The position numbers and the translations under genes are program-made. 64,000 nt of DNA from Brachybacterium saurashtrense (GTDB lineage Bacteria > Actinomycetota > Actinomycetes > Actinomycetales > Dermabacteraceae). The stretch spans positions 1,116,001 to 1,180,000 of the forward strand of contig NZ_CP031356.1 in NCBI RefSeq assembly GCF_003355475.1, read 5' to 3'. The notes beneath the pieces are model-generated. The model worked only from the letters and a program-made list of their open reading frames with translations, ran no database searches and was not told the DNA's origin. Shown here in pieces: positions 1 to 64,000 of the stretch (the stretch's first letter is position 1; every line of letters begins with the position of its first letter).

Positions 1-2848
<2,848 letters not shown>

Positions 2849-2849
<1 letters not shown>

Positions 2850-4801
2850 TGGCGGACCCGTCGACCTACCGTCCCGCGACCGGCACCATCCCCACCCGCC
2901 CGGGGGTGTACCGGTTCCGGGACGAGCACGGCCGGGTCATCTACGTGGGCAAGGCGAAGAACCTCCGCCAGCGCCTGGTGAACTACTTCCAGGATCTCTC
3001 CGTGCTCCACGAGCGCACGCGGCGGATGGTCACCACCGCCGCGAGCGTGGAGTGGACCGTGGTGGGCACCGAGGTGGAGGCGCTCACCCTCGAGTACACC
3101 TGGATCAAGGAGTTCGACCCGCGGTTCAACGTCAAGTTCCGCGACGACAAGTCCTACCCGTACCTGGCGCTGACGATGGGGGAGAAGGTGCCGCGGGTGC
3201 ACATCACGCGCCGCCCCCGCGCGAAGGGGGACCGGATCTTCGGGCCCTATCCGCAGGTGGGCGCGATCCGCGAGACCCTCGACCTGATGCTGCGGGTGTT
3301 CCCCGTCCGCTCCTGCACCGCCGGGGTGTACCGGCGGGCGGAGCGCGCCGGCCGCCCCTGCCTGCTGGGCTTTATCGGGAAGTGCTCCGCCCCGTGCGTG
3401 GGCGACATCTCGGAGGAGGAGCACCGGCGCCTCGCCGAGCAGTTCGCGGACTTCATGGCCGGCAACACCTCCACCTACACCCGCCGCATCGAGCAGCGGA
3501 TGAAGGCGGCCGCCGCGGCGATGGACTACGAGACCGCCGCGAGTCTGCGCGACGACCTGCAGGCGCTCGAGAAGGTGATGGAGAAGAACTCCGTGGTGCT
3601 CTCGGACGCGACCGACGCGGACCTGATCGCCCTCTCCCAGGACGAGCTCGAGGCCTCGGTGCAGGTGTTCCACGTGCGCGGCGGTCGGATCCGCGGGCAG
3701 CGCGGCTGGACCGCGGAGATCCTCGACGACTCGGCCGCCCCCGATCTGGTGGAGCGGGCGCTCACCACCCTCTACGCGGAGGGGGAGGCGCCGCGGGAGG
3801 TGCTGGTGCCGGTGCTGCCGGCGAACCTCGAGCAGGTGCGGGAGCTGCTGGGCCGGGGCGTGGACCTCCGCGTCCCGCAGCGCGGGGAGAAGAAGGAGCT
3901 GCTGCGCACGGTGGGCGAGAACGCCGCCGAGGCGCTGCGGCTGCACCGGCTCAAGCGCGCCGGGGACCTCACCGCTCGCACGAAGGCGCTCGAGGACCTC
4001 GGCGAGGCGCTCGAGCTCGACGAGCCGCCGCTGCGCATCGAGTGCTTCGACATCTCCCACTCCCACGGCACGAACGTGGTGGGCTCCCAGGTGGTGTTCG
4101 AGGACGGCCTGCCCCGCAAGAGCGAGTACCGGCGCTACTCGGTCACCGGCGCCGCCGCCCGCGACGACACCGCGTCGATGTACGACGTCATCGCGCGCCG
4201 CCTCAAGCACCACCTCGACCCGCCCGCCCCGGACGACGAGGACCGTCGCCGCTTCGCGTACCCGCCCTCGCTGCTGCTGGTCGACGGCGGGCCGCCGCAG
4301 GTGGCCGCCGCGCAGCGCGCCCTCGACGACCTGGGCATCACCGACATCGCCCTGGCCGGGATCGCCAAGCGGCTGGAGGAGATCTGGCTGCCCGGCGAGG
4401 AGTACCCGGTGATCCTGCCGCGCACCTCCGAGGCGCTCTTCCTGGTGCAGCGGCTGCGGGACGAGGCCCACCGCTTCGCGATCACGTACCACCGCTCCAA
4501 GCGGGGTCGCGCCATGCAGGCCAGCGCCCTCGACGGGATCCCGGGCCTGGGCCCGGCGCGTCGGCGGGCGCTGCTGGACCGCTTCGTGACCGTCTCCGCG
4601 ATCCGCGCGGCGAGCGAGGAGGAGCTGGTGGCGGTGGACGGCATCGGCCCCGCGCTCGCCGCGCAGATCGCGCTCGCGCTACGATCCGAGGAGGGGAGCG
4701 CCGCGGAGTCGGGCGGGGACGCGGGAGCGGAGCCGGTCGTCGAGGACGAGGCGCTCGGGGTCGCCGTGAACACGGCGACGGGTGAGATCCTCGACCGCTG
4801 A
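2849..4801 (+). CDS. uvrC: Excinuclease ABC subunit C
   Basis: UvrC makes the 3' and 5' incisions on each side of a UvrB-bound lesion. The 650-residue product has, in order, a GIY-YIG nuclease (PGVYRF...[12 protein letters not shown], about residues 12-40), a Cys cluster ([17 protein letters not shown]), a UVR motif (about 205-240, [13 protein letters not shown]), the RNase H-like second nuclease ([10 protein letters not shown]) and a C-terminal pair of helix-hairpin-helix motifs ([14 protein letters not shown] and [12 protein letters not shown]). The start is the ATG overlapping the uvrA stop. A longer upstream frame exists but is a high-GC shadow through uvrA. The acidic C-terminal tail after the HhH region varies in the family. 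Confidence 0.97.
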
Positions 4802-4845
4802 GCCCCGCCGCACACCCCGACCGAGTCCTGGAAGGAGCGCTCCCG

Positions 4846-5739
4846 ATGGAGGACCCCGCACCGCGCCCCGGCACCGACACCCGGGGCGATGTCGTGATCA
4901 TCACCGGCCTGGCCGGTGCCGGCCGGGAGACCGCCGCCCACGCCCTGGAGGACCTGGGCTGGTACGTGGTCTACAACATCGCTCCGCAGCTGATCGGCAC
5001 CCTGTACGAGCTGCGCGCCAGCGCGGTGGGCGGCGAGAACCGCTTCGCCGTGGTGGTGGATCCCCGCTCCGGCGCGTTCTTCAACGAGCTGGGCGACGTG
5101 GTCGCCGAGCTGCGGCGCGCCGATCTGCGGCTGCGCCTGCTGTTCCTCACCGCGGACGAGTCCACCCTGGTGCGGCGCTTCGACTCGGTGCGCCGCCCCC
5201 ACCCGCTGCAGGGGGAGGAGGGGGTGCTCGAGGGCATCCGTCGCGAGCGGGAGATGCTCGCCCCCTACCGGCGGATGGCGGACCTGGTGATCGACACCTC
5301 GCCGCTGAACGTGCACCAGCTGACCATGAAGATGCGCACCGTCTTCGGCACCAGCGAGGAGCAGCGCCTCACCGTGACGATGCTCTCCTTCGGGTTCAAG
5401 TACGGGATCCCGCTCGAGGCCGATCACGTCAGCGACGTGCGCTTCATCCCCAACCCGTACTGGGTGCCCGAGCTGCGCCCCCGGCGCGGCACCGATCCCG
5501 AGGTCGCGGACTTCGTGCTGGGGGACGCCAACGCCGCCGAGTTCGTGGACCGCTACCTCGAGATGATCACGCCGGTGCTGCGCGGCTACAGCGCCGAGAA
5601 CAAGCACTTCACCACGCTCGCGATCGGCTGCACGGGCGGCAAGCACCGCAGCGTGGCCGTGGCGGAGCGGATCGGGGACGAGCTGCGCCGGCTGGGCCAC
5701 GCGGTGCGCATCCGTCACCGGGATCTGGGGCGCGAATGA
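4846..5739 (+). CDS. rapZ: RapZ-family nucleotide-binding protein
   Basis: This belongs to the RapZ/YvcJ family, P-loop proteins linked to cell-envelope sugar control in several bacteria; in enterobacteria RapZ is an RNA-binding adaptor for GlmZ. The 297-residue protein has the C-terminal signature GCTGGKHRSV (about 272-281). The N-terminal P-loop reads GLAGAGRET (21-29), with Arg where Lys is usual, and the normally conserved DNLP that follows is YNIAP. Arg in the P-loop is common in actinobacterial members; the second change looks less usual. The ATG is preceded by GGAAGGAG. The stop overlaps yvcK by 4 nt, giving the classical rapZ-yvcK-whiA operon. The function in this organism is not known. 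Confidence 0.92.
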   Translation: MEDPAPRPGTDTRGDVVIITGLAGAGRETAAHALEDLGWYVVYNIAPQLIGTLYELRASAVGGENRFAVVVDPRSGAFFNELGDVVAELRRADLRLRLLFLTADESTLVRRFDSVRRPHPLQGEEGVLEGIRREREMLAPYRRMADLVIDTSPLNVHQLTMKMRTVFGTSEEQRLTVTMLSFGFKYGIPLEADHVSDVRFIPNPYWVPELRPRRGTDPEVADFVLGDANAAEFVDRYLEMITPVLRGYSAENKHFTTLAIGCTGGKHRSVAVAERIGDELRRLGHAVRIRHRDLGRE

Positions 5740-6866
5740 GCATCGCCTCCCGTTCCCGTGGGAACCGCCTGCGCGGCGCGGACCGCTCCGTGAGCGCCCG
5801 GCGCGGCCGACGGGACGACCCGCAGCGACCGCTGCGCGTGGTCGCCCTCGGCGGTGGGCACGGCCTCGCCGCGAACCTGCGCGCTCTGCGCCTGCTCACC
5901 GATGACATCACCGCCGTGGTCACCGTCGCCGACAACGGCGGCTCCTCCGGCCGCATCCGCACCGAGATGCCGGTGCTGCCGCCCGGCGATCTGCGGATGG
6001 CGCTCGCAGCGCTCTGCGAGGACTCCGACTGGGGCTCGATCTGGGGCGACGTGATCCAGCACCGCTTCGCCACCGAAGGGCAGCTGGACGGGCACGCGCT
6101 GGGCAACCTGCTGATCGTGGCGCTGTGGCAGATCCTCGAGGATCCGATCGAGGGGCTCGACCAGATGGCGGAGCTGCTGGGCGCGCGCGGCCGCGTGCTG
6201 CCGATGGCGCTGGAGCCGCTGGACATCGAGGCGCGGGTGCGCGGCGCCGACGGCGCGGTGCGCACCGTCTCCGGGCAGTGGCAGGTCGCCACCGCCGAGG
6301 GGCGGGTGGAGGACGTGCACCTGATCCCGGAGCGGCCGCGGGTGCCGCAGGACGTGATCGACGCCCTGCAGCGCGCCGACTGGATCATCGTCGGTCCCGG
6401 CTCCTGGTACACCTCCGTGCTGCCGCACCTGATGATCCCGGAGATCGCCGAGGCGATCCGCACCAGCCCCGCCCATCGGTGCATCACCGCGAACCTCTCG
6501 GTGGGTGCGCAGGAGGCCGAGGGCATGAGCAGCCTGGACATGCTCGACGTGCTGCTGGAGCGGGCGGACGGCTGCACCTTCGAGGCGCTGCTGGCCGATC
6601 CCACCACGCTGGACGACGCGCTCGAGCTGGCCGAGGCGGCGCAGGCCCGCGGCATCCGCACCCTGCTGCGCCAGGTGAGCGTGGGCAACGGGACCTCCCA
6701 GCACGATCCGGTCCGTCTCGCCGCCGCGTACCGTGACCTGTTCGACGACGCCTACGGCGACGTCGAGGCCGAGCGGCGGGCGGAGCCCGCGCGCACGGGC
6801 GCACACCGCACCACCGGGGCCCCCGCCCCGCAGACCGAGGAGGACACGCATGGCGCTGACGGGTGA
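5736..6866 (+). CDS. yvcK: YvcK/CofD-like gluconeogenesis factor
   Basis: YvcK-family proteins bind UDP-sugars and are needed for growth on gluconeogenic carbon and for cell shape in Bacillus and mycobacteria (CuvA). The 376-residue product carries the family N-terminal glycine loop ([15 protein letters not shown]), [16 protein letters not shown] and PPGDLRMAL, then GHALGNLL and the [14 protein letters not shown] region. A basic N-terminal extension ([14 protein letters not shown]...) of about 30 residues precedes the Rossmann core. The ATG is taken because it forms an ATGA overlap with rapZ. The 3' end runs 17 nt into whiA, so the three genes are tightly coupled. Confidence 0.94.
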
Positions 6867-7848
6867 GGCCAAGGAGGAGCTCAGCCACCTCGAGGTGACC
6901 CGCCCCTCCGCGCGCAAGGCCGAGGCGGCGGCGATGCTGCGCTTCGCCGGCGGACTGCACCTGGTCGCCGGCCGCGTGGTGGTCGAGGCGGAGCTGGACT
7001 CCGCCGCGGTGGCCCGCCGCCTGCACGCCGCCATCGCCGAGATGTACGGCCATCGCGCCGAGCTGGCGGTGCTCGCCCCCTCGGGGATCCGCCGCACCAC
7101 CCGCTACCTGGTGAGGGTGGAGCGCGAGGGCGGCATGCTGGCCCGCCAGACCGGGCTGCTGGACGCGCGCGGCCGCCCCGTGCGGGGCATGCCGCCGTTC
7201 GTGGTGGGCGGGGCGCGGGTCGATGCGGAGGCGGCCTGGCGCGGCGCGTTCCTCGCCCGCGGCACCCTCACCGAGCCGGGCCGGTCCTCGGCGCTGGAGC
7301 TGTCCTGCCCCGGCCCCGAGGTGGCGCTGGCCATGGTGGGCGCCGCGCGGCGCCTCGGCGTCGCGTCCAAGGCGCGGGAGGCGCGGGGCGCGGATCGGGT
7401 GGTGCTGCGCGACGGCGACGCGATCTCCCTGCTGCTCAGCCACATGGGGGCGCCGGAGACGGTGCGCACCTGGGAGGAGCGTCGCTCCACGCGGGAGGTG
7501 AAGGCCACCGCCCACCGCCTGGCGAACTTCGACGACGCGAACCTGCGCCGCTCGGCCCGGGCGGCCGTGGCCGCCGGGCAGCGGGTGCAGCGCGCGCTGG
7601 AGATCCTCGGCGACGAGGTGCCCGAGCATCTGCAGGCCGCCGGCCGGCTGCGCCTCGAGCACCGCCAGGCGAGCCTCGAGGAGCTGGGCCGGCTCGCCGA
7701 TCCGCCGCTCACGAAGGACGCGGTCGCGGGGCGGATCCGCCGCCTCCTCGCCACGGCGGACAAGCGTGCCGAGGAGCTCGGGATCGCCGGGACCGACCAC
7801 GGAGTGGACGAGGACCGGTTGCCCCCGTCGCCGGACCCGGGTCGTTGA
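6850..7848 (+). CDS. whiA: Sporulation/cell-division regulator WhiA
   Basis: WhiA is a DNA-binding protein with a degenerate LAGLIDADG homing-endonuclease fold in the N-terminal part and a helix-turn-helix at the C-terminus. In Streptomyces it co-activates division genes with WhiB; in non-sporulating actinobacteria it is retained as a division factor. Seen: [14 protein letters not shown] start typical of the family, the [10 protein letters not shown] segment mid-protein, [10 protein letters not shown] (about 218-227), and a C-terminal HTH ([21 protein letters not shown]). Length 332 residues is normal. The ATG lies 17 nt inside the end of yvcK. A candidate promoter for gap overlaps its 3' end. 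Confidence 0.96.
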
Positions 7849-7854
7849 TAGGAT
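7849..7854 (+). promoter_or_regulatory. Candidate -10 element for gap
   Basis: TAGGAT directly follows the whiA stop codon and lies about 105 nt upstream of the gap TTG start. No clear -35 is seen at the standard distance. The 110-nt whiA-gap gap is otherwise unremarkable. Confidence 0.35.
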
Positions 7855-7949
7855 CGACACGGTCGTCGGTCACGCCGGCGTCGTCCGAGCGTACGAGGGC
7901 GTGCGCGCCATGTCAGTACCGGAACGTCGCAGAGCGTCTGCGACTCTAG

Positions 7950-8963
<1,014 letters not shown>

Positions 8964-8999
8964 TCCCGGCGTCGTCGCACTGACGACCAGGACAGCTCC

Positions 9000-9046
9000 G
9001 GAGCCCGCCGGCCGCCGCCCCGCAGGGTCGGTGACCGGCGGGCTCC
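9000..9046 (+). terminator. Hairpin between gap and pgk
   Basis: A perfect 12-bp stem (GGAGCCCGCCGG at 9000-9011 paired with 9035-9046) with a 23-nt loop lies in the 147-nt gap. No T-tract follows, as is usual in high-GC actinobacteria. It may attenuate read-through from gap, or stabilise the gap 3' end. Confidence 0.6.
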
Positions 9047-9110
9047 GCTCGTCCCCCCTGCCGTCGTGCCGCCGTGCGGCGCGACGGCGAGACCCTGAAG
9101 GAGCACCACA

Positions 9111-10313
9111 GTGCTGAAGACCATCGACTCGCTCGGAGAGCTGCGCGGCACGCGCGTGCTGGTCCGGGCGGACCTCAACGTCCCGCTGGACGGGACCACG
9201 ATCACCGATGACGGCCGCATCCGTGCGGCGCTGCCCACCCTCACCCGCCTGGTCGAGGCCGGTGCGCGCGTCATCGTGATCTCCCACCTCGGCCGCCCGA
9301 AGGGCGCACCGGAGGCGAAGTACTCGCTGCAGCCGGTCGTCGGCCGCCTCGGCGAGCTGCTGGGCCAGGAGGTCGCGTTCGCGACCGACACCGTCGGCTC
9401 CTCCGCGCAGGAGGTCGTCGCCGGGCTCGAGGACGGCCGCGTCGCGGTGCTCGAGAACCTCCGCTTCAACGCCGGGGAGACCTCCAAGGACGAGGCGGAG
9501 CGCTCCGCCTTCGCCGCGCAGCTCGCCGCGCTCGGCGACGCGTTCGTCTCCGACGGCTTCGGCGTGGTCCACCGCAAGCAGGCCTCCGTCTACGAGCTCG
9601 CCACCCTGCTGCCCGCCGCGGCGGGCGAGCTGGTGCTCGGCGAGGTGGAGTCCCTGCGCAAGGTGACCGACCAGCCGGAGCGCCCCTTCGTGGTGGTGCT
9701 CGGCGGCGCCAAGATCGCCGACAAGCTCGGCGTGATCGACTCCCTGCTCGGCAAGGCGGACCGCATCCTCATCGGCGGCGGCATGGCCTACACCTTCCAG
9801 AAGGCGAAGGGCCACGAGGTGGGGCAGTCCCTGCTCGACGCCTCGAAGATCGACGTGGTCCGCGAGTACATGGAGCGGGCGGAGGCCAACGGCGTGGAGC
9901 TGGTGCTGCCGATCGACACCGTCATCGCCCCCGAGTTCTCGGCAGACGCCCCCGCCACCGTGGTCGCCGCGGACGCGATGCCCGCGGACCAGGAGGGCAT
10001 GGACATCGGCCCCGAGACCGCGCGGCTGTTCGGCGAGAAGATCGCCGATGCGGCGACCGTCTTCTGGAACGGCCCGATGGGCGTGTTCGAGTTCGAGACC
10101 TTCGCCAAGGGCACCACCGCGGTCGCGGAGGTCCTCTCCACGGCACCCGGCTACACCGTGGTCGGAGGCGGCGACTCCGCCGCCGCCGTCCGCACCCTGG
10201 GATTCGACGAGTCCCTCTTCTCGCACATCTCCACCGGCGGCGGCGCGAGCCTCGAGCTCATCGAGGGCAAGGACCTGCCGGGCATCTCCATCCTCGAGGA
10301 GGACCACGCATGA
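9111..10313 (+). CDS. pgk: Phosphoglycerate kinase
   Basis: The enzyme transfers the acyl phosphate of 1,3-bisphosphoglycerate to ADP. The 400-residue product has [12 protein letters not shown] at the N-terminus, [35 protein letters not shown] and the C-terminal GGGDSAAAV loop, all family hallmarks. The GTG start is supported by GAAGGAG 8 nt upstream and by alignment of the first strand. It overlaps tpiA by 4 nt (ATGA), so the two are co-translated. Confidence 0.97.
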
Positions 10314-11083
10314 CCACCCGCACCCCGCTGATGGCGGGCAACTGGAAGATGAACCTCGACTGGAAGCAGGGCCTCGCCCTGGTCGAGGAGCTCGGCGAGA
10401 CGCTGAAGGACGTCGACACCACCCGCGTAGAGACCGTGGTGCTGCCGCCCTTCGTGGACCTGCGCACCGTGCAGGTCGCGGTGGACGCGGGCAGGCTCCC
10501 GCTCGCCTACGGCGCCCAGGACCTCTCCGCCCACGAGTCCGGCGCCTACACCGGCGAGGTCTCGGGCCCGATGCTCACGGCGCTGGGCTGCACCTACGTG
10601 GCCGTCGGCCACTCGGAGCGTCGCCAGTACCACGGCGAGGACGAGGCCGTCACCAACGCGAAGGTGAAGGCCGCCTTCGCCGCGGGCCTCACCCCGATCC
10701 TGTGCGTGGGCGAGCCGCTCGAGGAGCGCCAGGCCGGCACGCACGTGACGTACACCCTCGCGCAGCTCGAGGGCGGCATCGAGGGTCTCGACGCCGCGCA
10801 GGCCAAGAGCATCGTCATCGCCTACGAGCCCGTGTGGGCGATCGGCACCGGCGAGGTCGCGACCCCGGACGACGCGCAGGAGGTCTGCGCCGCGATCCGT
10901 GAGGCGCTGCGCGCCCTGCACGGCGACGAGGTCGCCGACGCCGTGCGCGTGCTGTACGGCGGCAGCGTGAAGTCCTCCAACGTGGTCGAGCTGATGGACA
11001 AGGCCGACGTGGACGGCGCGCTCGTCGGCGGCGCCTCCCTCAAGGCGGAGGAGTTCGCCAAGATCGCCGGGTACCAGGGCTGA
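10310..11083 (+). CDS. tpiA: Triosephosphate isomerase
   Basis: The enzyme interconverts dihydroxyacetone phosphate and glyceraldehyde 3-phosphate. The 257-residue TIM barrel has AGNWKMN (catalytic Asn/Lys), GHSERR (catalytic His), [11 protein letters not shown] (catalytic Glu, loop 6) and YGGSVK near the C-terminus. Its ATG overlaps the pgk stop. A hairpin follows 28 nt after its stop, before secG. Confidence 0.97.
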
Positions 11084-11111
11084 GGTCCGGGCCGAGAGAG
11101 CCGCACCACGC

Positions 11112-11138
11112 GGGCCGGGTCCTCGTCGGGCCCGGCCC
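11112..11138 (+). terminator. Hairpin after tpiA
   Basis: An 8-bp perfect G+C stem (GGGCCGGG / CCCGGCCC) with an 11-nt loop follows tpiA. Immediately downstream is TATGCT (11145-11150), a plausible -10 for secG. Confidence 0.5.
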
Positions 11139-11144
11139 GTGGCG

Positions 11145-11150
11145 TATGCT
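11145..11150 (+). promoter_or_regulatory. Candidate -10 element for secG
   Basis: TATGCT follows the hairpin after tpiA and would start transcription around 11157, about 33 nt before the chosen secG GTG. Confidence 0.4.
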
Positions 11151-11189
11151 GGATCGGTCCGTCCGTCTCCGTGGAAGGTGCCCGTCCTC

Positions 11190-11438
11190 GTGGATCTGCC
11201 CCTCCTGAAGCTCATCCTTCAGATCCTGCTGGTCGTCCTCGGCCTGCTGACCATCATGCTCGTCCTGCTGCACAAGGGGCGCGGCGGCGGTCTCTCCGAC
11301 ATGTTCGGCGGCGGCGTCTCCTCCTCGGCCAGCGCCTCCGGCGTGGCCGAGCGCAACCTCAACCGCCTCACCGTCACCATCGCGGTGGCCTGGGGGATGA
11401 GCGCGGTGGGCCTCGGCGTCATCGAGCGCTTCCTGTGA
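11190..11438 (+). CDS. secG: Preprotein translocase subunit SecG
   Basis: SecG is the small third subunit of the SecYEG channel. The 82-residue product has two transmembrane helices (LILQILLVVLGLLTIMLVLL and the C-terminal VTIAVAWGMSAVGLGVI) joined by the family loop KGRGGGLSDMFGGG. I chose the GTG at 11190 because the product then has the usual SecG length and GGAAGG lies upstream; GTG 11178 (four residues longer) is a close alternative. Position after tpiA is conserved in actinobacteria. Confidence 0.93.
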   Translation: MDLPLLKLILQILLVVLGLLTIMLVLLHKGRGGGLSDMFGGGVSSSASASGVAERNLNRLTVTIAVAWGMSAVGLGVIERFL

Positions 11439-11504
11439 GCCGCACCCGCCCGTGAGCCGCTGCGGGCGCTGAGGGCTCCGCGCTCCGTGCGGCCCCGCAC
11501 CTCG

Positions 11505-11547
11505 ACGTGAGGGCCGGTCACCACCAGGTGGTGACCGGCCCTCACGT
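11505..11547. terminator. Bidirectional terminator, perfect 21-bp inverted repeat
   Basis: Bases 11505-11525 and 11527-11547 are exact reverse complements separated by one base (A11526). The element sits between the convergent secG and the opcA-pgl fusion, so it can terminate both. The fold would need a few central pairs opened to form a loop. Confidence 0.8.
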
Positions 11548-11562
11548 GCATGCGACGGTGAC

Positions 11563-13278
11563 TCAGCCCTCCGTGCGGGCGGAGGCCTCGTCGAGATACC
11601 AGGTGGTGGAGGCGAGTCCGCGCACCGCCGAGGCGGGCACGCCCCAGGGGTCGATCCGCCCGTGGGCGTCCGCGACGGCGCCGGCCTTCTCCGCCCCGGC
11701 CACCAGCAGCTGGACGTGGCGGGCCGAGTTCAGCACCGGCCAGGTCAGCGAGATCCGCTGCGAGGGCGGCTTGGGCGAGTCGGTCACCCCGGTGGCGCTC
11801 GCGCTCACCCGGCGCTGACCGGGATGCTGCGGGAACAGCGAGGCGATGTGGCCGTCCGGCCCCATCCCGAGCATGAGCACGTCGAAGAACGCCTGCCCGC
11901 GGGTGCGGAAGGGCTCGTCGCCGCCCATCTGGTCGAGCTGCTGCCCGTACCAGGCGGCCGCGTCGTCCAGGGACATGCCGTCCGCGGGGGAGGGCATCAC
12001 ATGGATGTTGCGGGCCGGCAGGCCCGCGTCCCGCTGCAGCGGCACGAGCAGCGATTCCCGCACCGCGACCTCGTTGCGATCGGCGGAGTCGGGCTCCACG
12101 AAGCGCTCGTCGCCCCACCACAGGTGCAGGCGGGCGGCGTCGACGCCGGCGGCGCGCAGCGCCTCCGGCAGGGCCGCCGCCGTGAGCGTACCCACGGTGC
12201 CGCCGGTGAGCACCAGATGCGCCAGCGGCCGCTCCTCGAGCGCCTCGGCGAGCTGCTGCGCGGCGGCGGCCGCGGCGGCCGCGGCGACCGCCTCCGCGTC
12301 CGCGAGCACCACGTCCCGGGGCTCCGGCTTGCCGGAGGCGAAGGTGGAGGCGTCCCCGATGCTGCTGTAGGTGCTGGCCAGCACCTCGCCGTAGACCTCG
12401 TCCGGATCCAGGCGGCGCAGCTCCTCGGTGATCAGCTCGGAGAGGGTGCGACGCGGCATCGTCACGTGCTGACCGGTGTCGTCACCGGGCAGCTTCATGA
12501 CGATCGAGTCGTCGTCCACGCGGGTCAGCTCGATCGTGCCGTCCTCGCGCACCAGGCGCACGCTGTGCACCCCGCGGAAGTCGATGTCGGAGTCCGCCGG
12601 CGGCAGCACGGAGGCCGGCACCCCCAGCGCGTGCTCGAGCCATCCGGCCATCAGGGCCACCGACGGGTTGCCCTCGCTGCCGCTGACCTGCACCTCGGTG
12701 GGCGTCGAGATCGGCGGCACCTCGTAGGCGCTCGCCACCAGTCCCCGCCAGCGGGTGAGCCGTGCCCAGGCGAAGTCGGAGTCCCCGCTGGCGTAGCCGC
12801 GGCGCAGCCGCTTCAGGGTGCCGAGCGGGTCGGCGCAGGCGGCGGAGTCGGTGATCCGGCGCTGCGACATCGAGCCCAGCACGTCGTGGACGGGGGAGGA
12901 GGGCGCATGCTCCGGCCACCACGTCACGATCGGCGCGTCCGGCAGCAGCAGCGCCATTACCAGCGTGTCCAGGGACCACAGCACATCGCCGCGGGCATGG
13001 AGGATCACGATCTCCCCGGCGCCGGCGTGGCGGCCCACGCGGATCTCGGCGTCGAGCCCGGAGGTCTCCGCCTCCGGGTCCGCGTCCACCACGATCACGC
13101 GCGCGGGATGCTCGTGGCTGGCGGCGACCGCCGCCTCCAGCGGCTCCTCGATCTCGCCGGTGGCGACGATGATCAGCGTGAGCACCCGGCCGATGGTGTT
13201 CTCGCCGAAGGTCTCCCGCATCGTGATCATTTGCTTGTCGATCGCCGAGGCGGTGGTGTCGGTCAGGGTGGTGATCAC
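11563..13278 (-). CDS. OpcA-6-phosphogluconolactonase fusion protein
   Basis: One uninterrupted 571-residue frame joins two pentose-phosphate proteins. Residues 1 to about 308 match OpcA, the assembly/redox partner of glucose-6-phosphate dehydrogenase (VTWWPEHAP, ITDSAACADP, DFAWARLTRWR). Residues about 318-571 are a complete 6-phosphogluconolactonase: LTGGTVG (357-363), WWGDERFV (387-394), GMGPDGHIASLFP (471-483). In most actinobacteria these are adjacent separate genes, opcA then pgl (devB). The junction is a short Gly/Pro/Asp-containing linker near residue 315 (about base 12,340). The GTG start overlaps the zwf stop (GTGA). The domain calls are firm; the single-chain nature is read directly from the frame. 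Confidence 0.9.
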   Translation of the reverse strand: MITTLTDTTASAIDKQMITMRETFGENTIGRVLTLIIVATGEIEEPLEAAVAASHEHPARVIVVDADPEAETSGLDAEIRVGRHAGAGEIVILHARGDVLWSLDTLVMALLLPDAPIVTWWPEHAPSSPVHDVLGSMSQRRITDSAACADPLGTLKRLRRGYASGDSDFAWARLTRWRGLVASAYEVPPISTPTEVQVSGSEGNPSVALMAGWLEHALGVPASVLPPADSDIDFRGVHSVRLVREDGTIELTRVDDDSIVMKLPGDDTGQHVTMPRRTLSELITEELRRLDPDEVYGEVLASTYSSIGDASTFASGKPEPRDVVLADAEAVAAAAAAAAAQQLAEALEERPLAHLVLTGGTVGTLTAAALPEALRAAGVDAARLHLWWGDERFVEPDSADRNEVAVRESLLVPLQRDAGLPARNIHVMPSPADGMSLDDAAAWYGQQLDQMGGDEPFRTRGQAFFDVLMLGMGPDGHIASLFPQHPGQRRVSASATGVTDSPKPPSQRISLTWPVLNSARHVQLLVAGAEKAGAVADAHGRIDPWGVPASAVRGLASTTWYLDEASARTEG

Positions 13279-14828
13279 GGTCGCCTCCAGGTACGCCCGT
13301 CACGGGCGAGCATCTCGTGCGCGGTGTCGGGGCCCCAGGTGCCGGGGCGGTAGGGGGACGGGTCCAGGTGCTCGGCCCAGAACGCGGTGATGGGGTCGAG
13401 GATCTGCCAGGAGAGCTCGACCTCCTTCTGCCGCGGGAACAGGGGCGGATCGCCCAGGAGCATGTCCAGGATCAGGCGCTCGTAGGCCTCCGGGGACTCC
13501 TCGGTGAAGTTCATGCCGTAGGAGAAGTCCATGGTCACGTCGCGCACCTCCATCTGGGTGCCGGGCACCTTGGAGCCGAAGCGCATCGTGACGCCCTCGT
13601 CCGGCTGGACGCGGATCACGATCGCGTTCTGGCCGAGATCCGCGGTGTCGGTGGAGTTGAAGGGCAGGAACGGTGCGCGCTTGAAGACCACCGCGATCTC
13701 GGTGACACGGCGGCCCAGGCGCTTGCCCGCGCGGAGGTAGAAGGGCACGCCCGCCCAGCGCCGGGTGGCGATGTCCAGGCGCATCGCGGCGAAGGTCTCC
13801 GTGGTGGAGTCGGCGGGGATGCCGTCCTCCTCGATGTACGGGCGCACCTGCTCGCCGCCCTGCCATCCGCCCACGTACTGGCCGCGCGCGGTGTGGAGGG
13901 AGAGGTCCTCGGGCAGCTGCACCGCGGAGAGCACCTTCTCCTTCTCGGCGCGCAGATCCTTGGCGCGGAAGCTGAGCGGCTCCTCCATCGCGGTGAGCGC
14001 GAGGAGCTGCAGCAGGTGGTTCTGGATGACGTCCCGGGCGGTGCCGATGCCGTCGTAGTACCCGGCGCGGGACCCGATGCCGATGTCCTCGGCCATCGTG
14101 ATCTGCACGTGGTCGACGTAGCTCGCGTTCCAGATCGGCTCGTACAGCTGGTTCGAGAAGCGCAGCGCGAGGATGTTCTGCACCGTCTCCTTGCCCAGGT
14201 AGTGGTCGATGCGGAAGACGTCCTCGGGCCGGAAGGCCTGCTCCACCACGTCGTTGAGCTCACGGGCGGAGGCGAGGTCGTGGCCGAAGGGCTTCTCGAT
14301 CACCGCGCGGCGCCAGGAGCCGTCCCGCGGGGTGTTCAGGCCGGAGTTCGCCAGCTGCGTGAGCACTTGCGGGAAGGCGTCCGGCGGGATGGAGAGGTAG
14401 AAGGCGTGGTTGCCGCCGGTGCCGCGGGTGCGGTCCAGCTCGCCGACGACCTCGGTGAGCCGCTCGAAGGCGGCGGTGTCGTCGAAGGTGCCGGTGACGA
14501 AGCGGAGCCCCCCGCGCAGCTGTTCGAAGACGCTCTCGTCGAACCCGGTGCGGGAGTGCTCGGAGACGCTCGTGCGCACGTAGTCGGCGAAGTCGTCGTC
14601 CGACCAGTCGCGGCGGCCGAAGCCGACCAGTCCGAAGCTGGGCGGCAGCAGACCGCGGTGGGTGAGGTCGTAGATCGCCGGGAGGAGCTTCTTGCGGGCG
14701 AGGTCTCCGGTGACGCCGAACATCACCATCGAGCCGGGACCGGCGATCAGCGGGAGGCGCCGGTCCCGGGGGTCGCGCAGCGGATTGGGCGCGTCCGTCC
14801 CGGTGAGGAGGCGGGGGGAGTCTGTCAC
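13275..14828 (-). CDS. zwf: Glucose-6-phosphate 1-dehydrogenase
   Basis: The enzyme catalyses the first step of the oxidative pentose-phosphate pathway, yielding NADPH. The 517-residue protein has the NADP-binding GVTGDLARKKLLPA near the N-terminus, EKPFGHDLASA and the catalytic RIDHYLGKE. The GTG start (at 14828) has AAAGGA upstream and gives the expected N-terminus; the much longer open frame beyond it is a shadow through tal. Transcribed after tal with a strong hairpin between, and overlapping the OpcA-Pgl gene by 4 nt, which suits the need for OpcA in Zwf assembly. Confidence 0.96.
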   Translation of the reverse strand: MTDSPRLLTGTDAPNPLRDPRDRRLPLIAGPGSMVMFGVTGDLARKKLLPAIYDLTHRGLLPPSFGLVGFGRRDWSDDDFADYVRTSVSEHSRTGFDESVFEQLRGGLRFVTGTFDDTAAFERLTEVVGELDRTRGTGGNHAFYLSIPPDAFPQVLTQLANSGLNTPRDGSWRRAVIEKPFGHDLASARELNDVVEQAFRPEDVFRIDHYLGKETVQNILALRFSNQLYEPIWNASYVDHVQITMAEDIGIGSRAGYYDGIGTARDVIQNHLLQLLALTAMEEPLSFRAKDLRAEKEKVLSAVQLPEDLSLHTARGQYVGGWQGGEQVRPYIEEDGIPADSTTETFAAMRLDIATRRWAGVPFYLRAGKRLGRRVTEIAVVFKRAPFLPFNSTDTADLGQNAIVIRVQPDEGVTMRFGSKVPGTQMEVRDVTMDFSYGMNFTEESPEAYERLILDMLLGDPPLFPRQKEVELSWQILDPITAFWAEHLDPSPYRPGTWGPDTAHEMLARDGRTWRRP

Positions 14829-14853
14829 GTTCGTCCTTTCTCGGACAGAGGTC

Positions 14854-14889
14854 GGGGCGGGCGGTGCGACGCGGCGCACCGCCCGCCCC
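14854..14889 (-). terminator. Hairpin between tal and zwf
   Basis: A perfect 15-bp G+C stem (14854-14868 with 14875-14889) and 6-nt loop lies in the 68-nt gap between the tal stop and the zwf start. It can partially terminate after tal, setting a lower level of zwf-opcA-pgl. Confidence 0.65.
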
Positions 14890-14896
14890 CGCGGGG

Positions 14897-16012
14897 TCAG
14901 GCGCGGGCCGACTCGACCGAGGCCGAGACCGTCTCGAGCAGCTCGTTCCAGGCCTTCTCGAACTTCTCCACGCCCTCGCGCTCGAGCACGGCGAAGACGT
15001 CGACGAGGTCCACGCCCGCGCCCTCGACGCGCTCGAGCACGGACTGGGCGGAGGTGGCGATCTCCGCGTTCAGGGAGGCCTTCGGCGCGGAGTGGTCGGC
15101 CGCGGCCTCGAGCGTCTTCTCCGGCATGGTGTTGACCGAGGGATCCGCGACCAGGTGGTCGACGTAGAGGGTGTCGGAGTACTCGGGGTTCTTCACGCCG
15201 GTGGAAGCCCACAGCGCCCGCTGCACGTTCGCGCCCTGGGCCTTCAGGGCCTCGAAGCGCTCCCCGGAGAAGGCCTCCAGGTAGGCGCCGAAGGCCACCT
15301 GGGCGTTGGCCACGCCGGCCTGGCCGCGCAGCGCGCTCGCGTCCTCGCCGCCGAGGGACTCGAGGCGGGAGTCGATCTCGGAGTCCACGCGCGAGACGAA
15401 GAACGAGGCGACGGAGTGGATCGTGGACAGATCCTTCCCGGCGGCCGCGGCCTTCTCGAGCCCGGCGAGGTAGGCGTCGATGACGGCCTCGTAGCGCTCC
15501 ACGGAGAAGATCAGGGTGACGTTGACGCTGATCCCCGCGGCGATCACGGCGGTGATGGCGGGCAGGCCCTCGAGGGTGGCCGGGATCTTGATCATCACGT
15601 TCTCGCGGCCCACGACCTCGAAGAGGTGCTCGGCCTGGGCGATGGTCTTCTCGGTCTCGTGGGCGAGGCGGGGATCCACCTCGATGCTCACCCGGCCGTC
15701 GTAGCCGTGGCTGCCGGCATGGACGTCGGCGAGGAGATCGGCGGCGCGGCGCACGTCGTCGGTGGTGAGCATCTCGACGATCGCGTCGACGTCCGTGCCC
15801 TCGCCGGCGAGGCGGGCGATGTCCTCGTCGTACTCGGAGCGGCCGGAGATCGCCGCCTGGAAGATCGAGGGGTTCGTGGTCACGCCCACGACGTTGCAGG
15901 TGTCGATGAGCTCCTTCAGGCTGCCGGAGTCCATCCGCTCCCGGGAGAGGTCGTCGAGCCAGATCGAGACTCCGGCGTCGGAGAGGGCCTGGGTGTTGGC
16001 GTTCTGTGCCAT
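14897..16012 (-). CDS. tal: Transaldolase
   Basis: The enzyme moves a dihydroxyacetone unit between sugar phosphates in the non-oxidative pentose-phosphate pathway. The 371-residue barrel protein has [14 protein letters not shown] near the N-terminus and [14 protein letters not shown] carrying the Schiff-base lysine, typical of the TalAB actinobacterial subfamily. The ATG at 16012 has GGAAGGAACGAC before it. It follows tkt with an intervening hairpin. Confidence 0.96.
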
Positions 16013-16135
16013 GTCGTTCCTTCCGGGCGCGGAGCGCCCTGTGTCGAACCGGTGACTGTCGGGGGAACGCCCGTGGGCGCCCGATCCTTCCACGATGTGG
16101 TGTCGGGAACGCCGCGAGGCGGGAGGGGCGGAGGA

Positions 16136-16169
16136 GTGCGGGGCAGGGCCGGCCGGCCCTGCCCCGCAC
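16136..16169 (-). terminator. Palindromic hairpin between tkt and tal
   Basis: A perfect 34-nt palindrome (16136-16152 with 16153-16169) begins 7 nt after the tkt stop. It is very G+C rich and has no T-tract. It probably protects or terminates the tkt message, leaving a 123-nt leader before tal that shows nothing else clear. Confidence 0.7.
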
Positions 16170-16175
16170 GGGTGC

Positions 16176-18275
16176 TCACGCGCCGGCGGCGGCGAGGGAC
16201 TCCTTGGCGGCCTCGACCACGGCCTCGGCCGTGAAGCCGTACTCGCGGAAGAGGGTCTTGGCATCGGCGGAGGCGCCGTAGTGCTCGAGGGACACGGCAC
16301 GGCCGTGCGCACCCAGGAAGCGGTGCCACGGCATCGCGATGCCAGCCTCGACCGAGACGCGGGCGGTCACGGAGGCGGGGAGCACGGACTCCCGGTACTC
16401 CTCGGACTGCTCGTCGAACCACTCCACCGAGGGCATCGAGACCAGACGGGTGGGGGTGCCCTCCGCCTCGAGCCGCTTCTGCGCCTCGGCGGCGTACTGC
16501 ACCTCGGAGCCGGTGGCGATGAGGATGACCTCGGGGGCGCCGGTGGAGGCGTCCCTCATGACGTAGCCGCCCTGGGAGAGGTTCTCCGCCCCCGCGTACT
16601 CGGTGCGGTCGAAGGTGGGCATCGCCTGACGGGACAGGATCAGGCCCACGGGCCCGCTGTCGCGCTCGAGGGTCGCCTTCCAGGCCTGGGCGGTCTCGTT
16701 GGCGTCCGCCGGGCGCACGATCGAGAGGTTCGGGATCGCCCGGTAGGCGGCGAGGTGCTCGACGGGCTGATGGGTGGGGCCGTCCTCGCCCAGGCCGATC
16801 GAGTCGTGGGTCCACACGTAGGTGGCCGGGGTCTTCATCAGGGAGGCGAGGCGCACGGCGCCGCGCATGTAGTCCGCGAACTGGAAGAAGGTGCCGCCGT
16901 AGGGGCGGGTGAGCCCGTGCAGCGAGATGCCGGAGAGGATCGCGCCCATGCCGTGCTCGCGGATCCCGAAGTGCAGGGTGCGGCCGTACTGGTCGCCCGC
17001 GAACTCGGAGGAGCTCAGCTCCGCCGGCAGGAAGGACGGCTCGCCCTTCATGGTGGTGTTGTTGGAGCCGGCGAGGTCGGCGGAGCCGCCCCACAGCTCG
17101 GGCATGACCGCGGCGAGGTCGGCGAGCACCTTGCCGGAGGCGGCGCGGGTGGCGAGGCCCTTCTCGTCGGCCTCGAAGGTGGGGAACGCCTCGGCGAAGC
17201 CGTCCGGCAGCTCACGGGCGAGCAGACGGTCCAGCAGGGCGGCCCTGTCCGCGTTCGCGGAGCGCCAGGCCTGGTAGCCCTGCTCCCAGTCGGCGCGCAC
17301 GGCGGCGGCGCGCTCGGCGAGGCCGCGGGTGTGGGCGAGCACGTCCTCGTCGACCTGGAAGGTCTGCTCCGGGTCGAAGCCGACGGCCTTCTTCAGGCCC
17401 GCGACGCCCTCGGGGCCCAGCTTCGCGCCGTGCACGGAGTGGGAGCCGGCCAGCTCCGGGATCGGCCAGCCGATCACGGTGCGCAGGCGGATGAAGGTGG
17501 GCTTGTCGGTGACCTTCTGGCCCTCGAGGATCGCGTCCTTCAGCGCGGCGACGTCCTCGGCGTAGCCGGTGCCGCCGTTCGTCCAGTCCACGGTGCGCAC
17601 GTCCCAACCGTAGGCCTCGTAGCGCGCGGCGGTGTCCTCGGTGAAGGCGATGGAGGTGTCGCCCTCGATGGAGATCTCGTTGTCGTCCCACAGCACGATG
17701 AGGTTGCCGAGCTGCTGGGTTCCGGCCAGGGAGCTCGCCTCGGAGGAGACGCCCTCCTGCAGGTCGCCGTCGGAGGCGATCACGTAGGTGAAGTGGTCGA
17801 AGGGGCTCTCGCCCGGCGCGGCGTCCGGGTCCAGCAGGCCGCGCTCGCGGCGCTGCGCCATCGCCATGCCCACGGCGGAGGAGATGCCCTGGCCGAGCGG
17901 GCCTGTGGTGATCTCCACGCCCCGGGTGTGGAAGTTCTCGGGGTGGCCCGGGGTCTTCGAGCCCCAGGTGCGCAGCTCCTCGATGTCCTTCTTCTCGAGG
18001 CCGAAGCCGCCCAGGAACAGCTGGATGTACTGGGTCAGGCTCGAGTGCCCGGCCGAGAGCACGAACCGGTCGCGGCCCAGCCACGTCGGGTCCGTCGGGT
18101 CGTGGCGCATCAGGTCCTGGTAGAGGAGATAGGCCGCGGGAGCGAGGCTCACCGCGGTCCCGGGGTGACCGTTGCCGACCTTCTCCACCGCGTCGGCGGC
18201 GAGCACGCGGACGGTGTCGACCGCCCGCTCGTCCAGCTCGGTCCAGCCCTCGGGGGCCTTGAAGTTCTCCGTCAT
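16176..18275 (-). CDS. tkt: Transketolase
   Basis: This thiamine-diphosphate enzyme transfers two-carbon units in the non-oxidative pentose-phosphate pathway. The 699-residue product shows [18 protein letters not shown] and [11 protein letters not shown] near the N-terminus, [15 protein letters not shown], the ThDP motif (ASDGDLQEG...DDNEISIEG) and the pyrimidine-domain [14 protein letters not shown] with the catalytic Glu. ATG is preceded by AAAGGAAGC. It leads the tkt-tal-zwf-opcA/pgl cluster and is divergent from ctaB. Confidence 0.97.
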
Positions 18276-18584
18276 GTCGGGTGCTTCCTTTCACCGGGGT
18301 GCGACCGCTGCGGCCGCCGGGATCGACAGGCCCCACCACGGAGGAGGGCGCCGACGCAGAGGCGGCGCACGGCATCCTGGGCGAGGCGACGTCGCCCACC
18401 TTAGTCGTGCGGCCGGTCGCGACGGGAGTCCGTCCACCCTGTTGCCGCACCCCGGGGAGGGGGAGTCGTGCCGTGCGGTGCGGGGAGTCACCCCGTGTCG
18501 AGGTGCCGACGGCGCAGGGCGCCCCCTAGACTGGTGGGGATCTCACGACGACTGCGTCGTGCTCAGGAGGAAGGACGGTGGGCG
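18276..18584. other. Gene-free divergent region between tkt and ctaB
   Basis: This 309-nt stretch separates divergent starts. On the plus strand TAGACT (18527-18532) is a good -10 for ctaB, giving a leader of about 45 nt that ends in AGGAGGAAGGA. On the minus strand TAAGGT (18398-18403) is a possible -10 for tkt with a leader near 115 nt. I see no open frame with a convincing start and no clear operator or riboswitch. Confidence 0.5.
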
Positions 18585-19535
18585 GTGACCGCCACCCAGG
18601 GACCGACGGTACGGAACTCGGGCCGCGACGGCGAGCGGGCCCCTCGGTCCGTGGGCGCCGTGCTCCGCGGATACGTGGCGCTGACCAAGCCGCGGATCAT
18701 CGAGCTGCTGCTGATCACCACGATCCCCACGATGTTCCTCGCCGCCGGGGGCTTCCCGTCCCCGTGGCTGATCCTCACCACCATGATCGGCGGGTACCTT
18801 GCCGCCGGCGGTGCGAACGCGCTGAACATGTACCTCGACCGCGACATCGACGCGAAGATGAAGCGCACCCGCAACCGGCCGCTGGTCACGGGGGAGATCT
18901 CCCCGCGCGCGGGGCTCGTGTTCGGCATCGCGCTCTCGCTCGTCTCGGCGGTCTGGCTGGGCCTGCTGGTGAACTGGATGTCCGCCGCCCTCGCCGTGGG
19001 CGCGATCCTGCTGTACGTGGTCTTCTACACGATGATCCTCAAGCGTCGCACCAGCCAGAACATCGTCTGGGGCGGCGTGGCCGGCTGCATGCCGGTGCTG
19101 ATCGGCTGGTCGTCCGTGACCGGGACGGTCTCCTGGACGGCCGTGCTGCTGTTCGCGGTGATCTTCTTCTGGACGCCGCCGCACTACTGGCCGCTCGCGG
19201 AGAAGTTCTCCCGCGACTACGCCGAGGCCGGGGTGCCGATGCTGCCGGTGGTGGCCTCCCGCCGCAGCGTGTCGCGGCAGATGATCCTGCACACCGCGCT
19301 GATGATCGCGGCGAGCCTCGCGATCATCCCGCTCGGGGCGACGGGCTGGGTGTACGGCGTGGGCGCCGTCGCCTCCGGCGCCTGGTTTGGCTTCCTGGTG
19401 GTGCGCTACGCGATGCGCGTGCACCGGGGCCTGAGCGGGAAGGCGCTGGGGCCGATGGTGGTCTTCCACGGCTCGATCACCTACCTCACGGTCCTGTTCG
19501 TCGCCCTCGCGATCGATCCCTTCGTCACGCTGTGA
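18585..19535 (+). CDS. ctaB: Protoheme IX farnesyltransferase (heme O synthase)
   Basis: This UbiA-family membrane prenyltransferase adds a farnesyl group to protoheme, making heme O for terminal oxidases. The 316-residue protein has the prenyl-diphosphate motif [20 protein letters not shown] and the second conserved loop near [23 protein letters not shown], with 8-9 hydrophobic segments. I chose GTG at 18585, in frame, with AAGGA 9 nt upstream; earlier in-frame starts would lie before the candidate promoter. Its position next to tkt is conserved in actinobacteria. No ctaA is in the window. Its stop overlaps xerD by 4 nt. Confidence 0.94.
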
Positions 19536-20530
19536 CGTCGCGCGGCGCCGCCCACCCCGTCCCGGGGCCGGCGCTGCGCGCCGGCGACGAACGGCTGCTC
19601 GAGCAGTATCTCGGCCACCTCCGCGTGGAGCGCGGGTTGAGCGCCAACACGCTCGCGGCGTACCGGCGGGACCTGCGCCGCTATCTCGCGGACCTCGCCC
19701 GGCAGGAGATCGACCCCGCCGCGGTGCGCCCCGAGCAGCTGGGGGCCTGGCTGCAGGCGCTGCGCACCGGGTCGGACGGCGGCAGCGCCCTCTCCGCGAG
19801 CTCGGCCGCGCGCTCCCTGGCGGCCGTGCGGGGACTGCACGCCTTCCTCGACGCCGAACGGGTCTCCACCACGGGCGACCCCGCCCGTCAGGTGCCCGCG
19901 CCCACGCTCCCGCGCCGGCTCCCGCATCCGCTGTCGATCGCCCAGGTGGAGGCGCTGCTCGAGGCGGCGGGCAGGCCGGGCACCGGAAGGGACTCCACCG
20001 CCCGTGCGCTGCGGGACCGGGCGCTGCTGGAGGTGCTCTACGGGCTCGGGGCGCGCATCACGGAGGCCACCGGCCTCGACGTGGACGACCTCGACGCCCG
20101 GGAGCGGGCGGCGGTGCTGCGGGGCAAGGGGGACAAGCACCGGGTGGTCCCGGTGGGCCGGTACGCGCTGGAGGCGCTGGACGCCTATCTGACCCGCGGC
20201 CGGCCCGTGCTCGCGGCCCACGGTCCCGGCACCCCGGCGGTGTTCCTCGGCGCGCGCGGCACGCGGCTCACCCGGCAGGCGGCGTGGCAGGTGGTGCAGC
20301 GTGCGGCCGAGGAGGCGGCGCTGGAGGACGTGCCGGAGCCGATCAGCCCCCACACCCTGCGGCACTCCTACGCCACGCATCTGCTGCACGGCGGGGCGGA
20401 CGTGCGGGCGGTGCAGGAGCTGCTGGGGCACGCCTCGGTGACCACCACCCAGCTGTACACCCAGGTCACGGTCGACTCGCTGCGGGAGATCCATGCCGGT
20501 GCCCACCCTCGCGCCCGGCGAGGGGCTTAG
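19532..20530 (+). CDS. xerD: Tyrosine recombinase XerD
   Basis: XerD acts with XerC at dif to resolve chromosome dimers. The 332-residue product has an N-terminal SAM-like core-binding domain ([22 protein letters not shown]) and a catalytic domain with Arg175 (ARITEATGL), the GKGDKHR lysine hairpin, [12 protein letters not shown] (His274, Arg277), LGH (His300) and nucleophile Tyr309 (TTQLYTQV). A native XerD rather than an element integrase: length, position and lack of neighbouring attachment repeats fit the core gene. The GTG start overlaps the ctaB stop. Its TAG stop is also part of the TAGACT element upstream of parA. Confidence 0.93.
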
Positions 20531-20533
20531 ACT
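20528..20533 (+). promoter_or_regulatory. Candidate -10 for parA, overlapping the xerD stop
   Basis: TAGACT includes the xerD TAG stop codon. A start near 20540 would give parA a leader of about 165 nt with no obvious structure. Confidence 0.45.
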
Positions 20534-20703
20534 TGTCCGGCACGACGTCGCGGCCCGGCCCGACCGGTCGCGAACGCCCTGCGCGAGACGACGACGGCAT
20601 GCACCATCCGGCTCTGCCCGGGCTGGGACCGGAGACCGTCCGCCCGAGTGGGGGCGCCCGGCATGCCGCGCACAGAACCCGACGCCGACGACAGGACACC
20701 GAC

Positions 20704-21576
20704 GTGAGCCCGACCTCCTCCCAGCAGCTGGACATCGACCTCGGCCCCACCGGCCGCCCGATGCCGGAGCTCCCGGAGCCGGCCCCGCTGGACGGTCACG
20801 GACCCGCACGGATCATCTCCATGGTCAATCAGAAGGGCGGCGTGGGGAAGACGACCAGCGTCATCAACCTGGGCGCGGCCCTGGCGGAGCTGGGCCGGAA
20901 GGTGCTGCTGGTGGACCTCGACCCGCAGGGCGCGCTGAGCGCCGGCACCGGGGTGAACCCGTACGAGCTCGACGTGACCGTCTACAACCTGCTGATGGAG
21001 CGCGGGCACGACGTGCGCACCGTCATCCAGGAGACCCACACCGAGAACCTCGACGTGCTCCCGGCGAACATCGACCTCTCCGCCGCGGAGGTCACCCTGG
21101 TCAACGAGGTGGCGCGCGAGATGGCGCTGGCGCGGGTGCTGCGCCCGGTGGCGGACGACTACGACGTGATCATCATCGACTGCCAGCCCTCGCTGGGCCT
21201 GCTCACCGTCAACGCGCTGGCCGCCAGCCACGGCGTGATCATCCCGCTGGAGGCCGAGTACTTCGCGCTGCGCGGCGTGGCGCTGCTGGTGGAGACCATC
21301 GAGAAGGTGCAGGACCGCATCAACCCGCGCCTGGAGCTGGACGGGATCCTCATCACCATGTTCGATCCCCGCACGCTGCACGCCCGCGAGGTCTGCCAGC
21401 GGGTGGTCGAGGCGTTCCCGGACCAGGTCTTCCACACCACCATCAACCGCACCGTGAAGTTCCCGGACGCCTCCGTGGCCGCGGAGCCGATCATCTCCTT
21501 CGCCACCTCCAACAAGGGCGCCGCCGCGTACCGTCAGCTCGCCCGCGAGCTGATCTCCCGCGGCGCCGCGGCCTGA
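20704..21576 (+). CDS. ParA-family ATPase (chromosomal, xerD-linked)
   Basis: This is a Walker-type partition ATPase of 290 residues with the deviant P-loop KGGVGKTTSVINL, the LLVDLDPQGALSAGTG segment and DVIIIDCQPSLGLLTVNAL (switch II). No parB is adjacent. In actinobacteria this ParA-like gene typically sits between xerD and scpA-scpB-rluB, distinct from the origin-linked parAB pair; its exact role is unclear. Here scpA and scpB are missing and rluB follows directly (TGATG overlap). The GTG at 20704 has AGGA upstream; the first 35 residues before MVNQKGG are a variable acidic/proline-rich extension. Confidence 0.9.
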   Translation: MSPTSSQQLDIDLGPTGRPMPELPEPAPLDGHGPARIISMVNQKGGVGKTTSVINLGAALAELGRKVLLVDLDPQGALSAGTGVNPYELDVTVYNLLMERGHDVRTVIQETHTENLDVLPANIDLSAAEVTLVNEVAREMALARVLRPVADDYDVIIIDCQPSLGLLTVNALAASHGVIIPLEAEYFALRGVALLVETIEKVQDRINPRLELDGILITMFDPRTLHAREVCQRVVEAFPDQVFHTTINRTVKFPDASVAAEPIISFATSNKGAAAYRQLARELISRGAAA

Positions 21577-22487
21577 TGGCCGCCCGCACGCCCGGCTCCC
21601 GCGGCCGGGGCGACGGCGCACGGGGGAGCGGCGGGCGTCCTGCGCGTCGGCGCAGCGCCTTCACCCCGCCGAAGCAGGTGCGCCTGCGCGACGGGGAGGG
21701 AGGGGCGCGCCCCGGCCCGTCGACCGCCGACGGCGAGACGCCCGAGGTCCACCACGAGGGCGGCGAACGGCTGCAGAAGGTGCTCGCCCGGGCCGGCTTC
21801 GGCTCGCGCCGCGCGTGCGAGGCCCTGATCTCTTCCGGTCGCGTGCGGGTCGACGGCGAGGTGGTCCTCGAGCAGGGGGTGCGCATCGACCCCGCCGCCC
21901 AGGTGATCCACGTGGACGGGCGCCGCCTGCAGCTCGACGACACCAAGCTCACCGTGGTGCTGAACAAGCCCCGCCGGGTGGTCTCCGCGATGAGCGACCC
22001 CGAGGGTCGGCGCGACCTCACCGAGTTCACCGCCGAGTACCCCCAGCGCCTCTACCACGTGGGCCGGCTGGACTACGAGACCGAGGGCCTGCTGCTGCTG
22101 ACCAATGACGGCGAGCTCGCCCACCGGCTCACCCACCCCCGCTTCGAGGTGGACAAGACCTACGTGTGCCGCTTCGACGCGCCCGGAGGCCCGCCCCGCG
22201 GCCTGGTGAAGGCCCTGCGCGAGGGCGTGGAGCTGGAGGACGGGCCCGCCCGCGCCGATCGCGCGCGGGTGCTCGCGCAGAACGGCCGGGAGGCGGTGGT
22301 GGAGGTGACCCTGCACGAAGGCCGCAACCGGATCGTGCGCCGCATGTTCTCCTCCCAGGGCTTCGAGCTCACCTCCCTCATGCGCACCCGCATCGGTCCG
22401 GTCCTGCTGGGGGACCTGCCCTCCGGGCAGACCCGTGAGCTGACCGGCCGCGAGCTCGGTACCCTGATGGCGGAGGTGGGTCTGTGA
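21576..22487 (+). CDS. rluB: 23S rRNA pseudouridine synthase, RluB/RsuA family
   Basis: The protein isomerises uridine in ribosomal RNA (RluB subtype, probably 23S helix 89). After a basic disordered tail of about 65 residues (RGRGDGARGSGGRPARRR) comes an S4 domain (RLQKVLARAGFGSRRACEALI...GRVRVDGEVV) and the catalytic core with VGRLDYETEGLLLLTNDGEL, whose Asp is the nucleophile. C-terminal GRNRIVRRMF is typical. 303 residues. The ATG overlaps the parA stop and the stop overlaps tyrA (GTGA), so parA-rluB-tyrA are coupled. Confidence 0.93.
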   Translation: MAARTPGSRGRGDGARGSGGRPARRRSAFTPPKQVRLRDGEGGARPGPSTADGETPEVHHEGGERLQKVLARAGFGSRRACEALISSGRVRVDGEVVLEQGVRIDPAAQVIHVDGRRLQLDDTKLTVVLNKPRRVVSAMSDPEGRRDLTEFTAEYPQRLYHVGRLDYETEGLLLLTNDGELAHRLTHPRFEVDKTYVCRFDAPGGPPRGLVKALREGVELEDGPARADRARVLAQNGREAVVEVTLHEGRNRIVRRMFSSQGFELTSLMRTRIGPVLLGDLPSGQTRELTGRELGTLMAEVGL

Positions 22488-23593
22488 GCACGCTGGTGCC
22501 CTCGCCGGTGCGGATCATCGGCACCGGGCTGATCGGCGGCTCGCTGGGCATGGCCCTGCGCCGCGCCGGCGTGGAGGTACAGGTGGAGGACGTCTCCCCG
22601 GGCACCGCGGCGCTGGCCGTGGAGCTGGGAGCGGGCACCCTTCCGGGACCGGACGCCCCCGATCCCGCCCTGGTGCTGGTCGCCGCCCCGCCGGACGTCG
22701 CCGCCGCCCTGCTGGACCGCGCCCTGCGCACCTGGCCCGAGGCGCTGGTCGCGGACGTCGCGAGCGTGAAGAGCACCGTCCTGGACGGGCTGCGCGGCCG
22801 GGCGCGCGAGGAGGACCTTCCCCGCTACATCGGCGCGCACCCGATGGCGGGCCGGGAGATCTCCGGCGTGATCGCCGCCCGGGCGGACCTCTTCCAGGGC
22901 CGCCCCTTCGTGGTGGTCCCGCACGAGGGCACGGACCCGCGCGCCGTCAGCGCCCTGCGCGGCCTCGCCACCGAGATCGGCTCCGTGCCCACCACGATGG
23001 ACGCCGCCGCGCACGACGCCGCCGTCGCCCACGTCTCCCACGTCCCGCAGGTGATGGCGAGCCTGCTGGCCGCGACCCTGCTGCACCCCACCGAGGCGGC
23101 CCTCGGCCTCGCCGGGCAGGGGCTGCGCGACACCACCCGCATCGCGGACTCCGATCCGCGGCTGTGGGTGGAGATCCTGGGCGCGAACGCCGGCGCCGTC
23201 GCGGAGGTGCTCGGCGCGGTGCGGGGGCAGATGGACGAGGTGTTGGTGGCGCTGGAGACGCTGCGAGGCGATCCGGACCCGGGCACCGGTTCGCGACGCG
23301 CCCTCGCCGAGATGGTCGCCGCCGGCAATCGGGGAGTGCGCCGCATCCCCGGCAAGCACGGCGGCGCCACCGACGCCTTCGCGACCGTGGTGGTGCTGGT
23401 CCCGGACCGGCCCGGGGAGCTCGCACGGCTCCTCACCGAGATCGGGCAGATCGGCGTGAACCTCGAGGACCTGCGGCTGGAGCACGAGCTCGGCCGCGAG
23501 GTGGGCCTCGCGCACGTCGCGATCGACGCCGCCCGTGAGGACCTGCTCACGCGGGAGCTCGCCGCGCGCGGGTGGAGGGTCGCGGACGCCTGA
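22484..23593 (+). CDS. tyrA: Prephenate dehydrogenase with C-terminal ACT domain
   Basis: The enzyme makes 4-hydroxyphenylpyruvate for tyrosine synthesis. The 369-residue product starts with the NAD(P)-binding [16 protein letters not shown], has VADVASVKS and the substrate-binding [12 protein letters not shown], then the dimerisation helices, and ends in an ACT domain ([25 protein letters not shown]) of the type used for feedback control. GTG start overlaps the rluB stop. The gene position between rluB and cmk is widespread in actinobacteria. Confidence 0.93.
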
Positions 23594-23601
23594 GCGCCCC
23601 G

Positions 23602-23607
23602 TATCCT
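23602..23607 (+). promoter_or_regulatory. -10 element for a probably leaderless cmk-der
   Basis: TATCCT ends 6 nt before the ATG at 23614, so transcription should begin at or next to the start codon. There is no Shine-Dalgarno sequence closer than this. Confidence 0.55.
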
Positions 23608-23613
23608 TGCAGG

Positions 23614-25857
23614 ATGCACACCAGCGCGCCGCACGAGACCACCGCTCCCGCCGAGGGCATCGCCATCGCGATCGACGGCCCGGCCGGCTCCGGCAAGTCC
23701 ACCGTGTCGCGCCTGGTGGCGGAGGCGCTGGACGGCGGCTTCCTCGACACCGGCGCGATGTACCGCGCCGTCACCTGGTGGTGCCTCGAGCAGGGCATCG
23801 ACCTGGAGGACCGGGAGGCCGTGGCCCGCGCCGCGGAGGAGGTCGAGCTGGTGCAGGGCACCGACCCGGCGGGGGCGACCGTCGCCGTGGCCGGCACCGA
23901 CATCACGGCCGCGATCCGCACCGAGCGCATCTCCCAGCAGGTCTCGCGCGTCGCGACCAACACGCTGGTGCGCGCCGTCCTGCAGCGTCGGCAGCGGCAG
24001 CTGCTGCACGCCGCCGCCGCGGAGCGGGGCTTCTGCGTGGCCGAGGGCCGGGACATCACCACGGTGGTGGCGCCCGACGCCCAGGTGCGCGTGCTGCTCA
24101 CCGCCTCCGACGAGGAGCGCATGCGCCGCCGCGCCGCGGAGCTGCAGCTCGAGGACACCGAGGAGACGCGGGCCCGCATGGCGGACCAGGTGCTGCGGCG
24201 GGACCGCGACGACTCCACCGTCTCCGAGTTCCTCACCGCGGCGGAGGGCGTGGAGGCCCTCGACACCACGGGGCTCGACATCGAGGACGTGGTGGAGCGG
24301 GTGCTGATGCTCGTGGCCGCCGCGGAGTCCGCGCAGGAGGAGGCCCGGCACGGCGCGGCCGAGCCCGCGACCCGCTCGACGGCGGGGGAGGGCGCCGCCC
24401 CGGGGGGCGAGACCGCCGACGGTCCCAGCGACGAGGAGATCGAGTCCGCGCTGCGCGCGGGCCTGGCCGACTACGCGCTTGAGGACGAGGACATGGCGCT
24501 GCTGGAGGGCGAGGACGAGGAGGGCCCTCGCCGCGCCGCGCCCCGCAACCTGCCGGTCGTGGCCGTGGTGGGACGCCCCAACGTCGGCAAGTCCACCCTC
24601 GTCAACCGCATCCTCGGCCGCCGCGAGGCCGTGGTGGAGGACCGCCCGGGCGTGACCCGCGACCGCGTCTTCTACGAGGCCGAGTGGGCCGGCAAGGACT
24701 TCTGGCTGGTGGACACCGGCGGCTGGGAGGACCGGGTGCAGGGCATCGCCTACCGGGTCGCGGAGCAGGCTGAGGTGGCCGTCTCCCTCGCGGACGTGGT
24801 GATGTTCATCGTGGACGCGAACGTGGGCGTGACCACCACCGACGAGCAGCTGCTGAAGGTGCTGCGCAAGGCGAACGTGCCGATCGTGCTGGTCGCCAAC
24901 AAGGTGGACGACCAGCGCGGCGAGCTCGAGGCCGCCGCGCTGTGGAACCTGGGCCTGGGCGAGCCCCACCCGGTCTCCGCCCTGCACGGGCGTGGCTCCG
25001 GCGACATGCTCGACGCGGTGCTCGCGGTGATGCCCGCCGAGGGGCGCGGCGCGGCCGCGGACCACGGCCCGCGCCGCGTCGCCCTCGTCGGCCGGCCCAA
25101 CGTAGGCAAGTCCTCGTTGCTGAACCGACTGGCCCGCGAGCAGCGGGTGGTGGTCGACGAGGTCGCCGGCACCACCCGCGACCCGGTCGACGAGAAGATC
25201 ACCCTGGGCGGCAAGGAGTGGACCTTCGTGGACACCGCCGGGATCCGCCGTCGCGTGCTGCAGTCGCAGGGTGCGGACTACTACGCCTCCCTGCGCACGC
25301 GCGCCGCACTGGACCGCGCCGAGATCGCGGTGGTGCTGCTGGAGGCCTCCGAGCCGATCTCCACCCAGGACCTGAAGATCATCGACATGGTGCTGGAGTC
25401 CGGTCGCGCCCTCGTGCTGGCCTTCAACAAGTGGGACCTGCTGGACGAGGAGCGCCACCGGGCGCTCGAGATCGAGATCGAGCGGGACCTCGCCCACGTG
25501 GCCTGGGCGCCGCGCGTGAACATCTCCGCCCAGACCGGCCGCCACGCGGAGAAGCTGGTGCCCGCGATCGAGACGGCGCTGGAGTCGTGGGACCGTCGCA
25601 TCCCCACCGGCCGGCTCAACGCCTTCCTGGGGCAGCTGGTGGCCGCCCACCCGCACCCGCTGCGCGGCGGCAAGCAGGCGCGGATCCTGTTCGCCACCCA
25701 GGCCCGCACCCGCCCGCCCCGGTTCGTCATCTTCGCCAGCGGCTTCCTCGAGCACGGGTACCGCCGCTTCATCGAGCGCCGCCTGCGCGAGGACTTCGCC
25801 TTCACCGGCTCGCCGATCGTGATCGGCGTGCGGATCCGGGAGAAGCGCAAGCGCTGA
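23614..25857 (+). CDS. Bifunctional cytidylate kinase / GTPase Der
   Basis: One 747-residue chain. Residues about 15-235 are cytidylate kinase, which phosphorylates CMP and dCMP ([12 protein letters not shown]-loop, [20 protein letters not shown], lid RRRAAELQ). An acidic linker (about 236-305) follows. Residues about 308-747 are Der/EngA, the double GTPase of 50S ribosome assembly, with G1 motifs GRPNVGKST (about 320) and GRPNVGKSS (about 493), two DTGG/DTAG G3 sites, NKVD and NKWD G4 sites, and a C-terminal KH-like domain ending in basic residues. This fused form is an established family in several actinobacteria. The start is the ATG directly after TATCCT. Confidence 0.95.
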
Positions 25858-25908
25858 GCAGCGGCGTGCCGCGGCCGCCCGGAGGTGCGAGCGCGCACCG
25901 CGAGCACG

Positions 25909-25914
25909 TATCCT
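25909..25914 (+). promoter_or_regulatory. -10 element for the TM2 gene
   Basis: TATCCT ends 7 nt before the ATG at 25922. GGGAG also lies in those 7 nt, so the transcript is leaderless or nearly so. Confidence 0.5.
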
Positions 25915-25921
25915 GGGAGCC

Positions 25922-26647
25922 ATGAGCACTCCCGGCGACAACTCCTCCTGGACCCCGCAGAACGGCGACCACGACGCCTCCGCGCAGCCCCCGCAGGATC
26001 CGTGGGCGCAGCCCCCGGGCGCCGCGCAGGACCCGTACGCCCCGCAGAGCGCGGCGGGCTCCGCCTCCGACCCGTACGGCGAGCCGCCGTCGGCGGGCTT
26101 CGCCTCCGACCCCTACGGCCAGCAGGCCGGCGGCGCGCCGCAGGCGGCGGCGCAGGATCCGTTCGGGACCCAGGCCTCGGGGGCCTCGGCCTCCGACCCC
26201 TACGGTCAGCCGAGCGCGGGCGCCTCGCCCTACGACCCGTACGGCCAGCCGCCGTCGGCCGGCTCCGCCTCCGATCCCTACGGGCAGGGCCAGCACCAGT
26301 GGTCGCCGGCCCACGACTCCGGCGCCCCGCAGGCCGCCGCGCCGGGCGGCGCGCCCTACGGCCAGGCAGGCGGCGCGCCCTACGGCCAGGCAGGGGGAGC
26401 ACCGGGGCCGGCACCGCAGGGCCAGCTCCAGAGCCGCCTCGTGGTGGGCCTGCTGGGGATCTTCCTGGGCGGGTTCGGCGTGCACCGATTCCTCCTCGGC
26501 TACACCACCATCGGCATCATCCAGATCGTGGTCACCGTCCTGACCTGCGGTGCCGGTGCCCTGTGGGGTCTGATCGAGGGCATCATGGTGCTCGCCAAGT
26601 CCCCCTCCTTCGAGCGGGACGCCCACGGCCGCCCCCTCGCCGACTGA
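25922..26647 (+). CDS. TM2 domain-containing membrane protein with DPYGQ-rich N-terminus
   Basis: The 241-residue protein has a long low-complexity N-terminal half (residues 1 to about 160) rich in Pro, Gly, Ala and repeats of DPYGQ/DPYA, then a TM2 domain: QSRLVVGLLGIFLGGFGVHRFLLGY followed by a second helix (IGIIQIVVTVLTCGAGALWGLIEGI). TM2 proteins are inner-membrane proteins of unknown biochemical role. The disordered repeats probably face the cytoplasm and may bind partners or phase-separate; that is inference. Two short membrane or hypothetical genes follow on the same strand. Confidence 0.85.
   Translation: MSTPGDNSSWTPQNGDHDASAQPPQDPWAQPPGAAQDPYAPQSAAGSASDPYGEPPSAGFASDPYGQQAGGAPQAAAQDPFGTQASGASASDPYGQPSAGASPYDPYGQPPSAGSASDPYGQGQHQWSPAHDSGAPQAAAPGGAPYGQAGGAPYGQAGGAPGPAPQGQLQSRLVVGLLGIFLGGFGVHRFLLGYTTIGIIQIVVTVLTCGAGALWGLIEGIMVLAKSPSFERDAHGRPLAD
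26345..26392 (+). repeat. Tandem 24-nt coding repeat (GGAPYGQA x2)
   Basis: Two exact 24-nt copies (26345-26368 and 26369-26392) encode the octapeptide GGAPYGQA twice inside the disordered part of the TM2 protein. It is a candidate slippage site for length variation. Confidence 0.85.
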
Positions 26648-26668
26648 TTCCCGGAACGGACACGACCG

Positions 26669-26968
26669 ATGAGTCTCCCGCCCCCGGCGCCGCTCCCGGA
26701 TCGCAGCTCCCTCCAGACCCGCGCGATCCTCCTGATCGTGTTCGGGTTCCTGTGCGGAGGAACGGTGCCGGCGATCTTCGGCATCATCGCGCTCGTGCAG
26801 ATGGACTCCGATCCGTACAGCGCGCAGAAGATGAACAAGATCGGCTGGATCATCTTCTGGGTGATGCTCGGCCTCGCCGTGCTCGCCATCCTCGCCTACA
26901 TCGCCTTCTTCGGCGTCACGTTCCTGCTCCTGGGGACCACGGCCATGCAGGCCCCGACGGGCGGATGA
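26669..26968 (+). CDS. Small two-helix membrane protein
   Basis: The 99-residue product has a proline-rich N-terminus (SLPPPAPLPDRSS), a hydrophobic segment (AILLIVFGFLCGGTVPAIFGIIALV), a short polar loop with QMDSDPYSAQKMNKIG, and a second long hydrophobic segment to the C-terminus. The layout resembles CD225/DUF4190-type small membrane proteins, in which the loop between helices carries A-x-(K/R)-x-N. It lies 21 nt after the TM2 gene and is likely co-transcribed. Function unknown. Confidence 0.7.
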   Translation: MSLPPPAPLPDRSSLQTRAILLIVFGFLCGGTVPAIFGIIALVQMDSDPYSAQKMNKIGWIIFWVMLGLAVLAILAYIAFFGVTFLLLGTTAMQAPTGG

Positions 26969-27011
26969 GGCGCCCCGGGACCACGGGGCCCGCGCGGCGC
27001 GGGGAGCAGGG

Positions 27012-27629
27012 ATGAGCGGCCGCCCGCCGCTGCCCGGCACACGGGTGCGGATCGCCCTCACGGACCGTCCCGGCGACGAGGCGACGGTGCGCGTGCTCGC
27101 CGCGCCGCGCCGCGACATGGCACGCGAGGGACGGCTGAGTCCGGCCCTCGCCCCGTTCGAGGACGCGCTCCTGGTGGACGTGTCGATCGGCGACCGCCTC
27201 GTCCTGCCCGGCGCGTGGGTGGAGCCGGAGGTGCTCGCACGCGGCACCGCCGTGGCACCCGTGCCCGTGCGCGCCGCGGATCTCCGCCCGCCGGCGATCA
27301 TCCTCGGCACCCCCGCGCGGGCGGCGCTGTGCTGGGGAGCGACCGTCTGGCCGCTCGAGCTCGGCGGCGTGGTCGCGATCCCGGAGAGCGCACGGCCCTC
27401 CCCCCACCCGTTCTCGCGGCTGCGCCGACTGACGCTCGTCGCCGCCGGCCGGCGCGCCGAGATCGGGCTGACCATGTGGCAGGCGGCAGGTTTCGAGATC
27501 CCCTGGCACGACGTGCGCCTGCTGCCCCGCGCCGCCTCCTGGTTCGAGCTCGCGCAGGTGCCGGCGGGAATGCGGTACGCCGACGCGGAGGCGGCCCAGG
27601 GCGTGGGGCGCGCGCACCGGCGCGGCTGA
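27012..27629 (+). CDS. Hypothetical protein
   Basis: I do not recognise this 205-residue protein. It has no signal peptide or membrane segment, is rich in Arg, Pro and Ala, and looks like a soluble mixed alpha/beta protein (RVRIALTDRPGDEATVRVL; ALLVDVSIGDRLVLPGAWVEPEV; WWH-poor C-terminus with MWQAAGFEIPWHDVRLLP). Codon third positions are strongly G/C like its neighbours, which supports coding. The ATG is preceded by GGGGAGCAGGG. It may be cotranscribed with the two membrane-protein genes upstream. Confidence 0.6.
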   Translation: MSGRPPLPGTRVRIALTDRPGDEATVRVLAAPRRDMAREGRLSPALAPFEDALLVDVSIGDRLVLPGAWVEPEVLARGTAVAPVPVRAADLRPPAIILGTPARAALCWGATVWPLELGGVVAIPESARPSPHPFSRLRRLTLVAAGRRAEIGLTMWQAAGFEIPWHDVRLLPRAASWFELAQVPAGMRYADAEAAQGVGRAHRRG

Positions 27630-27666
27630 GGAGGCGCTGCGACGCGCCGGGACGAGCGCACTGATC

Positions 27667-27693
27667 GTGAAAGCGGTCACATGCCGCTAGGGT
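27667..27693 (+). promoter_or_regulatory. Promoter and LacI-like half-palindrome upstream of ABC importer
   Basis: TAGGGT (27688-27693) is a -10 candidate. GTGAaagcggTCAC (27667-27680) covers the -35 region and resembles LacI-family sugar operators (TGAAA-x-CG-x-TTTCA type), though imperfectly. No LacI gene is in the window. Confidence 0.4.
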
Positions 27694-27726
27694 CGTGGGT
27701 CCGTGAATCTCGACGAGGAGGTCGCC

Positions 27727-29124
27727 GTGCCCCCACGACCGTCCGTTCCGCGGCAGCCTGCGCGGCGCAGCATCCTGCGCTTCACCGCCGGGGTGGCCGT
27801 CGCCGTCCCGCTCAGCGCACTCGCCGGCTGCGCCGCCGGCGGCTCCCGCGATCCGCACACCATCCGCATCGCGTACCAGCAGTTCGGCTCCGGCACGATC
27901 AAGCGGGAGTGGATCACCGCCGCCGCCCAGGAGTTCTCCGAGGAGAATCCCGAGCTCACGGTGCAGCTCGTCCCGATCGTCGCCTCGGAGAACGACTACT
28001 TCACCAAGAACGAGCTGCTCATGAGCTCGCCCCGCACCAGTCCCGACCTGGTCTACGAGGACTCCTTCATCCTGCTGTCCGACATGGGCGCCGGGTACCT
28101 CCAGCCGATGACCGACCTGATCGACCGCTTCGAGCACTGGGACGACATCGCCGATGCCTCCAAGGACGCGGTCACCGGCGAGGACGGCGAGGTGTACGGA
28201 GTCCCGATCACCACGGACACCCGCGCCCTGTGGTACCAGCGCGAGGTCTTCGCCGAGGCGGGGCTGCCCGAGGACTGGCAGCCGGGCAGCTGGGAGGAGA
28301 TCCTGGACGCCGCCCGCGCGATCCGGGACTCCGACAGCGAGGCGATCCCCCTGTTCCTGTTCGCCGGCACCCCGCAGGGGGAGAAGGCGTCGATGCAGGG
28401 CTTCGAGATGCTGCTGTACGGCACCGGCGACGGCACCGGGCTGTACGACCGCGAGGCGGAGAGATGGATCCTCGGCGCCCAGGGGTTCATCGACGCCCTG
28501 GGGTTCCTCCGCACACTCTTCGAGGAGGACCTCACCGCCACGCTCGGCCAGCACCTGGACCCGAACATCGCCGAGTCGATCTACACCACGATGCTGCCCG
28601 AGGCGAAGCTGGGGATCCTCCTCGACGGCTCCTGGATCTCCCAGAACTGGACCGACTCCGCCGCCCGGCCCTGGCCCGAGTGGCCCGACGTGGTGGGTCT
28701 GGCGGACATGCCCACCCAGGACGGCTCCGGCTCGGGCACGGTCACCCTCGCGGGCGGGTGGGGTCTGTCGATCCCCACGCACGCCACCGATCGCGAGACC
28801 GCCTTCCGCTTCCTCGAGAAGCTGGTCTCCACCCCGACCCTGGTGCAGTACGCGATCGCCGACAACCACATCACCGTCCGTGCCGACGTCGCCGAGGACG
28901 AGGAGTACCTCGGGTACTCGCCGGCGGTGGAGTACTTCACCGATCTGCTCGAGACCGCGTACTACCGCCCGGCGCTGCCCGCCTATCCCGAGGTGTCCTC
29001 CGCGATCCAGGAGGCGATGGAGGCGGTGATGACCGGCACCTCGCCCGAGGCCGCGGCCGCCGCCTACGACGCCACGGTCACCGAGATCGTCGGCCCCGAG
29101 CACGTGCAGGAGGCCTCCGCATGA
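27727..29124 (+). CDS. Extracellular solute-binding lipoprotein of a carbohydrate-type ABC importer
   Basis: This is a family 1 solute-binding protein (MalE/UgpB-like) expected to capture a sugar or sugar-like solute outside the membrane. The 465-residue product has an N-terminal RRSILRF (Tat-like) followed by a hydrophobic stretch and lipobox LAGC, so it is probably a lipoprotein. The mature part shows the usual layout (IRIAYQQFG...; YGVPITTDTRALWY; LDGSWISQNW; LAGGWGLSIP). I chose GTG 27727 because GAGGAGG lies 5 nt upstream; the in-frame GTG 27703 is an alternative. It overlaps the first permease by 4 nt. Substrate is not predictable from sequence alone. Confidence 0.88.
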   Translation: MPPRPSVPRQPARRSILRFTAGVAVAVPLSALAGCAAGGSRDPHTIRIAYQQFGSGTIKREWITAAAQEFSEENPELTVQLVPIVASENDYFTKNELLMSSPRTSPDLVYEDSFILLSDMGAGYLQPMTDLIDRFEHWDDIADASKDAVTGEDGEVYGVPITTDTRALWYQREVFAEAGLPEDWQPGSWEEILDAARAIRDSDSEAIPLFLFAGTPQGEKASMQGFEMLLYGTGDGTGLYDREAERWILGAQGFIDALGFLRTLFEEDLTATLGQHLDPNIAESIYTTMLPEAKLGILLDGSWISQNWTDSAARPWPEWPDVVGLADMPTQDGSGSGTVTLAGGWGLSIPTHATDRETAFRFLEKLVSTPTLVQYAIADNHITVRADVAEDEEYLGYSPAVEYFTDLLETAYYRPALPAYPEVSSAIQEAMEAVMTGTSPEAAAAAYDATVTEIVGPEHVQEASA

Positions 29125-30062
29125 CCAGCGACGCACACACCGCCTCACCGCCGCGCCCCGCGGGCCCGACGCCCCGGAGCGGCCGGCTCGGGAACCGGCT
29201 CACCCCGGTCAGGGCGCTGCCGATGCTCCCGGCCGGGCTGCTGCTGGTGGGCTTCATGCTCGGCCCGATCCTCTACTCGCTCTACCTCGCCTTCACCGAT
29301 AAGGCGATCCGCGGCGAGGGCGCCTCCAGCACCAGCTTCGTGGGGCTGTCGAACTTCACCGACGCCTTCACCGACGGCGACTTCTGGAACTCTTTGGTGC
29401 TGACCCTGGTGTTCACGGTGGTCTCCGCCGTGATCGGCCAGAACGTGATGGGGATGCTGCTCGCCCTCCTGATGGAGCGTGCCCACCGGATCCTCACCTT
29501 CGCCGTGACCTCGCTGGTGATCGCCGCCTGGATCCTGCCCGAAGTGGTGGCCGGATACCTGCTGTACACCTTCTTCGCCGGGGAGGGCAGCCTCAACACG
29601 ATCCTCGCCGCGATCGGACTGCCCACCCAGAACATGCTGTTCACCGCGCCGATCCTGGCGGTCTCGTTCGCGAACATCTGGCGCGGCACCGCGTTCTCCA
29701 TGCTCGTGTACTCGGCGGCGCTCAGCGCCGTGCCCGGCGACGTGTACGAATCGGCCTCGCTGGACGGCGCCGGCCCCGTGCGCCGCTTCCGCTCGATCAC
29801 GGTCCCGCTGCTGCGGCCCGCGATCGCGACCAACCTGATGCTCACTACGCTGCAGACCCTGTCGGTGTTCGGGCTCATCTTCATCATGACCGGCGGCGGC
29901 CCCGCCCGGCAGAGCCAGACGCTGCCCCTGTACATGTACGAGCAGGCCTTCTCCTACGGCCAGCTCGGCTACGGCACGGCCGTGGCGCTGCTGCTGCTCC
30001 TGATCGGGGCCGCGGCCTCGCTGGTGTACCTGCGCCTGCTGCCCGAGGAGGAGAAGCGATGA
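29121..30062 (+). CDS. ABC sugar-type permease, MalF-like
   Basis: This inner-membrane permease of 313 residues has six hydrophobic segments and the EAA loop that docks the ATPase (YESASLDGAGPVRRFRSITVP). The N-terminal cytoplasmic tail of about 30 residues is proline rich. Its ATG overlaps the binding-protein stop and its stop overlaps the second permease, a three-gene operon with ATGA junctions. No ATP-binding protein is encoded here, so a shared MsiK-type ATPase is likely. Confidence 0.9.
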   Translation: MTSDAHTASPPRPAGPTPRSGRLGNRLTPVRALPMLPAGLLLVGFMLGPILYSLYLAFTDKAIRGEGASSTSFVGLSNFTDAFTDGDFWNSLVLTLVFTVVSAVIGQNVMGMLLALLMERAHRILTFAVTSLVIAAWILPEVVAGYLLYTFFAGEGSLNTILAAIGLPTQNMLFTAPILAVSFANIWRGTAFSMLVYSAALSAVPGDVYESASLDGAGPVRRFRSITVPLLRPAIATNLMLTTLQTLSVFGLIFIMTGGGPARQSQTLPLYMYEQAFSYGQLGYGTAVALLLLLIGAAASLVYLRLLPEEEKR

Positions 30063-30922
30063 CCACGACCACTCGACCCGCGCCCACCTCGACGACGGGT
30101 TCCCGCGCCCGCGGCACCACGGTCGCCTCGTCCCTCGTGATGCTCGTGATCGGGCTCGCGTTCCTGGTGCCCCTGCTGTGGGTGGTGCTGGCCTCCTTCG
30201 ACACCGAGGCCTCGCTGTCCGTGGCGTGGCCGCAGACCTGGAGCCTCGGCAACTTCGCCGCGATCTGGAACGCGGAGACCACCTTCCGGCCGCTGGCCAA
30301 CTCGCTCATCCTGTGCGGCGGCGCGACCCTCGTCACCATGGTCACGGCGGTGCTGTGTGCCTATCCGATGTCGCGCTTCCGGTTCCGGGCCAAGCGACCG
30401 CTGCTGCTGACGATCATCTTCTCCACGGGGCTGCCGATCACGGCGATCATGATCCCGGTCTACTCGCTGTTCGTGCAGGTGAACCTCATCGACTCGATGG
30501 TCGGTGCGATCCTGTTCCTCGGCGCGAGCTCCCTGCCCTACGCGATCTTCCTCACCAAGGGGTTCATGGACGGCGTGCCGGTGGACATCGAGGAGTCCGC
30601 CTGGACCGAGGGCGCGGGCGTGCTGCGGGCGCTGTGGTCCGTGGTGCTGCCGCTGATGCGCTCCGGGATGGCGGTCGCGACGATCTTCACCTTCGTCATG
30701 ATGTGGGGCAACTTCTTCGTGCCCTTCATGCTGCTGCTGAGCCCGGAGAACCTGCCCGCGGCGGTCACGCTGTACACCTTCTCCTCGCAGTACGGGCAGG
30801 TCGCCTACGGCCAGCTGGCGGCGTTCTCGATCTTCTACTCGCTGCCGGTGGTGGCCCTGTACCTCTTCCTCGGGCGCAGCCTGGGCCAGGGCTTCGCCGC
30901 GGCCGGCGGGGTGAAGGGCTGA
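30059..30922 (+). CDS. ABC sugar-type permease, MalG-like
   Basis: Second permease subunit, 287 residues, with six hydrophobic segments and EAA loop DIEESAWTEGAGVLRALWSVVLP. FSTGLPITAIMIPVY and SSLPYAIFLTKGF are typical of the MalG/UgpE group. ATGA overlap with the first permease. It ends 15 nt before the stop of the convergent purU with no clear terminator in between. Confidence 0.9.
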   Translation: MTTTTRPAPTSTTGSRARGTTVASSLVMLVIGLAFLVPLLWVVLASFDTEASLSVAWPQTWSLGNFAAIWNAETTFRPLANSLILCGGATLVTMVTAVLCAYPMSRFRFRAKRPLLLTIIFSTGLPITAIMIPVYSLFVQVNLIDSMVGAILFLGASSLPYAIFLTKGFMDGVPVDIEESAWTEGAGVLRALWSVVLPLMRSGMAVATIFTFVMMWGNFFVPFMLLLSPENLPAAVTLYTFSSQYGQVAYGQLAAFSIFYSLPVVALYLFLGRSLGQGFAAAGGVKG

Positions 30923-30937
30923 GGCCGCGCAGCGCCC

Positions 30938-31822
30938 TCAGCGGAAGACGACCGTCCTGGCACCGTCCAGCAGCACCCGGGACTGGGCGAACCAGGCCAC
31001 GGCCTGGCGCAGAGTGCGCGCCTCGACGTCCTGGCCGATCGCCATCAGCTCCTGCGGCGAGCGGGTGTGATCCACGCGCAGCACCTCCTGCTCGATGATC
31101 GGCCCCTCGTCGAGGTCGCTGGTGACGAAGTGCGCGGTGGCGCCGATCTGCTTCACGCCGCGGGCATGGGCCTGGCGGTAGGGGTTCGCCCCCTTGAAGC
31201 CGGGCAGGAAGGAGTGGTGGATGTTGATGCAGCGGCCTGCCAGCTCCTCGCACAGCTCGGGGGAGAGGATCTGCATGTAGCGGGCCAGCACCACCAGCTC
31301 GATGTCGTGCTCGGCGACGGCCTGGCGCACCCGGTCCTCGAAGGCGGCCTTGCCGCCCGGGCCCGTGGTAGGGAGGTGCTCGAAGGGCACGCCGTGGAAG
31401 CCGGCGAGGCGTTCGAGGGTGGGATGGTTGGCGAGGATCAGCGGCACCTGCACCGGGAGGTGTCCGGACTCGACCTGGAACAGCAGGTCGTTCACGCAGT
31501 GCGTGGCCGTGGAGCCCAGCAGGAGGGTGCGCACGGGCCGGCCCACCTCGTCGATGCGGTGCTCGAGGCCGAAGCGCTCCACCGCCGGAGCCAGGGCCGC
31601 CTCCAGCTCCGTCGCGGAGGCGGGGGTGCGCACCTGGAGCCGCAGGTAGAAGCGCTGCGTGGTGCCGCTCTCGAACTGTCGGGACTCGGTGATGTTCCCG
31701 CCCACCTCGACGATGGCGCCGGTCACCGCATGGACGATGCCGGGGGCGTCGGCGCACACCACCGTGAGCACGTACTCGTGGGTCTCGGCGGGGCTCGGGG
31801 AGGTCGGGGTCGCGCTGCTCAT
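30938..31822 (-). CDS. purU: Formyltetrahydrofolate deformylase
   Basis: PurU hydrolyses 10-formyl-THF to formate and THF, balancing one-carbon pools. The 294-residue protein has an N-terminal ACT domain (VVCADAPGIVHAVTGAIVEVGGNI) and a C-terminal formyltransferase-like domain with ILANHPTL, LARYMQILSP, NIHHSFLPGFKGANPY (catalytic Asn/His region) and the conserved Asp in TSDLDEGPII. The ATG is 6 nt after a TAGACT element, so it is probably leaderless. Betaine/dimethylglycine catabolism encoded at 53-58 kb produces folate-bound one-carbon units, which gives a possible metabolic link. Confidence 0.94.
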   Translation of the reverse strand: MSSATPTSPSPAETHEYVLTVVCADAPGIVHAVTGAIVEVGGNITESRQFESGTTQRFYLRLQVRTPASATELEAALAPAVERFGLEHRIDEVGRPVRTLLLGSTATHCVNDLLFQVESGHLPVQVPLILANHPTLERLAGFHGVPFEHLPTTGPGGKAAFEDRVRQAVAEHDIELVVLARYMQILSPELCEELAGRCINIHHSFLPGFKGANPYRQAHARGVKQIGATAHFVTSDLDEGPIIEQEVLRVDHTRSPQELMAIGQDVEARTLRQAVAWFAQSRVLLDGARTVVFR

Positions 31823-31828
31823 GCGGCC

Positions 31829-31834
31829 AGTCTA
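31829..31834 (-). promoter_or_regulatory. -10 element for leaderless purU
   Basis: On the minus strand TAGACT is followed by exactly 6 nt and then the purU ATG. Confidence 0.55.
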
Positions 31835-31878
31835 GGAACAGCGCCCGCACGGGGCGGGAGCGTCCACGCAGCGCCCGC

Positions 31879-34083
31879 TCACGGCGCGCCCCGGCGCCAG
31901 AGGGCCGAGGGCCACCAGATCACCTTGCCGAGGTCGAGGGCGAGCGCCGGCACCAGGAGGCTGCGCACCACGAAGGTGTCCAGGAGCACGCCGAATGCGA
32001 CGATGAACGCGATCTGCGCGAGGAAGAGGATCGGGATCACCCCGAGCGCCGCGAACGTCGCGGCCAGGACCAGACCGGCCGAGGTGATGACGCCGCCGGT
32101 GACGGCGAGGCCGCGCACCACGCCCTCCCGGGTGCCGTGCCGCAGCGACTCCTCGCGCACCCGGGTCATGAGGAAGATGTTGTAGTCGATGCCGAGCGCC
32201 ACCAGGAACACGAAACCGAACAGCGGCACCGCCGGGTCCGCGCCGGGGAAGCCGAAGAGGTGGTTGAACACCAGGGCGGAGACCCCCATCGCCGTGCCGA
32301 AGGACAGCACGGTGGTGGCGATCAGCAGCACCGGCGCCAGCACGGAGCGCAGCAGCAGCATGAGGATCACGAGGATCACCACCAGCACCACCGGGATGAT
32401 CAGCGCGCGATCGTGGGCGGAGGCGTCATTGGTGTCGACGGAGGTGGCGGTGACCCCGCCCACCAGGGCGTCCGCTCCCTGCGCGGCGAGGTCCGCGCGC
32501 AGGGTGCGCACCGTGCCCTCCGCCGCGGCGGAGTCGGGGGCGTCGGCGAGGGTGGCCTGCAGCAGCACCTCGCCCTCGACCACGGTGGGCTCGGCCGCGG
32601 GCGTCCCGGGCGGGCCCTGCGCACCGATGCCGTCCTCGGTGACCGGGGCGGTGCCGCCGGGGGAGTCCGCGGCGGTGACCGCGACGGACTCGATGCCGTC
32701 GGCCGCGAGCAGGACGTCGGCCGTATCCTGCAGCGCGGACTCCTCCACGAGCACCTGCACCGGCGAGCCGGCACCGCCGGGGAAGTGCTCGCCGAGCGCC
32801 TCCTGGCCGTCGCGTGCGGTGGACTCCGTCAGCACGAGGTCCGACTGCGGGACGCCGTCGGCCTGCAGCTGGGTGACGCCCAGGCATCCGGCGGCCAGCA
32901 CCACGGCGGTGAGGACCCAGAGCGGGCGGGGGCGCCGGCGCACGGCGAGCGCGATCCGGCCCCAGAGACCGTGGGCGGCGGGGGAGGAGCCGGTGTCCGG
33001 GGCGTCGGGTGCGTACCGCGGTCGTCGCGGCCAGAAGGCCGCGCGGCCGGTGGCGTAGAGCACGGCGGGCAGGAAGGTGAGGGCGGCCGCCATCGCGAAG
33101 AGGATCCCGAGGGCGGCCACCGGGCCCAGCGTGCTGTTGGACTTCAGATCCGACAGCAGCAGGCACAGCAGGCCGGCGATCACGGTGCCGCCGGAGGCGA
33201 GCACCGGCTCGAGGGTGCCGCGCAGCGCCTGCACCGTCGCCGGCCAGCGGTGCCTGGTGTGCTGCAGCTCGTCGCGGTAGCGGGCCACGTACAGCAGCGA
33301 GTAGTCCGTGGCCGCGCCGATGACGAGGATGAACAGGATGCCCTGGGTCTGCCCGGACAGCAGCAGCACGTCCGCGGCGGCCAGGTGCCAGATGGTCAGC
33401 AGCGCGGCGCACAGCGCGAACATGCTGGTGCACAGCACCACCAGGGGCAGCAGCAGGGAACGGTAGACGACCACCAGGATCACGAACACGGCCGCCAGCG
33501 CGACACCGAGCAGCAGCCCGTCGATGCCGGAGAAGCCGGCCGCGAGATCGGCCGTGAAGCCGGCCGGACCGGTGACGTACGAGGTCAGGTCGCTGGGGAG
33601 CTCGGCGGCGAGCTCGTCCTCGATCGCGGTGATCACGGCACCGATGTCCGCCTCGGCGTCGATCGGCACGAACACCTGCACGGCCAGGCCGTCCTCGGAG
33701 GGGATCGGCGGGGACACCTCGCCGTCCACCTCGTCGATCCCGGCGAGCGAGGCCGCGACCTGCTGGAGGGCGGCGGAGGTCTGCTCGTCGATCTCCTCGG
33801 GGGAGGTGATCACCACGATCGCCGGGATCGCCTCGGAGCCCGTGAACTCGGGGGCGCGGAGGGCGACCTGCGTGGCATCCGCCGTCTCGGGCAGGTAGGC
33901 GGTGCGCTCGTTGGAGGAGACCTCGTCGACCCGCCCGAAGTACGGGCCCCCGATCCCGGCGGCGACCAGCCAGCCCAGGATCAGCAGCGCGGGCAGGAGG
34001 ATGCGCAGCGCTCTCGGCGCGCGGTGCCGTGGGGCCCGGTGGGTGGGCCCGGTGGTGCCCGTGGGGTGCTCCGAGGAAGCCAT
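31879..34083 (-). CDS. MMPL-family RND transporter, MarR-linked
   Basis: This is a large inner-membrane exporter of 734 residues of the MMPL/hydrophobe-exporter group. It has an N-terminal helix (ILLPALLILGWLVAAGIGG), a first periplasmic domain (about 50-180), six helices including GAATDYSLLYVARYRDEL, a second periplasmic domain (about 400-560, Gly/Pro/Glu rich) and a C-terminal set with the typical GIDYNIFLMTRVREE motif carrying the conserved Asp-Tyr. I chose the ATG at 34083 with GGAAAGGGA upstream. Divergent from a MarR regulator across a 100-nt operator region, the usual arrangement of an inducible efflux pump. The substrate is unknown. Confidence 0.88.
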   Translation of the reverse strand: MASSEHPTGTTGPTHRAPRHRAPRALRILLPALLILGWLVAAGIGGPYFGRVDEVSSNERTAYLPETADATQVALRAPEFTGSEAIPAIVVITSPEEIDEQTSAALQQVAASLAGIDEVDGEVSPPIPSEDGLAVQVFVPIDAEADIGAVITAIEDELAAELPSDLTSYVTGPAGFTADLAAGFSGIDGLLLGVALAAVFVILVVVYRSLLLPLVVLCTSMFALCAALLTIWHLAAADVLLLSGQTQGILFILVIGAATDYSLLYVARYRDELQHTRHRWPATVQALRGTLEPVLASGGTVIAGLLCLLLSDLKSNSTLGPVAALGILFAMAAALTFLPAVLYATGRAAFWPRRPRYAPDAPDTGSSPAAHGLWGRIALAVRRRPRPLWVLTAVVLAAGCLGVTQLQADGVPQSDLVLTESTARDGQEALGEHFPGGAGSPVQVLVEESALQDTADVLLAADGIESVAVTAADSPGGTAPVTEDGIGAQGPPGTPAAEPTVVEGEVLLQATLADAPDSAAAEGTVRTLRADLAAQGADALVGGVTATSVDTNDASAHDRALIIPVVLVVILVILMLLLRSVLAPVLLIATTVLSFGTAMGVSALVFNHLFGFPGADPAVPLFGFVFLVALGIDYNIFLMTRVREESLRHGTREGVVRGLAVTGGVITSAGLVLAATFAALGVIPILFLAQIAFIVAFGVLLDTFVVRSLLVPALALDLGKVIWWPSALWRRGAP

Positions 34084-34129
34084 GATCGTCCCTTTCCAGG
34101 TGCCGTGGACACGGACAGTCTTGCACACA

Positions 34130-34156
34130 TCAGTAGTTAGAGAAGATATCTACTGA
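34130..34156. promoter_or_regulatory. Candidate MarR operator in the divergent MMPL-marR region
   Basis: Inverted arms TCAGTAG (34130-34136) and CTACTGA (34150-34156) flank a 13-nt A+T-rich spacer. The right half overlaps the -35 region of the marR -10 (TATCCT, 34172-34177), so binding would block marR and probably the MMPL gene. Confidence 0.55.
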
Positions 34157-34171
34157 GGGCACACTCTGGCG

Positions 34172-34177
34172 TATCCT
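34172..34177 (+). promoter_or_regulatory. -10 element for leaderless marR
   Basis: TATCCT followed by 6 nt and the ATG at 34184. Confidence 0.55.
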
Positions 34178-34183
34178 CGAGCC

Positions 34184-34777
34184 ATGAGCACCCAGCCCCC
34201 GCCACGACGCGCACGCGACGGCGCCGATCCCGTCCCGCCGCTGTTCGCGATGGCCTCCAGCGATCCCGACCAGCAGCTGGTGGCGCGCGGCGAGCTGGGG
34301 GAGGAGGAGGTCGCGCAGATCGATGCGGTGATGGCGGCGCTCGCCCGACTGCGTGCGGCCGAGAGGGAGCTCTCCGAGGCCGCCCTGCGCTACATGGAGC
34401 TGGGGGAGACGGACATGCGCGCCCTGCACTTCCTCATCGTCTGCGAGAACACCGACACCCTCGCCACGCCGGGGGCGATCGCGCAGAGCCTGGGCATCTC
34501 CACCGCCTCGACCACGAAGCTGCTGGACCGACTCGCGGCCTCGGGCCATGTGCGGAGGGAGCCCCACCCCTCGGACCGTCGCGCCCTGGTGGTCACGATC
34601 GAGCCGGGGACCCGGGCCACGGCGGTGCGCACCATGGGGGCCCAGCAGGCACGCCGTGTGCACGCCGCCCGGCGCCTGGACGCCGCGGAGCGGGAGGTGG
34701 TGGTCCGCTTCCTCACGGACATGGCCGAGGAGATCTCGGTCGACGGCCTCGACTGGGGGTCGGCGCCGTCCCGCTGA
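34184..34777 (+). CDS. MarR-family transcriptional regulator
   Basis: The 197-residue protein is a winged-helix MarR regulator: helix-turn-helix at about residues 103-130 (TPGAIAQSLGISTASTTKLLDRLAASG) and the wing HVRREPHPSDRRALVV, whose D-x-R is diagnostic. The N-terminal 40 residues are an extension beyond the MarR core. It most likely represses the divergent MMPL pump and itself through the palindrome at 34130-34156; the ligand is unknown. Start chosen by the -10 element 6 nt upstream. Confidence 0.88.
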   Translation: MSTQPPPRRARDGADPVPPLFAMASSDPDQQLVARGELGEEEVAQIDAVMAALARLRAAERELSEAALRYMELGETDMRALHFLIVCENTDTLATPGAIAQSLGISTASTTKLLDRLAASGHVRREPHPSDRRALVVTIEPGTRATAVRTMGAQQARRVHAARRLDAAEREVVVRFLTDMAEEISVDGLDWGSAPSR

Positions 34778-34978
34778 GCACCGGAGCTACCGAGTGGTCG
34801 GCCCGGTGACCTGCGCCGCATCCGGGGGCGTCGGTGCCGGATGAGCCCGGCTTGACGGGGAGAGCGCCGCTGGGTGAGGGTCTCCACACCGGCACCCACT
34901 TGACAGACGGGACGGACGTCGTGACGCGGCCGGGCGTGAGGAGCGACCCCGCCCCGCACCGCGACGGGAGGTCTCGCG

Positions 34979-36238
34979 ATGGACACCAGCATCTTCGAGC
35001 AGCACGAATCCGAGATCCGCGGGTACTGCCGCGCGTATCCGACGGTCTTCGCCTCCGCCTCCAACGCCCGCCAGGTCTCCGAGGACGGCACCAGCTACAT
35101 CGACTTCTTCGGCGGGGCCGGGGTGCTCAACTTCGGGCACAACAACCCCCGCATGAAGGAGGCGATGATCGCCTTCCTCGAGGCCGACGGGGTGGCGCAC
35201 AGCTTGGACACCTACACCACCACCAAGCGGGACTTCATCGCCCGCTTCCACGAGGTGGTGCTCGCGCCCCGCGGCATGGACCACCGCATGCAGTTCATGG
35301 GCCCCACCGGGTCCAACGCGGTCGAGGCGGCGCTGAAGCTCGCACGCCTGGCCACCGGCAGGCGGGAGATCGTCGCCTTCAGCCACGGCTTCCACGGCAT
35401 GACGCTGGGCTCGCTCGCCGCCACCGCGAACGAGGCGTTCCGGCAGTGGGCCGGGGTGCCGCTCACCGACGTGGTGCGCCTGCCCTTCGAGACCGCGCCC
35501 GGCGGCCGCACCGCGGTGGCGGACTTCGCGGCCGCGCTGCGGGACCCCTCCAGCGGGATCACCCCGCCGGCGGCGTTCCTGGTCGAGGCGGTGCAGGCCG
35601 AGGGCGGCGTGAACGTGGCCAGCCGGGAGTGGCTCCACGAGGTGCAGGACCTCGCGAAGGAGGTCGGCGCGCTGTTCATCGTCGACGACATCCAGGCCGG
35701 GGTGGGCCGCACCGGAGGCTACTTCTCCTTCGACGGAATGGACCTGGACCCGGACATCATCACGCTCGCCAAGGGGTTGGGAGGGTTCGGCACCCCCATC
35801 GCGATGAACCTCAACAAGCCCGAGGTCGACGCCCACTGGTCGCCCGGCGCCCACACCGGCACCTTCCGCGGGCAGGGACTCTCCTTCGTGGCGGGCACGG
35901 TGGCGCTGGACTACTTCACCGACGAGTCCTTCCTCGCCGGCGTGCTCGCCAAGGGCGAGACCATGCGGGACCGGCTCGAGGAGATCGCCGCCGCGCATCC
36001 GGAGCAGCAGTGGGAGGTGCGCGGTCGCGGCATGATGCAGGCGCTGGACACCGGGGACGGCGCCTTCGCCAAGCGGGTGCAGCAGGAGTGCTTCGACCGG
36101 GGCCTGCTGATCGGCCCCTGCGGCAGCGGGGGGCGGGTGATCAAGCTGATCCCGCCGCTGACCATCCCGGAGGACGACCTCGCCGAGGGGCTGGACCTGC
36201 TCGCGCAGGCGATCGACGCGGCGGGGAAGGAGTCCTGA
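34979..36238 (+). CDS. Diaminobutyrate-type class III aminotransferase (EctB/DoeD-like)
   Basis: This PLP enzyme of 419 residues closely follows the EctB pattern: IFEQHESEIRGYCRAYPTVF at the start, YIDFFGGAGVLNFGHNNP, MGPTGSNAVEAALKLAR, VDDIQAGVGRTGGYFSF and the PLP lysine in TLAKGLGGFGTPIAMNLNKPEVD. EctB makes L-2,4-diaminobutyrate in ectoine synthesis; the homologue DoeD works in the breakdown direction, giving aspartate semialdehyde. No ectA or ectC is near, while the next genes look catabolic, so I favour the DoeD role. Good Shine-Dalgarno (GGGAGG). The 201-nt upstream gap has TTGACA at 34900 but no clear -10. Overlaps the next gene by one base (TGATG). Confidence 0.8.
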   Translation: MDTSIFEQHESEIRGYCRAYPTVFASASNARQVSEDGTSYIDFFGGAGVLNFGHNNPRMKEAMIAFLEADGVAHSLDTYTTTKRDFIARFHEVVLAPRGMDHRMQFMGPTGSNAVEAALKLARLATGRREIVAFSHGFHGMTLGSLAATANEAFRQWAGVPLTDVVRLPFETAPGGRTAVADFAAALRDPSSGITPPAAFLVEAVQAEGGVNVASREWLHEVQDLAKEVGALFIVDDIQAGVGRTGGYFSFDGMDLDPDIITLAKGLGGFGTPIAMNLNKPEVDAHWSPGAHTGTFRGQGLSFVAGTVALDYFTDESFLAGVLAKGETMRDRLEEIAAAHPEQQWEVRGRGMMQALDTGDGAFAKRVQQECFDRGLLIGPCGSGGRVIKLIPPLTIPEDDLAEGLDLLAQAIDAAGKES

Positions 36239-37443
36239 TGCGCCATCGCTCCGACATGACCTTCCCGGCCGCCGAGTACGAGCGCCGGCTCTCCGAGCTG
36301 CGTCGACGGATGGTCGAGCGCGGGCTCGACGCCGTGATCATCACCGATCCGGAGAACCTGATGTACCTCACGGATCATCAGACCACCGGCTACTCCTTCT
36401 TCCAGGCGCTGATCGTGCCGCTGGAGGCGGAGCCGCTGATGATCACGCGAGCGCTCGAGGAGTCCAACGTGATCGCCCGCACCTGGCTGGAGAACTCCCG
36501 CGGCTACCCGGACACGGGCGACGCGATCCTGGAGCTGGTGAGCACGCTGCGCGATCTGCGCCTGGGGGACGCGCGGGTGGGCTACGAGCGCAACAGCTAC
36601 TACTTCCCCGCCTATCAGCAGGACCGCTTCCACGACGCCTTCGGCGAGGGACTGGTGGACTGCTTCGGCATCGTGGAGGAGGGGCGGATCCGCAAGTCGC
36701 AGGCGGAGATCGAGGTGATGCAGCTGGCCGCCTACGCCGGGGAGGCGGGCATGGCGGCGGGCCTGCAGACGGCGATGTCCGGCGCGACCGAGAATGAGGT
36801 CGCCGCCGCGATCACCGCGGCGATGTTCCGCGCCGGCGGCGAGTTCCCGGCGGTGCTGCCCTACGTCGCCTCCGGGCCGCGCTCGATGATCGGGCACTCC
36901 ACCTGGGAGGGCCGGATGATCCGTCCCGGCGAGCACGTGTTCCTCGAGGTGGGCGGGTGCTACCGGCGCTACCACACGGCGATGATGCGCACCGTGGTCA
37001 ACGGGGCGCTCTCGGAGTCGATGTACGCCGCGCAGGAGCTCATGAAGGAGACCCTCGCGGAGCTGCGCGCCCTGATGAAGCCGGGCGTGACGGTCTCCGA
37101 GGTGGACCGCCTGGCCCGCACCATGATCGAGAGCAACGACGTGGGCGCGAAGCTGGTGACCCGTGCGGGCTACTCGATCGGGATCGCGTTCCCGCCCTCC
37201 TGGGACGAGGGGTACATCCTCTCCCTGCTCGAGGGGGACGAGCGCCCGCTCGAGGAGGGGATGACCTTCCACCTGATCCCGTGGATGTGGGGGGTGGAGG
37301 GAACCCGCACCGTGGGCATCTCCGACACCGTGCGCATCACGGAGGACGGCTGCGCCTCCTTCTTCACCCTGCCGGAGGACTTCACCGTCCACGAGAGCGC
37401 CGCCCGGGTGCTCCCGCCCGCCCACTACGCCCCGCGCCCCTGA
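36238..37443 (+). CDS. M24-fold hydrolase, ectoine hydrolase-like (DoeA/EutD)
   Basis: The 401-residue protein has an N-terminal creatinase-like domain and a C-terminal pita-bread domain. The five metal ligands of true M24 aminopeptidases are not conserved: the D...D site reads LEVGGCYRRYHTAMMRT and the later His/Glu segments read GIAFPPSWDEG and TFHLIPWMWG. That matches metal-free members such as creatinase and EutD/DoeA, which opens the ectoine ring. YERNSYYFPAYQQDRF and TDPENLMYLTDHQTTGYSFFQ also resemble EutD. Lying between an EctB-like transaminase and a semialdehyde dehydrogenase strengthens the reading. Creatinase or another amide hydrolase is the alternative. Confidence 0.68.
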   Translation: MRHRSDMTFPAAEYERRLSELRRRMVERGLDAVIITDPENLMYLTDHQTTGYSFFQALIVPLEAEPLMITRALEESNVIARTWLENSRGYPDTGDAILELVSTLRDLRLGDARVGYERNSYYFPAYQQDRFHDAFGEGLVDCFGIVEEGRIRKSQAEIEVMQLAAYAGEAGMAAGLQTAMSGATENEVAAAITAAMFRAGGEFPAVLPYVASGPRSMIGHSTWEGRMIRPGEHVFLEVGGCYRRYHTAMMRTVVNGALSESMYAAQELMKETLAELRALMKPGVTVSEVDRLARTMIESNDVGAKLVTRAGYSIGIAFPPSWDEGYILSLLEGDERPLEEGMTFHLIPWMWGVEGTRTVGISDTVRITEDGCASFFTLPEDFTVHESAARVLPPAHYAPRP

Positions 37444-37454
37444 GAGGAGCCGAC

Positions 37455-38831
37455 ATGACCACTCTGACCGCTGTCGACCCCACCACCGGCACCGTCGTGC
37501 GGGAGGTGCCCGCCGCGACCCCCGTGCAGATCGAGGAGGTCCTCGAACGGGCCCGCACCGCGTATCTGGCCTGGAAGGAGACCTCCTTCGAGGAGCGTGC
37601 GGAGGTGCTGCGCGCCGTCGCCACGCACCTGCGCGAGAACGTGGAGGAGCTCGCGCCGGTGATGACCGAGGAGATGGGCAAGCCGATCACCGAGGCGCGC
37701 GGCGAGGTGCTCAAGGCGGCCTGGGCGGCCGAGCACTACGCCGACCATGCCGCGGAGTACCTCGCCGCACAGCACATCGCCTCCGATGCTTCCGCCTCCT
37801 ACGTCCAGCACCTGCCGCTCGGCACAGTGCTGGGGATCCTGCCCTGGAACGCGCCGTTCTGGATCGCCTCGCGATTCTTCTCCCCGGCGCTGATGGCCGG
37901 GAACAGCTGCGTGATGAAGCACGATCCGCACGTGCCCGGCTGCGCGAGCGCGATCGAGGGCGCGTTCCGCGCCGCCGGTGCGCCCGACGGGCTGTTCCAG
38001 GCGCTGCACGCCGCCACCGAGGACGTCGAGACGGTGATCCGCGACCCGCGGATCCAGGCCGTCTCCTTCACCGGCTCGGACCGGGCCGGGGCGACGGTGG
38101 CCGCGATCGCGGCGAGCGAGATCAAGCCGGCCGTGCTCGAGCTCGGCGGCTCGGACCCGTGCCTGGTGCTGGCCGACGCCGATCTGGAGGAGGCGGCGCG
38201 GGTCACCGCCCTGTCGCGGATCATCAACGCGGGCCAGTCCTGCATCGCGGCGAAGCGCGTGATCGTGGAGCGCGCGGTGCACGACCGGTTCGTCGAGCTG
38301 CTCGCCGGGCACCTGCGGGCGCTCACCGTGGGCGATCCGCGCGAGGAGACCACCCAGGTGGGGCCGATCGCGCGGAAGGAGCTGCGCGAGAACCTCCACC
38401 GTCAGGTCACCGCCTCCGTGGAGGCGGGCGCCACCCTCGTGATGGGCGGCGAGATGCCGGAGGGGCCGGGCTGGTTCTACCCGGTCACCCTGCTCACGCA
38501 GGTGCGCGCGGGCATGAGCGCGTGCACGGAGGAGACCTTCGGCCCGGTGGCGGTGGTGATGGCGGCCGACGACGCCGAGCAGGCGATCGCGATCGCGAAC
38601 GACACGCCGTACGGGCTGGGATCCAGCATCTGGACCACCGCCGAACGAGGCGAGCAGCTGGCCCGCCGGATCGAGGCCGGCCAGGTGTCGGTCAACGGCA
38701 TCGTGAAGACGGATCCGCGCCTGCCCTCCGGCGGCATCAAGCGCTCCGGCTACGGGCGCGAGCTGGGCCCGCACGGCATCCGCGAGTTCGTCAACGCCCA
38801 GCAGGTGTGGGTGGGCCCGGCGCAGGGCTGA
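37455..38831 (+). CDS. Succinate/aspartate-semialdehyde dehydrogenase (DoeC/GabD-like)
   Basis: An aldehyde dehydrogenase of 458 residues with the NAD(P) fold motif SFTGSDRAGATVAA, general base Glu in LELGGSDPCLVL and catalytic Cys in NAGQSCIAAKRVIVE, plus C-terminal GRELGPHGIREF. It is of the short SSADH (Sad/YneI) type. In ectoine breakdown DoeC of this family oxidises aspartate semialdehyde to aspartate. GAGAGGAGC lies 7-8 nt before the ATG; an 11-nt gap separates it from the hydrolase gene. A strong hairpin follows 29 nt after the stop. Confidence 0.82.
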   Translation: MTTLTAVDPTTGTVVREVPAATPVQIEEVLERARTAYLAWKETSFEERAEVLRAVATHLRENVEELAPVMTEEMGKPITEARGEVLKAAWAAEHYADHAAEYLAAQHIASDASASYVQHLPLGTVLGILPWNAPFWIASRFFSPALMAGNSCVMKHDPHVPGCASAIEGAFRAAGAPDGLFQALHAATEDVETVIRDPRIQAVSFTGSDRAGATVAAIAASEIKPAVLELGGSDPCLVLADADLEEAARVTALSRIINAGQSCIAAKRVIVERAVHDRFVELLAGHLRALTVGDPREETTQVGPIARKELRENLHRQVTASVEAGATLVMGGEMPEGPGWFYPVTLLTQVRAGMSACTEETFGPVAVVMAADDAEQAIAIANDTPYGLGSSIWTTAERGEQLARRIEAGQVSVNGIVKTDPRLPSGGIKRSGYGRELGPHGIREFVNAQQVWVGPAQG

Positions 38832-38860
38832 CCCCCGATCCCGCCCGGCCCGGGAACGAC

Positions 38861-38897
38861 GACGCCCCGGTGAGAGATGGTCTCTCACCGGGGCGTC
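38861..38897. terminator. Bidirectional hairpin between the dehydrogenase gene and tRNA-Pro
   Basis: A perfect 17-bp stem (38861-38877 with 38881-38897) closed by a 3-nt loop. It lies 3' of both convergent units and can end the operon on the plus strand and tRNA-Pro on the minus strand. Confidence 0.85.
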
Positions 38898-38902
38898 CGC
38901 GG

Positions 38903-38976
38903 TCGGGCTGACAGGATTTGAACCTGCGACCCCCTGACCCCCAGTCAGGTGCGCTACCAAGCTGCGCCACAGCCCG
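38903..38976 (-). tRNA. tRNA-Pro (anticodon GGG)
   Basis: A 74-nt cloverleaf on the minus strand: 7-bp acceptor CGGGCTG/CAGCCCG, D-arm GCGC-AGCTTGGTA-GCGC, anticodon arm CCTGA-CTGGGGG-TCAGG with anticodon GGG at 38940-38942, and T-arm with GGTTCAAATCC. The discriminator is A and CCA is not encoded. It reads CCC/CCU proline codons. No integrase or duplicated tRNA end is seen nearby, so there is no sign of element insertion here. Confidence 0.96.
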
Positions 38977-39156
38977 CGATCTCGACCCTCCGTCGCCGGA
39001 CGGCCGAGGAACACAGTACCCCGTCCACGCCCCGCAGGGCGAATCGGCGGGTGCGTGACCTGCGGCACCTCCGCGGCGACCGGCGTCGGCGCCGCCGACG
39101 CACGGGTGGAGGGCATCGGTCCCGCATGCCTGCCCGCCGTGCGCCGCCCACGCTCC

Positions 39157-39162
39157 TAGACT
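39157..39162 (+). promoter_or_regulatory. -10 element for leaderless DUF881 operon
   Basis: TAGACT followed by 6 nt and the ATG at 39169. Confidence 0.55.
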
Positions 39163-39168
39163 GCGGGC

Positions 39169-40125
39169 ATGCGCGATGCCGAGCACGAGACCCCGCACGG
39201 CGAGACCCCGTACTCGCCCACCTCGCTGCTGCGCGCCCTCACCGCGAACCCCTACGGCGTCTCGACCCTGCGGCCGCAGGAGCATCCCGCCGCGGAGGCC
39301 GCCCCGCCGGACAACCGCTACACCCGGGTGCTCACCCTGGTGATCGCCCTGCTGCTCGGCTTCACCGTGGCGGTGTCGGTGCTCGACCTGCGGGCCGACG
39401 CCGCCTCCGAGGACGGCCCCCGCGCCGTGCTCGAGCAGGAGGTGCGCGACACCCGCGCCGAGGCGGAGGCCCTCGAGGGCCGACGCGCGGAGCTCGAGGG
39501 CGAGATCGCCGAGGCGCAGGGCTCCGTGCTCGAGCGCAGCGAGGCGGGCGCCGCCGACCGGCTCAGCGCCTACGAGAGCGCCGGCGGGTCCGTGGCGCTC
39601 TCCGGGCCGGGCACGGTGCTGGTGCTGGACGACTCCGCGCCGCTGCCGGCGAGCCCGGGCGTCGCCTCCGGCACCGTCAATCGCGTCACCGACGGGGACG
39701 TGCAGGTGGCCGTCAACGGGCTGTGGGCGGCGGGCGCGGAGGGGATCTCCGTCAACGGCCAGCGGGTGGTCTCGTCGACGGCGATCCGCACGGCGGGCTC
39801 CGCGGTGCTGGTGGACTTCCGCCCGCTCTCCCCGCCGTACCGGATCACGGCGCTCGGCGACCCCGAGCAGCTGCAGGACGCGGTGGAGGAGGGCGAGACC
39901 GGCGAGTACCTGGACGAGGTCTCGACCCGCTTCGGGATCCGGGTCTCCTGGGAGCCGGGGGAGGAGCTCACCGTGCCGGCACGCGCCGCCGGCACGCTGC
40001 GGGAGGCCACTGCGCTGGACGGCGGCTCCGGGACCCCGGCGCCGGAGACGATGCCCACGGGCGGTGCCGGGACCGCCCCCGACGAGGGCGCCGCCGCGAG
40101 CGGCGCCGAGGAGGACTCACCATGA
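39169..40125 (+). CDS. DUF881 membrane-anchored protein (first copy)
   Basis: The 318-residue protein has a cytoplasmic N-terminus of about 50 residues, one transmembrane helix (VLTLVIALLLGFTVAVSVL), a coiled-coil stretch (about 90-125, EVRDTRAEAEALEGRRAELEG) and then the extracytoplasmic DUF881 domain with VNGLWAAGAEGISVNGQRV and PPYRITALGDP, ending in a Gly/Pro/Ala tail. Such proteins usually come as a DUF881-Sbp-DUF881 trio near the division-linked garA region of actinobacteria; function is not established. It overlaps the next gene by 4 nt. Confidence 0.88.
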   Translation: MRDAEHETPHGETPYSPTSLLRALTANPYGVSTLRPQEHPAAEAAPPDNRYTRVLTLVIALLLGFTVAVSVLDLRADAASEDGPRAVLEQEVRDTRAEAEALEGRRAELEGEIAEAQGSVLERSEAGAADRLSAYESAGGSVALSGPGTVLVLDDSAPLPASPGVASGTVNRVTDGDVQVAVNGLWAAGAEGISVNGQRVVSSTAIRTAGSAVLVDFRPLSPPYRITALGDPEQLQDAVEEGETGEYLDEVSTRFGIRVSWEPGEELTVPARAAGTLREATALDGGSGTPAPETMPTGGAGTAPDEGAAASGAEEDSP

Positions 40126-40454
40126 TCGCCATCATCGGCCTGGTGGCCGGGATCGTGCTGGGCGTGCTGGTGCAGCCCGACGTCCCGGTCGCCCTCCAGC
40201 CGTACCTGCCCATCGCGGTGGTCGCGGCGCTGGACACTCTCGCGGGCGGCCTGCGCGCGAGCCTGGACGGCGCCTTCGACGGGCACGTGTTCATCACCTC
40301 GTTCCTGTTCAACGTGCTGATCGCGGCGTTCCTGGTGTTCCTCGGGGACCAGCTCGGCGTGGGCTCGCAGCTCTCCACCGCGGTGATCGTGGTGCTGGGG
40401 ATCCGGATCTTCTCCAACGCCGCCGCGATCCGGCGCCTGCTGTTCCGGTCATGA
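40122..40454 (+). CDS. sbp: Small basic protein (Sbp, DUF1290)
   Basis: A 110-residue membrane protein with three or four hydrophobic segments (MIAIIGLVAGIVLGVLV; LPIAVVAALDTLAGGLRA; FITSFLFNVLIAAFLVFLGDQLG; AVIVVLGIRIFSNAAAIRR). The sequence AALDTLAGGLRA and the C-terminal FSNAAAIRRLL are characteristic of the family, which lies beside division genes in Gram-positive bacteria. ATGA overlaps at both ends show co-translation with the two DUF881 genes. Confidence 0.9.
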   Translation: MIAIIGLVAGIVLGVLVQPDVPVALQPYLPIAVVAALDTLAGGLRASLDGAFDGHVFITSFLFNVLIAAFLVFLGDQLGVGSQLSTAVIVVLGIRIFSNAAAIRRLLFRS

Positions 40455-41203
40455 GCGACGGGACCCGCACCCCGGGCACGGTGGCGCAGCGCCGGCTGGT
40501 GTGGCGGCGGCTGGGGGATGCGCTGCGCCCCCAGGCCACCTTCGCGCAGCTGATCGTGGGCCTGCTGTGCCTGCTGCTGGGGCTGTCCATCGCCGCGCAG
40601 GTGCGCCAGGGCGACGACTCCCTGGAGGGCTCCAGCCAGCAGGAGCTGGTGCGCCTGCTGGACGAGTCCGCCCGGCACTCCTCGGATCTGGAGCTCGAGA
40701 ACGCGGAGCTCGAGCGCACGCTGGAGACGCTCCGCTCCGGCGAGGAGGACGACGTCGCCGCCCGCAACGCCGCCGAGGAGCGGCTGGAGGACCTGGAGAT
40801 CATCGCCGGCACCGTCCCGGCCCAGGGGCGCGGCGTGGTCGTCTCGATCGCGGACCCGGACGGCGCGGTGCGCGCCTCCACGTTGCTGGGCGTGGTGCAG
40901 GAGCTGCGCAACGCCGGCGCCGAGGTGATCCAGATCGGGGAGGTGCGGGTGGTGGCCTCCACTGCGATCACCACCACGCCGGACGGCCGCCTCGAGGTGG
41001 ACGGGACGGTGCTGGAGGCGCCGTACGTGCTGCGCGCGATCGGCGACCCGTCCGTGATGGAGCCCGCGCTGCGGATCCCCGGCGGCGCGGCGGACTCCGT
41101 GGCCGGCGACGGCGGCACCCTCGTCGCGAACGCCGACGACGACATCCGCATCGAGGCCACCGTGTCGCTGAGCACGCCCGAGCACTCGCAGGTGGTCAAG
41201 TGA
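40451..41203 (+). CDS. DUF881 membrane-anchored protein (second copy)
   Basis: The 250-residue protein has an N-terminal membrane helix (TFAQLIVGLLCLLLGLSIAAQV), a coiled coil (about 60-110, LLDESARHSSDLELENAELERTLETL) and a DUF881 domain (VVSIADPDG; LRNAGAEVIQIGEVRVVAST; PYVLRAIGDP). It differs from the first copy in having a short N-terminus and no tail. ATGA overlap with sbp. Probably works together with the first copy, perhaps through the coiled coils; that is inference. Confidence 0.88.
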   Translation: MSDGTRTPGTVAQRRLVWRRLGDALRPQATFAQLIVGLLCLLLGLSIAAQVRQGDDSLEGSSQQELVRLLDESARHSSDLELENAELERTLETLRSGEEDDVAARNAAEERLEDLEIIAGTVPAQGRGVVVSIADPDGAVRASTLLGVVQELRNAGAEVIQIGEVRVVASTAITTTPDGRLEVDGTVLEAPYVLRAIGDPSVMEPALRIPGGAADSVAGDGGTLVANADDDIRIEATVSLSTPEHSQVVK

Positions 41204-41276
41204 AGGTCAATTCTTGGACGGACCCGGCGCAGATGTGCCCGGGACCGGGCGGGGGCGTGCAAAGATGGTGAGGCTG

Positions 41277-41282
41277 TATCCT
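41277..41282 (+). promoter_or_regulatory. Candidate -10 for garA
   Basis: TATCCT about 48 nt before the GTG, giving a leader of about 40 nt that ends in AGGAAGGGG. Confidence 0.4.
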
Positions 41283-41329
41283 CTGCCCGCATCGCAGGGG
41301 GTCCGCCGCTGGCCAGGAAGGGGTGCGAG

Positions 41330-41773
41330 GTGTCAGGGAACACCGAGTGGAACGACGAGAATCTCGACCACACGTCGAAGCTGAGCGCGATCTCGCCCAG
41401 CGACCCCGTGGAGGACGGCGATCCGGGGCTCTCCGCCCAGGATCGTCGGGCGATCGAGAACCTGCCGCCGCGCAGCGCTCTGCTGATCGTGCGCAAGGGG
41501 CCGAACATGGGAGCCCGCTTCCTGCTGGACTCCGAGACCACGGTGGCGGGCAGGCACCCCCACAGCGAGATCTTCCTCGACGACGTGACGGTCTCCCGCA
41601 AGCACGCCGCGTTCGTGCGCGACGGCGACGGCTTCCTGGTGCGGGACCTGGGCTCGCTCAACGGCACCTACGTGGGCAAGGACCGGGTGGACGAGGTCCG
41701 GCTCCACGCCGGGCAGGACGTGCAGATCGGCAAGTACCGGCTCACCTATCACCCGTTCACCGGGACGGCCTGA
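41330..41773 (+). CDS. garA: FHA-domain regulator, GarA/OdhI-like
   Basis: GarA/OdhI proteins bind and inhibit 2-oxoglutarate dehydrogenase and glutamate dehydrogenase unless phosphorylated at an N-terminal Thr by Pkn kinases. The 147-residue product has a C-terminal FHA domain with the phosphopeptide-binding residues Arg75 (AGRHPHSEI), Ser89 and His92 (VSRKHAAF) and Asn111 (LNGTYV). The N-terminal tail carries HTSKL (residues 14-18) where the family usually has ETTSVF, so only one candidate phosphothreonine, Thr15, remains. GTG start with AGGAAGGGG. Followed 4 nt later by a MerR gene, as in most actinobacteria. Confidence 0.88.
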   Translation: MSGNTEWNDENLDHTSKLSAISPSDPVEDGDPGLSAQDRRAIENLPPRSALLIVRKGPNMGARFLLDSETTVAGRHPHSEIFLDDVTVSRKHAAFVRDGDGFLVRDLGSLNGTYVGKDRVDEVRLHAGQDVQIGKYRLTYHPFTGTA

Positions 41774-41777
41774 CCCG

Positions 41778-42470
41778 ATGCCGGCCTCCGCCTCGCGCAG
41801 GCCGAGCCCGTCCGCTGCCGCACGCCTCAGCATCGGACAGGTGCTCGAGATCCTGCGCGACGAGTTCCCCGAGCTCGCGCACTCGAAGCTGCACTATCTG
41901 GAGTCCGAGGGGCTGATCGCGCCGGAGCGCACCCCGGCCGGGTACCGCAAGTACAGCCGGGAGGACGTGGACCGGCTGCGTTTCGTGCTGCGCGCCCAGC
42001 GGGACAGGTTCTGGCCGCTGAAGGTGATCAAGGAGCACCTGCTCGAGCACGGCATCGACTCCGAGGTCACCTCGATCGCCTCCCGTCCCGGCCCCACCTC
42101 CGCGCTCCAGGCGGTGCGGCTGGACCGGCGCGGGCTGCTGCGCGAGGCCGCGGTGGAGGAGGACTTCCTCGCCGAGCTCGAGCAGTTCGGGATGCTGGCC
42201 GAGGGGGTGCTGTTCTACGGCGCCGCCGAGCTCGAGATCGTCACCGCCGCCCGCGACCTCGCGGAGGAGGGCCTGCACCCTCGCCATCTGGTGATGCTCC
42301 GCACCGCGGCCGAGCGGCAGGCGCACATGATCCGCTCCGTGGCCCGGCCGCGCTCGCGCACCGGGGATGCGGCCGCGCGCGGCGAGGCGGAGAACTTCGC
42401 CCGTGACCTGGGGGAGTCCATGATCACGCTGCACAGCGCGATGCTCCGCACCAACCTCCGCGACGGCTGA
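41778..42470 (+). CDS. MerR-family regulator, FtsR-like
   Basis: The 230-residue protein has an N-terminal MerR winged helix (RLSIGQVLEILRDEFPELAHSKLHYLESEGL, then RTPAGYRKYSREDVDRLRFVLRAQRD). In Corynebacterium glutamicum the gene just after odhI encodes FtsR, an activator of ftsZ; the position and first 90 residues agree. The C-terminal part lacks the Cys of metal sensors. It is likely co-transcribed with garA. Confidence 0.85.
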   Translation: MPASASRRPSPSAAARLSIGQVLEILRDEFPELAHSKLHYLESEGLIAPERTPAGYRKYSREDVDRLRFVLRAQRDRFWPLKVIKEHLLEHGIDSEVTSIASRPGPTSALQAVRLDRRGLLREAAVEEDFLAELEQFGMLAEGVLFYGAAELEIVTAARDLAEEGLHPRHLVMLRTAAERQAHMIRSVARPRSRTGDAAARGEAENFARDLGESMITLHSAMLRTNLRDG

Positions 42471-42600
42471 GACGCCGCGGTCCGTCACCTGTCCGTGACC
42501 TTCGGGCGGCGCGTTGCTGTCGGTCGGGGGTGGTGTCGCGCTACCCTGGGCGGAGTGCTCTCACCCTTCCCCCTCGGAGAGCCGGAACCCGGAGGTAGCC

Positions 42601-43185
42601 GTGAACGCCACTCGAGGCGATGATCGCACTGAGCAGTCGACCGTCCCCGCCGAGCCCGCCCAGGGCGTGCTCTTCGACGACCTGGTGGACACGCCGGGCG
42701 AGCTCGGGTACCGCGGCCCGGCCGCCTGCAAGGCCGCCGGCATCACCTACCGCCAGCTCGACTACTGGGCCCGCACGGGCCTCGTCGAGCCCGGTGTGCG
42801 CGCCGCCCACGGCTCCGGCAGCCAGCGCCTCTACGGCTTCCGCGACATCCTGGTGCTGAAGGTCGTCAAGCGCCTCCTCGACACCGGTGTCTCCCTGCAG
42901 CAGATCCGCGTCGCCGTGGGCGCGCTGCGCGAGCGCGGCATCGACGACCTCGCCGGCATCACCCTCATGAGCGACGGCGCGTCCGTCTACGAGTGCACCT
43001 CGGCGGAGGACGTCTTCGACCTGGTCCAGGGCGGCCAGGGCGTGTTCGGCATCGCCGTGGGCCGGGTGTGGCGCGAGGTCGAGAACGACCTCGCGGTGCT
43101 GCCCGGTGTGAATCCGGCCGACGACGCCGCCCTCGCCCTCCAGGACGAGCTCGCCGCCCGGCGCCGCTCCCGCCAGGCCGGCTGA
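42601..43185 (+). CDS. MerR-family regulator (second, HspR-like layout)
   Basis: The 194-residue protein has a MerR DNA-binding domain (about residues 40-110: YRGPAACKAAGITYRQLDYWARTGLVEP, GSQRLYGFRDILVLKVVKRLLDTGVSLQQIRVAV) and a C-terminal effector-like segment (TLMSDGASVYECTSAEDVFDLVQGGQGVFGIAV). This gene normally sits in the garA region with a DUF151 nuclease between the two MerR genes; here that nuclease gene is absent. I chose the GTG with GGAGG 5 nt upstream; the family N-terminus is variable. Confidence 0.86.
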   Translation: MNATRGDDRTEQSTVPAEPAQGVLFDDLVDTPGELGYRGPAACKAAGITYRQLDYWARTGLVEPGVRAAHGSGSQRLYGFRDILVLKVVKRLLDTGVSLQQIRVAVGALRERGIDDLAGITLMSDGASVYECTSAEDVFDLVQGGQGVFGIAVGRVWREVENDLAVLPGVNPADDAALALQDELAARRRSRQAG

Positions 43186-43203
43186 GAGCGCACCGCCTGC
43201 GAC

Positions 43204-43251
43204 CACGAGAACGCGGCCGGCCCCGGGGAGGGGGCCGGCCGCGTTCTCGTG
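43204..43251. terminator. Bidirectional terminator, 21-bp stem
   Basis: 43204-43224 and 43231-43251 are perfect reverse complements with a 6-nt G-rich loop. It lies between the convergent merR and orphan parA genes. Confidence 0.88.
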
Positions 43252-43264
43252 TGCGGCGCGACGG

Positions 43265-44056
43265 TCAGGAGTGCTGGCGGGAGTCCATCACCGTGCCGAG
43301 CAGGGCGTCGAAGTCCTCGGTGAGACGCTTGCCGGAGGCGCCCTCGTAGGTGTGCAGCGGCACCGCGCCGCCCTGCGCCTGCTGCAGCCCCACCCGCTCC
43401 TCGATCACCGGCTCGAGGACGGCGTCGCCGAACAGCTCGCGCAGCTCGGCCAGGCGGTACTGGTGCTCGACGGAGCGCGGCCGGTAGCGGTTCACCACCA
43501 GGCCCAGGGGCTGGAGGCGCGGGGCCACGCCTCCCTCGTGCATCTCGGTGGCGAGCTTCAGCGCCCGATCGGCCGCGGTGACCGCGAAGAACCCGGGCTC
43601 GGCCACGACCAGCGAGCGGTCCGAGGCGGACAGCGCCATCTGGGTGAGCCCGTTGAGGGAGGGCGGGCAGTCGATGAGGACCAGGTCGTACTGGTGGGTG
43701 CGCTTGTCCAGGGCGTGATGGAGACGGCGCACCTCCTTGGGCCCGGGGGCGGGGGAGTCCATCACCGCGGACCGGCTCGAGCCGGGGATGATGTCCAGGT
43801 GCGAGGCGGCACCGGCGGACCACGGCGTCTCGATGATCGCGCGGTCGATGGTCTCGGTGCGCGGCGAGGTGAGCACCTCGGCGATGTCGAGCGAGCTGGC
43901 GGGCTCGCCCAGCAGGCCCAGGGTGGAGTCACCCTGCGGGTCCAGATCGATCACCAGTGCGTTCACCCCCTGGTGGAGGGCCGCCGAGGCCAGCCCGAGG
44001 GTCACGGACGTCTTGCCGACGCCGCCCTTCAGAGAACACACACTCACGATGAACAC
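43265..44056 (-). CDS. Orphan ParA/MinD-like ATPase
   Basis: The 263-residue ATPase begins almost at the deviant Walker A (SLKGGVGKTSVTLGLA), followed by ALVIDLDPQGDSTLGLLG and VLIDCPPSLNGLTQMAL. There is no parB or partner gene next to it, and it is more distant from the xerD-linked ParA at 20.7 kb. The GTG at 44056 is chosen because TACACT lies 7 nt upstream, giving a leaderless message. It is divergent from a methyltransferase gene. Could place a protein cargo or plasmid-type locus; no cargo is evident. Confidence 0.85.
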   Translation of the reverse strand: MFIVSVCSLKGGVGKTSVTLGLASAALHQGVNALVIDLDPQGDSTLGLLGEPASSLDIAEVLTSPRTETIDRAIIETPWSAGAASHLDIIPGSSRSAVMDSPAPGPKEVRRLHHALDKRTHQYDLVLIDCPPSLNGLTQMALSASDRSLVVAEPGFFAVTAADRALKLATEMHEGGVAPRLQPLGLVVNRYRPRSVEHQYRLAELRELFGDAVLEPVIEERVGLQQAQGGAVPLHTYEGASGKRLTEDFDALLGTVMDSRQHS

Positions 44057-44063
44057 GCTCGTC

Positions 44064-44069
44064 AGTGTA
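44064..44069 (-). promoter_or_regulatory. -10 element for leaderless orphan parA
   Basis: TACACT on the minus strand followed by 7 nt and the GTG at 44056. It decides the start in a region without a Shine-Dalgarno sequence. Confidence 0.5.
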
Positions 44070-44107
44070 CCGACCCACCGCGGTGCGGCAGTGGTGCGAC
44101 GGGCAGG

Positions 44108-44113
44108 TACCCT
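44108..44113 (+). promoter_or_regulatory. Candidate -10 for the methyltransferase gene
   Basis: TACCCT, about 40 nt upstream of the ATG at 44153. Confidence 0.4.
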
Positions 44114-44152
44114 GCGGGAATCGTCCAGGAGCGGACGGGAGCGGGGGAGCAG

Positions 44153-45172
44153 ATGACAGGGATCACGCACGAACTGGTGCTCGAGGTGCTCGAGGGGTGC
44201 GCGGAGCACGCCCTCGCGGAGGCGAAGGAGCTCGGGCCCGCCCGCCCGGTCACCCCCACCGAGATCTCCCTGCACACCGAGGATCTCGACGCCGTGCGGT
44301 CGCTGCGCCGCGCGGTGGCCGCGTCGACCGCGCTCACCGTGCCCGCGCGGCGCCCGCGGGAGCTGCTCGAGACCTCGGTGCAGCAGCGGCTCGGCACGCT
44401 GCTGGAGGAGATCCGGCGCCAGCGGCCCCGTCAGCGGTTCCACGGGCTGCGGCTCGAGGCCGCGGGCGCGCACACGCCGGAGATGCGCCGGCTCGCCGAG
44501 GCGCTCGGCGCTCTCTCCGGGCTCCCGGTGGACGAGGACGGCGACCTGGTGGTGCGCGTGCGCCGAGGACGCACCCCCGAGACCTGGCAGGTGCTGCTGC
44601 GCACCACGCCGCGCCCCCTCGCGACCCGGGCCTGGCGCACCGTCAACTACCCCGGTGCCGTCAACGCCACCATCGCCGCCTCGGTGCTGGATCGCCTGCA
44701 GGTCGGTGCCGAGGACTCGATGCTGGACATGACCTGCGGGTCGGGCACCTTCCTCGTCGAGCAGCTCCATGTGGTCGCGCCGCGGCGCGCGGTGGGCGTG
44801 GATCGCGATCCGGCCGCGATCGACGCCGCCCGCGCGCACCAGCGCGGCGCCCGGCGTCGCGGCCGCATCGAGTGGCTCACCGGGGATGTGCTCACCGTGC
44901 CGCTCGAGGGCGGATTCACCCGGCTGGTCACGAATCCGCCCTGGGGCACCCTCCATGGCGACCACGAGAGCAACGAGGAGCTGCTCGCCCTCCTGCTGCG
45001 CCGCGCCGCGGAGCTCGCCGCGCCCGGGGCCCGGCTCGGCGTGCTCACCCACGAGATCACCCGGATGCACCGGGTGCTGGACTCCTCGCCGGCGGGATGG
45101 CGCACCCTTGACGAGCACCGCTTCTTCCAGAAGGGGCACCACCCGCGGCTGTTCCTGCTCGCACGGGACTGA
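44153..45172 (+). CDS. THUMP-type RNA guanine-N2 methyltransferase-like protein
   Basis: The 339-residue protein has an N-terminal THUMP-like RNA-binding region (about 1-160) and a Rossmann methyltransferase domain with DMTCGSGTFLVEQL (SAM-binding motif I), GVDRDPAAIDAARAH, WLTGDV and the catalytic TNPPWGTLHG (motif IV, NPPW form). This is the layout of RlmL/Trm14-family enzymes that make N2-methylguanosine in rRNA or tRNA. The target cannot be told from sequence. GCGGGGGAGC precedes the ATG. Confidence 0.8.
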   Translation: MTGITHELVLEVLEGCAEHALAEAKELGPARPVTPTEISLHTEDLDAVRSLRRAVAASTALTVPARRPRELLETSVQQRLGTLLEEIRRQRPRQRFHGLRLEAAGAHTPEMRRLAEALGALSGLPVDEDGDLVVRVRRGRTPETWQVLLRTTPRPLATRAWRTVNYPGAVNATIAASVLDRLQVGAEDSMLDMTCGSGTFLVEQLHVVAPRRAVGVDRDPAAIDAARAHQRGARRRGRIEWLTGDVLTVPLEGGFTRLVTNPPWGTLHGDHESNEELLALLLRRAAELAAPGARLGVLTHEITRMHRVLDSSPAGWRTLDEHRFFQKGHHPRLFLLARD

Positions 45173-45185
45173 GGAGGCCGCCGCG

Positions 45186-45803
45186 TCACATGCCGCGTCG
45201 GCCCTCCGCCACCGCGCGCAGCGCGGCGTCGTCCCCGTGCACCCGCACGCGCGCCACCCGCTCCCGCCCGCTCACCCACAGCAGCAGCTCCATCACCTCG
45301 CCGTGCACGCGCACGGATCCGTGCGCCCCGCGCGAGCGCACCCGGTGGCCGCCGAGCGGGGAGACCAGCAGCACGTCGGCCCGCACCCTCATCACCAGCG
45401 GCGCCAGCAGGCCCACCGCCCGCCAGGCGTCCGCGGCGACGTCCGGGGAGAGGCGACGGGGCTCCCAGCCGGGCTGGGCGCGGCGCAGGTCCTCGTGGTG
45501 GATCAGCATCTCGCCCTGGCCGCTGAGCGCATCGAGCCGGCCGACGGGGGAGAGCGCGCCCGGACCCTGCCGGAAGCGCGCCACCCGGTCCGGCCAGGAC
45601 AGCGCCCGCAGGCGGTCCAGTGAGCGCTCCGCGCGGCGGCCCACCGGGCCGGGCAGCCGTGGCGCGAGGCGCAGATGCGGTGCGCCCTCGCGCACCAGCA
45701 GGTGTTCGAGCAGCGCGGCGGCGTTCCATCCCGGCAGGATCGTGGGCGCCTCCTCGCCGAGCGCAAGCAGGGTGTCCGCGAAGTCCTCCCGTTCCGGGTG
45801 CAT
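45186..45803 (-). CDS. TIGR03085-type DinB/maleylpyruvate isomerase-like protein
   Basis: The 205-residue protein has the start typical of this actinobacterial family (MHPEREDFADTLLALGEEAPTILPGW) and the mid-protein IHHEDLRRAQPGW that supplies metal-binding His in the DinB-like four-helix fold. Homologues are often named for mycothiol-dependent maleylpyruvate isomerase; the true reaction is unknown. The ATG at 45803 has GAGGAGCAGG upstream. It lies 13 nt after the sugar-isomerase gene on the same strand. Confidence 0.78.
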   Translation of the reverse strand: MHPEREDFADTLLALGEEAPTILPGWNAAALLEHLLVREGAPHLRLAPRLPGPVGRRAERSLDRLRALSWPDRVARFRQGPGALSPVGRLDALSGQGEMLIHHEDLRRAQPGWEPRRLSPDVAADAWRAVGLLAPLVMRVRADVLLVSPLGGHRVRSRGAHGSVRVHGEVMELLLWVSGRERVARVRVHGDDAALRAVAEGRRGM

Positions 45804-45816
45804 GCGCCTGCTCCTC

Positions 45817-46818
45817 TCAGCCCTGGCTGCTGAACGCGGCGTCGAAGGACACCTCGGAGACGGGGTAGTCCAGGCTGCGCAGCAACTCGAGGGCCTCCTT
45901 CGCCCCGTGGAGCCGGTCCATGCCGGCATCCTCCCACTCGATGGAGAGCGGCCCCTCGTAGCCGACGGAGCGCAGCGCCCGGAACGCGGCGTCCCACGGC
46001 ACGTCCCCGCGGCCGAAGGAGACGAAGTCCCAGCCGCGCCGCGGATCCCCCCAGGGCAGGTGGGAGCCGAGGCGGGTGTTGCGCCCGGTGGTGCGCACGC
46101 GGATGTCCTTGCAGTCCACGTGGTAGATGCGGTCGGCGAAGTCGGTGATGAAGGAGACCGGGTCGATCTCCTGCCACATGAAGTGGGAGGGGTCCCAGTT
46201 CAGGCCGAACGCCTCCCGGTGGCCGATCGCCTCGAGGGTGCGCTGCGTGGTCCAGTAGTCGTAGGCGATCTCCGAGGGGTGGACCTCGTGGGCGAAGCGC
46301 ACCCCGCACTCGTCGAACACGTCGAGGATCGGGTGCCAGCGATCGGCGAAGTCCCGGTAGCCGGCGTCGATCACGTCTTGGCCGACGGGCGGGAACATCG
46401 CCACGTACTTCCAGATCTGCGAGCCGGTGAAGCCGATGACGGTCCTCACGCCCAGCTTCTGCGCGAGGCGGGCGGTGTTCTTCATGTCCTCGGCGGCGCG
46501 ACGGCGCACCCCCTCCGGGTCCCCGTCGCCCCAGACCTCGGTGCCGACGATCGCCTGGTGGCGGAAGTCGATCGGGTCGTCGCAGACGGCCTGGCCCGTG
46601 AGGTGGTTGGAGATCGCCCAGCAGCCCAGGCCGTGCTTCTCGAGGACGCCCAGGCGCTCGGCGACGTAGTCGGCGTCGTCCCAGCGGCTCGCGTCCAGGT
46701 GCTCGCCGGAGACGGCGATCTCGAGGCCGTCGTACCCCCAGCCGGCCGCGAGCTCCGCGACCTCGTCGAGGGTGAGATCGGCCCACTGGCCGGTGAACAG
46801 GGTGTGCGGATGGGACAT
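45817..46818 (-). CDS. Sugar phosphate isomerase/epimerase (AP endonuclease 2 fold)
   Basis: A TIM barrel of 333 residues with the metal-site pattern of the family: GYDGLEIAVSGEH, HEVHPSEIAYDY, NWDPSHFMWQ, VDCKD and LSIEWEDAGMD. These Glu, Asp and His residues bind a divalent metal. It is likely co-transcribed after a Gfo/Idh dehydrogenase (45-nt gap), a common pair in inositol or rare-sugar catabolism. The substrate is not predictable. Confidence 0.87.
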   Translation of the reverse strand: MSHPHTLFTGQWADLTLDEVAELAAGWGYDGLEIAVSGEHLDASRWDDADYVAERLGVLEKHGLGCWAISNHLTGQAVCDDPIDFRHQAIVGTEVWGDGDPEGVRRRAAEDMKNTARLAQKLGVRTVIGFTGSQIWKYVAMFPPVGQDVIDAGYRDFADRWHPILDVFDECGVRFAHEVHPSEIAYDYWTTQRTLEAIGHREAFGLNWDPSHFMWQEIDPVSFITDFADRIYHVDCKDIRVRTTGRNTRLGSHLPWGDPRRGWDFVSFGRGDVPWDAAFRALRSVGYEGPLSIEWEDAGMDRLHGAKEALELLRSLDYPVSEVSFDAAFSSQG

Positions 46819-46863
46819 GCGGCGGTGCTCCTTCGCGGCGTCGGGAGGGGTCGTGGCAGGGGG

Positions 46864-48003
46864 TCAGAGGGCGATGGTCGCGCCGTCGGCGGCGTCGGAG
46901 GCGATGACCGCCTCGAGCACCCGCTGCAGGGCGAGACCGTCGGCGAAGTCGGGGGAGAAGGGCTCGCCGCCGGTGATCGCGCGCAGCAGGTCGCGGGCCT
47001 GATGGGTGAAGGAGTGCTCCCAGCCCAGCACATGCCCCTGCGGCCACCAGGCGCCGCCGTAGGGGTGCTCCGGCTCGGTGACCAGCACTCGCGTGAAGCC
47101 CTGCTCCTCGGCAGGTGCCGTGGCGTCCAGGAACCACAGCTCGTTGAGGTTCTCGAGGTCGAAGCGGAGCGCGCCGCGGGTGCCGTACACCTCCAGGCTC
47201 ATCCGGTTCTTCGCCCCAGTGGCCATGCGGCTCGCCTCGATCGAGGCGATCGTGCCGTCCTCGAGCTCGAGGGTCGCCCAGGCGGCGTCGTCGACGGTCA
47301 CCGGTTCGGGGCCGTCGGGGCCGGGACGCTCGGGGACCATGGTCGCCAGCCGGCCCCGCACGGAGGCGACCCGAGCCCCGGTGAGGAAGCACACCTGGTC
47401 GATGGCGTGGGAGCCGATGTCGCCGAGGGCGCCGGAGCCCGCGGTCTCCTTCCGCAGCCGCCAGCTCATCGGGGCCTCGGGGTCCACCAGCCAGTCCTGC
47501 AGATACGCCGCGCGGATCTGGCGCAGGCGCCCCAGGCGGCCCTCGGCGATGAACCGGCGGGCCAGGCGTAGCGCGGCGACCCGACGGTAGGTGTGGCCGA
47601 GCGCGGCGACCTGCCCGCGCCGGGCGGCCGCCTGGGCGGCGGCGACCATGCGCTCCGCCTCCTCGCTGCTGTTGGCCAGCGGCTTCTCGCACAGCACGTG
47701 CTTGCCGGCCTCGAGGGCGGCGATCGCGATCTCGGCGTGGAGCGCGCCGGGGGTGCAGATGTCCACGATGTCCACGTCCTCGCGAGCGATCGCGGCCCGC
47801 CAGTCGGTGGTGTGCTCCTCCCAGTCCAGCCGCCGCGCCGCCTCGGCGAGCGCGTGCTCGTCCCGGCCCACGATGACGCGACGGGCGATCTCGGGGACGT
47901 CGAAGGCGGCGCCCACGGTGCGCCAGGCCTGCGAGTGGGCGCGGCCCATGAAGGCGTAGCCGATCAGGGCCACGCCGAGCGGACGGTGGGACGGGTGGGG
48001 CAC
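46864..48003 (-). CDS. Gfo/Idh/MocA-family oxidoreductase
   Basis: NAD(P)-dependent sugar or inositol dehydrogenase of 379 residues. It has the N-terminal LGVALIGYAFMGRAHSQAW Rossmann motif, the diagnostic CEKPLANSSEEAERM (catalytic Lys) and GDIGSHAIDQVCFLTG (Asp/His substrate site). The GTG at 48003 has AGGAG 7 nt upstream. It is the first gene of a three-gene minus-strand unit with the isomerase and the DinB-like protein; TAGGGT (48047-48052, minus) is a candidate -10. Confidence 0.88.
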   Translation of the reverse strand: MPHPSHRPLGVALIGYAFMGRAHSQAWRTVGAAFDVPEIARRVIVGRDEHALAEAARRLDWEEHTTDWRAAIAREDVDIVDICTPGALHAEIAIAALEAGKHVLCEKPLANSSEEAERMVAAAQAAARRGQVAALGHTYRRVAALRLARRFIAEGRLGRLRQIRAAYLQDWLVDPEAPMSWRLRKETAGSGALGDIGSHAIDQVCFLTGARVASVRGRLATMVPERPGPDGPEPVTVDDAAWATLELEDGTIASIEASRMATGAKNRMSLEVYGTRGALRFDLENLNELWFLDATAPAEEQGFTRVLVTEPEHPYGGAWWPQGHVLGWEHSFTHQARDLLRAITGGEPFSPDFADGLALQRVLEAVIASDAADGATIAL

Positions 48004-48046
48004 GGGACGCTCCTGGGGGCTGATCGGGGGCTGCTCTCGGCCCACC

Positions 48047-48052
48047 ACCCTA
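48047..48052 (-). promoter_or_regulatory. Candidate -10 for the oxidoreductase operon
   Basis: TAGGGT on the minus strand, leader about 40 nt ending in AGGAG. Confidence 0.4.
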
Positions 48053-48123
48053 TGTCGCGCGTCACAGCGCGTCCACGTGGTGCGGCGTTCGCGCGGCGAG
48101 GGCCGATGCGGGAGACTGACGCC

Positions 48124-48921
48124 GTGGAACGACACGTGCACGCATGGATCCGCGCGGAGGTCGCCGAGGGCACCGACGTCGCGCTGCTGATCGCCGCCTC
48201 CGACGCCCCGCTGGGCGAGGAGACGCTCTCGGTGCGGGCCGGGGGCGCGGAGCACCCGGTCACCGAGACCCGGGACCGCTTCGGCAGTCGCATGCACCTC
48301 GTGCAGGGCCTGCCGCTGGGCACGGTGGAGATCGTGTACGAGGCGCGGGGCGCGGGCCGGGCGCCCGTGCCGACTCTCCGCGAGGCGGACGCGGCGCTGC
48401 ACCTGCACCCCTCCCGCTACTGCGAGGTGGACGAGTTCGAGGCCATCGCCGCGGAGGTGCTCGACGGTCGCGAGGGCCTCGAGGCGCTGGACGCGGTGGT
48501 CCGGTGGGTGCACGAGCACCTCGAGTACGTGCCCGGCTCGAGCACGGTCACGGACTCCGCCCGTTCCACCCACCTGTCTCGGCAGGGCGTGTGCCGCGAC
48601 TACGCCCACCTCACCGCGACCCTGCTGCGCGCCGGCGGGATCCCCGCGCGGTGCGCGTCGGCGTATGCGCCGGGGCTCAGCCCGATGGACTTCCACCTGG
48701 TGGTGGAGGCACTGGTCGCGGGGGAGTGGCAGGTGGTGGATGCGACGCATCTGGCGCCGCGGGCGTCGATGATGCGGATCGCGACCGGTCAGGACGCGGC
48801 GGACACCGCCTTCATGACCACCCTGGCCGGGGACGTGACCCTCACCGGCATCCAGATCACGGCCGTGGTCGATCCCGCGCTGCCGCGCGAGGATCCGCGC
48901 GAGCGCCTCGCGCTGCGCTGA
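48124..48921 (+). CDS. Transglutaminase-like protein
   Basis: The 265-residue protein has an N-terminal beta domain and a papain-fold transglutaminase core with catalytic Cys in SRQGVCRDYAHL, His in MDFHLVVEA and Asp in VVDATHLAP. Bacterial members are amidases or proteases of unclear target. I chose the GTG at 48124 with GGGAG 9 nt upstream; an in-frame ATG at 48106 is possible. It ends only 7 nt from the convergent PAC2 gene, leaving no room for a terminator. Confidence 0.85.
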   Translation: MERHVHAWIRAEVAEGTDVALLIAASDAPLGEETLSVRAGGAEHPVTETRDRFGSRMHLVQGLPLGTVEIVYEARGAGRAPVPTLREADAALHLHPSRYCEVDEFEAIAAEVLDGREGLEALDAVVRWVHEHLEYVPGSSTVTDSARSTHLSRQGVCRDYAHLTATLLRAGGIPARCASAYAPGLSPMDFHLVVEALVAGEWQVVDATHLAPRASMMRIATGQDAADTAFMTTLAGDVTLTGIQITAVVDPALPREDPRERLALR

Positions 48922-48928
48922 ACGGGTC

Positions 48929-49864
48929 TCAGCCGGCCGACGGGGCGGGGTCGTCCCCGTCCTCGCCCGGCTCCTGGGGCGTGCCGTCGGCGCCGAACCC
49001 GGCGAGGTACTCCTCGACCTCGGCGGCGATCGCGTCCGCCGTGGGCACCTCGGCGCCGGCGCCGGAGGTGATCATCCGGTCGAACCGCTGCTCGAGCCCG
49101 GCCACCATCTCCTGCAGCTGCGGCTGCGCCTCGAGCTGGGCGGCGATCGCCTCCCGCACCGGCTCCGCCTGCGCCTCCAGGGAGTCCACCGGCACCTCGG
49201 GGCCGTGCTCCTCGGTGATCGCGCCCAGCAGCGCGATCGCGGCGTCCGGGTAGGACATCTCGTGCAGGTACTGCGGCACGTGGACCGTGAGCCCGACGAC
49301 GTCGTGGCCGCCGTCCGCCAGGCGCATGGTGAGCAGGGCCGTGAACGGGGCGCGGAGGCGGAACGTGCCGGGCATCGTGCGGCGCACGCTGATGGAGTCC
49401 GGATCGCCCGCGAAGCGGGTCACCGGCAGCTCCCGGGTGTGGGGGACCGGGGCGGGGAAGCCCTGCAGCAGCAGGGTGCGCTCGATCCCCAGCTGCTCCA
49501 CCACGATCCGCAGCGCGCTGGCCACCCGCTCCCACTGGAAGGAGGGCTCGGGGCCGGTGAGCAGGAAGAAGGTCTCCCCGTCCAGGGCGGTGACCTCGTG
49601 CAGCAGGATCTCCGGCTTCTCGTAGTCCGTGAAGTGGTCCAGCTGCAGGGAGACCTCGGGGCGGCGGCCCGCGTAGTCGTAGACCTGGTCCATGTCCAGC
49701 CGGCCCACCACGCGGCTGGAGAGGGTGTTGAGCAGGTGGTCGTCGATCAGCTGCTGGGCGTCGCCCGCATCGCTGAACGCCCCCAGGGTGACGAGCAGGG
49801 TCCGGCCGCGCAGGGCGCGCGAGTCGACGTGCCGTTCGTAGCTGAACAGTGTCGTCGGATCCAT
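48929..49864 (-). CDS. PAC2-family protein
   Basis: The 311-residue product belongs to the PAC2 group (related to proteasome assembly chaperone 2), common in actinobacteria, of unproved role. Typical segments are LVTLGAFSDAGDAQQLIDDHL, DYRRP-like YAGRRPEVSL, LLTGPEPSFQWERVA and VGLTVHVPQYLHEMSYPDAAIALL. The tail is acidic and proline rich. I chose ATG 49864, 5 nt after AGGAGG; the preceding ATG at 49867 is too close to the ribosome site. Confidence 0.87.
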   Translation of the reverse strand: MDPTTLFSYERHVDSRALRGRTLLVTLGAFSDAGDAQQLIDDHLLNTLSSRVVGRLDMDQVYDYAGRRPEVSLQLDHFTDYEKPEILLHEVTALDGETFFLLTGPEPSFQWERVASALRIVVEQLGIERTLLLQGFPAPVPHTRELPVTRFAGDPDSISVRRTMPGTFRLRAPFTALLTMRLADGGHDVVGLTVHVPQYLHEMSYPDAAIALLGAITEEHGPEVPVDSLEAQAEPVREAIAAQLEAQPQLQEMVAGLEQRFDRMITSGAGAEVPTADAIAAEVEEYLAGFGADGTPQEPGEDGDDPAPSAG

Positions 49865-49943
49865 CATGACCTCCTGGGCGACGGGCCGCCGCGCGGGCGG
49901 CAGGGGTGACGACGGGTCCAACGAGTCCGCGCGCGGGCGTATT

Positions 49944-49957
49944 CCCCGGCGCCGGGG
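49944..49957 (-). terminator. Short palindrome after the TSUP gene
   Basis: CCCCGGCGCCGGGG lies 5 nt beyond the stop of the TSUP permease on the minus strand. Weak terminator candidate because no loop bases separate the arms. Confidence 0.3.
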
Positions 49958-49961
49958 GCCG

Positions 49962-50780
49962 CTATGTGAACAGCGCCACCGTGTCGACGGCGAGGCGCAG
50001 CGCCAGCGCCCCGGTGACCACCAGGAACACGGTGCGCACGAAGCGGGAGCCCAGGCGCAGCGCCAGCCGCGCGCCCAGGAAGCCGCCGCTGAGGTTCGCC
50101 AGCGCCAGCACGGCGCCCAGCAGCCACCACACCTCGCCCTGCAGCCCGAACACGGCCAGCGCGCTGATGTTCGTGGTGAGGTTGGCGAGCTTCGCGTGCA
50201 CGCTCGCCTCGAGGAAGCCGTAGCCGAGCACGGCGACCATCAGGATGATGAAGAAGCTGCCGGTGCCGGGGCCCAGGATGCCGTCGTACACCCCCACCCC
50301 TGCGCCGATGCCGCCCGCGCGCAGCACGTGGGCGCGGCCGCTGTGCCGCGGCGCGTGCTCGAGCCCCATCGCGGGCCGCAGCAGCGTGTACCCGCCCACG
50401 GCCAGCAGGGCCACCAGCACGATCGGGGTGAGCCACGGCTTCGGGATCGCGCTGGCCATCGCCGCCCCGGCCGCACTGCCCGCCAGGGCGCACACCACCA
50501 GCGGCACCGCGGTGGCCGTCACGGGCAGGATGCGCCGCACGTAGGTCCACGAGGACACCGCGGTCCCGGCCGCGGAGGCGAGCTTGTTGGTGCCCAGCAC
50601 CGCCCCGCTGGAGGAGTCCGGCGGCATCGCGGTGAGCAGCGCCGGCAGCTGGATCAGCCCGCCGCCGCCCACCACCGCGTCCACCCAGCCGGCGAGGAAC
50701 GCGGCGCCCACCAGGAGCACCAGGGTGAGGGCGGAGAGCTGCAGCAGCTGGTCGAGCAGGGGCACCGCCCCAGTGAACAC
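49962..50780 (-). CDS. TSUP-family permease (TauE/SafE)
   Basis: Inner-membrane transporter of 272 residues with about eight helices. The two family repeats begin GWVDAVVGGGGLIQLPALL and VGVYDGILGPGTGSFFIILM. TSUP members export sulfite, sulfolactate or related organosulfur anions; the specificity here is unknown. The start is uncertain: GTG 50780 is given, GTG 50765 is the alternative, and neither has a strong ribosome site. Confidence 0.85.
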   Translation of the reverse strand: MFTGAVPLLDQLLQLSALTLVLLVGAAFLAGWVDAVVGGGGLIQLPALLTAMPPDSSSGAVLGTNKLASAAGTAVSSWTYVRRILPVTATAVPLVVCALAGSAAGAAMASAIPKPWLTPIVLVALLAVGGYTLLRPAMGLEHAPRHSGRAHVLRAGGIGAGVGVYDGILGPGTGSFFIILMVAVLGYGFLEASVHAKLANLTTNISALAVFGLQGEVWWLLGAVLALANLSGGFLGARLALRLGSRFVRTVFLVVTGALALRLAVDTVALFT

Positions 50781-50830
50781 CGCCGGCGGCGCGGGTGACG
50801 ATTCCCCGTGCCCGCTGGCACACTGGCCCG

Positions 50831-51478
50831 ATGCGCGCAGTCATCTGGGATCTCGGCGGCACCCTGGTGGACACCTACCCGGACGTGGACCGGGCGCTGG
50901 CCGGAGCGCTGAGCCCGGCACCGGGGGAGGAGCTCCTGCACGAGGTGGCCCTGCTCACCCGTCGCTCCAGCGGGGAGGCGATCCGCACCCTCGCCGCACG
51001 CCACCACGTGAGCGAGGAGCTCCTGCAGGATGCGTACGAGCGCACCAAGGAGGTCTGGGAGGAGCATCCGCCACCGGTCATGGACGGGGCGCGCGAGCTG
51101 CTCGAGGCCGTGCGCGAGGCGGGCGGACTGAACCTGGTGGCCACTCATCGCCACCGCGAGAGCGCGAGCGCCCTGCTGGAACGACTGGCCCTGGAGGTGG
51201 ACGACCTGGTGTGCGCCCCCGACGGCTTCGCCCGCAAACCCTCGCCCCAGATGCTGCGCACCCTGCTGGCGCGGCACGACCTCGCGCCCCGCGACTGCCT
51301 CGCCGTGGGCGACAGGACGGCCGACGTGGAGGCCGCCGCGGCCGCCGGGGTGCCGGCGCAGCTGCTGGAGACCCCGGGCGTTCCGCTCGATGCCGCGGGC
51401 GCGGACCGGCTGCGCAGCCTGCGTGCACTGATCGCCCTGTTCCCGGCCCCTGGAGCACAGGGCGGGGCCGGGCACTAG
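50831..51478 (+). CDS. HAD-superfamily phosphatase-like protein
   Basis: The 215-residue protein has a HAD Rossmann core with a helical cap: motif I IWDLGGTLVDTYP, motif II T in VATHRHRES, motif III Lys in ARKPSPQML and motif IV AVGDRTADVEAAAAAG. In motif I the second Asp (DxD) is Gly, removing the usual acid/base of the phosphatases while keeping the nucleophile. The DLGGTL form recurs in other Gram-positive HAD proteins, but its reaction is unclear. ATG 50831 chosen because motif I must be near the N-terminus. Confidence 0.85.
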   Translation: MRAVIWDLGGTLVDTYPDVDRALAGALSPAPGEELLHEVALLTRRSSGEAIRTLAARHHVSEELLQDAYERTKEVWEEHPPPVMDGARELLEAVREAGGLNLVATHRHRESASALLERLALEVDDLVCAPDGFARKPSPQMLRTLLARHDLAPRDCLAVGDRTADVEAAAAAGVPAQLLETPGVPLDAAGADRLRSLRALIALFPAPGAQGGAGH

Positions 51479-51481
51479 ATT
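51476..51481 (+). promoter_or_regulatory. -10 element for the next gene, overlapping the HAD stop
   Basis: TAGATT begins with the HAD TAG stop codon and ends 6 nt before the ATG at 51488. The 6-nt spacer contains GGAGG, so both leaderless and Shine-Dalgarno translation are possible. Confidence 0.5.
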
Positions 51482-51487
51482 GGAGGC

Positions 51488-52051
51488 ATGGCGATCATCC
51501 ACCAGGCCAAGCTCACGCCCAGCAAGCCCGAGGTGCTCCGGCAGCTCCTCGCCTCCCGCCCCTGGGGCGAGGAGGGGGAGCTCGCGGTGCTCGGCGCCTA
51601 CCGCTTCGACGACCCGGCTGGCGAGGTGGGGGTCGAGTGCCACCTGGTGCGCGTGGGGGAGCAGGTCTACCACCTGCCGCTGACCTATCGCGACGCACCG
51701 CTCGAGGGGGCCGCGCCGATCACGACCATGGACCATTCGGTGCTCGGCCCCCGGTACGTCCACGACGGGCTGGAGGACGAGGTGGCGCTGGCGTGCTTCG
51801 CCCGCGCCCTCGCGGGCGAGCAAGAGCAGGCCGTGCTCGAGGTCCACGACGCCGACGGCACCGTGACGACCAGGCCGCAGACGGTCGCGCTGCGTCGGGA
51901 GACGGATGCGGGAGAGGAGCTGCCGAGCCTGGACTCCCTGTGGGACGGCGAGCGGACGTTCACCATCGCGCGCACCGTGGACGGCCTCGATGACGCGGTC
52001 CGGCTCGTCGCCGTCTGGGACGGCGGCGAGGGCGTGGTCGCCGCCTGCTGA
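51488..52051 (+). CDS. Maltokinase N-terminal cap-like protein (CG0192-type)
   Basis: The 187-residue protein matches the family found as the N-terminal cap of maltokinase and as stand-alone actinobacterial proteins: MAIIHQAKLTPSKPEVLRQL, SRPWGEEGELAVLGAYRFDDPAGEVGVECHLV, YHLPLTYRDAPLEGA and a TTMDHSVLGPRYVHDG segment. No kinase domain is attached and none lies beside it. The function of the stand-alone form is unknown; a glucan or maltose-related role is a guess from the relatives. Confidence 0.8.
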   Translation: MAIIHQAKLTPSKPEVLRQLLASRPWGEEGELAVLGAYRFDDPAGEVGVECHLVRVGEQVYHLPLTYRDAPLEGAAPITTMDHSVLGPRYVHDGLEDEVALACFARALAGEQEQAVLEVHDADGTVTTRPQTVALRRETDAGEELPSLDSLWDGERTFTIARTVDGLDDAVRLVAVWDGGEGVVAAC

Positions 52052-52083
52052 GAGCGCCGGGCCGCCCGGATGCCCAGGCCGCG

Positions 52084-53019
52084 TCAGTCGTCCTCCCCGG
52101 CGAGGTGGGTGTCGAGGACGTCCTGGGCGATCTCGCGCAGGATCCGGATCGAGTCACGGGGGAGCTGGGCCTCGGTGCTGCCGGTGCGCAGCGCCGCGAT
52201 GATGCGCCGGCTCGGACGCCCCGGGCCCGTCAGGCGCACCCGACGGACCCCGGGGGTGTCCGCGAGGCTCACGAGGCGGGGGAGCAGTCCGACTCCCGCC
52301 CCCGCCCCGACGATGGCGATGGCCGTCCCCCACTCCGTGGCCTCGTGGGCGATGCGCGGCGTGAGGCCTGCCGCCGTGAACGCCGCCGTGAACAGCGCGC
52401 GGTAGGCGGAGCCCGGCCGGTCGGTCACCCACGGTTCCGCGACGAGCTCGTCCAGCGACACCCGCTCCCGTGCGGCGAGGCGGTGGTCCGCCGGCACCAT
52501 GACGTCCAGCGGATCGTCGAGCAGGGTGATCTTCTCGAACCGGGGATCGGCCTCGAGGAGCACCTCGCCCTGCATCGAGACGACCACGGCCACATCGATG
52601 CGCTCGGCCACCAGCAGGTCGAAGCAGCGCGCCGGACTCGCCTCCATCACCTGGACCTCGACCGAGGGGTGGAGGTCGCGCAGGCGGGGCAGGAGAGGGG
52701 CGATCAGGTGCGAGGCCGCGGTCGAGAAGCCGCCGATGCCGAACTGGCCCGGGACCTGGCCGCCGGCGTTCGCGCTCGCGGCCCGGATCTGCTCCCATTG
52801 CGCGAACAGGGCGTCGCAGCGGCGCACCAGCTCCTTCCCCGTGGCGGTGAGGCGCAGCCCTCGGCCGTCACGCGCCAGCAGCGTCAGGCCCAGCGCCTGC
52901 TGCAGCTCTCTCAGCTGTGCCGACACCGTCGAGGGGGAGTAGCCCATGAGCTCCGCGGTGGCCGCGACGGTCCCGCACCGGGCGAAGGTGCGCAGGGTGG
53001 TGAGGCGAGGATCGATCAT
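52084..53019 (-). CDS. LysR-family regulator of the betaine operon
   Basis: The 311-residue LysR protein has an N-terminal winged helix (RLTTLRTFARCGTVAATAELMGYSPSTVSAQLRELQQALGLTLL) and a periplasmic-binding-like effector domain. I chose the ATG at 53019: it gives the standard LysR start (MIDPRL), and CAGAAT lies 6 nt upstream, so it may be leaderless. It is divergent from gbcA with a LysR-type box between, and is the obvious candidate regulator of betaine use; the inducer could be betaine or dimethylglycine. Pseudomonas uses an AraC-type GbdR instead. Confidence 0.88.
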   Translation of the reverse strand: MIDPRLTTLRTFARCGTVAATAELMGYSPSTVSAQLRELQQALGLTLLARDGRGLRLTATGKELVRRCDALFAQWEQIRAASANAGGQVPGQFGIGGFSTAASHLIAPLLPRLRDLHPSVEVQVMEASPARCFDLLVAERIDVAVVVSMQGEVLLEADPRFEKITLLDDPLDVMVPADHRLAARERVSLDELVAEPWVTDRPGSAYRALFTAAFTAAGLTPRIAHEATEWGTAIAIVGAGAGVGLLPRLVSLADTPGVRRVRLTGPGRPSRRIIAALRTGSTEAQLPRDSIRILREIAQDVLDTHLAGEDD

Positions 53020-53025
53020 GCGGAG

Positions 53026-53031
53026 ATTCTG
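53026..53031 (-). promoter_or_regulatory. -10-like element for leaderless lysR
   Basis: CAGAAT on the minus strand followed by 6 nt and the ATG at 53019. It lacks the leading T of the TANNNT consensus. Confidence 0.35.
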
Positions 53032-53043
53032 CACTCCACCCGC

Positions 53044-53062
53044 CGATAATTCACGCTTATCG
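53044..53062. promoter_or_regulatory. LysR-type operator
   Basis: CGATAA-ttcacgc-TTATCG is a perfect 6-bp inverted repeat with a 7-nt spacer and contains the T-N11-A core of LysR sites. It lies between the divergent lysR and gbcA starts, and its right arm occupies the -35 position of the gbc promoter. Confidence 0.7.
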
Positions 53063-53079
53063 TGCATGGTCCGCGGCGC

Positions 53080-53085
53080 TAGCAT
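53080..53085 (+). promoter_or_regulatory. -10 element of the gbcA operon
   Basis: TAGCAT, 17 nt downstream of TTATCG (53057-53062). The leader would be about 33 nt and ends in GAGGGAGAG. Confidence 0.5.
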
Positions 53086-53124
53086 TCTGCCAACCCACCG
53101 TCATCCCCACCGATGAGGGAGAGC

Positions 53125-54423
53125 ATGGCAGCGATCGACGCGATCTTCGCAGCACCCGTCACCACCCCCGACATCGCGCCCGAGAAGCTCGCCGAGCTTC
53201 AGGCGCTCGTCGAGTCCCGTCGGCCGGGCTTCTCGCTGAGGGCCCCGTTCTACACCGACAGGCAGCTGTTCGACCTGGACATGCGCGCCATCTTCGGGCA
53301 GCACTGGCTGTTCGCGGGGAGCATCGCCGAGCTGCCCGAGCCCGGCGACTACATCACCGTCGACTTCGGCCCCTACGCGCTCATCCTGCTGCACCACGAC
53401 GACGGCTCCGTCAGGGCGCTGCACAACGTGTGCCGTCACCGCGGAGCCCGGATCCTCACGGAGGATTCCGGCACGACGGGGAACCTCGTGTGCGGGTACC
53501 ACTCGTGGACGTACGCCCCGAGCGGAGAGCTGATCCACGCCTCGGCGCCCGGCGAGATCGACTTCGACGCCGGCTGCTTCGCGCTCAAGCGCGCGCACTG
53601 CCGGGTGGTGGGCGGCCTGATCTTCGTGTGCATCGCGGCGCAGCCGCCGGAGGACTTCGACCAGGTCGCCGAGATCTTCCGCCCCTACGTCGAGCCGCAC
53701 GAGCTCGGCGCCACGAAGGTCGCGTACCAGCAGGACATCGTGGAGCAGGGCAACTGGAAGCTCGTGATGGAGAACAACCGCGAGTGCTACCACTGCGACG
53801 GTCACCCCGAGCTGGCGTGCTCGCTGTTCCCCACCTGGGGCCTGACCGACGAGACGGTGCCGCACCACCTCACCGACGTCTGGACCCGCAACCTCTCGGC
53901 GAGCGCCGCCCTCGAGCAGCGGTGCCGCCGATACGGCCTGTCGTTCGAGGTGGTCGAGGAGCTCGACACCCGCGTGGTCGGCATCCGCATCTCGCGCGAG
54001 CCGCTCGACGGCGAGGGGGAGTCGTTCTCGCCCGACGGTCGGCGGCTGTCGAAGAAGCTGCTGGGCGATCTGCCCGACTTCCGTCTGGGCCGCTGCTCCA
54101 TGCACCTGCAGCCCAACAGCTGGTTCCACCTCCTGGGCGATCACGTGATCACCTTCGCGGCGTTCCCGATCGACGAGGGACGCACGCTGGTGCGCACCAC
54201 CTGGCTGGTCGCCGACGACGCCGTCGAGGGCGTCGACTACGACCTCGAGGCCTTGACGCACACCTGGAAGCAGACCAACCTGCAGGACAAGGCGTTCGTG
54301 GAGCTGTGCCAGCGGGGTGCCGCCAGCCCTGCCTACGAGCCCGGGCCGTACATGAAGAGCGAGTACCAGGTCGAAGCCTTCGTGAACTGGTACATCACCC
54401 GCCTGCGCGAGAGGCTGCAGTGA
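53125..54423 (+). CDS. gbcA: Glycine betaine Rieske monooxygenase, oxygenase subunit
   Basis: GbcA with its reductase removes a methyl group from glycine betaine, releasing formaldehyde and dimethylglycine. The 432-residue protein has a Rieske 2Fe-2S site (Cys103-x-His105 and Cys123-x2-His126, in CRHRGARI and CGYHSWTY) and a mononuclear iron site in NRECYHCDGHPEL (His223, His227). NNRECYHC is typical of the GbcA/stachydrine demethylase branch. I chose ATG 53125 over ATG 53113 because GAGGGAG sits just upstream of it. Overlaps gbcB by 4 nt. Confidence 0.88.
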   Translation: MAAIDAIFAAPVTTPDIAPEKLAELQALVESRRPGFSLRAPFYTDRQLFDLDMRAIFGQHWLFAGSIAELPEPGDYITVDFGPYALILLHHDDGSVRALHNVCRHRGARILTEDSGTTGNLVCGYHSWTYAPSGELIHASAPGEIDFDAGCFALKRAHCRVVGGLIFVCIAAQPPEDFDQVAEIFRPYVEPHELGATKVAYQQDIVEQGNWKLVMENNRECYHCDGHPELACSLFPTWGLTDETVPHHLTDVWTRNLSASAALEQRCRRYGLSFEVVEELDTRVVGIRISREPLDGEGESFSPDGRRLSKKLLGDLPDFRLGRCSMHLQPNSWFHLLGDHVITFAAFPIDEGRTLVRTTWLVADDAVEGVDYDLEALTHTWKQTNLQDKAFVELCQRGAASPAYEPGPYMKSEYQVEAFVNWYITRLRERLQ

Positions 54424-55796
54424 GCTTCGAGGTCGACGTGGACAGGGGAACGGTGCCGCGCGCCCTGCGCACGCGAGGCCTCGAGATGCCGTGGAACCGC
54501 GTCCTGGCGGCGGTGACGGGGCCCGCGCACGCTGCGACGGCGCTCGGCCCCTGGTACCCGCAGGAGTTCCAGGCCGAGTGCGTCGAGACCATCCCCGAGT
54601 GCCAGGACAGCACGACCTTCGTGTTCCGTCGGACGGACGGCGCGCCCCTCGCCTTCCGCGCGGGCCAGTACCTCAACATCGACGTCCCCGTGCACGGGGA
54701 GGACGCCGAGCCGGTCAGCCGCAGCTACTCGCTCTCCAGCGCGCCGACCTCGCCGTGGACCTTCGCCGTGACGGTGCGGCGCGACGGGGCCGGGCTGGTG
54801 TCGTCGTGGGCGCACGCGAACATCCGCCCGGGCATGGTCCTGGACATGCTGGGCCCGGTGGGCGCCTTCCACCTGCCCGACTACGACCGCCGGGCGCGCT
54901 ACCTGTTCCTCGCCGCCGGATCGGGCATCACCCCGATCATGTCGATGATCCGCACGATCCACTCCCTGCCGGGACAGGCGGACGTCTGCCTGCTCTATCA
55001 CGGCGCGTCCCCGGACCGGTTCGCCTTCGTCGACGAGCTCGACTTCCTCGAGAAGGCCGACTTCCGGGTGCGCGTGGTGTACTCGCTCGGCGACAGGGAG
55101 CGGCCCTCGGGGTGGGGCGGCCGGGTGGGGCGCATCTCGGCCGAGATGATCGACGCCGTCGCGCCCGACGCCAACGGGCGCCAGGTGTACGCCTGCGGCC
55201 CGCAGGGCTACCTCGAGCGCGTGCTCGACTGCCTTCCGGCGGTGGGCGTGGACGACACCTCGGTGTTCGTCGAGAACTTCACCGGCGACACCGCCACGCG
55301 GCGCGAGTACGCCGCCGAGCTCGCGGCCGCCACGGAGTTCGCCGAGGATCTGCAGGACGCGGTCGAGGAGAGCACGGATCTCCAGGTCCCGGCCCTGGAC
55401 GTCTACGAGCTCGCGGCGGAGGACCCGGCGCTGGCGCACGTGGAGCCCACCGTGGCGGTCGACGCCGAGGCGAGGGCGCCCGTTCCCCGCACCCCGGACG
55501 CACCGGAGGGGGAGCGCCGGGTGGTCGGCGCCGGCGCGCTCACCCTGTCCTTCCTCCGCAGCGGGCTCGATGTGCGCATCGACCCGGAGCAGAACATCCT
55601 CCAGGCGGCGCGCGCCTCCGGCGTGCGCATCGGCGCCAACTGCCAGGAGGGCATGTGCGGCTCGTGCAAGGTCGTGAAGCTCGAGGGCGACGTCGACATG
55701 CACCACCAGGGCGGCATCCGCGCACGCGAGATCGCCGCCGGGAAGTTCCTGCCCTGCTGCTCCACCGCCGTGACCGATCTCGTCATCGACGCCTGA
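54420..55796 (+). CDS. gbcB: Glycine betaine monooxygenase reductase subunit, extended
   Basis: GbcB passes electrons from NAD(P)H to GbcA. The 458-residue product has an N-terminal segment (1-50), an FAD domain (RSYSLSSAPT, about 101-110), an NAD domain (AAGSGITPIMSMI about 165-177; ACGPQGYLERVL about 258-269), an unusual acidic and proline-containing linker of about 75 residues (295-370), and a C-terminal plant-type 2Fe-2S ferredoxin domain (Cys408, Cys413, Cys416 and one of Cys446/447). Pseudomonas GbcB lacks such a long linker by my recollection. GTG start overlaps the gbcA stop. Confidence 0.86.
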   Translation: MSFEVDVDRGTVPRALRTRGLEMPWNRVLAAVTGPAHAATALGPWYPQEFQAECVETIPECQDSTTFVFRRTDGAPLAFRAGQYLNIDVPVHGEDAEPVSRSYSLSSAPTSPWTFAVTVRRDGAGLVSSWAHANIRPGMVLDMLGPVGAFHLPDYDRRARYLFLAAGSGITPIMSMIRTIHSLPGQADVCLLYHGASPDRFAFVDELDFLEKADFRVRVVYSLGDRERPSGWGGRVGRISAEMIDAVAPDANGRQVYACGPQGYLERVLDCLPAVGVDDTSVFVENFTGDTATRREYAAELAAATEFAEDLQDAVEESTDLQVPALDVYELAAEDPALAHVEPTVAVDAEARAPVPRTPDAPEGERRVVGAGALTLSFLRSGLDVRIDPEQNILQAARASGVRIGANCQEGMCGSCKVVKLEGDVDMHHQGGIRAREIAAGKFLPCCSTAVTDLVIDA

Positions 55797-58352
<2,556 letters not shown>

Positions 58353-58370
58353 GTGCACCGGAGGAGCGAT

Positions 58371-58416
58371 GAGCGGGGAGGCGTCGGACGGCGCGGAACG
58401 TCGGCGCCTCCCGCTC
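58371..58416 (+). terminator. Imperfect hairpin after dmgO
   Basis: GAGCGGG-g-AGGCG (58371-58383) pairs with CGCCTCCCGCTC (58405-58416) with one bulged G and a 21-nt loop; GACTTTAC follows. Likely terminator of the betaine operon. Confidence 0.55.
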
Positions 58417-58424
58417 GACTTTAC

Positions 58425-58438
58425 ATAACGTACATTAT
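58425..58438. promoter_or_regulatory. A+T-rich imperfect palindrome upstream of the PCD-VOC gene
   Basis: ATAAcgtacaTTAT stands out in a 70% GC region. It may be an operator or upstream promoter part; TAGCCT (58513-58518) is a candidate -10 placed 8 nt before the ATG at 58527. Confidence 0.4.
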
Positions 58439-58526
58439 CGGCGGTGCCCGAGAGGGGTGCCCAGAGCACTGCCGATCCGCTGCACACCCTGTCCGTCCGT
58501 CGTCGCGCGGCGTAGCCTGCGGTGGC

Positions 58527-59153
58527 ATGGACATCCTCAGGGGCGACGAGATCGCCGCGGCTCATCTCAGCGACTGGCGCAAGCTCGCCCAGGGACTGCA
58601 CGCGCGCTTCCTGCTCGACGACTTCGCCGCCGGCGCCCAGTTCCTCGCGGCCGTCGCCGACGCCGGCGCGTCCCTGGCGCATCATCCACGGGTCTCGCTC
58701 GTCGCCGATGCCGTGGACCTGACGCTGATCTCCCAGGACGCGGTGTACCGCGAGGCCGACGGCACGGAGCACGTCGTCGCCTGGGTGACGCAGATCGAGC
58801 TCGGCCTGGACGCGGCGGACTCCGCCAGGATCGCGCCCGTGTGGGCGCAGCTGCTCACCGGCAGCGCCGAGGCGCAGGGTCACGGCTCGCCGAGCGACGA
58901 GATCCGCGACGTGCGCGGACGGGTGCCGAATCTCTGGTTCGGCGACCGTGCGGAGGGCGACGCACCGGGGACGCGCCTCCACCTGGAGATCTACCTCGCC
59001 CCGGAGGTGGTGCGCGCGAGGATCGACGCCGCGGTCGCCGCGGGCGCCGAGATCGTGGACGACTCCGACTCCCCCGGCCTCACCGTGCTCGCCGATCAGG
59101 AGGGAAATCGCGCCGTGATCTGCGCGGACGTCTCCGCCGCGACGGGGCTCTGA
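58527..59153 (+). CDS. Pterin-4a-carbinolamine dehydratase-like / VOC domain fusion
   Basis: The 208-residue protein has an N-terminal PCD-like domain (residues 1 to about 115; FLLDDFAAGAQFLAAVADAG, then HHPRVSLV) and a C-terminal VOC/glyoxalase-like half (about 125-208; RVPNLWFGDR, TRLHLEIYLAP, VLADQEGNRAVICAD). True PCD enzymes use a His pair plus a third His and an Asp; the pair is present (HHP), but the third position reads LISQDAVY with no His. It could be a metal-binding or ligand-binding protein rather than a dehydratase. It has its own promoter region after the betaine operon; a link to folate chemistry is only suggestive. Confidence 0.75.
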   Translation: MDILRGDEIAAAHLSDWRKLAQGLHARFLLDDFAAGAQFLAAVADAGASLAHHPRVSLVADAVDLTLISQDAVYREADGTEHVVAWVTQIELGLDAADSARIAPVWAQLLTGSAEAQGHGSPSDEIRDVRGRVPNLWFGDRAEGDAPGTRLHLEIYLAPEVVRARIDAAVAAGAEIVDDSDSPGLTVLADQEGNRAVICADVSAATGL

Positions 59154-59169
59154 GGCGCTCGGCGCCCCG

Positions 59170-60564
59170 TCACGCCACCCGCCCGGCGTGCGGGTTCGGG
59201 GTGCCGCTCTCCCGGCCCGCCATGATGAAGAACGCGCCGGAGATCAGCACGCCGCACACCATCGCGATCGCCATCGGCAGCGAGGACTGGGTGCCGGCCA
59301 CGCCCACCAGCGGGGCGGCGAGCGAGGCGGAGAAGGAGAAGCCCAGGCCCAGCATCGCCGAGCCCGTCCCCGCGATCTCCCGCGCCTGATCCGAGGCCAG
59401 CGCCCCGCCGTTGCCGAAGATCATCCCCTGCGGCGCCACCGTGAAGAAGAACGCCGGCAGCACGATCCAGGCCGGGGTGTCCAGGAAGAGGCTGCCGATC
59501 AACAGCGCGAAACTCGCCAGCGACACCACGATCAGGCCCACCCGGATCAGGTCGCGCGGGTGGATGGTGCGGGTGAGCCGCGCCGAGAGCAGCGACATCA
59601 CCATCATCCCCATCGAGTTGATCGCGAAGCTCACCGAGTACTGGGTGGAGGTGAAGCCCAGCATCTCCTGCACCACGAAGGACGAAGCGGAGACGTAGGC
59701 CATGAGGGCGAACGCGGAGAACGCGTTGACCAGCATGTACGCCACGAACAGACGACGGCACAGCAGGGTGCGCACGTTCCGCAGGAAGGTGCGGAACCCG
59801 CCGGAGTGACGCCGTGAGACCGGCAGCGACTCGGGGATCATCAGCAGCACCCCCACCAGCGAGATCGCGGACATCACGGCGATCACCACGAACACCTCCC
59901 GCCACTGCCCCACCAGCAGGATGATGCCGCCCATCAGCGGCGCGACGATCGGGGCCACCCCGCCCACGCCCTGCATGATGTTCATGACCCGGAACAGCTC
60001 CGGGCCGTCGGTCATGTCGATCAGCACGGCGCGGCCCAGCACCATCCCGAACCCGCCGCCGATCCCCTGCAGCACGCGCATCACCATCAGCAGCTCGACC
60101 GACGGCGCCAGCGCGCAGCCGATCGAGGCCAGCAGGCACAGCACGATCCCGATCAGCAGCGGGCCGCGCCGGCCCAGACGGTCCGAGAGCGGGCCCGCGA
60201 CGACCTGCCCGCTCGCGGTGCCCAGGAAGAACGCGGTGATCGTCAGCTGCATGCGGGAGGCGGTGGTCCCCAGCTCCGCGGCGACGTCCGGGAAGGCCGG
60301 GATGTACATGTCGGTGGCCAGCGGCCCGATGGCGCTGAGCGTGGTGAGCACCACGATCACCATGGCGGTGACCTTGCCGCGGGTGCGGCTGAGCTCCTCC
60401 TGGCTGGGCAGCTGCGCGAACTCGGCGTCGGCGGGGTCCTCGAGCACCGGCACGGCGCCGGTGATGGTGGGGATCGAGCCGGTGATCGCGGGGACCGAGC
60501 CCGTCGAGGAGGTGGGCTCCTCGCGCAGGTGGGCGGGCGGGATGTCGTCGGCGACGGGGGCCAC
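59170..60564 (-). CDS. MFS drug-efflux transporter, Bcr/CflA type
   Basis: The 464-residue protein has 12 predicted helices after an unusual N-terminal tail of about 65 residues that repeats a TGSVPAI/TGSIPTI/TGAVPVL heptad. The MFS signatures are ATDMYIPAFPDVAAELG (helix 1, typical of Bcr/CflA) and GPLSDRLGRRGPLL (loop 2-3). It probably exports a drug-like compound. GTG start with GAGAGGA 6 nt upstream. A hairpin separates it from the queuosine transporter upstream. Confidence 0.88.
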   Translation of the reverse strand: MAPVADDIPPAHLREEPTSSTGSVPAITGSIPTITGAVPVLEDPADAEFAQLPSQEELSRTRGKVTAMVIVVLTTLSAIGPLATDMYIPAFPDVAAELGTTASRMQLTITAFFLGTASGQVVAGPLSDRLGRRGPLLIGIVLCLLASIGCALAPSVELLMVMRVLQGIGGGFGMVLGRAVLIDMTDGPELFRVMNIMQGVGGVAPIVAPLMGGIILLVGQWREVFVVIAVMSAISLVGVLLMIPESLPVSRRHSGGFRTFLRNVRTLLCRRLFVAYMLVNAFSAFALMAYVSASSFVVQEMLGFTSTQYSVSFAINSMGMMVMSLLSARLTRTIHPRDLIRVGLIVVSLASFALLIGSLFLDTPAWIVLPAFFFTVAPQGMIFGNGGALASDQAREIAGTGSAMLGLGFSFSASLAAPLVGVAGTQSSLPMAIAMVCGVLISGAFFIMAGRESGTPNPHAGRVA

Positions 60565-60589
60565 GGGGTTCCTCTCAGGCGTGAAGACG

Positions 60590-60627
60590 TCGAGCCGGGC
60601 GGATCACAGGGATCCCGCCCGGCTCGA
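60590..60627 (-). terminator. Hairpin between the queuosine transporter and MFS genes
   Basis: A 13-bp perfect stem (60590-60602 with 60615-60627) and 12-nt loop whose inner bases can pair further. It lies 3' of the queuosine-transporter gene. Confidence 0.65.
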
Positions 60628-60668
60628 TCCCGCCATCCTATGCAGGGCGGCCGGAGAGGGTGAAGCCG

Positions 60669-61445
60669 TCAGGCGGCGGCGTCCGCCTGCTGGGATGCGG
60701 CGAGGCGCTCGCGGTAGCTGGGGTCGGTGCGCTTCATCCAGCGGATCACCGCGGAGGTCGCCGGGATCATCGCGTACTGGACGATCACCTTGTAGAGCAC
60801 GCCGAGGATCGTGTACTCGGCCCACTGCTCGAGGGTGGTGATGCCGATCGCGACCGAGGCGATGGAGCAGAAGATGATGGTGTCCACCAGCTCGCCGAGG
60901 CCGCTGGAGGTGAACAGGCGCGCGATGAGGCCGCGCTCCCCCGTGCGCTGCTTCATGCGCGAGACCACGAAGGAGTTCAGGCTCTGGCCGGCGAGGAAGC
61001 CGGCCAGCCCCGCGAGCACCACGATCCAGACGGGGCCGAGCGCGAGCTCGAGGGCCGCCTGCTTGGCCAGGCCATACTCGTCCGGGAACGGGGGCAGGGC
61101 GATGATCACCTGGTAGCTGAGCGAGGCGAGGATGCTCACGGCGAAGGAGGTGAGGATCGCGCGGCGGGCGCTGCGGGGGCCGTACAGCTCGGTGATCATG
61201 TCGCCGAGCACGTAGGCGAGAGGGAAGAGGAAGAAGCCGCCGTCGGTGATGATCTCGAAGCCGGTGCCGGGGATCTCGCCGAAGCTGACGCCCTTGGCGG
61301 CGCCGATCCCGGAGAGCACCACCACGGTGACCATGGCGGCGAGGAGAATGTCGAAGTGGGAGCTGCCCCGGTCGGCGTAGACGGCGCCGGCCGGGCGTCC
61401 AGAGTGGGGGGCGGGGGGTGCGGGGGCGCGGTTCTCAGTGGTCAC
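60669..61445 (-). CDS. Queuosine precursor transporter (YhhQ/DUF165)
   Basis: Inner-membrane VUT-family importer for preQ1 or queuine, 258 residues with about six helices. Typical motifs are AAKGVSFGEI, DGGFFLFPLAYVLGDMITELYG and SSGLGELVDTIIFCSIA. The start is uncertain: GTG 61445 gives MTTENRAP; GTG 61460 would add five residues; neither has a clear ribosome site. No queuosine synthesis gene is in the window, which fits salvage. Confidence 0.85.
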   Translation of the reverse strand: MTTENRAPAPPAPHSGRPAGAVYADRGSSHFDILLAAMVTVVVLSGIGAAKGVSFGEIPGTGFEIITDGGFFLFPLAYVLGDMITELYGPRSARRAILTSFAVSILASLSYQVIIALPPFPDEYGLAKQAALELALGPVWIVVLAGLAGFLAGQSLNSFVVSRMKQRTGERGLIARLFTSSGLGELVDTIIFCSIASVAIGITTLEQWAEYTILGVLYKVIVQYAMIPATSAVIRWMKRTDPSYRERLAASQQADAAA

Positions 61446-61463
61446 CGGGGAAGGGTACACAGG

Positions 61464-61495
61464 GCCGGGCCGGGGCGTCCTCGCCCCGGCCCGGC
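61464..61495 (-). terminator. Hairpin after the GH25 gene
   Basis: A perfect 14-bp G+C stem (61464-61477 with 61482-61495) with a TCCT loop, 25 nt after the GH25 stop on the minus strand. Confidence 0.7.
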
Positions 61496-61520
61496 GCGCT
61501 GTCCTGAGATCCCGCGGCGT

Positions 61521-62327
61521 TCAGATCCCGGCGGCGTCGTAGTCCGCGTCGGTCACGAAGCTCTGGAACCGGCTCTCGCTGCCGTACCAGAGGTTGGAGT
61601 CCCCGGCGAAGGGGCCGGAGTCGGAGTACTGCCACAGCTCCCAGCCCCACCAGCGGCCGGGCAGCGTGGTGGGGCGGTCGGCGCGGTAGGAGGCGAGGAA
61701 CAGCGGCGAGTTCACCGGGGTCCAGTCCCCCACCACGTCGTTCCACCAGTGCAGGTTGGTGTAGAGCACGGGGCGGCGCCCCACCTGCGCGAGGTAGCGG
61801 TTGGAGAAGCCCATGATCCACTCGCGCATCTCCTGGCGGCTGTAGCCGTAGTCGCGCGGGAGGCCGTGGTAGCCCTCGAGGTCCACCATGCCGGGCAGGG
61901 TGGTGCCGTCGGCGGTCCAGCCGCCGCCGTTGTTGAGGAAGAAGTCCACCTGCTCCTCGGGCCCCCCGGAGTCGGGGCGGGCGAAGTGGTAGCCGCCGCG
62001 CACGAGGCCCGCGGCGCCGGCGCCGCGGTACTGGTGGTCGAAGGAGGGGGCGCGGTAGGAGCGACCCTCGGTGGCCTTGACGTAGGCGAAGCGGGAGCCC
62101 AGCGCCGCCTGCGCGGCCCAGTCCACCTCTCCCTGCCAGCCGGAGACGTCCTGGCCGTAGATGCCGTGGGCGTTCGCGGCGGGTGCGGCCAGGGCGGCGG
62201 TGCCGGCGCCGGTGCCGAGGGCGGCGGCGCCCAGCACACCCCCGCGCAGCAGGGAGCGTCGGGTGGAGCCGGTGGGCTCGGGGGCGGGTGAGGGAGGGGC
62301 GAGGTGGCGCGGTCGGTAGGCGGACAT
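61521..62327 (-). CDS. Secreted GH25 lysozyme (muramidase)
   Basis: GH25 enzymes cut the glycan chain of peptidoglycan. The 268-residue protein has a Tat-type signal (STRRSLLRGG, a hydrophobic stretch, then ALAAPAANAHG, cleavage near residue 53) and the catalytic domain: GQDVSGWQGEVDW, YVKATEG, GGYHFARPD, GMVDLEGYHG (catalytic Asp/Glu) and WELWQYSDSG. There is no cell-wall-binding repeat, so this is a minimal secreted domain. ATG with CAGGAGACGCC upstream. May serve in remodelling or attack on other bacteria. Confidence 0.9.
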   Translation of the reverse strand: MSAYRPRHLAPPSPAPEPTGSTRRSLLRGGVLGAAALGTGAGTAALAAPAANAHGIYGQDVSGWQGEVDWAAQAALGSRFAYVKATEGRSYRAPSFDHQYRGAGAAGLVRGGYHFARPDSGGPEEQVDFFLNNGGGWTADGTTLPGMVDLEGYHGLPRDYGYSRQEMREWIMGFSNRYLAQVGRRPVLYTNLHWWNDVVGDWTPVNSPLFLASYRADRPTTLPGRWWGWELWQYSDSGPFAGDSNLWYGSESRFQSFVTDADYDAAGI

Positions 62328-62486
62328 GGCGTCTCCTGGGGAAGAGGGGAAGCAGGTGGGACGGTCGTCACACCGGCACCACGGTAGGGGTGCTCCCGCG
62401 GGGGCGCGCGCTCCCCCGCGCGATCGGGCGTGTCGCGACGAATCGGACGGAGCGGGCGAATGCGGCTCCGCGCCGACGGCGACGGC

Positions 62487-63152
62487 TCAGGCGGGGCGCG
62501 GCTCGATGAACGCCCGCAGGGTGCCCAGGATCGTGGTCGCCGCCAGCTCGGTGACGTCACGCTGCTCCATCTGCTCGCGCAGCATGAGGTCGATGAAGAT
62601 GCCCATGAGCAGCTGGGCGAGATCCTCCGCGGGCAGCTTCGCACGCTCCCCCGACGCCTCCAGGCGCGCGCTGAGCAGGGCGCCGATCTCGTCGCGCATG
62701 CGCTCCCGCTGCACGGCGAGCTCGGCTCGCAGCTCCTCGTCCCGCAGGGAGCGGGTGATCGCCTCGGAGTACAGCAGGTACCACTGGCGGCCGAAGGGGC
62801 GGATCCCCTCGAACACGGCCAGCATCACGCCGGCGTCGTCCGTCTCTGGGATTGCGCAGTCGCCGTCCACCTGCGCCGCGGCCAGGGCGTCGGCGACGGC
62901 GCTGTGCGCTATCGCGATGAGCTCGGTGGTCACCTCGTCGAACAGCGCGATGAACACCTCCTCGCGGCGGGAGAAGCTCGAGTAGAACGCGCCGCGGGTG
63001 AAGCCGGCCGCCCGCACCAGGTCGTCGACGGTGGCCCCGTCGATGCCCTTCTCCACGAACACCTCGAGCGAGGCGCGCACCAGCTTGGTGCGGGTGTTCT
63101 CGCGGCGGCGCGTGCCCGCGGACTCGGGCAGCGGCTCGAACAGATCGGTCAT
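62487..63152 (-). CDS. TetR-family regulator
   Basis: The 221-residue protein has an N-terminal TetR helix-turn-helix (RTKLVRASLEVFVEKGIDGATVDDLVRAAGFTRGAFYSSFSRREEVFIALFDE, about residues 22-74) and a helical ligand domain. ATG at 63152 with GAGGAGCC upstream; longer frames are shadows through the divergent MMPL gene. It is divergent from the MMPL transporter and most likely represses it through the palindrome at 63206-63223. Ligand unknown, probably a transport substrate. Confidence 0.88.
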   Translation of the reverse strand: MTDLFEPLPESAGTRRRENTRTKLVRASLEVFVEKGIDGATVDDLVRAAGFTRGAFYSSFSRREEVFIALFDEVTTELIAIAHSAVADALAAAQVDGDCAIPETDDAGVMLAVFEGIRPFGRQWYLLYSEAITRSLRDEELRAELAVQRERMRDEIGALLSARLEASGERAKLPAEDLAQLLMGIFIDLMLREQMEQRDVTELAATTILGTLRAFIEPRPA

Positions 63153-63191
63153 GGCTCCTCGTGGACTGGTTTGTGCGTGTCGGGCGTCGGC

Positions 63192-63223
63192 CGATAGTAT
63201 CTCACCGATACAGATGCGTATCG
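63192..63223. promoter_or_regulatory. TetR operator region with two palindromes
   Basis: CGATAC-agatgc-GTATCG (63206-63223) is a perfect inverted repeat, and GATAgTATC (63193-63201) is a second, shorter palindrome sharing the GATA/TATC half-site. Both lie between the divergent TetR and MMPL starts, fitting paired TetR dimers. Confidence 0.68.
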
Positions 63224-63288
63224 AATGCGTGGGCGTCTCGAGCGGGTCGTCCGACGTGCCCCCTGCTCGAGCCCGCCCTGGAGGTCGC

Positions 63289-64000
63289 GTGTCCTCGTCC
63301 CTGTACCGACTCGGCCGTCGGATGGCCGTGCTGCGCTGGCGGATCGTCGGCGCCTGGCTGGCCCTGCTGGTGATCGTCGGCGCCCTCGCCGTGGGGCTCG
63401 GCGGCACCTTCTCCACCGACATCGAGATCCCCGGCACCGAGGGGCAGCGGGGCATCGACACCCTCGCCCAGCGGTTCCCCGAGATGGGCGGCACCTCCGG
63501 CCAGGTGGTGTTCGTGACCGAGGACGGCTCCACCGTCGGCGAGCACCAGGACGAGATCGAGGCGCTGATGAGCGAGATCGGCGAGGTCTCCCACGTCTCC
63601 GCCGCCCCCTCCCCCTTCGACGACCTCTCCCCCGGCACCCGCACCGAGGACGACACCGCCGTCATCGCCCAGTTCCAGATGGACTTCCCCACCGGCGTGT
63701 ACCCCGCCGACGAGATCGAGGAGATCTCCGACCTGGTCGCCGGGGCCGACACCGCCACGCTCGAGGCGCACCTGGGCGGCCAGGTGCTGCAGAGCTCGGA
63801 CATCCCCTTCGGCGCCGGCGAAGTGGTGGGCGTGGTGGTGGCGCTGCTCATCCTCGCGATCGTGTTCCGCTCGCTGGTGCCCGCCGTGATCCCGATCATC
63901 ACCGCGATCGTGGGCGTGGGCGTGTCCATGCTCGCGCTGGTGGCGCTCTCGGCCGGGGTGGACATCCCCTCGGTGACCACGGCGCTGGGGGCGATGCTCG
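63289..64000 (+). CDS. MMPL-family transporter, 3' end outside window
   Basis: The open frame from GTG 63289 runs off the window with 237 codons visible. It starts SSLYRLGRRMAVLRWRIVGAW, a first helix (LALLVIVGALAVGLGG), then the first extracytoplasmic domain (FSTDIEIPGTEGQRGIDTLAQRFPEMGG...) and helices 2-3 (VVGVVVALLILAIVFRSLVPAVIPII; VGVGVSMLALVALSAG). GGAGG lies 5 nt before the GTG. Divergent from a TetR regulator. It appears distinct in sequence from the MarR-linked MMPL at 31.9-34.1 kb. Substrate unknown. Confidence 0.86.
   Translation, partial: MSSSLYRLGRRMAVLRWRIVGAWLALLVIVGALAVGLGGTFSTDIEIPGTEGQRGIDTLAQRFPEMGGTSGQVVFVTEDGSTVGEHQDEIEALMSEIGEVSHVSAAPSPFDDLSPGTRTEDDTAVIAQFQMDFPTGVYPADEIEEISDLVAGADTATLEAHLGGQVLQSSDIPFGAGEVVGVVVALLILAIVFRSLVPAVIPIITAIVGVGVSMLALVALSAGVDIPSVTTALGAML

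Follow-up and report, generated by a model that had tools for sequence, protein, structure and literature searches.

A single-chain OpcA-6-phosphogluconolactonase fusion encoded next to zwf in Brachybacterium saurashtrense and its relatives

In Corynebacterium glutamicum, opcA (cg1779) and devB (cg1780) are two genes of the cluster tkt-tal-zwf-opcA-devB(pgl), according to PMC2230225. The window analyzed here, the whole 64,000-nucleotide stretch of Brachybacterium saurashtrense DNA, contains the same genes in the same order with the same neighbors, and zwf lies directly upstream in both; however, whereas opcA and devB are separate in the C. glutamicum cluster so described, in the window they form one gene. 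Physical linkage of glucose-6-phosphate dehydrogenase (G6PD, G6PDH) and 6-phosphogluconolactonase (6PGL) is described in eukaryotes, namely in the G6PD::6PGL fusions H6PD of animals, GluPho of Plasmodium and the Giardia/Trichomonas enzyme, the benefit of which is left open in section 21 of the source, in which OpcA does not occur (PMC3148214). In these eukaryotic fusions 6PGL is joined to the dehydrogenase itself, whereas in the window it is joined to OpcA, a non-catalytic subunit, and zwf is a separate gene. In the GDH/6PGL endoplasmic bifunctional protein (8em2), 6PGL is C-terminal (match at 551-788 of 791) and, given the G6PD-like fold of OpcA, the order of the parts, a G6PD-fold followed by 6PGL, is the same there and in the window fusion. 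The solved relatives of the fusion protein are chiefly mycobacterial lactonases (4tm7, 3oc6, 3ico, 3tx2), which are free-standing chains, in contrast to the fused lactonase of the window. No description of an OpcA-6PGL fusion was found in the literature searched; sequence databases surely hold such proteins. The fusion through OpcA adds to the known G6PDH-6PGL linkages, the cluster of separate opcA and devB being already known, and represents a natural bacterial physical link between a G6PDH regulatory subunit and the next enzyme.

The fusion gene opcA::pgl (11563..13278, minus strand) is a single frame of 571 codons, without internal stops, that runs from a GTG start to a TGA stop at 11565-11563. 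Translation and the Pfam and NCBIfam matches detailed below confirm the claim of an earlier note on this DNA that one such frame encodes both OpcA and a lactonase, and the limits given there (residues 1-308 and 318-571) lie close to the boundaries in the predicted structure, where residues 294-303 form the last helix of OpcA, 311-314 a short helix within the linker and 321-325 the strand that opens the lactonase. The gene belongs to a minus-strand cluster in the order tkt-tal-zwf-opcA::pgl, comprising, besides the fusion, tkt for transketolase (16176..18275), tal for transaldolase (14897..16012) and zwf for a glucose-6-phosphate dehydrogenase of 517 amino acids (13275..14828), the only PF02781 match of the genome. 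The fusion GTG overlaps the zwf TGA as GTGA, and this adjacency to zwf supports the assignment of the first part to OpcA. Five bases upstream of the overlap, within the 3' end of zwf, lies GGAGG (13284..13288, minus strand), the likely ribosome-binding site of opcA::pgl judging by sequence and duplex energy.

The OpcA part (residues 1-300; 12379..13278, minus strand) matches PF10128 at 51-160 (115.5 bits against a cut-off of 27.9) and PF20171 at 165-300 (125.3 bits against 27.7), and its predicted structure has a G6PDH-like fold that is shared with the OpcA chain of 9EMM, the cyanobacterial OpcA-G6PDH complex. The NCBIfam equivalog model for OpcA, TIGR00534, covers it over model positions 3-301 of 313 and scores 216.1 bits, below the cut-off of 256.25; the domain is therefore assigned by Pfam and fold rather than as that equivalog, and the low score counts against reading it as an OpcA that docks on Zwf. 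The fusion chain has no Pfam match to the catalytic G6PD domain (PF00479/PF02781), which is encoded by the separate zwf. Sequence similarity to Synechocystis OpcA (9emm_E) is weak, with 20% identity over the structural alignment, which counts against assuming the cyanobacterial Zwf site here; in PMC13071761 the binding residues of Synechococcus OpcA are given as 377-404 of 445. As described in PMC13071761 and PMC12892837, cyanobacterial OpcA (9EMM) has a longer N-terminus and a redox disulfide, whereas the window protein has a lactonase domain and a single cysteine, C148. The C-terminal redox cysteine pair of the cyanobacterial type is missing, a further point against assuming that site, and, with C148 alone, the cyanobacterial redox switch cannot run in the same way.

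The lactonase part, a 6-phosphogluconolactonase domain of the DevB/SOL type (residues 324-571; 11566..12309, minus strand), matches PF01182 (Glucosamine_iso/6-phosphogluconolactonase) at 327-560 with 201.6 bits, far above the cut-off, and reaches 186.4 bits with the NCBIfam pgl model TIGR01198, whose cut-off is 124.45. It has the fold and the conserved motifs of solved 6-phosphogluconolactonases; LTGG, WWGDERFV, GMGPDGHIASLFP and SPKPPSQR are all present. A segment of this part (residues 434-464; 11887..11979, minus strand) contains a lineage-specific loop, GGDxxFxTxG at 452-461, that occurs in 40 of 41 fused lactonases of Dermabacteraceae, in none of 55 separate ones and in none of 15 from Ornithinimicrobium, and does not appear in the printed alignments to 3tx2 and 4tm7. 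Among 38 positions that are conserved in 20 fused Dermabacteraceae proteins and uncommon in separate proteins, 11 fall within 434-464 and four within the linker, where the separate proteins mostly offer nothing comparable. The loop is conserved and yet predicted with low confidence (pLDDT 62 in block 451-460), which marks it as a possible contact site for Zwf or another partner; it may also be merely a family trait.

The fusion is real and is kept in nearly all examined members of Dermabacteraceae. The homologous single frame is present in 41 distinct proteins of the family, the window protein included, and fused rows reach down to 54% identity to the latter (20 rows). Among 38 genomes of the same genus, the B. 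saurashtrense genome included, 34 yield one stop-free match through residue 567 or beyond; the frame of G017 is open over the junction and ends near the C-terminus, G027 shows frame changes elsewhere and one piece (128-472) that spans the junction, the contig of G032 ends before the junction, and G029 gave no match. The domain order that the earlier note proposed to look for in relatives is thus found, with an open junction, in all 36 Brachybacterium genomes that cover it; a stop at the junction in close relatives, named there as evidence against a fusion, occurs in none of these 36, but G323, of the same family, and more distant families do have two genes. Outside the genus, six of the seven Dermabacteraceae genomes in a 396-genome sample of the order are fused, G323 being the exception, and, among the matches listed for that sample, nine others that extend from OpcA to the lactonase end each carry at least one stop. 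Twenty further genomes of the order, chosen for an OpcA match extending into the linker region or for a single match, comprise 17 with a separate pgl, three with OpcA and no adjacent pgl (loci L189, L190 and L191 in G110, G175 and G162, respectively) and none with a fusion. In a phylum-wide sample of 296 genomes (E up to 1e-60), 14 matched, and the match was unbroken over both domains only in the B. saurashtrense genome itself. Among the 79 loci taken from named genomes, 54 have two genes and 25 an open junction, the latter being 20 from Dermabacteraceae (in one of which, L048, the frame changes elsewhere), three from Ornithinimicrobium (L069, L076, L078) and two doubtful ones. These two, L075 of Demequina litorisediminis and L082 of Phytohabitans flavus, are opcA-pgl open frames each seen in a single genome, and resemble frame errors or tails that have diverged more than they do conserved fusions. 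Fusions joined by long linkers can be missing from all of these counts.

Fifteen of the 31 genomes of the genus that contains Ornithinimicrobium murale are fused, with linkers that are very unlike in length and sequence. Among the others, one is cut by a stop near the beginning of the lactonase, two show frame changes, one gave no match and 12 encode OpcA without an adjacent lactonase. A linker-like tail is kept in ten of these 12 lactonase-less proteins (L134-L140, L142, L143, L145) and is absent in two (L146, L147). Whole-genome searches of the 12 genomes recovered one PF01182 gene of 83.9-98.7 bits in ten, the two of these genes that could be named being NagB, and none in the other two, so that none of the 12 yielded a PF01182 match scoring like DevB; the lactonase part scores 213-233.5 bits in G407, G416, G414 (with the stop) and G423 (with frame changes). 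Matches to PF10282 are present in 20 of the 21 genomes examined, whether fused or not, and hence point to no clear replacement of the lactonase. The OpcA tree (99 rows) requires two changes between fused and separate when the 12 lactonase-less rows are left uncounted, and five when all three states are considered; the separate OpcA of G323 groups with Dermabacteraceae (support 85, long branch), that of Allobranchiibius (L070) groups with Ornithinimicrobium (support 91), and the AU test rejects a single clade that would unite every fused and lactonase-less row (p 0.013). The Pgl tree (87 rows) recovers both fused groups as clades (99) and places G323 outside the Dermabacteraceae fusions; there a joint clade of all fusions is not rejected (AU p 0.64), a point against two origins. 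Taken together, the two trees make separate fusion origins in Dermabacteraceae and Ornithinimicrobium likely, and the OpcA tree along with the left-over tails suggests that the lactonase was lost in Ornithinimicrobium. In one genome (L126, G414), a TAG early in the lactonase part is perhaps a step toward the lactonase-less state.

With respect to function, 6-phosphogluconolactone is a reactive lactone. We consider it fairly probable, by analogy with cyanobacteria, that OpcA carries the lactonase to Zwf, the fusion being a two-part protein that combines docking with proximity. The OpcA part would act as the non-catalytic partner of Zwf, binding it and activating or assembling it, and would dock through the C-terminal OpcA domain in the manner of the cyanobacterial complex, such that each docked OpcA would bring one lactonase to the dehydrogenase in a fixed ratio. 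The lactonase, which follows domain 165-300 after some 20 residues, would sit on the Zwf tetramer if the actinobacterial complex is alike, and 6-phosphogluconolactone would be hydrolysed near the site of its production, the benefit being faster clearance of the lactone along with balanced expression. Of the claim in the earlier note that the fusion places the lactonase on the dehydrogenase complex, the link in one chain, kept in the family, stands, while the docking is extrapolated from cyanobacteria; a closed channel between the active sites of Zwf and the lactonase is possible and would not be needed for the proposed gain. A more elaborate version, which we regard as doubtful, is that Zwf and OpcA::Pgl make up a two-step metabolon mirroring animal H6PD, in which the dead G6PD-fold subunit would serve as a scaffold, and the linker, together with a Zwf-contacting loop 452-461, would steer the lactone. 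The fusion further suggests that actinobacterial OpcA, instead of serving solely as a transient assembly factor, stays attached to Zwf. Given that relatives have separate, fused (probably twice) and lactonase-less forms, a kinetic gain and a neutral relic can be compared across natural variants.

Several other explanations bear on these data. An error of assembly or sequencing that conceals a stop, of the kind suggested by the two scattered one-genome open junctions of L075 and L082, has a negligible probability for the window gene: its genome is a single contig of 3.72 Mb with a completeness of 100, and the junction recurs across 41 distinct proteins taken from many assemblies, which shows that the fusion is not a sequencing accident. 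It appears quite improbable that the locus yields two products, the lactonase being freed by an internal start at GTG 323/324 or by cleavage in the linker (residues 301-323; 12310..12378, minus strand). Cleavage could be accommodated by the lower model confidence of block 301-310 (pLDDT 73, against 90 for 311-320), and GTG makes up 25 of the 34 Val codons at residue 324 (74%, compared with 54% of Val codons elsewhere); moreover, codons 323 and 324 of the window gene are both GTG and lie behind a GGAG-like stretch whose pairing energy (-5.80 kcal/mol) is weak but ranks with the strongest in the 41 fusions, which counts against a single product. Yet a GTG share of 0.74 is equalled or exceeded at 13 of 35 other Val-rich columns (the start codon left out), three of the 41 genes lack any start codon at 304-335 and several more have one only within the first lactonase helix, and the mean anti-Shine-Dalgarno pairing energy is -2.55 kcal/mol ahead of residue 324, compared with -3.80 for coding background and -9.16 at the start of opcA, so that no conserved ribosome-binding signal stands out on average across the 41 fusions. 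Residues 300-324 align without gaps or insertions in all 41 distinct Dermabacteraceae fusions, with A314, K317 and P318 invariant, D309 kept in 39 and P320 in 37, whereas in 54 separate OpcA proteins the tail beyond the equivalent helix ranges from a few to nearly ninety residues. With a fixed linker and no conserved second start, the fused frame, on sequence grounds, in all likelihood yields one polypeptide.

A larger but still minor share of the probability goes to a neutral operon fusion, in which opcA and pgl merged through loss of the intervening stop, each domain works on its own and equal expression is the sole effect of the link. Consistent with such an event, opcA and pgl are already in the same frame at 31 of 54 separate loci (a sample biased toward such loci by ranking), the 12 lactonase-less genomes among the 31 of Ornithinimicrobium also count against the linkage being needed, and the functional gain is itself a proposal. 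Neutrality fits poorly, however, with a linker of fixed length and invariant A314, K317 and P318 in proteins as distant as 54% identity, with the conserved lineage-specific loop of the fused lactonases, and with a junction kept in every same-genus genome that covers it. Purifying selection on the linker core 309-322, as judged from codon comparisons, also argues against it: among 89 pairs at 80-97% identity, dN/dS is 0.26 for the core, compared with 0.18 for OpcA and 0.22 for Pgl. For the whole linker (301-323) the value is 0.52, about that of the most variable OpcA stretch (190-240; 0.49), and this excess over the core counts against the carrier proposal.

The B. saurashtrense genome has one G6PDH gene, one OpcA gene and two PF01182 genes, namely the fusion and a NagB, together with one full-length PF10282 gene (L170:1489-2685; YbhE-type fold of the beta-propeller lactonase family). 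The latter shows weak similarity to known lactonases of the YbhE type, scoring 56.5 and 45.3 bits where the cut-offs are 500 and 370; the fusion hence carries the sole DevB-type lactonase found in the genome. L170 is a possible backup 6-phosphogluconolactonase, and as such counts against the proposed role of the fusion. Directly past the fusion stop, at 11504-11548, a near-perfect 21-base inverted repeat with a 3-base loop is visible by eye, perhaps a two-way terminator between the fusion and a convergent secG-like gene.
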